Assembly (NCBI RefSeq): GCF_025602895.1
Contig: NW_026516231.1
Span: 487,426 to 551,425 of the forward strand
Length of the DNA stretch: 64,000 nt
From: Polychytrium aggregatum
Taxonomy: Eukaryota; Chytridiomycota; Chytridiomycetes; Polychytriales
Direction of reading: 5' to 3'
The first letter of the stretch is position 1, and each line of letters opens with the position of its first letter. Shown in pieces: positions 1 to 64,000 of this stretch. The translations under genes were made by a program, and so were the position numbers. Below the pieces are notes generated by a model that was given only the letters and a program-made list of their open reading frames with translations, did no database searches and was not told the origin of the DNA.

Positions 1-1056
1 GCTCCACTACATTGATTGCCAAGTCGACATGCATGCCCGCATATGCTCCGTCGACCTGGACCGCGACTGTCGCAACGGAGCCTGCATCGTCGGCGCCATC
101 TATAACTATACCGAGCGCCTTGATCCTGGAAACGGCTACCCGCTGGACCAGCAGGCCGAGGCCCTGCGTTTCTTGATCCACTTTGTTGGTAAGCGACGGT
201 CGTTGTGTTAAGCTGCGGCAGTGGGAAGTTTGTCCGGACGCAGGGCGCAGATGCAGGGCGCAGATGCAGGATCTAGATTCAGGATGCAAGATCTAGATGC
301 AGAATACAGGGCGCTCGGCTTGCGTCGTTGACAAACTCTGTCTATGCAGGCGACATGGCCCAGCCCTTGCATGCCAGCGGAATCTATCGAGGCGGCAACG
401 ACTGGCACGTCATCTTTGACAACCGAACCTCTCACTTGAATGGCATGAGCATCAAGCGACCGTACAATATGCACTCCATCTGGGACTCGTCCATAATGGA
501 GAAGGACATTCGTGAGCACCACGGCGGACAAGTGTCCAACTATATCAAATCCATTATGTATGACTTGGGTAAGTGCTGGCTGTCTCGGGCTCAAAGCCAT
601 CGCTTTCTGATGTCCTCCAAGGCAGGCGATCAGTCCAGTAGAGGAATGTGAGGTCTTTAGCTCGAGCTGCAAGCTTTACTCACGGATGCATGTTTGTTTG
701 CTTTCTCTGCTTGGTGGAAATCCAAAGAGTACGGCCAGTGGGAAGACGAAAAGTACGACTGGATCGAGTGCAAGTCGCCCTATGTGACCCGCTCGGGTCG
801 CTCGACTCCAGCCTGCGCTGTCGAATGGGCCAAGATCAGCAATGCCCTCAACTGCGAGACCGTCTGGGTCGGTGTTGAGCCGCGGGACAAGGTGGACTTG
901 GGCGGCGAGTACTATCGTCGCAACGCCCCGATCCTCCGCAAAACCATCGCCCAGGGCGGCATCCGCATGGCGGCTCTGCTCAACTCGCTGTTTGCCAATG
1001 AGTCCGACGATGCCGAAACCTGGTTCCAGCCCGGCCGCTTTCTCATCGTCCAGTGA
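1..1056 (+). CDS. S1/P1-type nuclease, 3' part (5' end outside window)
   Basis: Zn-dependent, probably secreted endonuclease of the S1/P1 family, which cleaves single-stranded DNA and RNA. Three exons join in phase: 2-188, 350-568 and 674-1056, giving 262 visible residues. The third exon start is the least certain junction. Seen motifs are LHYID near the visible start, the segment HFVGDMAQPLHAS (family zinc ligands His, Asp and His; it spans the first intron), GGNDW, and NMHSIWDSSI holding the HxxxD zinc pair. Cys residues match the disulfide-bonded family pattern (for example RDCRNGAC). The signal peptide and the N-terminal Trp ligand lie upstream of the window. The donors are GTAAGC and GTAAGT. 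The reading is clear from family motifs; only the missing N-terminus prevents a full-length comparison. Confidence 0.9.
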
Positions 1057-1412
1057 AACGCACATACCCGCTTAGATCTGCGGCAGATTGCTAGTTCCCT
1101 GTTGTCGTCGTTTGTGCCCAGGCATCAGCCACGTCGCCCTGCACATCCGCACCGTCTAGCCCTGCACTCATTGGAATACGTTTCATAAAACTCGCTGTAT
1201 TGCGTTTGAGCAGATTTCTCTCATGCCAACGCTCTATCAAAAGATCAGGTCACAATGTTCCAGCCGAGCAGGGTCTGAGCGATAAGAGAGGGGAGGTCGG
1301 CCAAACCACCGATCAGAGTGCAGTGCACAGCTGACAGCCAGCTTGCTCGGATGTGCTTGATTCTCTGGTGCTCGAATATGCTTGGTGCTTCGTATGTTCG
1401 TGCCCCGGTATT
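1057..1412. other. Spacer between convergent genes
   Basis: This is 356 bases between the stop of the nuclease gene on the plus strand and the stop of the armadillo-type gene on the minus strand. I see no coding frame with family features and no repeat array, so it presumably holds the two 3' untranslated regions. Confidence 0.5.
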
Positions 1413-4400
1413 CTAGTGCTCTATAAAGTGCGTGCTACACTCGTGCATCGCCCGGGCAGCAAACTTGGTGTCGGACTGGGCGCATTTGAGCGAGCAGATG
1501 TAGTGAACGACGGATGATTTTGGAAGCGCCAGCTGATACAGTCGAATCGAAGTGCTACAGCAGACACCCTTGCAGTTGCGACAGAGATTGACATTGCGCA
1601 CGAGCCACTCTTTCAAGTGATCGTGCAGCGGCATGAGCGGCAGTATCAAAGTCAAGGCTGCATGGTCGCCGTCGAGGGGGCTGTTGATTTCAGAGATGCA
1701 AGCCATTTCCATGTCCAGGGAGGAGTTGGATCGCTTCCGTTGGTTGGATACGCCTTCGCTGGCCGTGTCCATTGGCGCAAGCTGATCAGCGTCCATGGAT
1801 ACCCTTGCGGCTTCGCTGCTGTCGCTTTGTCGAAGGTGTGCGCTCGGCTGTGTGCGGGAGCCACGGAATGAAAACAGGTTCGTTAAAGAGCTTGGGAGCA
1901 AGCTGCGGCTGCGCTGACTCGCCCTGTCTCTTGTCAGAGGCTCGATGTCATCCATTTTGGCACTAGAGGAGCCTGGATAAACTAAAGTTGGCGCATATTT
2001 CAGGTACACCTTGTGGTCAAAAATGCACTTGCGTGCTAGTTCAGCAAGCGACGGGAGGCTGGAGAGCGTGGGTAATCATGTGGTGCAAGTGGAAGTATGT
2101 CAGCGGTTGGTGATGGAAGGGCGGATTGGCGATCGAAGCGTTGGCATTCAGAACAGTTCAAGAGCAGTTCAGCGAGGGATCGACCCAACAAGACCAGCAC
2201 TGTCAAGCGAGGGTGGTGACTGAGCTCCAGCTTGCTCCATTGTCGAACTAGACTCACCCTCGAGGCTTCAGGTAAATTGATTTTTCATCTGTTTGGAGAA
2301 TCGCGCCATGAAATCAGCCCGGGCTGGACGTGGTCGTGTGCGATTGCATCTCGGACTCACCATTCTTTGTGAACTTGGCGAAGATCTGGTGAGTGTTGTC
2401 CGGCATGATTAGCGGTTGTCGGTTCGTACCGGCGATCAAATGGCCAAGCGCAGCGCGGACAAGTGGCAGTCACAGGCAGATTTCCGCCAGCTTACGTAGA
2501 AGAGTATGGCCCAGAGATCGTGGTGCTCTGACACCTTCTTCGAGGCTTCAAAAATATGGTGGATGCCGCCGCTCTCGATAACGAGGCCCCTGCATTTCTC
2601 TGCACAAGCATGGCCAAGAGGGAGGGAAAACAGCAATAGATTGGTCAGCCGCGCTCAACGGGACTCTGGAGATGACCGCAAGGCGCAGCGCGGGATCACC
2701 ATACCGTTATCACTCAAGTTCATGAGGGCGACAGATCCAAAGAGTTGCAGGAGAATGTGCTTCGAATATGCTTTGGAGTGTCCACGGGCGTACAGGACCG
2801 GCTCCGGACCAGAGTTGTCGTCATCGTCGTTGTACCCCTCAGCGTCCTCCAGATCGCCTTGACAACCACAGCGCAGTGCGTGGAGGGACGTGCAGGGGTT
2901 TGGGTCAGGCAAGGCGATGCAGTCGCTCTGGGTTGCTGAGCACGACTCTGTGTTTCAATCTGTCGCCTTGATTACCTCCGTCACAGCCAACCAGTTGCAT
3001 ACTCACCCGAGTCGATGCCACTGTCTCGTCTTCCATTCAGAATACTGCTTGACTTGCTCCGCGGGTATTTGCGAGTCATGGCACCTATGATCTCCTGGAC
3101 GCCGCCCATTTCATAAATCACCTGTCGATGGTCGTCTGGAACGCAGGCGAGCGTGTCATAAAGTGGCCGATAATCGTGCCATCGTTTCATGTGTCCCAGC
3201 TGGCGCACCCATCTGTCTCTTACCATCGTACATGACTATCGAGCCCAGGGCGAACAAGGCTGTGGTTTGAAGCGACTCTTGTTGCGGAAATCGTCTCATC
3301 GCCCGCAGGATGAGCTCGATGCCGTTGTATCGCTTCAGGAGCTGCGAGCTGGTGACTTTGTGAGTCACCCATCGTGAGTTGGCGTTTGGAGTGCGCCCGG
3401 TGGTAGCCGGTTCGACGAGTGTAAGTCATTGGTGATGAGCCAAGGCACCCGCTGAATGAAGGCAGCCATGCAACTACGCTCATGGGAGTCATGTTCCCAC
3501 AGTCGCGCTCATACAATCAAGCCCACGCAACCACGCCCAGGCATTCCTCAATGTATATGCATCATACCATGCAGGAAAGACAGATGTGCCAGTGCAAAGC
3601 AGGCAGTGATCTGGAATATGTGGTTGTTTTCGAAAGCGCGCATGGAGTTGAAGATCATGGACACAACCGCGTCTCGGCTGGAAGTGAACACGATCCCGGC
3701 GAATGCCAGCGATCCCAGAGCATTGCAGGCCGCTGAGAGAGGATTCGTGGCGACGTGATCAATACAACGATGTCATATTGTGGAATGTTAGTCAGCTGCA
3801 CGACAAAATGCAATCGGATGGCAAGGTACAATCGAGTAGGAAAGTTCAATCGACTGGTCGCTTTCACCTCCAATCAGATCGACATCATTTGGGTGGTTCT
3901 GGACGCTCTTGAGGACCATTTGGATAAAGTCGTTGCTTGAAAGGGAGTCTCGGCTGTACTTGCCCAAGCTCGAGAGCGCGTGAAACGCCTGGATCTGCAA
4001 ATCCACCTGGCTCACGGTTCAGCACAAACCAGCCAAGCCGGAGCATGTGTGTTGGTTTCGGATCTGGTGCTGGCGCTCATGTGGTTGCCGTCTCTCGTCA
4101 CCAAGCGCAGAGCAAGTGAGCGTGCGTCGACCCTGTGTTCGCACCTTGTCTTCGTGGAGCCTCATACAATCCAGAATCAGAGCGCATCCACTATTTTTGA
4201 CGATGTAGGCTGCATTGTTTTCTGGATATCCGCATGGCGCCGAGGGTTAGCCATTCGCACAAAACCAGGCCCGATGGGCGGGCGATGCACGCTTCGCATC
4301 AGCACAAGCCCAAAGACATTTGGTGTGAGAGCGGGCCGTTGCATTCGCCAGCAGTTGCTGTCGATGATGCACATAGGAATGAGGAGGAATGGTACCGTGG

Positions 4401-5831
4401 CAAGCCAGGTTCGCCAGGGTGGCGCACACTTCTGTCTGAACGCTGGGCGAGTTCATAAACTTTGTCATATTCTCCAGGATCATTTTGATGCATCCGTCCT
4501 CGAGCATCTGCGAACGGTTGGTTTCTGGATTTGCCGAGCGAAGTGTGTGAGCGCACGAATCGAGCGCACGAATCGAGTGCACCACCTGCACGATTCAGCC
4601 CCGCCCAACGTACCGACGGATGCCAGATTGGCAAGCGAGGCCGAGCAGTCGACCTGCAGCTCGATGCACAGTGGATACGATTTCATGATCTCCAGGATCA
4701 TCTTGATGCCCATGCTGTCGCCGATCCGCTTGGCAACTTGGTCTGGCAGTCCAAACCCCGTGCGAAAGATCGTGCCGTTCATGTTCGATGATAGGTCGAC
4801 GCAGACAATACACGAAGAGCATATTAGAGATCAGTGGACAAATCTGGTGTCAGAGCAGCGTTGCTGGCCAAGAGTATGGTGTTGCTGGCCAAGAGCATGG
4901 GGCTGTTGGCCAAGAGTATGGTGTTGCTGGCCAAGAGTAAGAGCATGGGGCTGCTGGCCAAGAGTATAGAGTTGCACCTCGAATGGAAGTGTTTGAGCCT
5001 GTGTGACGAATCGCCTTGCCAATGGCCCCATACCTCGTCTGGAGAAGATGCGGATGAGCTTCATGATGAGGATCAGACTCTCTGTTAACTCGCCGAGCTT
5101 GTTCTCCGGCATGTTTAACGCATGCGCCGAGTGGATCCTGAGGGCTTCCCATCCATAGTCCATGGCAGTCTTGACGAACGCACAGCATTGACTGAAGTGG
5201 ATCCGAAAGTATCGCTCGCTTTTGATGTCTGCGTTCCGAAATTGGCGGGGAATGGAAAAGAGAATGGCACAGGCATGGTGAGTGTATTTGTGACGCCGAA
5301 CGAGCCATGGCCGACGTCCTGGCGAGCAGCCCTTGATTGTTCCCGCTCCAGCCGAGCGAATGCCGCCGATGCGACGCGAAACCCGACAGCGGCGAAACCC
5401 GGCTGGGCCGGTTCGTCGCGCATATGCGGTCGGCATTGTGGGTGCAGATGGCGAATTGCAGGCGCATGGGCGGGGAGGAGAGCATATTGGAGCGTGGGAA
5501 GCATCGGCGAGCAGCGTATGCAGGGTGGATATATCGAGCAGCCACACGCCAGGCAGCGTCGGTTACATTGGCGAACATTCAGGTAGCTGTCGAGGAAGGC
5601 TTGGAGCGCCGAGCGGGCTTCGTCCACAGACATGTCTTGGTAGCCGTCAGGGATATGGAACATGGCGATGGCAGACGGCGGGATATGTGAGCTGAAGGCA
5701 GACTTTGAAAAGAGAGTGCCCATGCTCTGGGCCAGCACGACGAGGGAGCGAGAAAACGTGGCAGAGCTTTCGTCGACGAGAGCCGGACCCGATGCGGGCG
5801 ACACGGCAGACGGCAGTGCTGTGGAATTCAT
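1413..5831 (-). CDS. Armadillo-type repeat protein with Cys-rich C-terminal module
   Basis: Helical-repeat scaffold protein of unknown partner, read from about 13 short exons. Start is the ATG at 5831. Approximate exons are 5831-5577, 5228-5034, 4755-4611, 4523-4392, 4222-4153, 4010-3886, 3735-3572, 3370-3226, 3140-3012, 2932-2706, 2606-2502, 2445-2361 and about 2065-1413. Successive exons each carry one armadillo-like unit, for example IKMILEIMKSYP, then ASLANLAS, then IKMILENMTKFM, then ATLANLA, HALSSLGKY and GSVALMNLS. The last exon changes character: a short LRR-like stretch (LPSLAELARKCI), a Ser-rich linker, then a Cys cluster (CRNCKGVCC, then YICSLKC) resembling a small zinc-binding module. 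The intron near 4.9 kb holds a tandem repeat. Exon 1/2 and the last two junctions are not phase-proven. Function is not inferable beyond protein-protein interaction. Confidence 0.65.
4860..4972. repeat. Intronic minisatellite, unit about 18-21 bp
   Basis: About five or six imperfect copies of the unit TTGCTGGCCAAGAGTATGG, with variants ending GTG or GGGC, lie in an intron of the armadillo-type gene between the exon ending at 5034 and the exon starting near 4755. One unit carries an extra AGTAAG. Confidence 0.8.
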
Positions 5832-6007
5832 CGCAGCGATGCAGGCAGGGATGTGGAGATGGCAGGAGCGATGTGACGACGTGTGGGGCGACGAGAACGG
5901 GTGGAGTTCAGGGAGTTGCGCGCGGTCGAAGGGCCGGGCGACGCTGGACGGGATATGGGCGACGCTGCGATGAAGACGCTGGTAACGGTGAAGCTAACGA
6001 CCGGATT

Positions 6008-6103
6008 AATGGCCAGGGCAACAATCAAAGTAAAAATCAAGGTAAGAATCAAGGTAAAAATCAAGGTAATGATCAAGGTAACAATCAAGGCAATGACCAA
6101 GAC
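6008..6103. repeat. 12-bp tandem repeat (CAAGGTAAAAAT type)
   Basis: Seven to eight copies of a 12-bp unit, CAAGGTAAAAAT with variants CAAGGTAATGAT and CAAGGTAACAAT, run head to tail. They lie about 430 bases upstream of the FCP1-like start codon. Confidence 0.85.
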
Positions 6104-6194
6104 AGCGCCGGGCGATGGCCAGGGCAGATGCGGGCAAGAGAGGACTTCCCACGGGCGGCGGTGAGCGCTGGCGGGCCGCTGCCGATCCTGCATC

Positions 6195-6310
6195 GGATCA
6201 TCCAGTCGGATCGTCCATCCAGGTAATCACCCAGTCGATCACCCATCTGATCGTCTATCCAGGTAATCACCCAGGTAATCATTCGGTTGATCACCCAGTC
6301 GATCATCCTG
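6195..6310. repeat. Degenerate tandem repeat upstream of FCP1-like gene
   Basis: Repeated blocks of the form ATCACCCAGTCG and ATCCAGGTAATCACC alternate imperfectly with GATCGTC steps. The unit is about 12-16 bp and the copies are divergent. Confidence 0.55.
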
Positions 6311-6532
6311 TCGACTGCTCGCGGCCGAGCCATCGCGATCGCATCTCTTCTGTCCTGCTCGCCGCCGACGGTCCCCAGATCCGCTTCGCCCTGATCAACT
6401 CGTCTGCCAGCACATCCGCCCATTCTCGCCGTTCTGCAGGATCCACTGCCGCACCGGCCCTCGCTCCCAGCGCCTCGGTCGCACTTTCCCTCCCCCGCAT
6501 CCGCATCCGCCTCGCACTCCATCCATCCGTCC

Positions 6533-7955
6533 ATGGCCGATTGTTTCGAGCTCTATCAGGACTCGCCCGAGTATAAGCTCGAGCTGGCCCTGCTGAACTC
6601 GCACGCCCATGCCCACCACTCCATTCTGTCCCACAAATATATTTACAATCCCCTGCAATATCCAGTGTTGCCGCCCGACCTGCTTCAGCTGCACAACTCT
6701 GGCGATGGCGCTGTCATCGGCGGCAGCCCAGAATACCCTGTCATCAATGTCGACAGCGACGATGAAGCACACAGCGACGATCGCCACCATGCCGCCGCAC
6801 CTGCAATCCCTCGGACACGGCAGGCCCTCGCCCGGATCTCAGCAATCGGCGAGCCAACGGCAAAGCGCTTCAAATCGACAGCGTCCGCTCCTCCGTCGAT
6901 CGCAGACACGCACATCAGCATCTCTGACAACGACGATAACGATGCTGAAGCGGATCGCGGCGAGACCAGCCACAACGACACACCGAGTCGATTGCCTCGG
7001 CCGATCCAGTACCAGCGCAAGCTGCTGCTCATCCTGGATCTCAACGGCGTGCTGATAGACCGTCTGGTAACATCCCAGGACAAGTCCGCCGCCCAGGCAA
7101 ATCCCTTCAACCAGCAACTGCCCAGCTTTTCCTGCAACCAGTGCTATATCCACATCAGGCCATTCCTCCGAACCTTTCTCGACTTTATATTTGAGCACTT
7201 TTACGTCGCCACCTGGACCTCGGCAAAGCAGCAGAACGCAAAGAATATCATCTGGATCCTGTTCCAGGAACGCTGCCATCGACTGGTCTTCAAGTATTAC
7301 CAAACAGAATGCACCGACTCTGGCCGGGTGAGCGGCCGGGGCAAGCCCGAGTTCATCAAGGAACTTTCCAACATCTGGCGAAACCCCCTATACTCGCAGT
7401 GGAACCAGGTGGGGGCTCTGCAGCATCGACTCACTTGACTGGATGGCGGCGCTCGAGGTTGTCAGGATGTCGCTGGGTCCTCTGGATAGTGTCTCGGCTT
7501 CCGTTGGAGTGTCTTGGCTCTTCCGTCGGATTGTCTCGACTCCTCCATCGCTTTGCCACCATGGCGCTGACTCGTTCCACTTGCATGTATGACTGCCTCG
7601 TCGACGCATTTGCCAGAGCAACACTTTGATTATCGACGACAGCAGCCACAAGTCTCAGCTCAACGCCGCCAATTCCCTGCTTGTGCCCACCTTCACCGTG
7701 AGGAGCGGAAGCATCGACTGCTGGAAAGACACTGGGCTTCTCTCGATCATGCAGTACCTGCAGGCGCAACTCCAAGACATCCACTGCGACGATGTGCAGC
7801 AATGGCCACCCTTTGTGGATGACACGACGGGCCGTATCCTGCCTCCGTTTCAAGTCACGCACATCCGTGAGGATCTCGAGAAGGATCGCAACTGGGGTGT
7901 GCTTTCTCTGAGCCAGCGAGATGCCCTCCTCAATCGACTGCAGTTCCAGCCGTAG
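6533..7955 (+). CDS. FCP1/NIF-type HAD-fold protein, probably catalytically altered
   Basis: Two exons, 6533-7408 and 7617-7955, join in phase to give 404 residues. The N-terminal 160 residues are acidic and low in complexity (ISDNDDNDAE). The conserved part begins at LLLILDLNGVLIDR (about residue 170), followed by HIRPFLRTFLDFIF, VATWTSAKQQN and, across the intron, SNTLIIDDSSHK. This order is that of the FCP1-homology domain found in NLI-interacting-factor phosphatases that act on the RNA polymerase II tail. The active-site motif reads DLNGV instead of the DxDxT/V of active enzymes, so the second catalytic Asp is Asn. The later IDD motif is kept. Fungal and plant relatives with LDLNG motifs are known, and activity is doubtful. 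The intron is 208 bases with donor GTGGGG. Confidence 0.85.
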
Positions 7956-8355
7956 CTACTACTACTGGGTCTGTCCGACAAACACGGCTCTGTTGGAAAC
8001 CAACGGGAAAGGTGGCTGGGCCGTGAGCATCCGACCAGAGCCACTGCGTTGACGAGCGCGATCCAGAGTGGTGCCCGAGTACCTTCAGAGGGCAGAGGCA
8101 TGTGCGATGTTCAATCAGCAAAGCTGTATGTATTTGTCTGCCAGGAAGTTGATCTCACTGGTCTGATTCAAGATATGAGGATGCAGAGCCACTCTGCAGA
8201 AAACTCTTTGAAACGAAACTGCCAACATGCACAAGGTTCAGCGAGCAGGAAGACGAGGGTGTTTATGTGACAGGCTATCATAACATCCAACATCATCGCC
8301 CACAGACCATCTTGCGATTGCCACCCAGTTTCGCTGCCGTCATTCTACTCTGGTT
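7956..8355. other. Spacer between convergent genes
   Basis: This is 400 bases between the stops of the FCP1-like (+) and Sel1-repeat (-) genes. I see no further gene and no repeat array. Confidence 0.5.
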
Positions 8356-10587
8356 TTATTTGGGAGAGACTGTGTGTTGTTGCGGCGACGGGTACCATTG
8401 CATTTCGTCCTTCTTCTGACTCAGCGCGCTCGAAGCATCAGCGATGCCCTGGTCTGCAGCTCGTTGGAGCCACACTTGCGCCAGCGGCTCATCTTGGGCG
8501 GTGCCTCGCCCCTGCAAGAGCGCCAGACCAATCCGGAATTGTGCCTGGGCATGGCCGTTGGTGGCAGCCCACAACCACCATGACACTGCCTGGGCCTCGT
8601 CGACCGAGGTACCATGCCCGCAGTGGAATGCCAGTCCTGCCTCATACTGCGCCTCGACGCCTCCTTCCGTTGCGGCCTGGAGGAACAGCGGGAAGGCCCG
8701 GTCGTAGTTGAGCAGGACCCCGGTGCCGTTCTTGAAGCATTGCGCCAGCCGGGTCTTGGCCTCGACGTGGCCGGGGGCCGTCACCACAGCGAGGTGATAA
8801 AACTGCGTCGCCAGCACTGGGTCGAGCGGGGCGTGCTGACCGGCCTCAAAGCGCTTTCCGAGCGAGACCATTGTGTCGACATTGCTGTTCGCCCGAAGGG
8901 AGGCGCACATGCGCTCGATGTCGCTCTCGGGCGAGGCGCTTGCGGACGCAACGTCAAGCTGCTTCTGCTGCCTGTTTTCCCCCAGGACCAGCCCCTGCTG
9001 CCTGTTCTTCTCCAGGGCCAGCACTTCATTTATGATCGTCTCCTTTATCAGCCCCCGTTTCCTCTTGGCCTTTTGCTTGATTTTCTTGGAGTGCTCCTTT
9101 TGCATCTTGCGCGTCATGGCCTTGCTCAGGGGCCTTGCAGGTGCTGCACTGGTTGTTTTGTTGGCTGTTTCGCCAGCTGCCTTGTTGGCTGTGCCGCTGG
9201 CTGCCAATTGCGCTGCCTTCTTCGCTGCTCTTTTCGCTGCCCTCTTCGCCGCTCTCTTCGCCGACTTTGTTTTTGGTTTTTTTGTTGCTGTTGTCGCTTG
9301 ATTGCCGTTGTTGGGTACTGTTGGGTCTGAATCGCCGCTTGGCATCGATCCATTGGCGCTGACCGCGCCGGACATGTTGTTCTGAACAGGAGGCTGCGAA
9401 GGGTTCGAGTTGCCATTGTTGTCACCGGCCGCACCAGCCGACGGAGTGTTGTCTGTGCGCTCGTCGCTATCATTTGAGGCGCCTTTCGGCTTTTTGGATT
9501 TGTTGTCATCGCTCGGGACTTGAGTGATACGCGGCGCAAGGATCTCGAGGCGCCTGTGGGCCGTAGGATCCTTCTTGGCCGCCGCCTTTTTGTACCACTC
9601 GATGGCAGTTGGGATGGATTGCTCGAACCCTGGGGGACCAGTCTCGAAAAGCAGACCCATGCGAAGCTGGAATTTGGCCGAGCCCACGACTGCTGTGGAC
9701 AGGTATCCGCGCAGATCATCGATGATCATTCGCCGGAACTTGGTGTCGCTCGCGCCCATAATGCGGTTTTCAACGAGCTTTGAATTGTGGAAATGGGGAT
9801 CCGTGAGCCAGCGCAGGACCTGTGGAAATTCGTGCCGTATTTGCTTTGTGTTGTTGTTGCAGATCGCCATGGCCTTGATGCGGCATCCTCGATGCCCGTG
9901 GCTCAGCCCTCGCAGGTACCATAGAAAGGCAGAGGATAGGCTGACGGGCAAGCCATATTGACCGGTTTCGTAGGCCTCGCCGATCCTCTGGTACATGACA
10001 ATCAAGTCTCGGGGTATGTCCTTGTCGGCGTATCGGAGCCGCGAAATCGATTGATGGATGAGCTGCTCGTCCAGAATCGCAGTCCCGGTCGCGAGCGAGC
10101 TTGCGGTCTTCTTTTGGGAGAAGCGAGTTGCTACGGCAGCGGCATTGCTGCTGTCGTTACACTGCACCGAGGCATCGATGGCCGTCGCTGTCCTTTGAAG
10201 CACGCTGGCGAGAGAGATGGCGGTGTCGGTGCCTCTCTGGCAGACAAGCGCCAATTGCATCCGGGCGGGAGCATGTCCCTGATCGCTGGCCATGGAGAGC
10301 CACTTGATGGCCAGATCTCGGCTTTGCTCGACAGGGTTGTGGTTGTGGGAATAGAAGAGCCCGAGGATGAACTGGGCGGAAACGCTGGTGTTGTCACGGT
10401 CGGCGAGATCGACGAGCCATTGGATGCCTGTGGGTGGGGTCTGATCGGACGTGAACATTTGCGAGAGCGTGTGGCGGTCGGTGTGGAAGGTGGGATCGAT
10501 CTCAGCGGCCGGATCCGAGACTTGATCGTCGCTCATCGAGGCCAGATCAATGACGATAGTGTTGTTGTCGTCGTCGTCATGGCAGAT

Positions 10588-10631
<44 letters not shown>

Positions 10632-10761
10632 GGTTGATGACTTCGACGGGCTTGAGTGGCAGAGGAGATGCATACAGCGCCGGTCCAGGAGTGAGGCCCA
10701 CCGTCGACAGCCAGACGTCGAAGCGATGGAGAGCGAGGGGCTCGTCCGTCTGGGGCGGCAT
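8356..10761 (-). CDS. Sel1-like repeat protein with poly-Asp and Lys/Ala-rich segments
   Basis: Single open frame; the ATG at 10761 (MPPQTDEPLALHRF) gives 801 residues. The frame stays open farther upstream to 11643, but that part is Arg/Ser-rich translation of low-complexity DNA and is not used. Residues about 45-60 are a run of 14 Asp encoded by a GTC array, followed by more acidic stretches. Sel1-like repeats lie in the N-terminal half (AQFILGLFYSHNHNPVEQS, then AIKWLSMASDQGHAPA) and at the C-terminus (AGLAFHCGHGTSVDEAQAV, then GLALLQGRGTAQDEP). Between them lies a Ser/Asn-rich then very basic segment with KRAAKRAAKR units. Sel1 repeats are TPR-like alpha-alpha scaffolds, often in ER quality control or signalling. 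No membrane segment is evident from the chosen start, so the role is open. Confidence 0.8.
10588..10629. repeat. (GTC)14 trinucleotide run, coding for poly-Asp
   Basis: Fourteen uninterrupted GTC units lie on the plus strand (GAC on the coding minus strand) and encode the Asp14 run of the Sel1-repeat protein. Shorter GTC runs flank it. Length polymorphism is likely. Confidence 0.95.
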
Positions 10762-13700
10762 CGGGATTTGGTTCGGAATGCTGGGCGGATCCCGAAGCGC
10801 TGGAAAGAAACCATGCAGAGGCGAATGATTGTGAGGCAGGAAAATCCACGTGAGCGTCACAGGGTGCAGAGGCGTGATCGGCTGCTGCGCATCGGCCCAT
10901 GAAAACGAGGTCGAGGCTTCATGGCGTTCTGGCTCGAGCCAGCATCCTTGGCTGAGGCGATGTGATGCAGATGAGCGACGAGGGCGGTGCGCCGAGACGG
11001 GCTTCCATGCAGGTCGGTTCTCGATGCAGCTCTTGACTGAGGGTGCACTCGTGGGGATGGATGTTGTCAGCTGGATGGGATGGGTGCTGTCGATAGGTTG
11101 TGCTGCATTCCCTCTGTCGCTGGGTCGCTGGGTCGCTGGGTCGGTCGTCCGCCAGAGCTTTCTGTTATGTCCATCGAACTCGGCCCAGCCCAGCTCGGCT
11201 ATTCGGCTCGGCTCGCGTATCCCTGTCGGTCGAAATGGGATCCAGCACCGGTGGGACGGGCGCCCAGAGCGGGCAATGCGGGAAGCATGCGCAGGCCGCG
11301 GAGCACGGCCAACAAAGGGGAGAGAGAGTAAGATACCCAGGACAGGAGCACGAAAGGCGACAAAGATGCAGAGGAAAAGAATGAAAAAAAGGAGAGGGGC
11401 CATGCGTGGCACAGACGAAGAATGGGGGGGGCAATCGGCTGTCCATGGACTGGACTGGGCTGAGCTGGAAACGCGATGCCGGCAGCAGCACCGACAGCAG
11501 AAGGCAGCAGATTCGTGGTGGCCACGCAAACTCTCTCGAGAGCGCACAAGGGAGGCACGAAAATTTGCCGTGGCAGTGGCGTGTTTCGCAGCGACGATGC
11601 ACAGCCAACCAGACACAAGAAAACGAAAGGGGACGGCAGGCACACGACGATGGCAACGACGATGGCAACGACGATGGCAACGACGATGGCAACGGCGATG
11701 GCAACGACGATGGCAACGACGACAGCAACGACCACGACGACAGCGGGCATCGCGTCATGTCGGGGAGGAGGCGAGCGGATCCAGCGCCGATGTCGAGGCC
11801 GTCGTCTCGCAGGCTAGAATGCTCGACACGGAGCTCGCAAGGACAAAGACGCAGGAGAGCCGCCCTGCTTCGGTCCGCGGCTGCGTTTGTGTGCTGGCAG
11901 GACCACCCCCCTTTCGCGACAAGCACTCGCACCCAAGGACCGAGAGCCAGGCAGCCGGCGCGCGTCGGACATGGTCGCACAGTCTTAGCGCGTGCGACCG
12001 CGGTGGCGCAACGGGCCGGAGCAAGGAGGCCGCCCAATCAGCGCACGGACACGTTTCGGCCAAGAAATGACAGCCACTCGCTGCTTTTTGGGGATGGGAG
12101 GGGATGGGATCTTATGGGAGGGGAGGCTCGACACCGAGATTGCCACCGAGATTGCCACCGGCTTTTGGCATTTGCGCTGCCATCTGCATTGACACCAGCA
12201 CCGTCATCCTGATCGATGCCATCAGCAGCGGTGTCGGCTGCAATGTCAGGAAAGGACACCGGCCGGACAACGCGTCGATGGCAAGTGCGCGTCGCTCCTG
12301 TGTGCTCGGCATCTCCACCCCCTTCTTGGCTGCCCCTCTCCCAAACTGGTCCTGCCCTGCTCTGCTCTGTCTTGTCCGTCAGGCTGATTCACCCGTGTCG
12401 AGGACGGCGCCGCCGGACATGTCTATCCCTCGCGCCTCCCATGTCATCCGGGCGACAGCAGAGACTGGCTCGGTAATTCCTCGATCCGTCCACATTCGAC
12501 CGATAGATGCATGAATGTGTGTTTGTGGGAGGCGGATGAGAAACAGAGGAGAAACAGAGGAAACAGCAGAACAGAACAGGTCGGTCCGTGGCGATATCTG
12601 GAACGATCTGCGAAAGGATATTTCCGAACCACAAGTGCACAAAGTGGCTATCCAGTCGATTTGGAGTAGAGCAAAAGAAACGAGCAACAGAGCAACAGAG
12701 CAAGACGACAGAGAAACGATTGTCAAAGCCGAGGGCGACTTACTCACGGCGGCAAAGCCATATCATCGGCCCGGCCCAGCTGCAATAGACTGTCCGCATG
12801 CAGTATTCGAGTCCTTTCAGCGGCGATGGGGCAAGGCATGCAGTGCTCAGATTGAATATATGTATATATATAAGACAATCGAACGAGAGGACAAAAGAAA
12901 TAGGAAAGTCGAGAAACAAGACGGAGAGCGGGAAAACGGGGAGGGCGAGGATGCCGAGAGGAGTGGTGGTTGAATCCAATTTTGAGGGGGGGAAGGGTGG
13001 GTGATGGGAATATAATAGAGATTAGAGAGTATTATCTAAGATTAGATGTCGGGCTTGCCCGCGCCAAATACAAGATGGAAAGGGGAGGAAGGAATGTGGC
13101 GACTACCGGTGTTGCTGCTGGAGTGGTAGTAGTGTCGGTGACTGGAGAAGAGGAAAAGGTGCCAATGCAGGAGGAGTAAATTGAGAAAAAAGATGGACGA
13201 TGCGCCTTGAGGGGGGGAGGGGAGGAGAAGGAGGAGGAGATGGAGCACCGGGTCGACTTCTCCCCCTGATTACGGAACCAAAAGACTGCTTGACTGCAAT
13301 TGATATACTGAAAGACCGAGAACGAACGGCGTGTGGTGAATGGAGCGGCGGTGGCTGCGCGTCGACCGAGTCGGGTTTGAGCTAGATCATCGGAGAGTCG
13401 TGAGCAAGCCATCGAGGGCTTGCAGGTCGACAGCATCGACGGCATTGACAATATCGTCAGCGTCGGTACCGACGGTGAGATCGAGCTGGATGGCACTGGC
13501 GGACACACAGTCCATCTTGAAGAAGAAGAAAAGAAAAGCAACCAAAGAATGATGGATAAACGAGCAGAGGGTGTGTCGAGTGGACAGCATCCGCTATCCG
13601 TGACATTCGCAGTCCAGGGGCCAGCACAAAGCGAGTCCGGAGTCCAAAAGGCAGAGAAAGGAAGAAAAAACAAGTGAGAGGGGGGGGGGCGACACGGTCG

Positions 13701-13852
13701 TTACTTGAACAAAAGTCTGACACAGCCGCGTTCGATTGCACAGCATGACCAGGGAGGTGGTTGGATCGGTCGGCAAGTCCGCCAGTGAGTCAGTCAGCAG
13801 ATCGGTAATTGGTCAGAAGGAGGGAGAGAGCCGGCGCATGCGCGACCGCTTC
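10762..13852. other. 3-kb region without a supportable gene
   Basis: This region lies between the 5' side of the Sel1-repeat gene (-) and the 3' end of the zinc-finger gene (-). It contains a 12-bp tandem array (11645-11740), a few degenerate repeats (three copies of ATTGCCACCGAG near 12140) and long GC-rich open frames on both strands that look like composition artefacts. One minus-strand stretch at 13387-13515 reads plausibly as protein (MDCVSASAIQLDLTVG and onward, 42 residues), but nothing joins to it convincingly. Confidence 0.5.
11645..11740. repeat. 12-bp tandem repeat (ACGATGGCAACG)
   Basis: Six to seven near-perfect copies of ACGATGGCAACG are followed by decayed copies ending ACGACAGCAACG. 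The array lies about 0.9 kb upstream of the Sel1-repeat gene start. Confidence 0.9.
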
Positions 13853-15520
13853 TCAGTCCTTGAGACAGCGCCGTGTCTTGGTGTGCCGATACAGGGCATC
13901 GCTTCTCGTAAAGCCCGTCCCGCAGTGGCTGCATTTGAACCCAGCCGAGTTGGGGTCGTGGATGAGCGAATGCCGCTTCAGGTCCTGTTTTCGGATAAAG
14001 GTCTTTGGGCATGCAACGCACTTGAAAGGTCGGGCGGGGGTACTTTCGCCAGGGGGCTGGCTGTCGGAGGCCTCTGTCTTGAGCAGCGGCTGCTGAGTCG
14101 CTGGGTCGCAATAGACAATGGCATCGGGATGCGTCTGGCCGTGGTTGCGGATGCTGCGGGGAGGCTGGGAATGCGCCGAGCGTTTGTGGGCCAGGGACGG
14201 CGGCACCGGAGACGAAGGCGAGAACGGAGGGACAATGGGCATGGAGGACATAGACGAAGCCCCTGACAGATGGAAGGACACTGGCGGAGGCGGAGGGAGG
14301 CTTGGGTCCTTGAGGAGGCTGGCATTCATGCCCATCGGAGACGATGGGTTGGAGTTTGGAGGTGAGGTGCGGTGGATAGCCGACGAGTCGAAATGCGATG
14401 AGGACGAGGACACGGAGGGCGGCAGATAGTGCTGGTACTGCTGCGGGTGGGAGTAGTGCGACGAGCCGTAGTGCGAAGAGCTGCCGTCGGAGAAGGAGTA
14501 GGGCGAGACCGGAACCGAGCCCGAGTAATGGCGGAAGGACGAGGCGACGGTCGAGGGCGTGGGCAAAGGCGATGACGAATACACCAAGTTGGAGACGAGA
14601 TGGGAATGGGGTGGCGGGACCGACTCCATCTGGAAGGAAAGCGACGAGTACGGCAGGGTGGTGGCCGGAGCAGAGGGGTACGACGACGTATGCATCTGGG
14701 CAGGGGCGTGCATCGACGACGACGGTTGCGGAGGGGCCAGATCTGGCCGAGAAGACTGCTGCGGCGGATAGCCGTCGTTCGAGTCAAAATAGGACGTGGG
14801 CGGATAAGACATGGCGTTGTACATTGGCGGATGCGCAGCGGGGCGGTTGGGATTCAAGTTGGAGGACGAGGAGAGCCGGGGGATCGTGTCGAGCAGGGAC
14901 GGATAGAAACCGCGGGACAGCGACGATGTCGATGATGACGATAGCGGGGGAGGTGGCGACTGGGACTGGATCGAGACGGGAGGCGACAGGGGCTGGGATG
15001 CCATTCTGAAGGCCGGGAGCACGCCAAGGGCCACCGAGAGAGATGCGGGAATGGCCAAGATGGAGGACGGGTTAGTACAAGTGCTGCCGGAGATCAGAGG
15101 GAGGGAGAGAGGGAGATGGCTCGGGGTGATGGAGGCGGAGTTGGGACAGGAGTTGATGGTGGAGTTGGAGCTGAAGTTGATGGAGGAGTGGGGGGTGGTG
15201 ATCGTGTTGGTATGGGGGCGGAAGAGGGCAGCATCGATGGACATGGATATGGAGGGCGATTGGGCCGAGGAGCGGGACTGATGCCGGGTCGGGCTCGGAA
15301 GGGGGCTCATCATGGGGGATGGGGAGATGATGTCGGAAGTTACAAGTGCAGATGGCAGCGGAGTGTGGGAGACACGGAATGTCGTGTTGACGGGAGACAG
15401 ATGATGACAAGAAGCGGGTGCGATGGAATGCGATCCGATATCAAGTGACCCGGTGGGAAGGAAGTAGTGGAGGGAACGGAGGAGGGAAGCCAATGTCGGA
15501 GGCAGCGAGTGGGCACACAA
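13853..15520 (-). CDS. C2H2 zinc-finger transcription factor
   Basis: Open frame of up to 555 residues from the ATG at 15520. Downstream in-frame Met codons are also possible starts because the first 100 residues are low-complexity. Most of the protein is Ser/Pro-rich (for example SPPPPLSSSSTSSLSRGFY), typical of a fungal activation region. Two zinc fingers end the protein: FKCVACPKTFIRKQDLKRH with SLIH, a standard C2H2 finger, and FKCSHCGTGFTRSDALYRH with TKTRRC, where Cys replaces the last His. The linker HDPNSAG is longer than the canonical TGEKP. C-terminal paired fingers behind a disordered activator are common in fungal regulators of stress or nutrient genes. The target genes cannot be inferred. 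Confidence 0.8.
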   Translation of the reverse strand: MCAHSLPPTLASLLRSLHYFLPTGSLDIGSHSIAPASCHHLSPVNTTFRVSHTPLPSALVTSDIISPSPMMSPLPSPTRHQSRSSAQSPSISMSIDAALFRPHTNTITTPHSSINFSSNSTINSCPNSASITPSHLPLSLPLISGSTCTNPSSILAIPASLSVALGVLPAFRMASQPLSPPVSIQSQSPPPPLSSSSTSSLSRGFYPSLLDTIPRLSSSSNLNPNRPAAHPPMYNAMSYPPTSYFDSNDGYPPQQSSRPDLAPPQPSSSMHAPAQMHTSSYPSAPATTLPYSSLSFQMESVPPPHSHLVSNLVYSSSPLPTPSTVASSFRHYSGSVPVSPYSFSDGSSSHYGSSHYSHPQQYQHYLPPSVSSSSSHFDSSAIHRTSPPNSNPSSPMGMNASLLKDPSLPPPPPVSFHLSGASSMSSMPIVPPFSPSSPVPPSLAHKRSAHSQPPRSIRNHGQTHPDAIVYCDPATQQPLLKTEASDSQPPGESTPARPFKCVACPKTFIRKQDLKRHSLIHDPNSAGFKCSHCGTGFTRSDALYRHTKTRRCLKD

Positions 15521-18233
15521 CCACGGACGATATCGCCGATGCAGCCACAGGCGATGTCACAGGCGATGTCACAGGTGCGATTGCAGCCGCGCAGATCGGA
15601 GCGGCAACTTACAGCGATGGGAAGAGATGGGAAGCGCCGCCTTTGAGGACCTGGAGATGAGCGGGGCCGGCCGAGGCGATGGAGGACGCAGATGAAATAG
15701 ACGGTGGGGTGACGGGGGTGTGGGGTGGGTGGGTGAGCAGGCGAGACGACGGACCAGAGGAATGAAAGGGGGGGGAGCGAGACGGGATCGGCGGAACAGC
15801 GCCCGATTATATGAGATGGCGGGGGAGGGAGAAAGGAAGGAGGCGGGCGATGTGACGTGCCAGAGCGCGGATGTGTGCAATGCGGGCGCACAGCAGACAG
15901 GCGGCTGTCCAACAGAGCAATGGGGCGAGCGAGGTGCGACGAGGGATGGGCCGAGGAGGGAGAAGGACGGGAGCGAGAGGAGGCGAGAGGGAGAGGTGGA
16001 TGGGGAGCGAGAAGGCAAGGCCGGGTCGAGTCAAGGCGTGTCAAGCCAGAGAGCCAAGCCGATTCCGCGACAGTGCAAGGCCAGTGCGAGTGAAAGTGCG
16101 GGTGAAAGTGCGAGTGAAAGCGCAATCCAAATGCAAGGCCAGCGAAAGGCCAGTGCAAGGCCAGTGCAAGTGAAGGTGCAAGTGCAATCCAGCGCCGATT
16201 CGGTGCAATCCGCAAGGCCAGCCCCAGCGCACATGCGAGCGAGAGGCCAGGCGAATGCGCTGGGTCCCCTGTGCGTGTGTGCGTCCGCCAGGGCCGCCTT
16301 TGCCAGCCAACGGGAGACCGAGCGCACACCTGTGCCCAAGGGCGAGTGCCGGGCGCACAGCGCAAAGAAAGGCCCAGCGCTCACACGCCGGGCTGGGCTC
16401 ACAAGGAGGTCGCGCGCACGGGGGCCCTCTGCATCTGCCCGCGGGACATGGAGCAGAGGGAAAAAAGTGTGCTTCTTGTTCCCTCGGCCGGCCCAAAGAA
16501 AAAAAAAGCTGTGTTGCATCGGGCCTTGCCAGCACGAAGCGAGCAGACCAAGGGGGGGGGAGACTTGCTGACAGAGCTCGCGGATTGTGCATGAGTTGTC
16601 AATGGATTGTGCATGAGCTGTCAATGGATTGTCGCACGCTGTCGATGCAATGCCGATGCATTTTAGATGCAGTGCTCACACCGTTCACACATTGCCCGCA
16701 CATTGCTCGCACACCGTTTACACATTGTCCAAGCGCTGTCCAACGCTGTCCAAACGCTGTCCAGGCGGCAGACACGGCCCCGTTGTGGTGCGATCCGGCG
16801 GACACATGTACAGCCCAGCAGACCAGAGTGTGTGTGTGTACGGACATGTGCGTGTTTTTGGTGAGCGCGCCGGATGCGGGGTGTGACAGGGTGTCACAGA
16901 GTGCGTTGTCGCGGGCGCGCCATCGAGCTCGCGCCATTCGACTGGCGCTGATGGTCCAACAATCCCACAGCAAGACCAACACAACCCAACAGCAAGACTA
17001 ACACAATCCGATGGCAAGACTACCACAATCCAACTGCACAAGTCCAGCATCGGCTTCGAGCAATTCATCTCTCCAACATCCGACCGAGTCGCCGCTGGCA
17101 GAGCGCCCTTGATGTCGGCAGACACAAGCCCACAAGGAAAACGCAAGTCTGCGCGTCGGCCGTGGGGACATTTGGAGCCAACCCAGGCTGGCAAGCCGGC
17201 CGAGCATGTCCCCACGACGGGGCTCCTTCAAGCGCTCCAAGCGCCGGTTTGTGCGATCCGTTTGCCGACAGAAAGCAGGTCTCTCGTCGCAGATGGGTCG
17301 CACTTTATTAATGCATCGAGCGCATGCACACCTGCCTTGGCTCGCTGGCTCTGCCTCGGTCTCCCTGGTCTCCCTGGTCTCCCTGGCTCTCCCTGGCTCT
17401 CCTCCCCCACCACCGCCATCACAATCAGCATCCAGCATCGCGCAATCCCTGGCGGCAGCAAGGCCAGCCAAGCCCTTCGTCCCATTCCCCATGGCCGCTC
17501 GCCCCTTGGTTGCTCGCCCCTTGCCTCTCCTTCTGCCTGAATCGCCCTCCCGGCTGAACGGGTGAATCCTCTTGTGCTCGGTGCCTGTCGCTTGCTCCTG
17601 TCTGCATTGGCCTCGTGCCCCTCGCCGGCAAGGCTCCCTGGATGATCCGGCCGATCCTTGCCCGACTCACCAACTCCCCATGCATCCATGGCATCCATGG
17701 CATCTATGGCATGCTCCTCTCGTCCTGTCTCGTCCTGTCTCGTCCTGCTCTTTCGGCTGCTCGTCAGCGCCTGCCGCAGTCGTCCTGGTCCCTGTCGTTT
17801 CAGGATCATTCGCAGGCGCCCTCGCCACCACCGGCTTGTGCTGGGCGCAAGGGGAATCGCCCCCGGATTGCACCAGCCCAAATGCATCGTGCTCGCCTCC
17901 TGCGCCGCCGTCTCCCAAGGCTCGCCACCAATCTCAACCGGCTGCCCTGTGTTTCATTTTGGAAACGCTGTATTCTGCTTCTGGCTGCTGATTTCCTGTT
18001 GTTGAGTTCCTGCTGTTGGCTCCTCCCTGTCGGCTGCTGGGGCCCATCATCGCTCCTCCCGATATGCCATTCCTGATCCCCACCGTCCTTGTCGTCTGGG
18101 CGCCCATGCACCCTCTCGACCACTCGGCAGGCTCGGCTTCGGGCTTGTCGCTCTTGGTCCATCTCTGCCGCAGGTGGATGTCTCCAGGCTCCAGGCGTCG
18201 GCCACACGTGCCGGACTTGCGCTCGGCCTTCCT
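15521..18233. other. 2.7-kb GC-rich region without a supportable gene
   Basis: This region lies upstream of the zinc-finger gene and downstream of the MOZART2-like gene. It is rich in strand-biased purine runs (15.7-16.05 kb), degenerate tandem repeats (AGTGAAAGTGCG near 16090-16125, AAGGCCAGTGC near 16075-16170, a 22-bp repeat of GATTGTGCATGAGCTGTCAATG near 16585-16630, GGTCTCCCT units near 17365-17400) and G or A homopolymers. Long frames occur on both strands at once, which argues against coding. Confidence 0.5.
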
Positions 18234-18696
18234 CTCAACGGCGGCTGGGATCGGGCTTCTCCCGGTGGATCTGCTTGAGGAGCTGGGTGATCGACGAGGT
18301 CGGGATGCCCATGCGGATCATCTCGAGGATCTGTGCGTATATCCCGCGTTGCCATGCTGGGGGTCAGCCAAGGTCGCTCTGTGCTGTCTCTCTCTGGTTT
18401 CTCAACAACAACCCGGCGTCCGGCTCACCAGGAAGAAGGTCTTGGGCTCAATGTCGATTCCTGCAGAGTGTGCCAAGTCGTAGAGATCCTGCGTGACTGC
18501 GATCAAGGCATATCAGCGCATTCCAGACCCCGGCCGAGTTAGCAGCCGAGCCAACGAGCTGTCGTCCGGCATTCAACGAACAGCACAGCACTCCAGCACT
18601 CCAGCGCCCCAGCGCACCTTGGAGGTTGCGTTGCGTCAGCGAGTCGGCCGTGACCCAGTCGGCCGAAGTCGATGTGATCCAGACCGACGACGACAT
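18234..18696 (-). CDS. MOZART2-like gamma-tubulin complex subunit
   Basis: Small protein of about 89 residues in three exons: 18696-18618, 18496-18429 and about 18366-18234. The first junction is in phase (LQ then VTQDLYDLAHSAG). MOZART2 proteins bind gamma-tubulin complexes and help recruit them to microtubule-organising centres. The family core has the form ELYELAQAAGGGIDP followed by a helix pair. Here it reads DLYDLAHSAGIDIEPKTFF, then GIYAQILEMIRMGIPTSS and ITQLLKQIHREKP to the stop. The second junction (donor GTGAGC, acceptor CCCCCAG) is one base out of phase as I read it, so either a splice site is misplaced or there is a single-base error. The human protein is longer at the C-terminus. 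The call rests on the core motif and spacing. Confidence 0.6.
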
Positions 18697-18702
18697 GCCG
18701 CT

Positions 18703-18757
18703 GTATATCGTTGATGGTGTATATCGTTGATGGTGTATATCGTTGATGGTGTATATC
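18703..18757. repeat. 17-bp tandem repeat
   Basis: Three full copies and a partial copy of GTATATCGTTGATGGTG lie immediately upstream of the MOZART2-like start codon. Confidence 0.9.
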
Positions 18758-19020
18758 CTTCAGCGTCCCTCCTGTATCGGCGGATGCGTGCTCTGTCCGG
18801 GGCCGTTCGTGCTTGGGGTGTTGTGCTGTGTTTGCGCTGTCTGATCGCCGCCAGAGCCTCGCTTGCCGAATCCCTGTTGGCTGGAATCTCGACATCCCGC
18901 CCCGAGGCCCTCTCGCTCGTGCTCTCGTCTTCTCATCGGCCTCGCTGCCCCCCGCCCAGCCCTCGCCCTTCCATCCCATCTATCTCCCGGCTCGCACATA
19001 CCCGACTCCCAGAGCGAACC

Positions 19021-19072
19021 TGCCGCTGCTGCTTCTGCTGCTGCTTCTGCTGCTGCTTCTGCTGCTGCTTCC
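19021..19072. repeat. 12-bp tandem repeat (CTGCTGCTTCTG)
   Basis: Four copies of a CTGCTGCTTCTG unit lie in the spacer between the divergent MOZART2-like and golgin genes, about 140 bases before the golgin start codon. Confidence 0.85.
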
Positions 19073-19209
19073 ATCGTCCCCGGAGTCGTCCCTGGCGAGC
19101 CACTCGGTAGACGCCTTTGCTTCTGCATCAGCTCTTGGCCCCCGTCGCCCCGCCCATTCGTTCTCCCCCCCCCACAAGCTCCCGCATCGCACCGCCGACC
19201 TGATCCGGC

Positions 19210-22200
19210 ATGTCGTCCTGGTTTGATTCGTCGGCGCTGTCGGGTCGCTTGAGCCAAATCGCATCCAAGGCCCAGTCCCTGGCCCAAGATGTCATTGCCC
19301 AGACCCCGGATCGGCTTACTCCTTCGCTCGATAAGCGAGATGTGGCCTACTCCAAGAAGCACGAAGGTCTGTGTGCTCTCATCGTCACCGCTGCTGGTTC
19401 ATGTCGGGTCGTCTTTGGCTCCGCTGCGTCCCTGGCGCCTTGGCCCTTCAGCTTCCTGGCCAGGATATTCGATGGATCTGCTGGACCAGATCGTGGCCGA
19501 CGCGAATCCACTCGCTCTGCATCGGATCAATCGATGTACCCAGCATGAGGAAGCTGCAGTCGGGCCCGGCGACAAAGAAACCCAGCCAGCGAGGGAGAGG
19601 CCATGGGGCCATGCCAATTCCCAGGATAGAACGCATACTCACTCGCACCCCTTTTGCTTGATGCGGCTGTCTGCATTGGCTCCCCCCCCCCTGCAGACTC
19701 GTACAGGATCCCTTCCTCCAACGACGGCTTCGTCTCGAATTTTGAAGGGTCGGAGGATCAGCACCTCCTGGAGCTCGAGGAGACAAACCATCGCTTGAAC
19801 ATGGAGGTCAGTGGCCATTGCATCAGAATCTAGGCTCATCGAGCCGGATTGCTGACGGGACTGCTTCGAGCACAACCCTGCGTCGTCTTCACACAGCCTT
19901 GCTGACTGCGACTGCGACTGCGGCCATGTTCCTTGACCTTTGACCATTGATCATTGACCGTGTGGCTCAATCGTGCCCTGGGCATCATCCCGCCGCTCTC
20001 AACTCCATTTTCGATCGCCGTTCACGATCACCCATCTCGTCAACCGTCTCGTCAACCGTCCTCGGCTCTGTCGGCCCCTCGACAACGCACCAACACCGCT
20101 CTACATCAACAACCACACATGCATGTCCCTGCCCGATCCATGCCTGTCCATCCCGATACAACAGATTCGCCAGCTCCATTCAAACTATCAGAAGCAGCTT
20201 GCCGACAAAGCCCAGCAACTCCAGCTCCTCGAAGAGAGGTTGAGTCAGTCCCAGACCGCCAGTCCGCTCCTCAGCCACATCCGTGCCCCGGGCGAAGAAT
20301 CCGACCGCACCGCAGAGCTGCAGGCCAAGCTCCAAAAGGCCGTCAGCTACATCAAGCGGCTCAACGAAGAAAACTCTTCGCTCAAGACCCTGCAGCGCGC
20401 GCTCGAGACTGAGAAAGAAGCCCTGGTCAAAGAAACCCAGGAGCTTCGGAACAGTCAGCCCGTCTCGGATCTGCATCCCGGCCAGGCCGACCTCCAGATC
20501 AAACAGCTTGAGAAAGACTGTTTACATTTCCGCGAGACGGCCCAGCGACTCGAGGCTGCCCTGACCGAAAAGATCGAGACGGAGCTACAGCTGGAAGAGA
20601 GCGTGCGGATACTCAAGCTACAGCTCGGTGATGCCCAGCAGATTGCTGAGCGACTCCAAACCCTTGAGCGGGAAAGCGAGACCGTCAGGACGGAGGCCGA
20701 GACCAAGGTCAAAGCATCGGAACGCCGTGTCTCGGAGCTGGAGAGCGACCTCAAGAGCTGGCGCGAGAAGCACGACGCCCTTTCGTCATCCCTGATCGAC
20801 CTCGAATCCAACCTGCCCCAGAACCGCGCTGCCGACCTGGAGAGCGATCTCAAAGAGCTCAACGCCGAGTGCGATCGGCTGCGGAAGGAAAAGCAGGCCC
20901 TGCGCGATGATCATGAGGCCCTGAACGAAACCTTCCGTGCCCTTGACCAGTCATCTACCGGTCTCCGTGAACAGCTCGACCAGCTCCAGCAGCAGCATGC
21001 TCATCTGGAGCAGCAACAGCAACAAGAGGCCCAGAAGTCCGATGAACTTGCCCAGAAATCTGAAGCACTCGCCCAGAGAATCGCCGAGCTGGAACAGGAG
21101 AATGGCGACTTGGGTGCGGAGTTGCGGGACTACAAGGACCGTGAAATCCATTTCCTTCACCAGATCGACTCTCTCAAGACCGGCCACGCCCTGTCGAGCA
21201 ACGAAATGCTGCACATGGAAGAAGGCGATGGCCCGTCTCCTCCATCCTCCGAAGACGTTGCACAACTCCAGGCCACGATCGAATCCCTCACGCTCCAGAC
21301 GACCGCAGACAAGGAGCAGGCAAGCCGACAGATTGCTCAGCTCGAAACCCAGATCGCCAAGCTTGAGGAGCAGCTGTCTTTGACCCAGAAGGAGAACGAG
21401 CTGCTCTTCCAGCAGGAAGCCGAGGTTCATGCGCTGCTGGCATCCAAGGACCAGCTCCTCGAGCAGCATCAGCAACACGATCTGGATCGAGAGAATCACC
21501 ACAGGGATCTCGAGCAGATCCAGTCCGGCCAAGTTCAATCGCTGCAATCGCAGCTCGACGCCGTTACTGGAGAACTCGAGGCCCTTCGCTCGACTCTTTC
21601 GACCCGGGAGGCTGCCGTTGCCGAAATCGAGCGCCACTTGCGCACCGAAAAGGAGGCTCTAGCCCAGCACCTCCGCGACCAGGCTGACCAGCATCAAGCC
21701 CAGCTGAACGCCCTCGAATCCGAATATGACAATGCCAAGCGTGCCCAGCTGGAAGCCATCGATACACTCAGAACCCAGCTTGCAGAACAAGGCGCCGCCT
21801 CGGCAAGCATCAAGTCCGCTCTTGAGACCGAGCTCCAAACCCTCGCGGCAAGCCATCTCGACCGCGTGAGCCAGATCGAAGCCGAGCTTGGGCGGTACCG
21901 AGAATCGACCGTGTCGTTGGAGCAAGCACAGCAGTCTGGGACCGAATCGCAGCTTCAGACAATCCAGCAGATCGAAGCCATCCTCTCGAGCGTCCTCACC
22001 GGAGCCCAGCTCGATGCGATCCTCCAGGATACCTCGCTGAGCGCATGGACATTGGCTGCGGCGGACACAACGAGCGCCCATGCCGGCTTGGTCGAGACTC
22101 TTTCTCGCACCGAGAACCAGCTTCGCAAACTCGACGAGACCATCCAGCAGCTCCGAGGCGAATGCGCGCAAAGCAAGGAACGGGCGGATGCGCTTCAGCA

Positions 22201-24741
22201 CGGTAAGGTCGATCGCAGTCTGTACATTGCCTCGGCCCGACACGGCCCGGCCACGACAGAAATAATGATCGCCTCGTTTGTTGGACCAGCAATGCGCCTG
22301 CGGGATGTGGCTGCCCTGCATGCATCGTGCAATCGCTCCATCGTTTCTCACTCTCCGTACACGTGTTTTGATCAGAGCTCGAGACTGCCTTGGCGGATCA
22401 ACAGTACAAAGTTGCGGCCGCGCGTGAGAGCTACCAAGAAAGCGTGCGCCAACTTGAGGCAGATAAACAGCAGCTCAAGGACAGGCAACAGCAGCTCGAA
22501 GATGAGAAGCAGCAGCTCGAGGGCGAGAAGCAACTTATTGCGAGCGAGAAGCGGCAGCTTGAGGGCGAGAAACAGCAGCTCAAGGACGAGAATCAAAGGC
22601 TGGCCAACGACCACACCGTTCTGGTGGAAAAAGTCCGCAACGTGCTGGCGCCCAAGCTGCAGAGCGAAATGGTATGCATCCACAGTCGCGATCGCGGGTG
22701 GTGCGTGCGGGTATCGGCCCGTGTGAAACCGCAGTGGGCAAGCGTTTCCTGGCGCTTGGAGAGCGTGTATGTCTGTAGGTGCGAAAGAGACGACGCTTTG
22801 CCCTTCCCCGAGTTGCAGCAAGTGCTTTGCCGACTGATAGTTTTGCCGTTGCGATCGCAGGAAGCGGCCCAGGTCCTGCGACTCCAGATCGCCAACATCA
22901 CGGCCGAGCGAGACGACGCTTTCTCAAAGCTCCAGCGCATCCAGACTGAGCAGAGCGAGCTTCTCAACAGTAGTAGCCACCACGACGTCGTGGTAGCCAG
23001 CCTCCGCCAGGAGCTTGAAAGCTCGCACGAGCATCTGGACAAAACCTCGCGCGAACTCGATCGCCTGCGCCAGCACCTCGTCGAGTCCGAGGAGTTTGTC
23101 CTCCAAGAGGCTGTCAAGAGCGAGAGCGTCATAAACGAGTACCAGACCCGGATCCGCGATCTCGAAGAGAGCCTGAAGCAGTGGCAGGAGACCGCCGAGC
23201 TCGAAGCGTCGCGCGTCAAAGAACTCGAGGCCAGTCTCGCCGAGCTCAAGGACCTGCTGCGGACCAAGAGCAGCGACCTGGAGCTTCTGGCCCGCGAGAA
23301 CGCGCAGTATCAGCTGGCGGTGCGCAACCTGCAAGGTGTCCTGGAGGAGTTCCAGTCGAGTAAGTGGATGAGCCGAGGGCAGCGAGCGGACGCGAGTCCT
23401 TCGATCTGTGGCGTCATCAGCGTTGCTCCTGTTGCTGTGCGGGCAGTCCGCGAACCTGATGGACAGCCCAATGCCGAGTCCGCTTAGCCTGGACGCCATC
23501 CCTGGGCTAACCTCTTGGACATGAACCAGCCCGCGACGCCGAGGTCAAGTTTGCACTGGAGGGCATGCAGCACCAGCTGGATACGGCAAGGCGCTCGCTC
23601 GAAGAGTTCCAGTCGCGGGCGCTGTCGGCCGAGTCCAGGCTGGCCAAGGTGGACGTGGACTCTCCGTCGCTTGCTAAGCTGCAGAGCGAGCTCAACGAGA
23701 AGAATCTTGCCCTCGGAAAGCTGCGGCATGACGGTAAGGCGGGGCGCCTGGTGCGGCAGCTGTGAGGCGTCGCCGTTTGAACTTCTGTGCTGTGCTGGCA
23801 TCCCTGCTCGATTCCAGTCGCAATATTGGCTGGCCGAGGAATTGACGTTCATCACAATCGCCACGTTGAACTCTAAACCGGACTGCAACCGCCCTTGCGA
23901 CTGCGACGGTAGTCATCCAACTTCAGGCGCATCTGGCCGAGGCCCTCCGGCGGCTCAAGGACCTCACCGCAAACGAAGACAACGTCGACCGCAAGCTGAT
24001 CACCAATCTGTTCATCAGCTTCGTCCTGACGAACCGCGGCGACAAGAACCGGTACGAGATTCTGCAGCTCATTGCTGCGATTCTCAAGTTCAGCGAGGAC
24101 GAAAAGTGCAAGGTCGGGCTGATCCGCAGGCCCGGCTGGACACTGACGACACCGACGCAAAGCTCGTCTGCAGATGTAAGTCATCCGCTGGGTCTCTTGT
24201 CCATCTTGACGAACACTTGTCCATCTTGACGAACACTTGTCCATCTCGGCGAACACTTGTCCATCTCGGTGAACTTGGACACCTCCGTGCATTCTGTCTT
24301 GGCCGTCTTGAATCGTTTGTCGCCTGTCTCCTCTGATTGCGCACGATGCCCGATGATCCCACACTCCTTCCTCCTGTGAACTCACACCGGATGTTTGATC
24401 TTCTTGCCCAGACATCCTTCACGGACATGTGGGTGTCCTTCCTCCTCAAAGAATCCAGCGGCGACAATCTGGTGGCCGAGATGGGAGCCGTCTCCCCCAC
24501 CAAGCCGGAGGCTCCCCCGATGCCGATGCCGTCGCCTTCTCTCTCGCATCAGACCGTGATGCTCGAGTCTGGGCCCGGAGGACCCACCCGCAAGCCCTCG
24601 GGCGTGTTCCGGGCCTCGTTCGACTTTCTTCGGGGGGCCATCGGAGGAGCAACCACGCCTGTCCCAGCATCGCCCGTACCCCGGCCGCTCGGCCTCGACA
24701 TTCGCGAAGAAACCCCGACCAACGGCGCTCGCGAGTTTTGA
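19210..24741 (+). CDS. RUD3: Golgin of the Rud3/GMAP-210 type
   Basis: Eight exons join in phase: 19210-19366, 19697-19806, 20165-22202, 22376-22671, 22861-23359, 23530-23733, 23913-24175 and 24412-24741, giving 1298 residues. The N-terminus MSSWFDSSALSGRLSQIASK looks like an ALPS-type amphipathic helix, as at the start of GMAP-210. Residues about 90-1100 are almost pure coiled coil rich in Gln, Glu and Leu. Exon 7 carries a GRAB-type segment (EDNVDRKLITNLFISFVL, then NRYEILQLIAAILKFSEDE), which in Rud3 and GMAP-210 binds Arf1 at the cis-Golgi. The tail is Pro-rich. A curvature sensor at one end and an Arf-binding domain at the other fit a vesicle tether. Family lengths vary widely; the domain order is diagnostic. 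Confidence 0.88.
24196..24275. repeat. Intronic 20-bp tandem repeat
   Basis: About four copies of CTTGACGAACACTTGTCCAT, with a CTCGGCGAACACTTGTCCAT variant, lie in the last intron of the golgin gene (24176-24411). Confidence 0.9.
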
Positions 24742-25331
24742 TGATCAGTGGGAGCGAAGGCACCTCTTGGGCTCGGACTGCATTCAGCGCCAGCGTGCGG
24801 CAGCCCCCATCAAGCAACAAACCGAGGCTGGTTCGGCTTGGCTCGACTAGTCCTGTCGGTTAATCTGGATTCCGAGCGCCGTCGCTGCGACTGATTCGGT
24901 GTCTGTCGCCGCTGGCTATCCCCGCTGTCCATTCGTAGTACCCTCTGCCCCCACCCTGTTCCTGCGCCAGTGTTGCTCTGGGCAGCAACAGCTGTCTCAT
25001 TTGTTCAATAGAATTCTATCCACCCTTGATCGTCCCGTCCCAGGAACTGGAGGTCCGCAGTATCACTCGGGCATCGCGAGAGTTCATTCCCCAGAGTCGA
25101 TTCCATTCTCCAGACACAGTGGCACCATCAGCACCAACGACACCAACGGTTACTGCGATGACATGTACGTCTGTATTCAAGACCCAAAGCCAGCGACGGC
25201 CAGTGCGAATCCCAAGCACCGAATGTGCCTGGACTTGCGGGGATAGATACAGAGTGGATTCAAGTCGGGAGAGTTGCCAAGCCACCGAAGGTAACGACTC
25301 CCCCGGGCATGCAAGGCAGCCCAGGAGGCGC
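24742..25331. other. Spacer between convergent genes
   Basis: This is 590 bases between the stops of the golgin (+) and the AGTRAP-like gene (-). Frames read through here on both strands without family features. I see no gene. Confidence 0.45.
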
Positions 25332-26327
25332 TCAGATTCGCTCGTAGGCACCCGAGGAGCTGTTTTCGTTGCTGGACTGGCCGAGTATCACTCCAGGGTT
25401 GAGGTTGCCGACACCAGGCCACCGAAGGTCGCCGCCGCGTGTCTTGAGGTAGTCGAGAGCCCAGACAATCGACAAGGGCTGGGGGGGCATCGAGGCATGG
25501 GAGATGGATCCGTCAGCAAGGGTCAATGGTCGGAGCGGCCTAGACGTTGCCACGATGTTGGACTCAACGCAGCGACATTGCACTCCGAATCCGCTTGGTG
25601 TGCGAATCCGTTTGATGCAGAAACGCGGGCTCATATACCAGCAAGCCGGACGACACACCATCCAGCCTCTCTCCCCCCTGGTTCCTACCTTGCCGAGAAG
25701 GTTCAGGACATTCAAAAACAGCACAAACGAGTACGAGCCACGGGGGAAGTCGCCCCAATGCAGCATGAACCACACGCTGTCCAGCAAGACGGAGAGGACG
25801 AGCAGCGTCGTGAAGGACTTGAGCGGGTCGGTCGAGTCCCGCTGGCCATTGGCATACAGGGCCCTGCGAAACAGCGACAGCCAGGATCAGTGTGGCTCCT
25901 CCTGTCTCCTGGCGGCAACCACAATAGTGCCGTTGGCCAATTGCTTCGTCGGTGGCTGAGAGGTTGACTTACGTAGAGGAACAGGGGCACATTGTAGAGG
26001 GGGCAAAAGTCGAGAGCCCCGAAGAAGGCGATAATCTGGGAAGATGTGGTGGGAGTAGAGCAAGGTCAGCAGAGAATGGTTGGGCGATGTGGATGCACCG
26101 CATGTGCTCCATTCGTCCAGCTCTCCGTGCTGCCCCGAGCCTGTTGCTGTCGTGCTCTCAGCATCTTGAACAATCCTCGGGCGATGGTGTTGGTTTGGCG
26201 AGTGGTGCGGCCCTCGAAACCGCCATGATTGCCCCACTGCACATCCGCCGGCACGGCGGTCGGGCAGCGCTGGCCGGCTTACCGTCTGCACTTGCAGGAG
26301 GAAGGACAGATCGACGTTGACGTTCAT
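25332..26327 (-). CDS. AGTRAP-like four-helix membrane protein
   Basis: About 142 residues from exons 26327-26283 (MNVNVDLSFLLQVQT), 26035-25973, about 25863-25689 and 25478-25332. Relatives of the angiotensin II type-1 receptor-associated protein are small multispanning proteins of ER, Golgi and endosomes. The match lies in ANGQRDSTDPLKSFTTLLVL (human form AQRDSIDAISMFL), then LDSVWFMLHWGDFPRGSYSF, and in the junction LLGK/PLSIVWALDYLKTRGGD, comparable to LLKPLSCCFVYHMYRERGGE. Four hydrophobic segments are visible, and the tail is polar (SSNENSSSGAYERI). The exon 2 to 3 join is one base out of phase with the obvious GTAAGT donor, so that boundary is uncertain. Fungal homologues are poorly studied; the cargo or partner is unknown. 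Confidence 0.7.
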
Positions 26328-26567
26328 GCTGGCTTGGGTGTGATCGGGGATGATGTGGCGGGCGGGCTGCAGGACGAGGGATCGGCAGGAAGAGAGCGCG
26401 CGCCCTTGGCGCTTGGCTCTGTGCCGCTCAAATGCTGCTCAGGCCGGGGACGACCAGGAGCGGCTTCTGATCTCGCATCGAGCTTCTGTCTCTCCCGCCC
26501 TCTGTGACCGCCCAAGCCCGAGCCCAAGAGCCCAAGCCCAGGCCTCACCAGCACAAGTCCGATCGTC

Positions 26568-26705
26568 ATGAGCCGCGGAACCCAAGCCCTTCTCCTGGTC
26601 GCTGTCCTTGCGACCGCCTTTGCGACGTATGTAATCGGTCATATGCTTGTGCAGTGCTTCCGCCAGCCAAACCCAGCAGCACCAAAACGCAAGATGCAGC
26701 CGTAA
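26568..26705 (+). CDS. Possible signal-peptide exon or 45-residue single-pass protein
   Basis: The ATG at 26568 opens MSRGTQALLLVAVLATAFAT, a clear hydrophobic N-terminus. Unspliced, it continues through a further hydrophobic stretch to a basic, Pro-rich tail and a stop at 26703-26705 (45 residues). A strong donor, GTATGT, at 26627 would instead make the first 59 bases a signal-peptide exon of a longer gene reaching the exons near 27.0-27.8 kb. I cannot decide between these. It starts about 240 bases from the divergent AGTRAP-like gene. Confidence 0.35.
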   Translation: MSRGTQALLLVAVLATAFATYVIGHMLVQCFRQPNPAAPKRKMQP

Positions 26706-27006
26706 ACGAGCAATGCCATCCTGCGATTCCGGGCCAGCCATATCGAACGATCTTGTGCGCTCGTGTCGGATCGCCCTGGCTCTGCGGTCGCTGCCGCTTT
26801 CCTCTGTTCTCATTCGGATCTCTCGGTCTTTCGCACATCGCACATCGCCTCGGCTCCGCCAACAGCAATCCAGAAGAGGGTAAGACCGTCGGCTGTTACA
26901 ACAGCTGCTGCTGCTTCTACAATGCAGCGGTACCGACCCATCCGCTGCTGCTGGGAAACACACGTTGGCTCTGACTCACCCGCCCCGCATTATCGATCAT
27001 GTCTCG

Positions 27007-27817
27007 GCAATCGGCCGCATCGCCGACCAGAGAGCTTCAGAAAGTACATTGAGAAGGTAGGGACGACAGCGTATCGTGCAGCACGGAATCAGGGTGGCCA
27101 TCGCTGGAGGCAGGATACGTCTCCTGCTGATCCAGGACGCTGGTCAAGTTGACCCCGGACAGCAAGTCCTGGACCGCCGACAGACCGATTCACCTGGCCG
27201 GCTGGCATTCCTTGGGATATACCCAATGCAGTCCATGAAGCGCGCAGGATCGTCGTGGTTCGAGCGCAAGGTCGTCTCGACCGTCTCGACCCTGGCTTAC
27301 AAGCGAGTCGACTACAAGTTCTTCTCGGTCATCACGAGTGAGTCCAGCAACTGGGCCAGAGCGCACCTCTCGCCGAGGAAAGAGCCAAAGCCCCGCGTCG
27401 GGCTCATCGATATGCCGTCGATATGCGATCGACATGCGATCTATTTGTCATCGGTCTCGGACAAGCAGTCGTGCACACTAGACTGACATCGCTCTCGTTT
27501 TGCTTGTGACCCCGCAGTCCCTGAAGGTATGGCTCCAACCTGCTGTCGCCAGATGTAGCTCTGCCCGGCAATGGATCGATCGCGCCGACTAATGCAAGAT
27601 GCGACTCTCTGTTCCGATACTGCCAGACGGCCTCCACTACGTTGGTCTGTTTGGCCTCTGGCTCCCTCTGCCCACCCTTCAGGTACGACCACCAGGGCAT
27701 TCCGATAAGCACTTGCCACAGTGCCCGCAAGCTCAGCAGCTCATGCTCTCTCGGTCGACCCGTTCCGCCTCATCCAGGCCCTCAAGAAGGAGATCGACGA
27801 CAGCCGACGACACTGAG
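27007..27817 (+). CDS. Unresolved multi-exon gene fragments
   Basis: Several short stretches read like spliced exons on the plus strand. One ends in SFRKYIEK before a GTAGGG donor near 27056. Next is 27229-27329 (SMKRAGSSWFERKVVSTVST, then LAYKRVDYKFFSVIT) between a CAATGCAG acceptor and a GTGAGT donor. A tiny exon may lie near 27519. A final exon from about 27721 ends DPFRLIQALKKEIDDSRRH at a stop at 27815-27817. The first two join in phase. I do not recognise the family. The upstream signal-peptide-like exon at 26568 could belong here. Confidence 0.3.
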
Positions 27818-28097
27818 CCTGAGCGGCTGCGTAGCAACTGGATCCAACTGCGGCCCTCTGTATCTGTTCTGTCCGTGGTCGAAACGCTCTGCCGCCATGC
27901 GAACCTCGCCTCCCTGATTTTGTGCCTCCCATGGCACAGCTTTCTCCGACTTGGTCAATACAGCAGTTTCCTTGAACTGTCGATCCCGATTCCGCGTCGA
28001 ATGCAAGGGCAAACGCATCGGATGCGCACTGTATTCGGCCGTTCGTCCAACGTCCACTGTCCAATGTTCAACATCCACTGTCAATGTCCAATGTCAG

Positions 28098-29519
28098 CTA
28101 GAACGTGACAACCTTTTTCTTGGCTGCAGGTTTGGCAGCCGGGGCCCCGGCAGGCTTGACAGTGTCCTTGCGATCGGCATTCATCTTATGCAGCGCCACA
28201 AATACGTCGTCGTCGTCGGCACCTTGCTCGAGATCGATCTTACCCAGAGCCGTATATCCGGCCTCTGCATCGTGCCGCAGCAAAACACATCGGTTAGAGA
28301 GCAGTCGCACCGTCAATGCGAGACTTGACGCGGCGAGATACGCTACCTTTCTGAACAGCAGGCTTGCAGTCCTTGGCCAGATGCCGCACCGAGCCACAAT
28401 ACCGACATCCACCACCGTTTGGATACAGGCCGTTGTCGTTCTGAGGACACTGACTCGCCAAGTGACCTTGGCCTTTGCAGACAAAACACGAAGCAAACGG
28501 CATCGGATCCGCTGGATATTGGGTTGATGCAATCCAAAGGTAGTCGTAAGGAACATTGCTGGCAAAGCGCCGGAGCACCGAGTCATCATGGAGCTATATC
28601 GGCGACGCTTCTCTGGAATCCCACACCAAGCGACGCCATATTGGCAAACATGCGTACCAGGATTGTGGATCTTCTTGCATTGTGAAAGGCGATGTTCTGT
28701 CGAGCCACATCGATAGCAGATCAGACCGCTGGCGGATGCGTCGCTCGTGCTGGCGGCACCTTGGTTTGTGGGGCAGTTCTTGATCGAGTGGCCCCGCCTT
28801 CGGCACAGGAAGCAGGTCTGGAGATGGGTTCATCGCATGATCATCAGGAATTGTTGCCGCGGCACTCTGATCGAGACGGCTATTAGGAGCACAGCTGCAC
28901 ATACCATCTTTCGCTCCGCTGCGCTGACTCGTCGCTGCTTCCGCTTTTCGACCATATCGGCTGGACAAAGATGGGTGTGGGAGAGTGGTGTGAGCGCCGT
29001 ACATCGAAAGACCGCATTCTTGGTCACATCACTTTGTCAGTCGAGTGGTCTGCCCATACTCTCGGGTTATGTGTGAACGGTCTGGGCTGTCCATATTGGC
29101 TCCATACCATGCTTTCCGTCTTGGTTCTGGTGCGTTTTCTTCTTGCCTCTGTCGGCCTTGGCCTGCCTGCTGGCGCCCGACTGTCCGTCCCCAGCGCCCT
29201 CGGGCTGGGACTCTGAGCTCTGCAGATTCTCGGCCTTGGACTTGTGGCGAACTCGCTTCTTTTTCTTTCCGGTGGTCGACTCGTCGGCGCCTGTGTCTGC
29301 CGGCGGATCTGATCTCTCGTCGGCTGTAGAAGGCGGCTCCTTGCGCTTGACGGCCGTCTTGGGCTCTGGCTTTGGTGCATCAACCACAGCTGGTGATGGC
29401 GTCGACTCTGCTGGTTTGGATGCTGGAGCCTGTTGCGGTGAGGCGGGAATCAGAGGGGTGACGCTGAACCCCGATGCCTCCACATGGGTCTTGCGATGGA
29501 GCTTTGTGAAGCGGGTCAT
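28098..29519 (-). CDS. ZCCHC9-like zinc-knuckle RNA-binding protein
   Basis: Five exons join in phase: 29519-29108, 28960-28905, 28817-28658, 28511-28347 and 28264-28098, giving 319 residues. The N-terminus MTRFTKLHRKTH and the end KKKVVTF match the family (MTRWARV... and ...KVVNF in ZCCHC9). A Lys-rich disordered region is followed by four CCHC knuckles: CFLCRRRGHSIKNC, CYRCGSTEHRLSQC, CFVCKGQGHLASQC and CRYCGSVRHLAKDC. The GLYPNGGGC spacer between the last two is typical of this family. ZCCHC9 proteins are nucleolar or nuclear RNA-binding proteins linked to ribosome biogenesis and RNA decay. All five exons keep phase and each knuckle is intact, so the gene looks functional. Confidence 0.9.
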
Positions 29520-29576
29520 GGCGAACGGTGATGCTGCTGTTGCTGCTTGCTGTCGACCGCGGCAGATGAATGCGAA

Positions 29577-30335
29577 CTACTTTCGATGGCTGGCGGTTAT
29601 CACCAGCTGCTCTCTGCTGATATCGGTGTCGTTGGATCGTTGTGTGCGAACAGCAACAAAAAAACCAGCCGCGCAGCACACAGTGCCAACAGCGCGCAAC
29701 AACAGCGGCCAGAGAATGAAGATTTCATATCGCGCCAGCGCCGGATCGAGCCGGATCCAGTGCGCCCGCTCCGCCGCCGTTTCGCCGTTTCGTTTTTTCG
29801 CCGCTGTGCTGGGCGGTCGAATCGACAGCCGTTCTGTCCTGAATGGATCTGGTTTGTGCATAACTGGAGCTGGTGCGTCGCCGTTGGTGTCGAGGCCTGG
29901 GTGTGCTGGAGCAAGATGGGATATCCGCCTGCGGCTGGGCCAGATCTGGATGCTGTCGTCGTCTACAGAGGACTTGCGGGCCCGTGTTGTGTCGGCTGGG
30001 TGCAGATCTCTGGCCTGGCCTTCGTCTCGACCTTCGGCTGCTGGACGACGCCTTTGGGCGAACACCCGGGCCACCCCAAGGTGTCTCTGCAGCCCACGGC
30101 CGAGTCGCAGAAGCTGTCCCCCGGCACGTCGGGGATCTCGGAGATCTGTCTCTCAAGGACCTGTGCCGATTGCATCCATGATTGGGCCATAGCCTGCTGC
30201 GTCCTCGCAACAACCAGGGGAGATCGCGACAGAGAGCCTCGCCTCGGCCATTTGGCTGCTTGGAGCAGATCTGTCCACGGCCACGACGCCCTCTGCGCTC
30301 TGTTCACTGACCAACAGCGCCTTGCTTCTCCTCAT
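29577..30335 (-). CDS. Possible hypothetical membrane protein
   Basis: The minus strand shows a C-terminal stretch with a convincing membrane segment, EIFILWPLLLRAVGTVCCAA, preceded by HWIRLDPALARY and followed by a polar tail to the stop at 29577. Upstream frames reach Met codons at 30307 or 30335 only with one or more introns that I could not place. The plus strand also has a long open frame here (29547-30383, 278 codons) without domain features. Position supports the minus reading: it would fill the gap between the ZCCHC9-like start (29519) and the divergent ARS2 start (30387). Family unknown. Confidence 0.4.
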
Positions 30336-30386
30336 TCGACATCATATTTGCCCGTGACTTTGATCAGTATCCATCCTTGCTGAGCC

Positions 30387-33300
30387 ATGTCCGAAGACGC
30401 AAGATCCGGCCGAGACAAGTTCCGAACGGAGCGGGACGATGCATTCGACTATTCTGACGGCCGATCCGCCGCCCAACGATCTTCCAAGCATGCGCGAAGC
30501 GACGATCCTGCCGACCGGGACGGTACGTGCTGAGCAACGCTGGCCCTGGCCCTTGCCCGCTGGTCCCAGCTCTGTGTCTCGGTTTGACCAGAAACTGAGC
30601 CGATCCACTCCCTCGCTCCATCCCAGACCTCCGGTTCAAGCGCTACCGAGTAGATGATGCGCACAGCGGTGACCATTACATCCCCAACTATGACCGCGAT
30701 GGATACGTGCCGGCGCCTCGGCACGGCAACGCCCAGAGCATTCCGGGCGATGGACACGCTGGATATATGGGCATGGACAGGTGCGTGAGGGTGCCGCTCC
30801 GATCTCGAGCTATTTGGCTGGGCGAATCGGCAATGTACTGTATCTCTGCTTGATCCCATTTCCAATCGGCTCTGCCCAGCCAGCCTTAAACCGTCTCATT
30901 GTCTGCCTCACGCTCAATCCAGGCGGGTAGACCCAGCCAAGCTCGACCATCTCGTCAACTTCAAATTCTTTGCCGACTATCACCGCTCGCAGTACCGCCA
31001 GGAGAATGGCGGCCGCGAAATGGACGAGGACGAGCTGTCCAAGCGATATAGCATATACAAGGAGAACTTTACACACAAGCAGCTCTCGACCTTCTTTGAG
31101 AAACATCGCGACGAGGAATGGTAGGGTCGGCTTTTGTATCCTGCAACGACCACGGCGGATCCACTGAGCCGCTGGCTGTGGACTCGGTTTCGATGGACGC
31201 TGGCTGGTTGCTCACCATGTGTCGCAACAGGTTCCGAGAAAAGTACCATCCGGTCGACTCGCTTCCGCTGAAGAAGGAGATCAACACGCGGAAACGGGAG
31301 CTTTATGAGAAATATGTGGCCCTGCTGGAGGCCGGAACTCTCGATACCATCAACTACGACGAGATCATCAAGGAGGGCGACGACCCCAAGGAGGACAAGG
31401 CTGGCGAGGAGGCCGACGAGGCCGCTGGAGATGAGGACAAGAGGGATGAGGACAAGAGGGACGAGTCCCCGGTACCGACCAAGCCGACTCCATCGGTGCA
31501 AACCTACCCGTCGATTCGCGATAAGGCGCCATCGCTGTTAATCAAAACAGTGCCGCCGTCGATCAAGCGCTCGTCGCTCGTTGAGGTAAGCGGCCACGCC
31601 CAGCCTCCTGGTTGCAGCGACACATTGCGATCACACCGCGGCTACCTCTCGGTGCATTCCTGCGTCGTGTTTCCGCTCCATTCCTCTGACAACGGCTGTG
31701 TTGATAGGCGTGCTCAGAAGTACCCGGCTTCCAATACATCGCTCTCGGCGAGCCCAATCCGCTGAGAAAGTTCCACCGAATCGGATGGGTGATCTTCAAG
31801 GACGGCACCGACATTGAGGCGGCCTTCGAGAAGCTCAGCGGCCTGAGGATCGACGAGTTCACCTTCCATTTCGCCACCAACCAAACTAGCAGCATTCGAA
31901 TCAAGGCCGGACCGCTCGAGCTGGGCACACTGGAGCGCCTCAAGCACGATCTCACCCAAGCCAAGCGGCTGGCCGAGGCTCTGGACACTGAAGTGGAATT
32001 TGAAGCGGGCGTGGCTGGCAGTGCTGTTGTCGAGAAGCGGCTTGAGACGGTTCTGAACGACCAGCTTTCAGAAGAAGCCAAGGTAGGCGCATTTTCATAC
32101 CAGAGGAAGCCCGGAACGTGCTGGGCTGGCACTGCCATTATGTTGTGTTTCGCTCTCTGCCTTTGTTTGTTGGGTCAAATATTCACTCCCCACTCTGATG
32201 GTGTGCTGCGCGGCTTGCTGACTCTCCTGCATCCCCGTCGACATGCTGATCCTCTTGCATCATTGTTGATATGCTGACCTCCGCATGACTGCCGACACGC
32301 CCAGATCAAAAAATCCCTTGATCTCTACATCGAATACCTCCGCCGGGTGCATCTGTTCGACTACTACTCTGGCTTCGAAACCGACTCGCCCGAGGATTTC
32401 TGTCGCCGGTCTGTTCTCTCTTACCGCAAGACACCGGCCTCGGTCGAGGCGCGCCAGAACCAGAACAAGACGGGTGCCCCCAGCCGGCCCGAAAACGTCC
32501 CGCAGATCCTCGAGAAGATTGACCAACGCATCCAGTTGCGCATCACCAAGCCAGAAGACGGCACCCAGGTCGAGAAGCTTGGCGGCAAGTCGATCGAGAG
32601 CGCGATCGACAAGGTGGCCGATGAGTACATCATGAAGGTCGACGAGGGCAAATATCGGTGCCGGGAATGCCAGAAGCTGTTCAAGGGCGATGAGTTTGTG
32701 CGCAAACACATCAAGGGCAAGCATCCGCAGCTGACCGAGAAGCCCCGCCTCGAGACGCTCTTCTTCAATGCCTACATCCGCGACCCCAACAAGGTGCAAT
32801 CCAACAGCCCAGCGCCGGGAATCATGTCGGTCTATCACGGCGGACAGGGCCCGATGGTTGCTGCCGGGAGTGGAGCACTGACCGGCATGGGGGTCTCGGA
32901 TATGATGGGGCACATGGGCGGCGCCTATCCGATGGCGATGGGAATGATACCGATGATGGGCGTGATTCCCATCGGCATGGGATCCATGATGGGACCTGGC
33001 GGTGGCATGCCGCCCATGGGCCCACCGCATGGCGGATTCAACGGCAGCCCGAGCGGATATCGTGGCGACCGACGAAGCGGCTCAATGGGAGGAGCTGGCG
33101 GCTTTGGAGGCTCTCCCCAGGGCCCTCGACGAGAACCGCCGCCGAACCGAAGGTATGGTACCGCGCGTGGGGCTGATGGGTTTAACTCGTTCGTATATGC
33201 GATTTGTAGATGCCTCGGCAAGCCAGGCGCAAAGCAGTTCCGTACCACGAACTCGATATGCGACTTGACCGGGTGTGGACCATGCTGGCTCTCTATCTGA

Positions 33301-33404
33301 CGTGCTCCGTTTCCGCTCCCGACAGAGCCGACCCGCGCAAGATCCGCAGCTATGTCGACCTCGATGCTCCTGCAGAGGGCGAGGTTGAGATCAACTACGA
33401 CTGA
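30387..33404 (+). CDS. ARS2/Serrate homologue (RNA effector protein)
   Basis: Seven exons join in phase: 30387-30522, 30627-30780, 30923-31120, 31231-31585, 31708-32082, 32305-33152 and 33326-33404, about 714 residues. ARS2 (SRRT) bridges the nuclear cap-binding complex to RNA maturation or decay machinery. Seen in order: an Arg/Asp-rich N-terminus, the Serrate N-terminal domain (NFKFFADYHRSQYRQENGG, then YSIYKENFTHKQL), an acidic linker, an RRM-like block (FHRIGWVIFKDGTDIEAAF), the core LDLYIEYLRRVHLFDYYSGF, and the C2H2 finger CRECQKLFKGDEFVRKHIKGKH. A Met/Gly/Pro-rich tail ends RSYVDLDAPAEGEVEINYD, like the family DLDAP ending. A further small exon near 33230 (RRKAVPYHELD) may be spliced in before the last exon. 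Confidence 0.92.
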
Positions 33405-34093
33405 GCCATGGGGCAGCGAGCACAATAAAGCAAAGCCTGGATTCACCCACGTCTCGGGCCGATCGCAGAATCGCCCTGGTACTGCCACCATCGACCTTGG
33501 ATGGCACCATCTGCGGTGGTTGGGCATCAGTCTATCCAGCTGCTGGTGCTTGGGAGTCGTCGTTTCGGCTTCCGTGGCAGGGTCACCATGCTGCCCTCCG
33601 GCATCTATTTCGAGATCGGGCGGGTGAACAGGCCAGGGACTGCCGGGACAGAGCCTCTGACAGATCAGAGTTCGGCGTCGGCGCTTGCCTGGTCGGTCCC
33701 CTTGCAGACCGGGTGCTGTTGGGTGGAGTGCCCGAGCACAACCAGGACGACGCACAACTCAGTCGCCGCCTGGCTGTCGACCCTGAGAAGGTCGTTGTCC
33801 CTTGGGTCAGCCGCAGAGGACCGCAGCCGTCTCAGTGCTCTTCACTCCACTCCCAACCCCCGGCGGACCAGCGGACTGACGACACCACCGGTCATGCGGG
33901 ACACCCGGTCCCTGAGACGCACCAGCGGCCAACCCTCTCCACCAGCATCTTTCTCCTTTGCCGGACCCGTCTTGGACGGCAGTCGCCCCAGCGCAAGCTA
34001 TATAGCCCAACTGACTCGACTCTGGGCAGGCGTGGATGCATCCACACAAGAATCATCCCGCAAGCCATATCGGTCCGTAGCATCCTTGGCCCA
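33405..34093. other. Spacer
   Basis: This 0.69-kb spacer separates the ARS2 stop from the start codon of the expansin-like gene. Frames are open on the plus strand but show no domain or signal. It presumably holds the 3' region of the first gene and the promoter of the second. Confidence 0.45.
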
Positions 34094-36060
34094 ATGATTC
34101 CCATCCGCTCCTGGCTCGCAATTGCCGTGACGGTGCTGCTCTCGGCCTTGGTTGTTGATGCTGCCTGGCTCGAAGGAACAGCCACCCACTACGGGCCCTT
34201 TCCCCAGAATCCATTGTGGTCCGAGCCTGGCTACCAGCCCGGAGACGTCGGCGTCGGCTGCTCGGACGGACAACGTATGGCCCAGATACTCGTGTGCTCG
34301 TAGTCATGGCGATGGCATAGGATGCCCTGGCAGAGTTCTGGTCGCGATCATGCAGCTAACATACGGCCTATCATGTTGCTTGGACATGTTTCATGGTGTC
34401 TCGCGTCTCATGCCTTGCAAACACCCCCATCCGCTCCATCGCACTCAAGCCGGCGGCGATCCTCGCTGGAACAAGGTTCTGAGGGCCGGACTGCGGGCAA
34501 ACCCCAGTCTGCCGATCAACCAGTTCACCATCTACCCCGTGCAGTACACCGTTGCCGTCTCCGAGAAGATCTATGGGGACAAAGCTCGCTATTGCTTCCA
34601 GACCATCCAAATCCGTCGTGGAGGACGACGGATCAACGCCACCATCGTCGACTTTTGCCCGATCGGCTCTTGTCTGTGGCCCGAGAGCCAGCTCGCCACC
34701 AATGTCGATATCTATGGCGGGGCTGCCTGGGAAGCTCTGGGCGGAGGCCCGCTGGATTCTAGCGTCGCTGTCGAGATTTTGTGGCCGCCAAGTAAGTGTG
34801 TTGCCACGAGGAAGAGTGGGCCTACCCTGTCGCTATGGCAACGGTGGCAGCATGTCAGTTGCCTGCCTGGCTCGGTTCGATAGGCTCTAACGGCTGCTCT
34901 TTGATTCCAAGACACCGGTGTGCTCCCACAGCCTCCGCCTCCGACTCCACCTGCACCGGCGACCCAGCCGCCCGATGTGCCGCCATCAAATCCTCCACCC
35001 GCTGGCCCGGCTGTAAGAGCTAGTGCATGGCTCTGCTGCATACGGCGTGAAGCCTCAAGACCGAGCATCTGTCCGCTGTTCGAAGCTGGCAAAGCATCAC
35101 ACTCGACTGACGCTTGTCTGACTGTGCTTGGCATAGATATGCGGCAATGGCAAGCAGGGAAGCTGCGGGAGCGATCCAACCGTTTGCTGCAGCCCGTTCG
35201 GATACTGTGGGCGTGGGCCGTCCTATTGCGTCAACCAGGTCAGTGTCTCTGCGCCGACAGCACTCGATTGCATTTGCACAAGGTGTGCTGACCGCTGGGA
35301 CCTCTTGCTTATGAAATCGCAGACCAGTCCTCCTCCAGCTCCTCCCCCGGTAAGCTTGTCTATTCGGCATTGCAGAATCCATGTCCAGAGAATGTGTGCT
35401 GAGCAGAAGCCATGTTCCGAGACTGTGAGCTGACAGACCCGCCCGGAATTTGTGCATGATGGCCGTGGACTCCTTCTCGGCCGTATTTCTGTAGCCTCCA
35501 GCCAGCACAGCGGGATCCAGGCTTCCGGGCACTTGCCTGTCCGATGTAGATTGCGACCAGAGCCGAGGCTTTTGCTGCAGCAAGTTTTACTTCTGCGGAC
35601 GTGGGGCGGACTATTGCGGATCCAAGCCAGCCTCAAACTCGGCCAAAGTGCTCGTTGCTCAAGCACAGCATCAGAGCAGCAACTCTCAGCTGCAAAGTTG
35701 TGCGGGAGGGAAGCCCGACCAGCAGTACGCCTGCAAGCCAAACAGTGAGTATCCATATCCCGATTCACTGCCCACGATACGCGGAGGCAAAGGGATGGTG
35801 GTGGTTGGGTCAACGAGGCGACCGGGCTGCTAACGAGTGACTATGTGGGTTGGGCACCAATAGGCTCCTGGAGCTGCGATCTGTCTCGATGTGTCTGCGA
35901 CAAAGGTAAGTGCGAATGAGTGTGTGAAAGTCGCTGATGGACGGATACCAAGACTTTCCTGGCGCTAACTGATGCACGCCATTTGCGGTCACCGATAGGC
36001 TTCGCATACAACCGCCAACTGAGGCAGTGTGTTTCGGGCGATCCACTCCGGCAAGCATAG
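34094..36060 (+). CDS. Secreted expansin-like (DPBB) protein with chitin-binding and EGF-like modules
   Basis: Eight exons join in phase: 34094-34274, 34450-34791, 34912-35012, 35137-35238, 35323-35349, 35495-35744, 35864-35905 and 35999-36060, giving 368 residues. A signal peptide (IPIRSWLAIAVTVLLSALVV) leads into a double-psi beta-barrel region: GTATHYGPFPQNP, GGDPRWNKVL, VDFCPIGSCLWPES, ATNVDIYGGAAWEAL and VAVEILWPP. A Pro-rich hinge is followed by a hevein-type chitin-binding domain (CGSDPTVCCSPFGYCGRG), a second hinge, and a more divergent second one (CDQSRGFCCSKFYFCGRGAD). The short Cys-rich end CVCDKGFAYN is EGF-like. Each module sits in its own exon. A role in loosening or binding plant or chitin walls is inferred. 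No glycosidase active site is visible. Confidence 0.85.
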
Positions 36061-36614
36061 TCTGCTGGTCTTTGCTTCCGGGAACTGTGTGGCTGGTTCC
36101 ACAATCCAGAGACCCATGCCGAGAATGCGGGCAGCCGAAGCCGCTATGGAGGGCGGAGAACACAACCCCTGAACTGAATAGAAATCCACTGTCTGCACTT
36201 GTCGATCGATTGCGGTCCCATGGCGAGCGATCTGGGCTCTGATTTGTCCACAACTGCGTCCATCTTGTATCCGGGCGAGGAGAGCGAGCGAGCGGCCGAG
36301 CCACCACGACGCCGGGAGCTACCAGTTCGCGAGAGAGCATTGATGAACACTATCAAAGCCTCGCAGTCACGGCGATGGCGATGGTGCGGATGTCGTCCGG
36401 GCAGCGAGTTGGAATTTTCAATCCATCATCACGAAAGATCAGCCAGGCGTGTTCGAAATCAGGCAGCCCTTCTGATACAGGACAGACCGCAGCGCAGACA
36501 GATCCATCGATCGTCACAGAGCTTGCCCTGACATGTCGGGTGCTCTATTGCTTCCTGGACCCATCGTCCAGTGCATCATATGCGCTTGATCAGCAGCAAC
36601 ATGAGCATGGCATG
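36061..36614. other. Spacer between convergent genes
   Basis: This is 554 bases between the stops of the expansin-like (+) and Cox23-like (-) genes. I see no gene and no repeat. Confidence 0.5.
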
Positions 36615-37264
36615 TTATGCCGCAGTCGGCTGCTGCTGCTGCTGCTGCTGCTTCTGCTGGCTGTTGCTGGCCGCTGCCTTCTCGGCCTTTTCTTTCAGCT
36701 TCGGATCGTACACATCGCCATTCTCATCGACCTTCAGGATACCCTTTCGGATGCTTTGCTGAAGGAGCAAAGATTCGGAATCAGCCCGATCGCAAGGGAG
36801 CCAGCGATATCCGATGAGGTCGATCATGCGCGGCATCATGCATGCAGAATGGTCGGCAATCATCCAGCCGCCAACCGAAACTAGCCGACACAGACACCAG
36901 CGACAAACATTGCTCCGTATCTGGGGCACGCCTGCGGGCTGACGTACCCAAGTTGCCTTGCACGCTCGGTAGTCTCGGAACTGCTGGGAGCATGGCCGCC
37001 AATATCGCTCACTGGAAGCACAGTCGGTCGAGGATTGAACTCGGTTAGGCCGCTGCCGGGGCAGGGATCATCCTGCAGGACGGCCGCTCCCTTCGCTGAG
37101 GTTCGCGGGCGGAGAGCCGCAGAGCCAGGACCGGTCAAACAGCTTTGCTGCTCGCTGCCACGTTACCGATCGTAGTCGTACGCCTTGATGCAGTCTTCGG
37201 AGGCCTTGTGCTGTGCGTAGCAGAATTCGTTGAGGGGAGCAAGGTCGGATGGAACGTTGCCCAT
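36615..37264 (-). CDS. CHCHD7/Cox23-like twin CX9C protein
   Basis: Three exons join in phase: 37264-37167, 37011-36948 and 36758-36615, giving 101 residues. It begins MGNVPSDLAPLNEF. Two CX9C motifs form the expected coiled-coil-helix hairpin: CYAQHKASEDC and CSQQFRDYRAC, separated by the YDYDR segment common in this family and followed by KATW. Such proteins are imported into the mitochondrial intermembrane space by Mia40, which oxidises the Cys pairs. Cox23 and CHCHD7 assist cytochrome oxidase. The C-terminus is unusual: a charged stretch (KVDENGDVYDPKLKEKAE) and a run of seven Gln before the end. There is no N-terminal presequence, as expected. Confidence 0.8.
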
Positions 37265-37613
37265 GACTGCGTTGTGGGATGCGGGCTGGGGGATGGTGTG
37301 GATGGACAGCCGAGGGCAGCAGATAGCAGCCGAGGGCAGCAGATGGCGATCAAGAACAGAGCCGCCGATCTACCATTGGTTTGGTCTGAGTCACCACGCG
37401 CCAAACGCAGATCCAGATCGAGCTCCTGGCCCTGGCCCAGAGTCCCCAGTGCCTCTGTCGTCACCGGGGACGCCTCCGCGAGCTGGATTTGCATCGCACT
37501 GGGACATTGCTCCAGGAACATGGCACAACCAAGGGCACCCCCCAGAACTGTCTCTATTTTGCTGCAGTGTGTCCATTCGGCAAGTCACAGGCCGTTGCCA
37601 CGCTCTGCTCCGG

Positions 37614-40600
37614 TCATGAGTACTTTTGCTGCACCGTGGTCAGATACCGTTGGAGGTTCGCAAGCCGCCCGTCGATCTCAGACTCGTCAATAGTCGTGAA
37701 GGATTGCACGGCGGAAGGCTCGTCTGCAGTCGAGGAAGGGCGGGATCAGTGGCGTAGCAATCATCCTCAATCATCAGCCGGCCAATCACCAGACAAATCG
37801 ACAAGCCGAGAACACCGAGCTGGGAAGGCAGACGAGGCTCAACAGCACCCACCTTCGCTGTCACCGTGTATGTCGTATCGACTCGTCGGTGCTGGTGTCG
37901 ACAATGTAGATTCGATGGCCGTCCGGCCTCCTCAGCAAGTGAACGAGTCTCTCCAGCGCATCCAGGCCCATCCAGGCCCATCCAGGCCCATCCAGGCCCA
38001 TCCAGGCCCATCCAGGCCCATCCAGGCCCATCTACGCAATCGAGCCACAGCACCCCCATGAAGCACTCACGCCGCCAAAGTCGCTGTGCGCGGACTCACC
38101 TGTTCTCGATTTTCGGTCTTTTCGGGCCTGATCGCAGCGATGGATGGTGGGCATGTTAAGCAGGACTCATCGCTAGTCCTTGTCTGTGGGGGGGGGGCAC
38201 TCGTATCTCCGCCATTTGCACTCACCTCTGAGCGAGCAGCTGGGATCGCCGCCTTGGATTTGCGAAGATGGTCGTCCGACGGAGACTTTGACCAAAGGCG
38301 GGGTGAGGCGGTCGCTAAACTATCCCTTGTGCGGACTTCTATGCTGCCGCTCCTCCGACTGCTCGGCGGTGGCGGAGGCTTGCTGGCCGATCGATCTGAC
38401 GGATCGGTTGGCACCGTGCGTGCATCGGAGACATGATTAGAGTCGCTCTCGGATGGGATGCGAGACTCTCGCCCGTTCTTTGACAAGATTCCGCCGCACT
38501 GTGTAGGGCTACTCATGCCGAGTAACTGGGTGCCGTACTCGATGATAGCGATCGCTCTCGGGGACTCATCCGGTCTTGGGCGGCAGGAGGGGCGGATTGA
38601 TCAGCAATGTTAGCATTACGCGCAGCGCCAATCCGCTGATGTTTCTGGAAAACGTACCTTTTGAGGTGTCATAGAGCCGAGCGCCAGAGACTGGCCTGGG
38701 TGAGCCCGTGGGCGACCCTGACTGGCGCCCTCGTTCACGACTAGAAAGGCGATAAGCCCGCCCAAGCACGGCAGGATATTCGTCGATTTTAGTCTGGTGC
38801 TGGGAAAGACTGCAACTCCCAAAGCAATGACGCTGACGCACCGCTGCCTCCGGAAGTACTCACCTCAAGGAGCGCCGCTCTTCCATCTTCTTGTCGCGCT
38901 CCTGGATATATCTTGCACAGTCGCAGAGATGTGTGTCAATCCACGATATTCGCGGTCCAACGGCATTGCTACGCCCAGCGAGAAGCCGTCTGTATCGCCA
39001 CTGGAGCTGTGCACATACTGGGTTGGGTTGAAGCGCCGGAAGGGCGAGGCCGATTTCGCACGAGGACTTTGCCTCCTGTCGATCGAGCCGGTGCTGCGAG
39101 GCATCACACTAATGTCGGCGTTCAGCGGCCGTGATTTGACAATGTTGTATCCTGACGATGTCACCCTGCGCCACGCAGCACCCGATGGGGTTCGATAGTC
39201 AGAAGTCGGTCGCAAGTTGCCAACACAAGCCGAGGGACGAGCGACCGATGCGTCAGTGGCTTGCTGTTCCCAAGTGTGCGCCATGGAGGCAAGCCCGACC
39301 GTTTTGGCATCGATGGGACATACCGGGTTTGGTGTCGCTTGGCAGGACTGGACTGGCGGCTCTCCCTTGTCGCAAGTCCGTACCCAGGGCCAAGACGCCG
39401 TTCAATCGGCGCACTCACAGAACTGCTGCGTTTCTGCTTTTGCGATCGCTCGTAAAAGAGCTGATCCTGTGCCATGGATTTGGGGTGAGTGAGAATCCCA
39501 GGGCAGCCCTGGAGATGAAGGACATCCCGATGCAGACCATTTACCATGATTTGGGAGAAAATGTCTTCCAGGTCAAAGAGGTGTGCCTCAATCGACCCCT
39601 AAATGCGGAGCAAAGGCGGTGAGAATCGCAGAGAACCTGCTTGCCGGGCAGCTCGTCATTCCGGGGTGACGAGTTTCTCAAATTCGTATGGACGAGTCAA
39701 AGGACCACATGAGCGCCCAGCACCTGGCCTTCCAGACTTACTTCGACCGCCGATCCGTCGTACAGTTCTCGGATGCACTTCCTAATGGCCTTGATCTTTG
39801 TCCTTGTTTTGGACTGGAGCGAGTCCAGGTGCTTATCGCTCAAGTGGCTCCGGGATACGTTGGCTGGTCTGACATTGCACCCACCCCGCACAGGAGTGGC
39901 GGCGGGAGTCAACGAGGAGATTGGCGAGAAAGCGCTGGCAGCGCATGTATAACAGCCACCGAAACTTGGACTCTGCCTCCTTGTCCACTCTGATGACATG
40001 CACGCCTGCACCCCGAGTTGATATTGGATGTCTGTTCATCGCCGACTTACGATTTCCGATCCATGAGCTGCTTGATTTCGTGCTTGAGGCGGTCGTTCTC
40101 CTTCATAAGCTACAGACCACAAATGGGGGATGTTCATGTTGACGGCAAGGAGTGAACATGTAGTTAATGTGGCCTGGCTCATGCTGGCTCATGCTGGCGT
40201 GCAGCTGAAGGTGATGCTCCCCACTCCTCAGGTCACGGAGTGTGCGTCGGTCGCTGGGCCATCCGCCCTTCCATACCTTGGAGAGATCTTCGATGCTCTG
40301 ATCGCCCTTGGTGCGCTCCGAAACCAGCTGTTTCTGCAGCGATTGCACCTGGTGCTTCAGGATATGACACTGCTCGTAGGACACCTCGCTGGGGACCAGT
40401 GGCAAGGGATAGTGAACCCTGACGATCAAAATGGAGGATGAGCATGCCGATTCATGGTGATCCATAGTCAACCATGGTAATTCACAGCGGTCCATGGCGA
40501 TCCAAGTCGGTTCACATCGAATGAGACCGACAGCCCGGATCCTCACCGGTCAAAGGCCACGGCGTAGGTGAGGATCAGGTATATTTTCTCTCGCGACGGT

Positions 40601-41314
40601 CGGGCAGAGTCGTCCGATCGAGCGCTCCGGGCCTTGCCCAACTTCTCGACATCCGACGGCGTCAGCAGATCCAGCGATACAGCCCGATTGGCCTGGGAGG
40701 GGAGAGGGGAACGAGTGAGCAGTTCAATAGAAACTCGGCACTGCGACGTTGGTCTGCCATGCAGTCATCACCGACATGGGCCTCATCGGCCCATCGATCC
40801 TATTCTATGGCACGATCATCTCAAACAAACCTTGTCGAGCGAGCTGATGAGCATCTCTATGAAGACCGAGAACCGCTTGAAGTTGCCCGTCTTCTTGGTG
40901 ATTTCCTCGATGTCTATCGGTTCTCAGACAACCAGACGGATCATAGGGAGACGAGCCAGTGAGACAAATGTGTCGACAGGCGTACAGGACAGTGGGTCTC
41001 CATGCCGGTTCATGGGTATCCGGATCGCTTCGGGTCCGCATCGACATACACTATTCATGCGGCGGCCAGTGGCTGCGGCTGCATCGGCACCTGCCCATGA
41101 CACACCAGCGAGGGAGATTACATTTGTCGGAGAAGGAGCCGCTCCATGTCCTGTTGGAGGCAGTATCGCTGAGGGTGACGTTGAGTACGGGAGCGATTTC
41201 TTCTGGGTCCTCCTCGGCTCCGACGGGCAAGACACCCTTGAGCTCGAGGCGGTATTCGTTGCCCTTGAGCGAGATGAGGGCCGATTCGGAGAAGGAGAAG
41301 AAGGACGGATCCAT
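37614..41314 (-). CDS. CCDC61/VFL3 basal-body protein
   Basis: Ten or more exons. The first four are phase-checked: 41314-41122, 40913-40831, 40692-40547 and 40418-40277. They encode a head domain with YIEEITKKTGNFKRFSVFIE (human form FIEDLTHKTGNFKQFSIF), AVSLDLLTPSDVEKLGKARS, IYLILTYAVAFDR and VHYPLPL. Coiled-coil exons follow (HILKHQVQSLQKQLVSERTK, then ENDRLKHEIKQLMDRKS), then basic Ser/Arg segments and PFRRFNPTQYV, comparable to RFDPTAFV. The last residues, EIDGRLANLQRYL, match the conserved end EIDARLKALQEYM. The head is of the XRCC4/SAS6 superfamily type. CCDC61/VFL3 positions basal-body microtubule fibres. Later exon borders (39.7-37.7 kb), including one containing a 10-bp repeat array, are approximate. 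The head, order and tail together make the call strong. Confidence 0.82.
37961..38030. repeat. 10-bp tandem repeat (TCCAGGCCCA), probably inside a CCDC61 exon
   Basis: Seven perfect copies of TCCAGGCCCA. On the minus strand the array follows a TAG acceptor (GATTGCGTAG) and runs on into LERLVHLLRRPDGHRIYIVD, so it seems to be translated as a repeat of 10 residues per three units. Perfect copies imply recent expansion. Confidence 0.9.
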
Positions 41315-41655
41315 TGTGGCTGACGAGGACAGAGGACGTGTGCTGGGCGAGCGATGGTTCGCGGCGAGTATGCGTCCGAGATTAAGAGCCACGAGCGTCC
41401 GGAGCCGGCCGTGCTGGTGGATGATGGCGATAGTGACGTTGGCGAGGGCGAGCGATGGAAGGCTGGCTGGGAGCCGACGGAACCCCTGCAAAAGCGCGCG
41501 CTGGCGGATCGGCCCTGGGCTGCCTTGGGCTGCCCGGGCCTCCTCCCTGGCTGCCGCCGGCATTCCCGACTGGCCCAGAAGCGGCTCCCGAGTGACCCAG
41601 ATTGTGCATCTTGATCCCGTCATTGGCATCTGCAGCATCGGCAACTCGACAGGAC
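41315..41655. promoter_or_regulatory. Shared upstream region of CCDC61 and the Ser/Arg-rich gene
   Basis: The two start codons (41314 on the minus strand, 41656 on the plus strand) face away from each other across 341 bases, so a bidirectional promoter is likely. I see no recognisable binding site. Confidence 0.4.
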
Positions 41656-43557
41656 ATGGCCGACAGTCACGAAATGGCGCAGATCCGGCATCTGCGAGCA
41701 CGAACGCGGAAACTCATGCAGGAACTATGGGAGGCCCAGAAAGACGGCGGGCATCGGCAGCCCACGCCCGAGGCCATCGCCGCTGTCTTGGAGGATAGGC
41801 CGGTGCGATATCCTCCCCGCTCGCCGGGCAAGTTGTCGCCGTCGCGATCGCGGGTGAGTCTGCCAGAGGGACGGGGGAGCGGATCGCCAAACACCACTCA
41901 CGAGCACACCCAAAGCAAAAGCAGATGCTAGTTGGACAGGCAAGCAGGGGTTTGGTTTTGCAGACAGCATTATGTTCCAATTGACACTCGTCGTCTCTCG
42001 ATGACCACTCTGCCCAGTCCCAATCCCCCTCCAAGCGAGTATCCAAGTCCCGGCCAGCTTCCCCCAGTCGCCAAAGCAGTCCCGCCCGTCCGTCATCACC
42101 CCGGTCCAAACTCTCTCGACAACAGGGGCGATTGGGCTCGCCTCCAAAGATCCATGTACCACCAGTGTCGCCAGCTCAGATACTGAAGGCTGCCAATGAC
42201 CGGCAGGAACGCATGGTGAGTCCGGATTGGGAGGAGGTGTGCATTCTCGAGAGATGTTGGTGGGAAAGCTACGAGTAGTGTTTCCACCAATGCCGTCGGC
42301 AGCAAGACTCAGCCACATTCGCTTTGCAGTTTTACGACACCCTGTATCGCGACGACCAGTACTACGACGATCTGCAGCTCTTTCGCAAGGCCAACAAGGA
42401 CCAGTTTATCCGGGATCCGGTGCCGAAGAGGTGGGAAGATGGGGGCCACAGGGAGATGCATGCACCCGATGCCTGATCCATGACTGACACACGGCCCCAA
42501 CATCTACCCCCCCCCCACCGCCTGCGGCTTGCCAGTATCCCGGAGGTTTCGCATGTCCAGCGAGTGATTGCCGAGACCCGCAACCAGCAAGAAATATCGG
42601 CGCCGTTCGACCCATCGGTACACTGTACGATCGCCTGTGCAATGCGGGTCAGGGTCCCAGCGGACATGACACCAACGGGCAGTCTGTTGCCGCCGTAGTA
42701 GAGATGAGCGAGCTTTGAACAGGTCCGATCAACTGAAATGTGAATCGGTGTTTCAACTTTCCAGACGCCGGGGCATTCCGTGTCAACAAACGACTGATGC
42801 TGGAGCGCATCCAGTTTCCGTTCAATTCCCTGGAGGACGCAGAGCTGTTCACACACGAGGAGTTGCGAAATCTGGCCGAAGATGAGCCACCGGTCAAGTA
42901 TGTGTCCAGGCTGCAACCAGCAAAAATCCTCTGTGGTCGTGGTGACAGAGATCACTGGACACTAATCTGCATGTTGGATACTCTGTTCCTGATGGTACTC
43001 TTGGCGGGCGATCCAGAGTGAGCATTCCCAAGAGTCTATCGAGCAAGATCGTCAAGACGTACCGCCCACACCGGAGACGATCGTTTGATCCTGGCGATGC
43101 GATCGATATCGGCGCGGTATGAATTCTGGGTGACAATCGACATGATCGCCGTCATCATGGCTGTGGCTGCAGGTCGGGAATGCTGACTGTGCAATCCGCA
43201 ATCCAGTTCCTGCACAAGGGCTACGAGTCGCATCTGCGAACTACGCAAATGGTCAAGAGGATTGGCAAGTGCATCGATACTGCTGTGCTGCTGTGCTGCA
43301 TAGCGTAGGCATGGCGCTTGTGTGTTCATGACTGACACAGAGCCGTGCTTATGAATCAGGGACTGAAGGCGTATCGCTGGCAAGAGAAACGGCTAAAACC
43401 AGGGCCGCATCGTTCCCTGGGGCAATCATCGACCTCGACCTGTAGCTGTCTGTTCGTAGCCTCGAGGTCGGCGACAGTAGAGGCGGTTGAAGAGATGGCT
43501 TATGGACTGGACGGGTTCCATCGAGGCGAATTCTCCACAAAGGATACCATCAACTAA
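41656..43557 (+). CDS. Hypothetical Ser/Arg-rich protein
   Basis: Seven exons join in phase: 41656-41853, 42018-42215, 42330-42430, 42536-42624, 42765-42897, 43173-43268 and 43341-43557, giving 343 residues. I do not recognise the family. The N-terminus is a helical charged segment (HLRARTRKLMQELWEAQKDG), then a Ser/Pro/Arg-rich disordered region (SPSRQSSPARPSSPRSKLSR), then a folded-looking part with LYRDDQYYDDLQLFRKANKD, VSHVQRVIAETRNQQEISAP, LMLERIQFPFNSLEDAELF and VQSAIQFLHKGYESHLRTTQ. There is no membrane segment or signal peptide. It is divergent from CCDC61 over 341 bases, so co-expression with basal-body genes is possible but unproven. Confidence 0.6.
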
Positions 43558-44054
43558 TTGCAGCGATCAGACAATCCAGAAGCATCCACCATCGAGTCAA
43601 TTGCTTCCAGAGGACCAGGCCACTTCCCATCCCTCATGATCTGAATCCACAATGTGGGCTCCCGGGTTCTGACAGTGGCGAGTGGTCGCTGCTTGAGCCC
43701 GCCAAGAGATGTGTGGCATCGTTGAGCATTGTATATTTGGCTTCAGTTCACTGCAGCTCGCGCTCTGATGTAACTCTCTTCAACATCAATGCAGTGGCTA
43801 TATGGTTGGACGGATGCTTTGTTGGCAGCAGATTACGGGGAAGTGCGTGAGGGTGACGGCTGTAGCGCTTTCGGATCGAGGAGGAGGCCAGTGTCGGGGT
43901 CGATTCCGTTCTCACGGAACTAGAGGCGATCGATATATAGGAATGTTATCATTGCGCACAGATTGCGACGGCGGAGTGTTAGCAAGTGAGTGCGAGACCC
44001 ACGAGTCCGTCCAGCATTGCATCCCCCGAGGGAGCTGTGTATGTGCTTTGACAT
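43558..44054. other. Spacer between convergent genes
   Basis: About 0.5 kb of lower-GC sequence between the Ser/Arg-rich gene (+) and the DUF2015-like gene (-). I see no gene and no repeat. Confidence 0.5.
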
Positions 44055-45035
44055 TCAGACAAGCCCGGTCTTGTACGTTTGGGCAGATGCGGTGCCCACC
44101 TTTTGCTGTACAAATCGGTACCGGGCCTGGTCAAAGTTGATGTTTTCGTCTTTCATGATCTGGGCGATTCGCTGTGACCGTTGCGGTTCAAAGATGTCGC
44201 AAATCGTCAGTCACGACTGTGGGCCACCACTTGCTCGAGGGCGGCTCGGGGGGGGAGAATGTCTACGAAGATGTCTGTTCTTAGTGTATCAGAGCAGGAC
44301 TGCTCGGACTCGCCCTGTTGTATCTCCTCGGTCCTCCACTGTCGATATGCTGCACCGTCGCTCGTTGCTGGCCCCGGTCGTCGCCCGGCAGTTGCGTACC
44401 TGGGCGTCGGACTCTTGCACTCCATGTCGCCTGTCATTCTGGTCCAAATTCTCGGTCTGGATGTTGAAGTTGTCGGACGACAGGCCCTGGCGAACGGCCT
44501 CCTCGAAGCTGATGGCCGGGGGCGAAATGCCCTGGACCAGGGTATGGGTGTGTATCGGTAGCGGCAGCGCGGAGGTCCGGCCGTACAGGGCCAGTCTGGA
44601 GAAGATGCCCAGGAGAGCTCGCTTGATTCGTGGCGGGAGTAGATAGGCCACTGGCGGTTGATGCCGAGCCGAATGTTGGAGTGGTGGAATCGGAGGTGGG
44701 GATGTCCAAAGTACGAAAGTCGATTCGGAAGTGGGTGAGTATCCGAGGGAGTAACTTGAACGGCAGAGGGGGGGAGGAATCACTGGCCATCCAACCGAAG
44801 GGGTGGCGACTACCGATGGCGGCCGAACAGAGAGTGCCGATTCCCTGCCTCGCAAGACAAACATGCAGGTGGCGATCGCTGCTGTTTGACTGTTGGGCGA
44901 TGGAGCCAACAAACAAAACGGCGCTTCGTCTCGTCGTCCTGCCTCCAAGTTGATCCTTCGCTGCCACCGCAAGCTATCGGCGAGATGAGCAGCATCGCAA
45001 CAAATACTCGAGCAACCTTTGTCCAGCACGGTCAT
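44055..45035 (-). CDS. DUF2015-like protein
   Basis: The last exon (about 44175-44055) joins in phase to an upstream exon ending at a CAG/GTACGC donor near 44403. The conserved core is SFEEAVRQGLSSDNFNIQTE, then NLDQNDRRHGVQ, then RIAQIMKDENINFDQARYRF. This matches the fungal DUF2015 pattern of GLSS, FD/N, GD/NxRxG, an EIxxIM helix and FDEAR. Family members usually have an N-terminal membrane anchor. Here the segment before the core (IKRALLGIFSRLALYGR) is mildly hydrophobic. The frame is open up to an ATG at 45035, but the true start is unclear. The usual DPK ending of the family is absent. Function of the family is unknown. Confidence 0.6.
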
Positions 45036-45245
45036 GGACCGATCCTGAGACGGATCTGGTCGAGGGCGGACAGGAAGGCATCTGGCGGCATGGATTCCTC
45101 AGTAGGACTGGTCGTTGCAATGAGATCGAGAATCACCTGTGAACAAGAAGATAGGCACTGCCACGAACAGGAGCAAAATGTCCGACAGCCGAAGTGCCGG
45201 CGCTTTGAGCGAGAATCCGATCTGTCCGTCGGCCATGGCCTGCGA
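45032..45245 (-). CDS. Possible small gene, 3' exon and uncertain 5' part
   Basis: An exon reading VILDLIATTSPTEESMPPDA, then FLSALDQIRLRIGP, ends at a stop at 45032 and follows a good acceptor (TCTTGTTCACAG) at 45133-45144. Immediately upstream, another frame starts MADGQIGFSLKAPALRLSD with a hydrophobic stretch (ILLLFVAVPIFLF) that runs into that acceptor. The two frames do not join without an unplaced intron. I cannot name the product. Confidence 0.3.
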
Positions 45246-45456
45246 TCGGCTCGGTGTCGCTGGATGTGGATGAGGCCAGGGTTAGGATACCCCGGCATCG
45301 CAATCTGCCCTGGATGACGAAAGCAGCGAGCGCAAATCAGGCGTGCGCAGCAGGGCAAGGAAGGACAAGCGACGACTGGCTCTGGGTTGGATCAGCAACG
45401 AACAACAACGACGAACGGCAGCGAGCAGCAGCGAACACCGAAGAGCGAGGGACGAT

Positions 45457-46903
45457 ATGAAGGTCAACTCTAACGTAGTACTGAAGGGTGGGTAGCTGTT
45501 GATGCAGCAGGATGCAGCCCGGACACACAAGGCGGTCCCTCAGCGCCGTCTCAATCCGCAACTACAGCTGACATCGATCGACACCTGCGCTCTGGACATT
45601 TCAGGTTCCAAAGCAATCCTCGTGCCCTACAAGCGAGAGCATGTCCTGATCTACCACGAGTGGATGAAAGATCCGTTTCTCCAAGGTATGGAAAGGGCGG
45701 GGCATTTGCGTGGCTGAAAGGCGCATGTAGAAGCAGTGGCGATCGACCGAAGGAGACAGTGGTATCCTCGATCGAGATCGCAGCCCAAGAAAGCAAACTC
45801 GATGACCGACCTATTATCTCATCATGCGCTCTGGTGCCCCGCTGGCCCGCAGAGATGACGGCATCAGAGCCCCTGACGCTCGAGGAAGAATACGAAATGC
45901 AGCAGTCCTGGTACGAAGATGAGAAAAGTAGGATCTGACTGGCTGATGACCATGTGCACCCGGATCGCTCCTGGCGGACTCTGCTGGGCATGCAAAGAGA
46001 GATTATTCTCCGGAGAACTCGATCCTATCGGCTGCGGTGTCTGCGGTGGGATGTATGAATGTGTGAATTTATGATATCATTGCGGTGCTGCTCTCCCTCG
46101 GCGAATCGGCAGAGTGCACCTTCATCCTGCTTTCCTCAGGAATGGAGCGTAACCGAGTCGGTATCTCGGCACAGTTCGGAGGTAGGAGCGTGCCCGCATG
46201 CAAGGTCAACGCCAGCAGTGAATCGGTGAATCGGTGAATCGGTCTGCCAGCCTACTGGATGCAAGGAAAAGCTCATGTAGCAAGCGCCAATGCATAAGAT
46301 GCTGACTCTCTCGTTGATCCCGGACACCTTGGCGACTGGACTCTGGACAGGCATGGTCGGCGATGTCAACTTGTATTTTAACGACTTTTACGACCCGCAT
46401 GTGGCCGAGATCGAGATCATGGTGGCAGAAGAAGAGGCTCGCGGACAAGGACTGGGACTCGAGGCTCTGAGGATGATGATGCGATATGGTACGGAACTGG
46501 CCCCGCTGAGCTCGGCGGTGTCCTGGACGAGCCGAGCCATGGGCGGGATGCTTGCGCTGGACCAATCGGTCTGATGCCCTCGTTGTCGATGCCGTTGTCG
46601 ATGCCGTTGTCGATGCCGTTGTCGATGCCAATGTTGCTGGCATCGGCACGGAGTGAACCGACACTGACCTTCTGGGTGCCGCCTTTGCTTGCAGCCGTCG
46701 AGCGGCTGAGTGTCAAGTCGTTTGTGTCCAAGATCTCACTCAAGAACGAGTCCAGCCAGCGGCTCTTCCGGGAGCGACTGTCATTTGTGGAGGAGAGTGT
46801 CTCCCAGGCATTCCAAGAAGTGACGCTGGTCCGGCCTGTGGACGATGTGCTGGTTCGCGAGCTGGCGCAGACGGTCCAGTGGGAAGAGCGCATCTTTGAG
46901 TGA
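45457..46903 (+). CDS. NAT9: NAT9-type N-acetyltransferase (GNAT fold)
   Basis: Six exons join in phase: 45457-45487, 45605-45685, 45853-45927, 46113-46181, 46351-46488 and 46695-46903, giving 200 residues (human NAT9 has 207). Matches run through the protein: MKVNSNVVLKG, ILVPYKREHVLIYHEWMKDP, EMTASEPLTLEEEYEMQQSW, KCTFILL, MVGDVNLYFND, IEIMVAEEEARGQGLGLEAL (the acetyl-CoA loop RGxGxG/L), and near the end FQEVTLVRPV. NAT9 is a cytoplasmic acetyltransferase; in flies it has been linked to microtubule stability. Every exon ends after the first base of a codon, so all five introns are in the same phase. A 12-bp repeat lies in the last intron. It is upstream of and divergent from the small minus-strand gene. 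Confidence 0.93.
46582..46629. repeat. 12-bp tandem repeat in NAT9 intron
   Basis: Four perfect copies of GTTGTCGATGCC lie in the last NAT9 intron (46489-46694). Confidence 0.95.
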
Positions 46904-48825
46904 TGCGTCTCATCAATTGATCATGGGCTCAGAGTCGAGTGTCTCATGAAGTGCTTGAACGCCATGAATGAAAACGAGTTTCATGTCGAGTGCCTTGCTA
47001 TCCAGCCCGCATGGTGCGTTTTGGGGGTGCCAACCAGGGCCAAACAGCAGCCGATATGTCGGCACTCGCATCTCACAGCAGCCCAGCGACCGAAACAGAC
47101 AGAGACAGCATGGGCTTTACGAAGAAGATCTCCAATATGTCGATCCGGCAGGTCATTCGAGCGGACGCAGCAGAATGGTCCGCACTGCAGGCAAAGGAGA
47201 TGCGAGCGATGCCAATATCCCGACGGTAGACTTGTGGCTCCGTGATGCAGAGCAACTGAGATTCGCATCGACTACAAACCGATCCCATGCACTGAAGACA
47301 CTTCGGCCAGGGTAAAGTGTGGAGGGGAGGTAGTGCGAATGGCAGGATCCAACAAGCGGGTCGGTGCATTGGTTCTGGAGAAACAGCGTCGATGCTGGAC
47401 CCGAGTGAGCGGGGCTTTCCACAAGCAGAGGGTGCCAACTTGAGACGCAGATGGCTCATCCTGATCTCGGCTTTCGGGGACGACAGGAAGGCGGGGGGGG
47501 GCTCTGCAAGGACGTCTGTCGGGGGGGGGGCACTCGATGCCAACGTTTTTTTTTCCTTGGCCGCTCATCCAGCAATCCCAAGCTCGGCATCCAGCGCTTC
47601 GTCTGTTGGGAGAGAGGGAAAGTGCTGGCTCTGCGTGGGAGAGGCAGCTCCATCTTGGCGTGGGAGACAACAACGGGCTGCGTGCTGTCCCGCCAAGGGT
47701 CGGCATGCAGTCCCGGCCTTGGCGGATTGGAGCAGGAGGTCGAAAGGGTGGGGGGAAGAGCGACAGGACAGCAAGCGGCGGGACTCGATCCGCAGAGAAG
47801 GCGCCCACGCAAAAGGTCCCCGCGCAACTGGTGCGAAACGAATTGAAGGACTGGGCATGGCATAGGATGGAAAGGGCCCGGGGTTGGATGGAAAGAAGGA
47901 CATGGCAGGCTCCGATCAAGCAAGGGCAGGGCCATGGCCCAGCAAGGACGAGACACGGCCAGGCAAGGGTGTGCCGGACCCCCGCCGGCAAGCCCAATCC
48001 TGGCGAACAAGCGGCGTTTCAAATTCGGCTGGTGGGGATCTCGGCTGGAACAGCATGGCGATTAGAAAAGTCGTGGGAACGTGTGTGGGGATTGCTGCGG
48101 TGTCGGGGAGCCGCAGGCGCCGGAGGGAATGTCAAGGAGCAGAGTCGAGAGATACGAGACGATACGAGACGATACGGGGCGAGGGGAGTTTGACGACGGC
48201 GAGAGTGTGCGGATGATCCAGGGCAGGGCGACGGTGCAGATCAGTGCGGTGGACAGAACAGAGATGGAATGTGCTCAGCACCGGCTGCTGTGGAATGTGC
48301 AAATACCGGCGGGCACATGCCCAGGATCGGTACGAACGGGAACGGCGTGGGAACATGGCCGGTCATGGGGTCGCGCGGAGCAAGGACACAGCGGCGGTGG
48401 GGGTGCAAGCCCTCGGGACAGACCCTGGGCTGGCGGGACAGCAGTCGCACAGGCCGAGGGCTGGGGCCGTTCTGGCAGATCGCGGACGCGGAATCTTTGT
48501 TGGGCCGGCAAGCCCACACACCAGCCCAGTGCGCAAATGAACGGCAGTGTGTATCGACTGTGTGTATCAGATGCGTGCATTCACTGTGTGTATTCACTGT
48601 GGCACTGTGTCCGCCGCCTGCTTGCTGTTAACAAGGGCTTTGCCACACATATACAGTCCAGTCGCGCGGTTACACGGCGGTCATTGCGGCGCCCATCTCG
48701 GCGCGCCTGCACAGCGATACTCCGATCACACAGCCCGCTGTGGTCCCTGCACATCGGCCCCGATTCTGCATGGGTCGGCGGGTGCGTCTGAGAGTGCATT
48801 TGACTTGATGATTCAATTGATCGCA

Positions 48826-48935
48826 CTCTCGACCACACTCGACCACTCTTGACTACTCTTGATCACACTTGATCACTATTGACTACTCTTGACCACTCTT
48901 GATCACTCTTGATCAACCTTGACCACATCAGATCG
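48826..48935. repeat. Degenerate 9-10-bp tandem repeat
   Basis: About ten imperfect copies of CTTGATCACT / CTCGACCACT / CTTGACTACT run head to tail. Confidence 0.8.
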
Positions 48936-49167
48936 ATTCGCCTTTCGTCGATTAGTTCAACGCCCTCTGCGCATTCCACGCCATCGCCCTCACCCGATCC
49001 CACGCTGGCATTCGCTTCGCCAACCAGCGCCGGCCGCCATGGAGCCCGACAAAGGAATCGTCCTTCTGCTTCCGTCCATCTTCATCCCGGCCTCGCGCCC
49101 ATGGCTGCCCGCCGTGTGATCGCCTTGGTCGTCGCCGCGCCAAGGCCGGCTTCGTTGGCTCGCCTCT

Positions 49168-49213
49168 CTGTTGACAATGTTGACGATGTTGACGATGTTG
49201 ACGATGTTGTCGT
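49168..49213. repeat. 9-bp tandem repeat (GTTGACGAT)
   Basis: Five copies of GTTGACGAT with single-base variants lie about 400 bases upstream of the transporter start codon. Confidence 0.85.
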
Positions 49214-49618
49214 TGCTGCTTCGTGTCCATCAACTGCTTTGCCACCTCCTCTCACCAAGTGGCTTTCGTCCACAACAACTCCCGTCCGCGTTCTGTTGCC
49301 CGACAACGGCGAGGCCCCAGTCAACACACCACTCCCGCAACACCCCTTCGCCGTCAACACACTCCTCGCCCCGCCCGCGCCCTTCTTCCAGCGCCCCCCC
49401 TTGCATCTCGCGCCGTGCCATGTGGTTCCTTGTTGCCCCGGGTGGCTGGGGGGTCGGCGCAGACCCGCCGTCCCCGTGAGCCTCCCAGCGCCCCCGCCTT
49501 GCCGACCACTCCGAGCCCCGTCGTTCGCTCGAAAGCACGATAAATACCCGCTTCGCGCCAACTCTGTCCTCAGCCGCCCCTATCCTCATCCCACCGAACC
49601 GCTCCCGCCCGGTCCAAG

Positions 49619-52086
49619 ATGGCTGAGACTACCCACAAGGAGCACCACCACGCTACTCCCAAGCTCGACACCGAGGAGAAGGAGGTCCTTGGTATCACTA
49701 CCATCGACTCTGACGATGTCGAGCACCTCGATGCCCACGGTGCCTATGCCCAGATCAGCGCCATCGTCTCGACCACCGACGATCCCTCGATCCCGTGCTT
49801 CACCGTCCGTGCTCTGTTCCTGGCCATCTTCTTCTGTGTCTTCACCTCGGCCGTCAACGTCATTCTGTCCTTCCGTACCAACCAGTTCACCATCCCTGCG
49901 TACGTCCCCGTGGTATGTATCTGTCGATCACGCATCTCACAGTGAACCATCCCATGCTTGTATCGTCCTGGCCACCTCCAGACTCGGCATCTGGCCACCT
50001 CCAGACTCGGCATCTGGCACTCACATCTCCTCCCCACGTTCCCACGCTCCAGATCATCGCCTACCCCATCGGTATCTTCTTCTCCAAGGTCCTCCCCGAT
50101 GTCCGCTTCAAGCTCTTTGGCGTCGAGAACTCGCTCAACCCCGGCCCCTTCTCCATCAAGGAGCACGTCCTGATCTACATCATGTCCAACTCCAACACTC
50201 CCTACGGTATCGACAACGTCGTCGGCCAGATCGGCGCCAAGTATCTCAACGACACCTCCATCCAGATCTGGCAGTCGATGCTCTGGATTCTTGCCACCCA
50301 GTGCCTCGGTCTCGGTCTCGCCGGCATGGCCCGTGACTTCCTGATCAAGCCCCCGGCCATGTACTGGCCCGGCAACATGGGCATCCTGGCTCTGTTTGCG
50401 TCCTTCCACGACGCCAAGGCTGTTGCCGCCGACTCTACCTCCAAGTACAAGATGTCGCGCTTCAAGTTCTTCTGGATCGCCTTTGCCATCGTCACTGTCT
50501 GGTCCTTCTTCCCCTCCTTCATCGCCCCCGCCGTCACCAGCATCTCGATCCTCTGCTTCTTTGGCGCCGGTGCCAACAGCCTCACCAACATCTTTGGTTC
50601 TGCCACCAAGGGTGTCGGTCTCATCACCCTCACCCTCGACTGGTCCCAGTTCAACGGCTACATCCAGCCCCTGACCACTCCCTTCTGGGCCAACTGCGTC
50701 CTGCTCATCGGCTACGTCATCTGGTCGTGGATCATTGTCCCTATCGCCTACGTTAACAACCAGTGGGATGCCAAGTTCATTGGCTGCAAGCACCCCGGCC
50801 CCAACGGCTGTGGCTATCTTAACGGCAACGGTCTCTTCAACGGCTCTGCTCTTGGCCAGACCCTCAGCGGCCACATTCTGCTGAACCCCGCCACCTTTGA
50901 GCTCGATGTCAACAAGTACAACAGCGCTGCCCCCGTCCATCTCGGCATGACCTTCATCTTTGTCTATGCCTCCTCCTTCATCACCATTGCTTCGTCCATC
51001 ACGCACGTTGCTCTCTGGTACGGCAAGGACATTGTCCAGCAGGCCCGTGTTGCCGTCAAGCAGCTCAAGGAGGATGCCGACCACCAGGACATCCACAACA
51101 AGCTCATGGCTGCCTACCCCGAAGTCAGCAACTGGGTCTACCTCGGCATCTTCCTGTTCTCTACTGCCCTGATGTTTGTCGTCGGTCTCGCTACCCCCTA
51201 CAAGCTTCAGTGGTGGGGCATCATCCTGGCCATTGTCATGGGTATCATCTTCATCATTCCCCTCACCACCATCACTGCCCTCTCTGGCCAGTACATTGGT
51301 CTCAACGTCCTGACCGAGTTCATCATCGGTCTGATCATCCCCGGTGACATGGTCCCCGTCATGTCCTTCAAGTCCCTTGGCTACAACGTCATGATCCAGG
51401 CCCAGACCCTCCTCAACGATCTCAAGATCGGCCACTACATGAAGGTGCCTCCCCAGGCCATGGTTGCCGGTCAGGTTATCGGCGCCATCCTCTCTGCCCT
51501 GATCTGTGTCCCCGTCGCCACCTCCTTCACTCTCTCGCCCCTCTTTGGTATCGGAAACTGGCAGGCGGCCGGCTACAACACCTTCTACTCTGCCGGCACC
51601 ATCTGGGGAGCCATCGCCCCTGCTCGCTTCTTCGGCTACGGTGCTCTCTACCACGACATCCTCTATGCCTTCCCCGTCGGCTTCCTCCTCCCCGTCCTCC
51701 CCTGGCTCGGCAACAAGATCTACAAGCACCCCTACTGGCACTTGGTCAACATCCCCATCATGGCCAACTGGGTCGGTCCCCAGTACGGCAACATGAACGC
51801 CGTCATCGTCACCTTCATTCTGTCCTTTGTCTTCCAGTTCTACCTCTTCCGCTACAAGAACGAGTGGTGGCGCAAGTACAACTTTGTCCTGTCTGCTGCC
51901 CTCGACTCTGGTGTCGCCATCACTGCCGTCATCATTGGTGTCCTCCAGCTGCTCTTCCTCCAGACCGATGCTGATGGCAACCCGGTTGGTGGTTTCCTGA
52001 TGCCCACTTGGTTCCTGAACCCCAACGGCCCCGCCGACTTTTACTGCTTTGACATGGACTACATGGGCAACCCCCTCAGCAAGTAA
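49619..52086 (+). CDS. Oligopeptide transporter (OPT family)
   Basis: Two exons, 49619-49912 and 50053-52086, join in phase to 775 residues. The family signature is present: DDPSIPCFTVRALFLAIFF near residue 60 and, just after the intron, NSLNPGPFSIKEHVLIYIM (the NPGPFxxKEH motif). About 14-16 hydrophobic segments follow, ending RYKNEWWRKYNFVLSAALDS and a short tail. OPT proteins are plasma-membrane symporters that import tetra- and pentapeptides or related compounds with protons. Codon choice is strongly biased to C-ending codons (GGC, ATC, CTC, AAC) and AAG, more so than in neighbouring genes, which suggests high expression. The intron (49913-50052, donor GTATGT) contains a 23-bp direct duplication. 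Confidence 0.95.
49968..50013. repeat. 23-bp direct duplication in OPT intron
   Basis: Two perfect adjacent copies of a 23-bp unit that begins CTGGCCACCTCCAGACTCGG lie within the only intron of the transporter gene. Confidence 0.95.
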
Positions 52087-52470
52087 AGCCCCCCGCCGGC
52101 GACAGCTTGTCGAGAGGTGCTGGCCCTCCCGCTTGTGTCAGCATTGTCCCGCTCCCTTTCTCCCATCACCACCCAAATCCTCTTTCCCTCCACCTCTGGC
52201 CTTTCACCAAAGCCTTCGCCATTTACCGTGCGACTCTATTCTATTCCGCTCTGTTCAAGTCTATTCTGCTCTGCTCGACTCTCTTCCGTTCTGATATCAA
52301 AGGCTCCTTCTATGGGAACAGAGAGGAAAACCCAACCCACACGACCTCTGTGGAAGCCCTGCTTTCGGGGCTGCTCCTGTAATGGTTGAATCTGTATCGG
52401 TCTATGTGATAATACAAAGTGAACCGTAACATTGACTTGCTGCAGTGGCGTCCTTGATTCTGATACAAAA

Positions 52471-52520
52471 TCGCATCGCATCGCATCGCATCGCATCGCA
52501 TCGCATCGCATCGCATCGCA
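52471..52520. repeat. (TCGCA)10 pentanucleotide array
   Basis: Ten perfect copies of TCGCA. Confidence 0.97.
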
Positions 52521-53238
52521 AGGCAGCGGTGCGAAAGTCGGGTGTGTAGCGAACGGTCATGGCCAGCTCGCATTGGTTTTGGGGCTGCTGTAAAATCGAT
52601 CATTGGCCATTGATGGCATCGGCCTTGTCGGTGAACTGGGCAAAGTCACGGGCGATGGCATTGAGGTGGGCAAAGTTGCGGACGAGGTCGTTCGTGAGGA
52701 CGCTCGTATCCTGGCAGTTGTGGATCGAGAGGGAGTGGTACTTGTCACTCTTGGACCCAAAGAGTCCTCTCTCAGTCGCCAGGCTGCACTCCAGTGGACT
52801 GGTTTCATCCTCGCATGGTCTTACCACATACGCTGGCGTGCCCTGGCGTCCCTGGGTCGGATCGAGGGTGGACCAGAAAGCTGCAGTGTGGTCATTTTCT
52901 TTCTTTTGGCGGCGGAAGAGGCGAACCTCTGCCCGTTTGGATCCAGGTCATTCGTCGCCTATGCCATCCTTTTGTCAGTCCATCGATGCTGATCAGGGCA
53001 CACTGCCTGGTGTCGGGTCGAGGGAGGATGGTATTGGTGCCGGGGAAGGCTTGTGGCTTGCTGCCTGCTTTCTTCGGTACCATGTGGCGAGGGATGGTCT
53101 GGGTCGTGCTAACTCTTCCACTATCTTTGGTTGCAGAACGAGTATCGATTGTGAATGTCGAGTTGTCGTTGTCGGGTCATCGGATGTTTCTCTCGGTCGA
53201 TCAACATCAGCGATTCTTATGGGACAGCACTATTTGCA

Positions 53239-53310
53239 TATTGGATGTATTGGATATATTGGATGTATTGGATGTATTGGATGTATTGGATGTATTGGAT
53301 GTACTGAATG
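53239..53310. repeat. 9-bp tandem repeat (ATTGGATGT)
   Basis: Seven to eight copies of ATTGGATGT with one ATTGGATAT variant. Confidence 0.93.
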
Positions 53311-53471
53311 TCAAATACACCATCATTCGGCCATTGCCGCTTCATCGGAACCACTCTGCAAGTCCACTCTTTGGCATCGTGGTGGTTGGGATGGGTGTTG
53401 GCGGCGCGGTTTGCTTGGCTGCTTGCAAGTTCAGTGTTGCGATTTTGTTGTTCGGGAGTGGAATTCGGGAA

Positions 53472-55052
53472 TCAGGGCCATTTGCCAAGTTTCTTGAGGT
53501 TGTTGATGGCAGCTTGGAAACCCTGGTCGGCGGACTTGCGCCACCAGAAAACGGTGGTGTCAATGTTCTTGGGGACACCTTCGCCATATCTGTAGCAGTC
53601 GCCGAGATAATGTTGTCCGTATCGATTGCCCTGTTCGGCCGACTTGAGGAACCACTCGACTGCCTTGCGTTCGTCCTCGGTAACTCCACGTCCACAGAGA
53701 TAGCAATTACCAACCCACCACTGGCCGTACGAGTTGCCTTGGTCAGCCGACCTGCTGAACCACTCGAATGCCTTCTTGTGGTCCTTCGATACTCCCCCGC
53801 CAAAGGAGTAGCAAATTCCGATCCACAACTGACTGTCGCTGTGTCCATCGTTGGCGAGTTGCTCAAAGATGTCAGCTGCCTTCTTCTTGTCCTCGGTGGT
53901 TCCGAATCCAAGGGACAGACACACAGCCATGAGATATCTGCAAAGCCAGTCACGGTCCGATCCGAGCTGGCATAACTCAAAGAACTTGCGGAAAGCGGGT
54001 GAGTCGGACTTGGTGTCGTTCCAATACGCTGCCAGACACTCGCCTTCCCCAAGCTTGAACTCATCCGATTGGTTATCTCGGATGATCTTGACACCTTTCT
54101 GCTCGTCGCGCACGGTACCCCGACCGAGGTAGTGCATCCACCCGACCATGTGCGTGGCAATGGGCTTGATGACTGGGTCGGTGGATTGGGTGCTGACTTC
54201 ATGCCAGTAGTTGAAGGCAGTTTCATCGCTCTGTTCGACACCATGGCCGATGAACGAGAGCCAGCCACGGAGGAACACGATATGGAGTCGACCGTCTTCG
54301 TTGGCTTGATCTGCTGCTTTGGAATACCACTCAATGGCCGTGTCGTAGCTTTGTTCGACACCTTCGCCGATCTCGTAGCATCGGCCAAGAGCGACCTGAG
54401 CCCGAGGAATTCCACGATCTGCAGGACCACGGTATAGCTCCGCGGCCTTGGTGTGATCTTTGTCGACTTCAATTCCGTTGAGATAAAACCCAGCGAGGTC
54501 GTACTGGGCCCTTGAATGGCCACCTTTGGCTGCATTCTCCAGAAAGCGGAAGATTTGCTGGAGGACGCTTTGCCTCTTGGATCGTTCCATGTAGGGTTGC
54601 CCTTCAACCTCGATTTGAAGGATCCTTGCCAGGAAATATGATGCGGCAGCATTGCCATGCTCTGCCTGAGCAACGAGCCAGGATCGATCAGCTGTCTCTT
54701 GATCATCACAGTGCAGCGAGATGGCAATCGTGTCGCTGGGGGTGAGACCGATCCGCAGCTGTCCATCTGAATGACACAATCCTGCATTCTGGGACCAACT
54801 GTGGAAGCGAGGCACCTTGGAGCTCAGGAGGGGTCGGGCTCGTTTGCATACTCTGAGCAGGATCTTGATGGTGCTGTGATCAATCGCAAGCTGGAAGCTG
54901 TCGTTGCAGCAGACGATGGTGAAGATATCTGGGTTGGGTTCGAGTGAGAGTTGGGTGATATCGGGAATCGACGAGGTTGTTCTGGCTTCAGCTTGGCTTT
55001 GGTGGGTGGCAGATGATGCCGTGTTTGAAGCAGGCTCGTTCATGCTTGCCAT
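53472..55052 (-). CDS. Sel1-like repeat protein
   Basis: Uninterrupted frame. The ATG at 55052 (MASMNEPASNTASS) gives 526 residues; Met at 55043 is an alternative, and the farther ATG at 55181 would add a 43-residue Leu/Phe/Pro-rich stretch that is probably untranslated. After about 120 residues of non-repeat sequence, Sel1-like repeats run to the end: AQYDLAGFYLNGIEVDKDHT, AQVALGRCYEIGEGVEQSYD, SQLWIGICYSFGGGVSKDHK, GQWWVGNCYLCGRGVTEDER and GQHYLGDCYRYGEGVPKN. Each has the expected GxGV turn and an AxxWxxKSAxQG helix. The gene has no intron, unlike most neighbours. Sel1 arrays act as scaffolds; no other domain is visible. It differs from the Sel1 protein at 8.4-10.8 kb in having more canonical repeats. 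Confidence 0.87.
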   Translation of the reverse strand: MASMNEPASNTASSATHQSQAEARTTSSIPDITQLSLEPNPDIFTIVCCNDSFQLAIDHSTIKILLRVCKRARPLLSSKVPRFHSWSQNAGLCHSDGQLRIGLTPSDTIAISLHCDDQETADRSWLVAQAEHGNAAASYFLARILQIEVEGQPYMERSKRQSVLQQIFRFLENAAKGGHSRAQYDLAGFYLNGIEVDKDHTKAAELYRGPADRGIPRAQVALGRCYEIGEGVEQSYDTAIEWYSKAADQANEDGRLHIVFLRGWLSFIGHGVEQSDETAFNYWHEVSTQSTDPVIKPIATHMVGWMHYLGRGTVRDEQKGVKIIRDNQSDEFKLGEGECLAAYWNDTKSDSPAFRKFFELCQLGSDRDWLCRYLMAVCLSLGFGTTEDKKKAADIFEQLANDGHSDSQLWIGICYSFGGGVSKDHKKAFEWFSRSADQGNSYGQWWVGNCYLCGRGVTEDERKAVEWFLKSAEQGNRYGQHYLGDCYRYGEGVPKNIDTTVFWWRKSADQGFQAAINNLKKLGKWP

Positions 55053-55273
55053 GTTGAACGGGGAGACAGCTGGAAAGGAGAGAAGCGGGTGGGTGTTGGC
55101 GAAATGTGGGAGACGGCGAGGGAAGAGGGTGAAAACGGGCGACGAGGGAAGAAAAAGCAGGCAGGACCTGAGCCACGCCACCAGGTATCATTGGCGGTGA
55201 CACGGTTTCAGATGCGCGACACACGAGCGCAGCAGCAGCTCAATCGGGCTGGGCTTGCCCGGCGGATCAACTG

Positions 55274-55287
55274 GTAAACACCCTATG
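55274..55287. repeat. Target-site duplication of SINE, left copy
   Basis: GTAAACACCCTATG, identical to the copy at 55653-55666 on the other side of the SINE. Confidence 0.9.
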
Positions 55288-55652
55288 TTCAATAGGTGGG
55301 TCTTTATTTAAGACTTTGCCTTAGCGTCCCTGGCGGGCTCTGGCACTGGGTGTTGGTTTGTTAGCCAACCTGATACATACTTGACCAATAAGGTCCCTTT
55401 TTAGCGACGGGGGGGGGCGAAGTGAACAGCTTTGGATACAACGGGTTGTAAACAAACGAGGGGCACATTCTCTGGATTTTTTACAGTCACAGGCTGATAG
55501 GACATACAATGGCACGTAACCATTCGGAGTGCATTCTCCAGACAGATGTCTGGACTGGGGGGACACGGACAGGGTCAGGGTTCGAACCTGAGACATCGAG
55601 GATCTTCTCCCCGAGCACACGGTCAGAACAACTGCACCAACCGGTGCCCCCC
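55288..55652 (-). mobile_element. tRNA-derived SINE-like insertion
   Basis: A 365-bp segment is flanked by perfect 14-bp direct repeats. Read on the minus strand it begins GGGGGGCACCGG and carries a pol III A-box-like sequence (TGGTGCAGTTGT) and, 51 bases later, a perfect B box (GGTTCGAACCT) inside a T-arm-like hairpin (TCAGGTTCGAACCTGA). The rest is non-tRNA sequence, and the 3' end is A-rich only in part (TTAAATAAAG). It does not fold as a complete tRNA because the 5' and expected acceptor ends do not pair. A pol III promoter, a non-coding body and a long target duplication together fit a SINE moved by LINE machinery. Whether other copies exist cannot be seen here. Confidence 0.75.
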
Positions 55653-55666
55653 GTAAACACCCTATG
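55653..55666. repeat. Target-site duplication of SINE, right copy
   Basis: GTAAACACCCTATG, identical to 55274-55287. Confidence 0.9.
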
Positions 55667-55770
55667 GTAGTACGGGGGGTTTTTCTGTTAACGATAGTTG
55701 TATATTCGAGACATTCAACCGGCCATCAGCACCTTGCGGTACTCGGCAGTGGATGTATGGTGCGTGCCAG

Positions 55771-57071
55771 TTTTTTTTTTGTTACTATAGTCAACTTTAT
55801 TCAAGAAGACAAGCCATCAGGTCCAACAGGTTGGTACCCCGGCACGTTGAGTACACAGGCAAGCCTATTTACTCCTGTTGCAGCCTAGTGCTGCCTCAGC
55901 TGCCCACAAGGTCTGAGACCAAGCGGGTGAACACATTTTCAAGCAGTTCCCACAAGGGAACAGCAGGATCGAGGGGAGGTCGGGGTGGTGGAGTGACAAG
56001 TGCTGGCACTATACTACGCTGTGATGAGGGTGCAGGGAGAGACTGCAAGGGTGGGACTACACTGGTTGTGGGAGTGGGTGCTGGTACTGGGTGTGCACCA
56101 AGTGCGAATGCTCGGAAGGCAGTGCGGGGAGCGGGTACATGAGCAGCAAGCGATCCAAGTGCGGGAGGGGTGCGAGTGCGAGGGGGAGTGCGATCGAAAG
56201 AGAGCAGGTCCAGCAGCTTGTCCACTGGTCCCACTCCGGCTATACCACTTTCCACCCAAGTCGGGTGGGCCGTCTTGAGGGCTGCGACCTTGCGGACCAG
56301 GACTTGATGCGGATCCACACATTGCTGTGCGTGGGTCCTGGTCAAGTCGATCCCGGATCCGTGTCGAGCCAGGTTCTTGCACTTGCGGTATCCAAACCTG
56401 AAGTGGCCTGGGAGAGCACCGAGTCGCCATCGGACCATGAACATGAGCATGACCATGGATCCTTGGTACCCGCGAGCCTCCCAGAGTCCCGACATCTTGG
56501 TCGACGGGGTGCAGGCGGCGGTGAGCTGCTTGGAGCGGTCGAAGCCGTTCTTCATGTGGTCCTCGAAGATGAGGGTCTTGATCGGGACGGGCTGGGGTCG
56601 GGGCGGTCCGGGCGGCGGCGGCTGGTGTCGGGTCTTGCCTCGGTAGATCTCCGTGGCCGTGAGGGAGTGGTCGGCCTCTTGTCGGCGGACCACCATGGCC
56701 CAGTGCGGATCGGCTCGGACTCCTTGGCCGAGGAACTGGTCGGGGTGGTACGGCGCAATGATCTTGTTGCGCAGGATCATCGACAGCATCTTGTCGCCGT
56801 CAGAGACTTGGTCGTCCCAGCGGGCCCAGTTCTGGAGGGCCAGCATCTTGACACGGACGGACATCTTGGGAAGGCCGCAGTTGAGGTGCATGGCACCGAT
56901 GGGAGTGCCGGGGCCGACGCGGAACATGGTGCGGAGGGCCGTCATCTGTGCGTCGTCGAGGCGGTCGCGCAGAGCCGGGTCCGGGATGTCCATGGCCATC
57001 CCGTATTCGAGGGTCGGCCGCACAAAGGTCTTGTAGACCTGGGTGATGGTCTTGGCCGAGACCTTGCCGAG
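55771..57071 (-). mobile_element. Non-LTR retrotransposon, 3' part (copy 1)
   Basis: The segment begins (on the plus strand) with ten T, the complement of a poly(A) tail, followed by GTTACTATAGTCAACTTTAT, and ends abruptly at 57071. It is nearly identical to 60581-61886 of the longer copy in the window. An uninterrupted reading frame (stop at 55896, open to 57023 and beyond) encodes the region after the reverse transcriptase: FVRPTLEYGM-type residues, then RTMFRVGPGTPIGAMHLN, KMLALQNWARWDDQVSDGDK, a Pro-rich stretch and a Cys/His cluster (KCKNLARHGSGIDLTRTH, then QQC). The 5' side is cut exactly where the Gypsy LTR begins, so the Gypsy element probably inserted into it. No target duplication can be tested because the other side is missing. 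Confidence 0.85.
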
Positions 57072-57376
57072 TGTTATGAACGCGGTCGCCGATCATACGA
57101 CGCGTCATTCATGACCCGCGCTGCATGGCCACTCGGGCGTGATTCATGACCGTGGGAAACATAGGTCGGAGCTCGAATATATTCTCCGCAGGGCGAGCAG
57201 GGGAGGGTGAGGCATAGACTTAAATAGAACACCCCGTCCCCTCCTGGATGAACGCTAGTGAATTATCACCTCAATAAACGATCATCACTCTCCTTGCCAG
57301 CCCCTGTTCAGCCCTGCCCCTGCTTCCTTGTTCTTGCCCTCGGTTCCTCAGTCCTGCCCCTGCCCAGTTCCTGACA
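57072..57376 (+). repeat. 5' LTR of Ty3/Gypsy element
   Basis: A 305-bp segment starts TGTTATGAACGC and ends CAGTTCCTGACA, with the usual TG...CA termini. It contains a TATA-like TTAAATAGAAC (about 57220) and a polyadenylation-type AATAAA (about 57271). The gag start codon follows only 27 bases later. I find no convincing tRNA primer-binding site next to the LTR, as in some self-priming elements. The matching 3' LTR is not in the window, so the exact right border is inferred. Confidence 0.7.
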
Positions 57377-57403
57377 TAATAATTCACTCTCTCAAACCCT
57401 GCC

Positions 57404-58366
57404 ATGGCCGACCCCAACCAGGCTCTCCTTGAGCACCTTGCCCTGCTCACAACCCAATGCCAACAGCAGCAGGAAGCAATCACCTTGCTTCAACAGCAAC
57501 TCCAGCAACAGCTCCAACAACAGGAGCAAATCCACTTGCAACAGCAACAGTTCCAGAACAATTTGCCTGTCGTTCAGCCCATCGTACAACCTATCCTGCC
57601 CCAGCCCAAGGAACCCAAGGTACCTTGCCCTGAGAAATTCTCCGGTGTCGCCCGAGAGCTCGAGAATTTCATCGCCGGTGTCAAAAATGTCATCGCCTTG
57701 CAACCTTCGCGTTTCCAAGACGAAGCCGTCAAGGTCCTCTACGTGAGCACGCTGCTCACAGGCCAGGCTCTCGCGTGGTTTCGCACGCTCCCCCATCCTC
57801 CCGCGACCCTCGAAGTACTCTGGGAGTCCCTCTCGGCCACGTTCGGAGACCCCCACGCGGTGTGGACCTCCAGAGCGCGTCTCAAGACCCTCAAGCAAGG
57901 CAGAACGTCGTGCGTCAACTACACCACCCAGTTCAAGCAACTCGCGCTCGAGTCTGGGTACAACGACGTGGCCCTTCTTCAACACTACCACGACGGCCTC
58001 AATGATGCCATCAAGGACGCCCTAGCTCAAACCTTGACCATTCCGGAGAACTTGGAGGACTTGTCACGGCTCTGTATTGGCCTCGACAAGCGCCAGTACT
58101 CCCGCAGGATGGAGAGGGAACAAGGTTCCCACGCTTTCGGCAGTTCCAGACCACCCAGCAGTACCCCGATCCCAGACTCCTCTAGCCACGAGGCTATGCA
58201 AGTGGACGCCATCCACATGTTCCCCAAGGCGCCCCTCAGCCGCGAGGAGAAGGACCGCCGCCTCACAGAGGGCCTCTGCCTGTACTGTGGGGGCCCAGGA
58301 CACATTGCAAGGACGTGCCCCAACAAGAAACAGCAGCACCCAAACTTCAAGGTCCAGGCCAAGTAA
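57404..58366 (+). CDS. gag: Gypsy Gag polyprotein
   Basis: 320 residues from the ATG at 57404. The N-terminus is a Gln-rich coiled coil (CQQQQEAITLLQQQLQQQ). The capsid-like part contains PEKFSGVARELENFIAGVKN, ALAWFRTLPHPP and the typical CVNYTTQFKQLALESGYN. A single zinc knuckle, CLYCGGPGHIARTC, lies near the C-terminus and would bind the element's RNA. The stop at 58364-58366 lies inside the loop of the frameshift hairpin. Gag assembles the virus-like particle. Open along its whole length. Confidence 0.93.
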   Translation: MADPNQALLEHLALLTTQCQQQQEAITLLQQQLQQQLQQQEQIHLQQQQFQNNLPVVQPIVQPILPQPKEPKVPCPEKFSGVARELENFIAGVKNVIALQPSRFQDEAVKVLYVSTLLTGQALAWFRTLPHPPATLEVLWESLSATFGDPHAVWTSRARLKTLKQGRTSCVNYTTQFKQLALESGYNDVALLQHYHDGLNDAIKDALAQTLTIPENLEDLSRLCIGLDKRQYSRRMEREQGSHAFGSSRPPSSTPIPDSSSHEAMQVDAIHMFPKAPLSREEKDRRLTEGLCLYCGGPGHIARTCPNKKQQHPNFKVQAK

Positions 58367-60534
58367 GGGGCCTCAGCCTGGACCGCAAATCTGGCCCAAC
58401 CCGCCGGGACACTGTTGTTTCCCACGCCCGGGTTAATAGCAGAAACTTCATTATTCCTTTGTCCATTTCCCTTCCAGACCAAAGAACGCTCCATCTTTCA
58501 GCACTCATTGATTCTGGTTCATCATGCAACTTGATTGATTCTCGCCTTGCCCGCAGTCAAGGACTCGACATCGCTGATCGCGAATCACCCTTGACCATCT
58601 TCCTTGCCGACAACAAAACCCGTTTCCAAATCGAAGAGCAAACCTCACCACTACCCGTTACCTTCGATACTCTTTCATTTTCAGAATACCTTTCCTTCAA
58701 CTTATTCAACTGCAACTCGCGCGAATTCTCCATCATCTTGGGTCTTCCTTGGCTTCAGATGCACAACCCAGTCATCGACTGGGTAGGTGGCCGCGTCTCC
58801 TGCAGCCATCCTCGTCCTGTCTCGCCCGACGCGCGTGCTTTGTTGACACCAACAGCTTCGACGCGTGTCGCCAACCAAGTTTCCCACGCTCCCCTCACGG
58901 ATCCATGGGAGCGCGACAACGACGACGAAGGTGCCACTGACCCCGTGACCGACAAGCAAGTGATTCCCGAAGCCTACCGTGACCTCGCCGAGGTTTTCTC
59001 GAAGGAAAAGGCCGAGTTACTTCCGAACCAAAGACCATACGACTGCGACATTCAGCTCAAGGACGAGAGCGTCGTGCCACCGTTCAAGCCTCTTTACAAT
59101 CTTTCCCCTGCCGAGTCGGAGGCACTCGACGCTTACATCAAAGAGATGCTCCACAAGGGGTTCATCCAACCTTCCAAGTCCCCTTGTGGAGCCCCAATCT
59201 TCTTTGTGAAGAAAAAGGACGGAGGACTCAGGCCCTGTGTCGATTACAGGGACCTTAATGAAATGACTGTCAAGAATCGCCACCCCCTCCCGCTCATCTC
59301 CGAGCTCATGGACCGACTCGGGGATGCCAGAATATTCACCAAGATCGACCTACGAGGGGCATACAACCTCGTCAGAATGAACCCCAAGGACCAGTGGAAG
59401 ACTGCGTTTAGGTCCAAGTTCGGTCACTACGAGTACTTGGTTATGCCATTCGGGCTAACCAATGCTCCAGCAGTGTTCCAACACATGATGAACGACATCT
59501 TTAGGGATGTTATCGATCGCTTCGTCGTCATTTACTTAGACGACATCCTAGTGTACTCACCAGACCCACATTCCCACACTCAGCACGTTCGCGAGGTTCT
59601 TGGTCGTCTCAGGACCAACCGTCTCTACGCCAAGCTTGAAAAATGTGTGTTCCACGTACCGAGTGTCGAGTTCCTCGGCTACGTGGTCTCGAGCGACGGC
59701 CTAGCAATGGCTCCGGACAAGGTAGAGACTATTCTTGCCTGGAGGACTCCCACGAAGGTCAAGGACGTGCAGAGCTTCCTTGGTTTCTGCAACTTCTACC
59801 GAAAGTTTATCGCCGAGTACTCTGGGATCGCAAAACCATTGTCAGATCTCACTCGGACTACTCCCACCTTCGTGTGGAACCCTGACGCGGAGCACGCGTT
59901 CAACACCCTCAAGCGGGCGGTGACCTCGGCACCGGTGCTCAAACACGTCGACCCTTGCTTGCCCTTCGTGCTTCAGACCGACGCCTCAGACTTCGCGCTC
60001 GGTGCTGTACTGTCACAGCCGGTCTCGGCCCAGGATTCGTCGGAGCTGCGCCCTGTTGCGTTTTTCTCAAAGAAACTCGACAGCGCCCAACAAAACTATA
60101 CCGTCCACGACAAGGAACTCCTTGCGATTGTGGAAGCCTTTCGATTCTGGAGGCACTACCTGGTCGGGGCCCGGGACATCCTTGTCTACTCCGACCACAA
60201 GAATCTAACTTTCTTCAGGAGTCGCCGGTTGCTCAAACAGCGACACGCCAGGTGGGCGGAAGACCTGTCGGAGTTCGATTTCAAGCTTTGTTTCACGCCT
60301 GGTCACCTGAACACGGTGGCCGACGCGCTCTCAAGGCGGAGTGACCTCGCCCCTGAAGGGGGAGATGATCACCCCAACAGACTGGAGATCACCCTCCTAC
60401 CCGACGATTGCTGGTCTCGCGCAGCTCAACAACCAGCCCCAGGACCCGAGGTTATCACCGACAATGCCAGGAAATTGGAGATCCTTCGATCCAGGCACGA
60501 CGCCCCTGCCGCCGGACATCCTGGCCAGGGTTAG
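58315..60534 (+). CDS. pol: Gypsy Pol polyprotein, truncated at the integrase
   Basis: The frame is -1 relative to gag and overlaps it by 52 bases; functional Pol would be made by frameshifting near 58345. Domains in order: aspartic protease (LSALIDSGSSCNLID), reverse transcriptase (KIDLRGAYNLVRMNPKD, PFGLTNAPAVFQHMM, catalytic YLDDILVYS), RNase H (LQTDASDFALGAVLSQP, YSDHKNLTFF, LNTVADALSRR). Then comes only the beginning of the integrase zinc-binding domain (LRSRHDAPAAGHPG), which stops at the TTAGG array; the two Cys ligands, the integrase core and the 3' LTR are missing. The remaining frame has no stop or shift, so the loss is recent. Order RT-RNase H-integrase defines Ty3/Gypsy. Confidence 0.93.
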   Translation: MPQQETAAPKLQGPGQVRGLSLDRKSGPTRRDTVVSHARVNSRNFIIPLSISLPDQRTLHLSALIDSGSSCNLIDSRLARSQGLDIADRESPLTIFLADNKTRFQIEEQTSPLPVTFDTLSFSEYLSFNLFNCNSREFSIILGLPWLQMHNPVIDWVGGRVSCSHPRPVSPDARALLTPTASTRVANQVSHAPLTDPWERDNDDEGATDPVTDKQVIPEAYRDLAEVFSKEKAELLPNQRPYDCDIQLKDESVVPPFKPLYNLSPAESEALDAYIKEMLHKGFIQPSKSPCGAPIFFVKKKDGGLRPCVDYRDLNEMTVKNRHPLPLISELMDRLGDARIFTKIDLRGAYNLVRMNPKDQWKTAFRSKFGHYEYLVMPFGLTNAPAVFQHMMNDIFRDVIDRFVVIYLDDILVYSPDPHSHTQHVREVLGRLRTNRLYAKLEKCVFHVPSVEFLGYVVSSDGLAMAPDKVETILAWRTPTKVKDVQSFLGFCNFYRKFIAEYSGIAKPLSDLTRTTPTFVWNPDAEHAFNTLKRAVTSAPVLKHVDPCLPFVLQTDASDFALGAVLSQPVSAQDSSELRPVAFFSKKLDSAQQNYTVHDKELLAIVEAFRFWRHYLVGARDILVYSDHKNLTFFRSRRLLKQRHARWAEDLSEFDFKLCFTPGHLNTVADALSRRSDLAPEGGDDHPNRLEITLLPDDCWSRAAQQPAPGPEVITDNARKLEILRSRHDAPAAGHPGQG
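58339..58384 (+). promoter_or_regulatory. -1 ribosomal frameshift signal between gag and pol
   Basis: Slippery heptamer CCCAAAC at 58339-58345 lies in the gag frame as C CCA AAC, the X XXY YYZ pattern. After a five-base spacer (TTCAA) comes a perfect 9-bp stem: GGTCCAGGC at 58351-58359 pairs with GCCTGGACC at 58376-58384 around a 16-base loop that contains the gag stop codon. Pol is in the -1 frame and opens just before, so the signal is positioned to fuse Gag and Pol. Confidence 0.85.
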
Positions 60535-60580
60535 GTTAGGTTAGGTTAGGTTAGGTTAGGTTAGGTTAGGTTAGGTTAGG
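60531..60580. repeat. (TTAGG)10 telomere-like array
   Basis: Ten perfect copies of TTAGG, preceded by CCAGGG of the broken Gypsy element and followed directly by 14 T of the second non-LTR element. The G-rich strand runs left to right, as at a right-hand chromosome end. TTAGG is the arthropod-type telomere repeat; most fungi use TTAGGG, so the assignment as telomeric in this organism is an inference. Confidence 0.8.
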
Positions 60581-63500
60581 TTTTTTTTTTTTTTGTTACT
60601 ATAGTCAACTTTATTCAAGAAGACAAGCCATCAGGTCCAACAGGTTGGTACCCCGGCACGTTGAGTACACAGGCAAGCCTATTTACTCCTGTTGCAGCCT
60701 AGTGCTGCCTCAGCTGCCCACAAGGTCTGAGACCAAGCGGGTGAACACATTTTCGAGCAGTTCCCACAAGGGAACAGCAGGATCGAGGGGGGGTCGGGGT
60801 GGAGGAATGACAAGTGCTGACACTATACTACGCTGTGATGAGGGTGCAGGGAGAGACTGCAAGGGTGGGACTACACTGGGTGTGGGAGTGGGTGGTGGTG
60901 CTGGGTGTGCACCAAGTGCGAATGCTCGGAAGGCAGTGCGGGGAGCGGGTACATGAGCAGCAAGTGATCCAAGTGCGGGAGGGGTGCGACTGCGAGGGGG
61001 AGTGCGATCGAAACTGAGCAGGTCCAGCAGCTTGTCCACTGGTCCCACTCCGGCTATACCACTTTCCACCCAAGTCGGGTGGGCCGTCTTGAGGGCTGCG
61101 ACCTTGCGGACCAGGACTTGATGCGGATCCACACACTGCTGTGCGTGGGTCCTGGTCAAGTCGATCCCGGATCCGTGTCGAGCCAGGTTCTTGCACTTGC
61201 GGTAGCCAAATCTGAAGTGGCCTGGGAGAGCACCGAGTCGCCATCGGACCATGAACATGAGCATGATCATGGATCCTTGGTACCCGCGAGCCTCCCAGAG
61301 TCCCGACATCTTGGTCGACGGGGTGCAGGCGGCGGTGAGCTGCTTGGAGCGGTCGAAGCCGTTCTTCATGTGGTCCTCGAAGATGAGGGTCTTGATCGGG
61401 ACGGGCTGGGGTCGGGGCGGTCCGGGCGGCGGCGGCTGGTGTCGGGTCTTGCCTCGGTAGATCTCCGTGGCCGTGAGGGAGTGGTCGGCCTCTTGTCGGC
61501 GGACCACCATGGCCCAGTGCGGATCGGCTCGGACTCCTTGGCCGAGGAACTGGTCGGGGTGGTAGGGCGCAATGATCTTGTTGCGCAGGATCATCGACAG
61601 CATCTTGTCGCCGTCAGAGACTTGGTCGTCCCAGCGGGCCCAGTTCTGCAGGGCCAGCATCTTGACACGGACCGACATCTTGGGAAGGCCGCAGTTGAGG
61701 TGCATGGCACCGACGGGAGTGCCGGGGCCGACGCGGAACATGGTGCGGAGGGCCGTCATCTGGGCGTCGTCGAGGCGGTCGCGCAGAGCTGGGTCGGGGA
61801 TGTCCATGGCCATCCCGTATTCGAGGGTCGGCCGCACAAAGGTCTTGTAGACCTGGGTGATGGTCTTGGCCGAGACCTTGCCGAGGGTGATGCCGAGTCC
61901 AACCACGGTGTCGGTGACCATGTGGGACCTTGCGGAGGAGCTTGTCGAACTGGAGGTCCGGGCGGAATCCGTCAATGTCGACCATGACACCGAGGTAGCG
62001 GAACTGGAGGACCTTGGGCAGCTCGGTGCCGTACAGCTTGGCGGGATGGAGCTGGTCGACGTTGCAGGCCGAGTACAGCACCTCGCACTTGGGAGGCGAG
62101 AAGCGGTACCGGTTGTCGATGCTGTGGCGTTCGCAGATATCCAGCATGGCCTGGGTGCGGCCAGCCGGACAGATGAGGACACCGTCATCGGCAAACCAGA
62201 GCGAGTTGACCCGGAGACGGTGGTGGCGACTCGAGGCAAGCACAAGTCCGTCCTCGGCTCGGAGCAGTCCAGGCAGGTCGTCAATGTGGGCACTGAACAG
62301 AAGGGGACTCAGGACCGAGCCTTGGATGAGACCCTTCTGCAGCCACACAGGCTGCGACGTGCGGCCCTTGCTGGCGACGCGGACAAGAGTGCGGTCGAAC
62401 ATGGCCCTGAGGACCCCGACGGCGACCGGACCAGCACCTCGGGTGGCGATCTTGTCCCAGAGGCGCTCCCGCCAGACAGTGTCGTAGGCGGCCTTGATGT
62501 CGAGGAAGACCAGGCTGTACTCGTCGTCGCGGATCTTGTTCATGCGGACAAGAGCGTCGAGCGAGTACACCTGGTCGAGGGTGCCTCGGTCCGGGCGGAA
62601 GCCTCCCTGGGCAATGTCCATGATGCCGATCTCGCGGGTGAGGAACGGCAGCAGGACTCGCTCGGCGATCTTGCGGAGGACCTGGGTCAACCCGATGGGC
62701 CGGTACATGGCCGGATCGAGGATCGAACCCTTGTTCTTGTAGACCGGGTGGATCAGGACAGTGTTCCACTCGGTCGGGACGACGGAGGCCTTGAGGGCGG
62801 CCAGCAGGATGGCCCGGAGCCAGGGAGCGACCACGGGAGCGACAGGGTGCAGCATCTCGGCCTTGATCTTGTCCGGGCCGGAAGACTTGCGCTTGGGGGA
62901 CTTGACGATGGCATCGGCCACCTCGTCCGACGACAATCGGGGAATGGAGCGGTCCTCGGGGAGCAGGCGCGGAACAGTGTCCAGGGGTCTTGGGCCGACG
63001 GTCCGGTCAAAGGCGGCACCGGGGTGTCCTGGGAGTGCGAGGAGACCTTGCCGTAGTGGACCACAAGTCGCTCGAGGGCCTCGTCCGAGTTGTCAAAGTG
63101 GAAGGCGTCGTCGAGCTCCTTGCGCTTCTTCATGGCGGCCAGGGACTGGCGACCTCGGAAGCGTTGAGGGAGTGCAGCTTGTTCATGGCCAGGGTCTCGG
63201 CTGCTCGGCGGGACTGGACGATGAGGTTCTTTTCTTGTTTGCGGACAGCGCGGAGTTCGGCGCGCTTGTCCTCGGCGACGCGGAGGGAGAGCCCGGGCAA
63301 CTTGAGCTGGTAGATGAGATCGCGGCGCCTCTCGCGAAGCTGCCGCATCTCGGGGATCAGGGCCGGGTCCTTCCAGACGGTCTTGATGGAAGCCTTGCCG
63401 ATGGTGGAGTCGGCAGCGGTGGTGATCAGGGCGATCATGATGGACCAGGCGCGGTCGATGCAGTCCTGGGCCGCACTCTCCGAGATCGGAATGACCGATC

Positions 63501-64000
63501 CCCTTGAGATTGGCCGGAGTGCAGCCTGGATGCGCTGCAGACCGCGTTCGCGCTCGTCCAGCAGCGCCAAGAGGTACTGGGCGCGGACGGCAGGATCCTC
63601 GAGCTGGGCGATCTTCCACTGCCATTGGTCGACCTTTGGGTAGTACTTTGGCTGTACCCGCAGAGTCGCCCAGATGGGGAAGTGGTCGGACTGGCCACGG
63701 AAGGCACCGGCAGTGTCGACCTGCAGCAGCGGGTCGTTGTTGGCCTGGCGATGCGACACAAAGATGTAGTCGATCGTTGTCCAGCTGGGACCTCCGCTGC
63801 CGGGTGTGGGTCGGGATCACAGCTGGAGGCACAACGCGGAGACCGGCGCGGGAGACAGTGTCCTCGAGGATCTTCTCCCTGCCACGGAGCGGCGTGGCAG
63901 TCCGCTCAGGGCACTGAGGTGGGCATTGAAGTCACCCACCACAATGACCTGGGCGTCGGGGAGGGCGGCCTTGGTGTGGATCGACTGGAGGGCCTCGCGA
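60581..64000 (-). mobile_element. Non-LTR retrotransposon (copy 2), continues past the window
   Basis: At least 3.42 kb on the minus strand, with the 3' poly(A) (14 T on the plus strand) against the TTAGG array. From the right edge inward are an APE-type endonuclease (VVGDFNAHLSAL near 63930, TTIDYIFVSHRQ near 63755), a linker, and a reverse transcriptase (SSGPDKIKAEMLHP, IALTQ-type block GLTQVLRKIAERVLLPF, QGGFRPDRGTLDQ, FLDIKAAYDTVWRE, GLIQGSVLSPLLFSAHIDDL, catalytic LWFADDGVLI). The same C-terminal region as copy 1 follows, to a stop at 60710. The overlap with copy 1 is nearly identical, so both moved recently. An APE endonuclease with this RT order places it among Jockey/Tad/I-type LINEs. 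The 5' end lies outside the window. Confidence 0.9.
60710..64000 (-). pseudogene. ORF2 of non-LTR element copy 2, frameshifted
   Basis: Endonuclease-reverse transcriptase frame broken by at least four single-base shifts as read: near 63795 (between THTRQRR and SWTTIDYIFVS), near 63145 (between LHSLNAS and QSLAAMKKRKELDD), near 63000 (before IPRLSSDEVADAIVKSPK) and near 61927 (between FDKLLRK and HMVTDTVVGLGI). Catalytic motifs of both enzymes are intact in their separate frames. Either this copy is dead or the assembly carries indel errors; copy 1, which covers only the C-terminal part, has no shift there. Confidence 0.75.

Follow-up and report, generated by a model that had tools for sequence, protein, structure and literature searches.

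The terminal layers of contig C212

The window analysed here is a whole stretch of 64,000 nucleotides of Polychytrium aggregatum DNA, corresponding to bases 487,426-551,425 of contig C212, and the assembly scanned around it comprises 64.7 Mb in 418 contigs. The last base of the window is also the last base of the contig (551,425 bases). The first-pass annotation had asked whether the scaffold stops soon after 64 kb, and it does so exactly at position 64000. Towards this end the window contains the following features, in which a slash, here and below, marks a junction between adjoining sequences:

55680..55770, minus strand: putative 3' fragment of LINE family B (91 bases, read by eye), with its T-run meeting host DNA at GGGGGG/TTTTT
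55771..57071, minus strand: inner LINE A copy, with poly(T) at 55771-55780 followed by 1.3 kb of 3' end
57072..60529, plus strand: Gypsy element within the inner LINE A copy, broken on its outer side (Pfam; comparison with other copies)
57404-58366: gag of the Gypsy element
58315-60534: pol frame of the Gypsy element, with Pfam matches to protease, RT and RNase H
60530..60580, plus strand: G followed by ten TTAGG units running 5' to 3' toward the contig end, read as a healed telomere
60581..60594, minus strand: T14, the complement of a LINE poly(A), adjoining the TTAGG tract
60595..64000, minus strand: outer LINE A copy, leaving the contig at its end (99.85% identity to the C40 copy over 3.4 kb)

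The family B fragment is cut at GCCAG on the side opposite its T-run. The inner LINE A copy is 98.1% identical to the outer one and gives way at 57072 to the LTR-like start TGTTATGAACG. From 60595 onward the complement of the outer LINE 3' end reads GTTACTATAGTC..., and this copy, which has frame breaks, keeps its 3'UTR and the greater part of ORF2 (a partial APE endonuclease and RT). Just inward of the terminal LINE chain, a tRNA-Gln was predicted by ARAGORN on the minus strand (55567-55655), within a stretch of ~365 bases with a copy of GTAAACACCCTATG at either side (55274 and 55653); the stretch resembles a SINE derived from a tRNA, with a target-site duplication of 14 bases.

The Gypsy Pol frame terminates in ..RHDAPAAGHPGQG, which by eye looks like the start of the HHCC zinc motif of an integrase; no Pfam match falls on this end of the frame. 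Three Gypsy copies of identical sequence, compared around the break point (C386, C365 and C223), continue CCTGGCCAGG-CGAGAACC, whereas the window reads CCTGGCCAGG-GTTAGGTTAGG, that is CCAGG-GTTAGG in place of CCAGG-CGAGAACC. Since these three copies run past this point, the window element was cut after ~60529. The (TTAGG)10 tract that follows (60531-60580) is perfect, eight overlapping 15-mers being matched against none in 100 shuffles. The succession claimed by the first-pass annotation, from Gypsy Pol to ten perfect TTAGG units to the poly(T) of a LINE 3'-end complement, is thus present in the letters themselves, and its proposal that a break in the Gypsy element was healed by a telomere and then extended by a LINE gains support from the break seen against the three continuing copies.

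The coding capacity of LINE A is best appreciated in the C40 copy, where both frames are open and encode 761 and 1224 aa, the outer window copy having frame breaks. ORF1 gave no Pfam match at E 0.01. ORF2 carries APE endonuclease domains at its N-terminus (PF03372 and PF14529, Pfam) and an RVT_1 reverse transcriptase; it also contains the motifs SFN, QET, GDFN and SDH, which we take to be those of an APE endonuclease. Compared with solved structures, ORF2 comes nearest to an entry named RNA-directed DNA polymerase (8c8j) and to L1 ORF2p (E ~2e-16), followed by R2. A search of 5.8 billion proteins with ORF2 yielded 7,987 scored candidates, among which 12 distant relatives passed, at 22-29% identity. 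The terminal region of C20 also contains, at ~20.98-24.97 kb, stretches of what appears to be a third, diverged LINE family, mostly with 72-77% identity to LINE A (higher for short ones).

Telomere repeat, telomerase and the orientation of LINE copies

Thirteen TTAGG units in a row have 158 overlapping matches genome-wide, and the reversed pattern has none. The 100 matches listed lie on C39, C40, C112, C204 and C239, none farther than 350 bases from a tip and all in telomere polarity; the tip of C112, read directly, bears the TTAGG repeat. Four TTAGGG units in a row are absent from the whole assembly. On this sequence evidence, TTAGG can be considered the telomere repeat of P. aggregatum. In extracts of a study of another chytrid, Batrachochytrium, TTAGGG is reported and was the sole repeat screened (PMC11797018). 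The first-pass annotation had proposed to weigh TTAGG against TTAGGG at scaffold ends and against internal arrays: in favour of its reading, TTAGG was found at the tips listed and four TTAGGG units in a row nowhere; against it, a few TTAGG arrays are internal. Among the first 100 matches to four TTAGG units, arrays away from contig ends occur at C24:99375 and C20:91023. The former consists of four units ~99 kb inside a contig of 1.04 Mb, in degenerate G-rich surroundings, and does not adjoin any LINE A copy.

Three pieces of the TERT RNA-binding domain (PF12009) lie within 0.6 kb on C408, and this predicted domain indicates that the genome encodes a telomerase. A telomerase RNA template was sought with the seed TCAGGGTTAGGTTAG, and among the 94 matches no template gene was recognised; these matches are mostly starts of arrays and a tandem repeat of ~2.0-2.3 kb without Rfam match. 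This tandem repeat, with TCAGGGTTAGGTTAGGTTAG and a (GTATCA)n run, extends through C131 and over the final 12 kb of C101. Further matches of the seed lie on C182, C193, C206 and C374, and those on any one contig share a single orientation.

On broken ends, the onset of TTAGG needs at most a short seed (ATCAGG/TTAGG, ATTGG/TTAGG, CCAGG/GTTAGG). The repeat was found added on a break inside known sequence, as expected of de novo telomere addition, at the Gypsy junction CCAGG/GTTAGG and at two LINE ends. At the LINE truncation points 252 and 6340, the TTAGG tract opens with (T)CAGGG, which is absent from the LINE there, and TCAGGG is found within tip arrays too; a telomerase template containing CCCTGA would explain both the (T)CAGGG starts and the TCAGGG in the tips. 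Extracts of work on Pyricularia describe telomere healing on seeds of 1-4 nucleotides (PMC7367193).

LINE A copies were counted by an exact 22-base piece of the 3' end, which leaves diverged copies outside the count; 146 were found, of which 114 were listed. On the 26 contigs of at least 100 kb, 50 of the 53 listed copies are oriented with their 5' side outward, facing the nearer end, and all 50 lie within 40 kb of it; 48 of the 53 are within 30 kb of the end that they face (~4.5% expected). Counted by distinct junction on these contigs, 42 of 45 point outward, on 28 contig ends. Small contigs agree, LINE A being in a single orientation on 26 of 27. This orientation speaks in favour of the first-pass annotation. 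An LTR family served as control (100 of its 687 places were listed, 55 of them on contigs of known length), with 11 outward and 14 inward among the 25 places within 40 kb of an end. Family B, recognised by GATAGTTGTATATTC, which the window fragment shares with 34 places in the genome, lies less than 40 kb from an end and points towards it in 13 of 17 cases on contigs of known length of at least 100 kb. A simple healed end beside an unrelated LINE was considered as a candidate for the window and ruled out, the LINE A family being systematically terminal.

Three of the 53 copies are exceptions: C68:854262 has diverged in sequence, C28:132336 points inward close to a tip, and C112:710323 is mid-contig. 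The last is a solitary piece of LINE, 255 bases long and 100% identical, on a contig measuring 1.46 Mb; examined as an ordinary insertion, it displayed no target-site duplication. Its inner flank, CCTGGTTAGG, reads by eye like a Gypsy integrase in reverse, and the locus is possibly a former chromosome end captured internally.

Inner and outer junctions of LINE A

On the inner (3') side, the 114 listed copies out of 146 abut TTAGG in 29 cases, the interior of an older LINE in 34 and other DNA in 51, the latter being divided into the 5' region of the LINE itself (6), ORF1/ORF2-like sequence (9), Gypsy Pol-like sequence (3) and a remainder of 33. Many copies are duplicates, as only 72 distinct junctions occur among the 114. 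All 29 junctions with the telomere repeat read TTAGG/T. The first-pass annotation had asked how often LINE 3' junctions touch TTAGG, and among the listed copies only a quarter do. LINE additions thus rest for the most part not on TTAGG but immediately on older, truncated LINEs or on other sequence, which goes beyond what that annotation had envisaged. The TTAGG runs adjoining poly(T) comprise 3-11 perfect units, in nine kinds, some being backed by more telomere-like units. Arrays at the tips are longer than these runs, a hint that worn telomeres could be the substrate of the LINE. At C183:8757, (TAGG)5 stands in place of TTAGG, between the 5' end of one LINE and the poly(T) of the next.

A single base characterises these junctions. 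Where one LINE has been joined to another, the base missing after the break is T at 23 of 24 distinct junctions (18% expected, binomial p ~1e-16), and the same holds for seven of eight further junctions with a known continuing copy: two of two on Gypsy, four of four on LINE relatives and, on two junctions with unassigned DNA, T at C235:508263 and not T at C39:28883. Outside LINEs, few cases (two on Gypsy and two on unassigned DNA) stand behind what would be the same rule. Of the 24 LINE-on-LINE junctions, 11 have GG just before the break (17.5% expected, p ~0.001; 12 of 26 including the TAGG tract). The telomeric junction TTAGG/T fits the rule followed by LINE-on-LINE junctions, and the feature common to LINE A targets, absent from the earlier annotation, thus appears to be a 3'-terminal T and not the telomere repeat itself.

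Outer (5') ends were traced outward from the 3' end of each copy in 55 segments, 26 of which ran off the available DNA; the sample consists of long stretches picked from TTAGG matches and of 30 shorter ones taken from the top of the LINE list; ends were classed by eye. The 20 distinct LINE 5' ends that were reached lead into a LINE or TTAGG in 12 cases, LTR-like DNA in 5 and other DNA in 3, at these positions of the element:

Into the next LINE A: 54, 201, 2166, 2769, 3685
Into LINE B: 159, 1197
Into TTAGG: 48, 252, 2780, 2932, 6340
Into LTR-like DNA: 960, 1154, 1310, 1467, 2176
Into other DNA: 255, 452, 1431

Leaving aside the three in other DNA, the outer neighbour is the next element or a telomere in 12 cases and LTR-like DNA in 5, in keeping with a terminally attached LINE. 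In the LTR-like cases the LINE resumes beyond the insertion with an overlap of 5 bases in two and of 24 bases in one. No continuation of the target past the LINE was recognised among the 20 ends, three of which, those in other DNA, are ambiguous. A wider, hand-sorted table (LINE A 28, LINE B 2, telomeric 7, LTR-like 5, other 3) is unusable as a proportion because DNA taken around LINE 3' ends favours LINE neighbours. On C207 (4225-26216), LINEs form a tandem array in which spacings of ~2.81 kb alternate with others of ~2.96 kb, as do two types of junction, a pattern that rolling or D-loop amplification would produce; some arrays, this one above all, were probably copied by recombination.

Chromosome ends probably built by a LINE beside telomerase

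We consider it probable that these chromosome ends are layered by two enzymes, end-primed retrotransposition of LINEs onto T-ending 3' ends alternating with telomerase. The primer would be the 3' end of the chromosome, either eroded TTAGG or bare broken DNA. The poly(A) tail of the LINE would pair with the terminal T, often in a GGT context as in TTAGGT, and reverse transcriptase would extend it. The resulting cDNA would become the new chromosome tip and, falling short or eroding, would leave an end to be either capped with TTAGG by telomerase, the presumed maker of the repeat, or lengthened by another LINE. In the window, the events would have occurred in the order LINE B, LINE A, Gypsy insertion, Gypsy break, addition of ten TTAGG units and, finally, LINE A. 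A stronger version, which we advance tentatively, holds that the LINE recognises TTAGGT-like 3' ends and adds to worn telomeres and breaks, telomerase then healing the cDNA end, so that the LINE would act as a backup healer.

The rule of the terminal T is also compatible with an endonuclease cutting GGT^N near the end and with template jumping between LINE RNAs. An endonuclease recruited by telomere proteins to nick the G-rich strand at GGT^N near any end, with loss of the distal fragment, would account for the preference for T and GG and would agree with the presumed APE motifs of ORF2. It demands that the distal piece be lost every time, and a retained distal target was recognised at none of the 20 outer ends, three of which are ambiguous; we regard terminal priming as the better reading and such a nick as rather unlikely. 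The APE-type endonuclease of ORF2 would also suit a LINE of the TRAS/SART kind, cutting inside TTAGG and entering the array through conventional target-primed reverse transcription, as would the invariable TTAGG/T register (29 of 29, with no flanking TTAGG array in another register) and the copies flanked by TTAGG on both sides (the tip of C39, and C38). As the sole mechanism, this view is difficult to reconcile with the 85 of 114 listed copies not classed as on TTAGG, with the 7 of 20 distinct outer ends that run straight into the poly(T) of another LINE, and with a T rule operating in the absence of TTAGG at LINE-on-LINE junctions, and it seems to us quite improbable.

Head-to-tail chains could also stem mostly from template jumping or recombination instead of repeated additions at ends, as suggested by the regular spacings and alternating junction types of C207 and by a one-base T overlap compatible with a jump of the reverse transcriptase onto a poly(A) tail. 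Truncation points mostly differ between copies, however, and jumping between LINE RNAs offers no explanation for the T rule in both Gypsy cases and in one of the two unassigned cases, which makes this origin unlikely for most chains. Finally, contigs break in repeats and short contigs are rich in LINEs (61 of the 114 listed copies), such that the gathering of repeats at contig ends through false joins had to be considered. Breakage in repeats gives no bias of orientation, as illustrated by the LTR family (11 versus 14), whereas 50 of 53 LINE copies face outward and the one-base rule is obeyed at 23 of 24 junctions; an artefact of assembly is very improbable for the family as a whole, while the window junction itself could still be a misjoin.

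Comparable systems are known, one of them in Drosophila. HeT-A, TART and TAHRE resemble the P. aggregatum LINE in 5' truncation and polarity, and elements of the HeT-A/TART kind have a reverse transcriptase of the Jockey clade. As extracts of the literature describe them, they form head-to-tail arrays at chromosome ends in an insect without telomerase. TART and TAHRE have an APE endonuclease and are thought to join the chromosome end without nicking (PMC5537684). In both organisms LINEs build chromosome ends; telomerase is replaced in Drosophila, whereas P. aggregatum possesses a predicted TERT domain and TTAGG tips. The insect elements TRAS and SART have reverse transcriptases of the R1 clade, and the polarity of TRAS is that of the P. 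aggregatum LINE. According to the parts of the sources at hand, TRAS and SART are APE-type LINEs at telomeres (PMC5537684), and the telomere repeat of insects is TTAGG (PMC10100673). They differ from LINE A by an insertion guided by the endonuclease within the repeat, 85 of the 114 listed LINE A copies being off TTAGG. Zepp, a LINE of the green alga Chlorella, is known for its nested build-up. It resides at telomeres (extracts of PMC10088271). GilM and GilT of Giardia are described in extracts as head-to-tail, unidirectional and 5'-truncated, between subtelomere and telomere repeats (PMC5537684), and by that description alone they are like LINE A in array layout, direction and 5' truncation. 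Penelope-like Athena elements, with no endonuclease or with GIY-YIG and a TERT-like reverse transcriptase, are not matched by LINE A, which combines RVT_1 with an APE endonuclease.

Among fungi, MoTeR, FoTeR and Cnl1 are telomeric LINEs, as LINE A would be. Extracts on MoTeR mention truncated copies, short interstitial telomeres and repair by healing and recombination (PMC7367193; PMC12857005), and those of the FoTeR analysis place fungal telomeric LINEs with SLACS and CRE, with an REL endonuclease, the 3' ends of FoTeR carrying telomere repeats (PMC12857005). To the extent of these extracts, LINE A differs by its APE endonuclease (PF03372/PF14529) and its mostly direct junctions, and its 3' end lies on telomere repeats in only 29 of 114 listed copies, unlike that of CRE-clade elements. 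The literature searched, from which subscription papers were largely outside, yielded fungal telomeric LINEs of the CRE/REL type only and none of the APE type, in keeping with the remark of the first-pass annotation that an APE-type LINE at a fungal telomere would be unusual; it held no paper naming P. aggregatum together with telomeres. Insects, Giardia, Chlorella and several fungi are thus known to carry telomeric LINEs, and what would be new, against the literature searched, is an APE-type case in a fungus.

The one-base junction rule allows end priming and endonuclease cutting to be tested directly against each other. If true, the layering proposed here would bring telomerase and chromosome-end building in the style of Drosophila together in a single nucleus, and this in a fungus of an early-branching lineage. 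Were the LINE also to act as a backup healer, two reverse transcriptases would maintain the chromosome ends of a chytrid at once.
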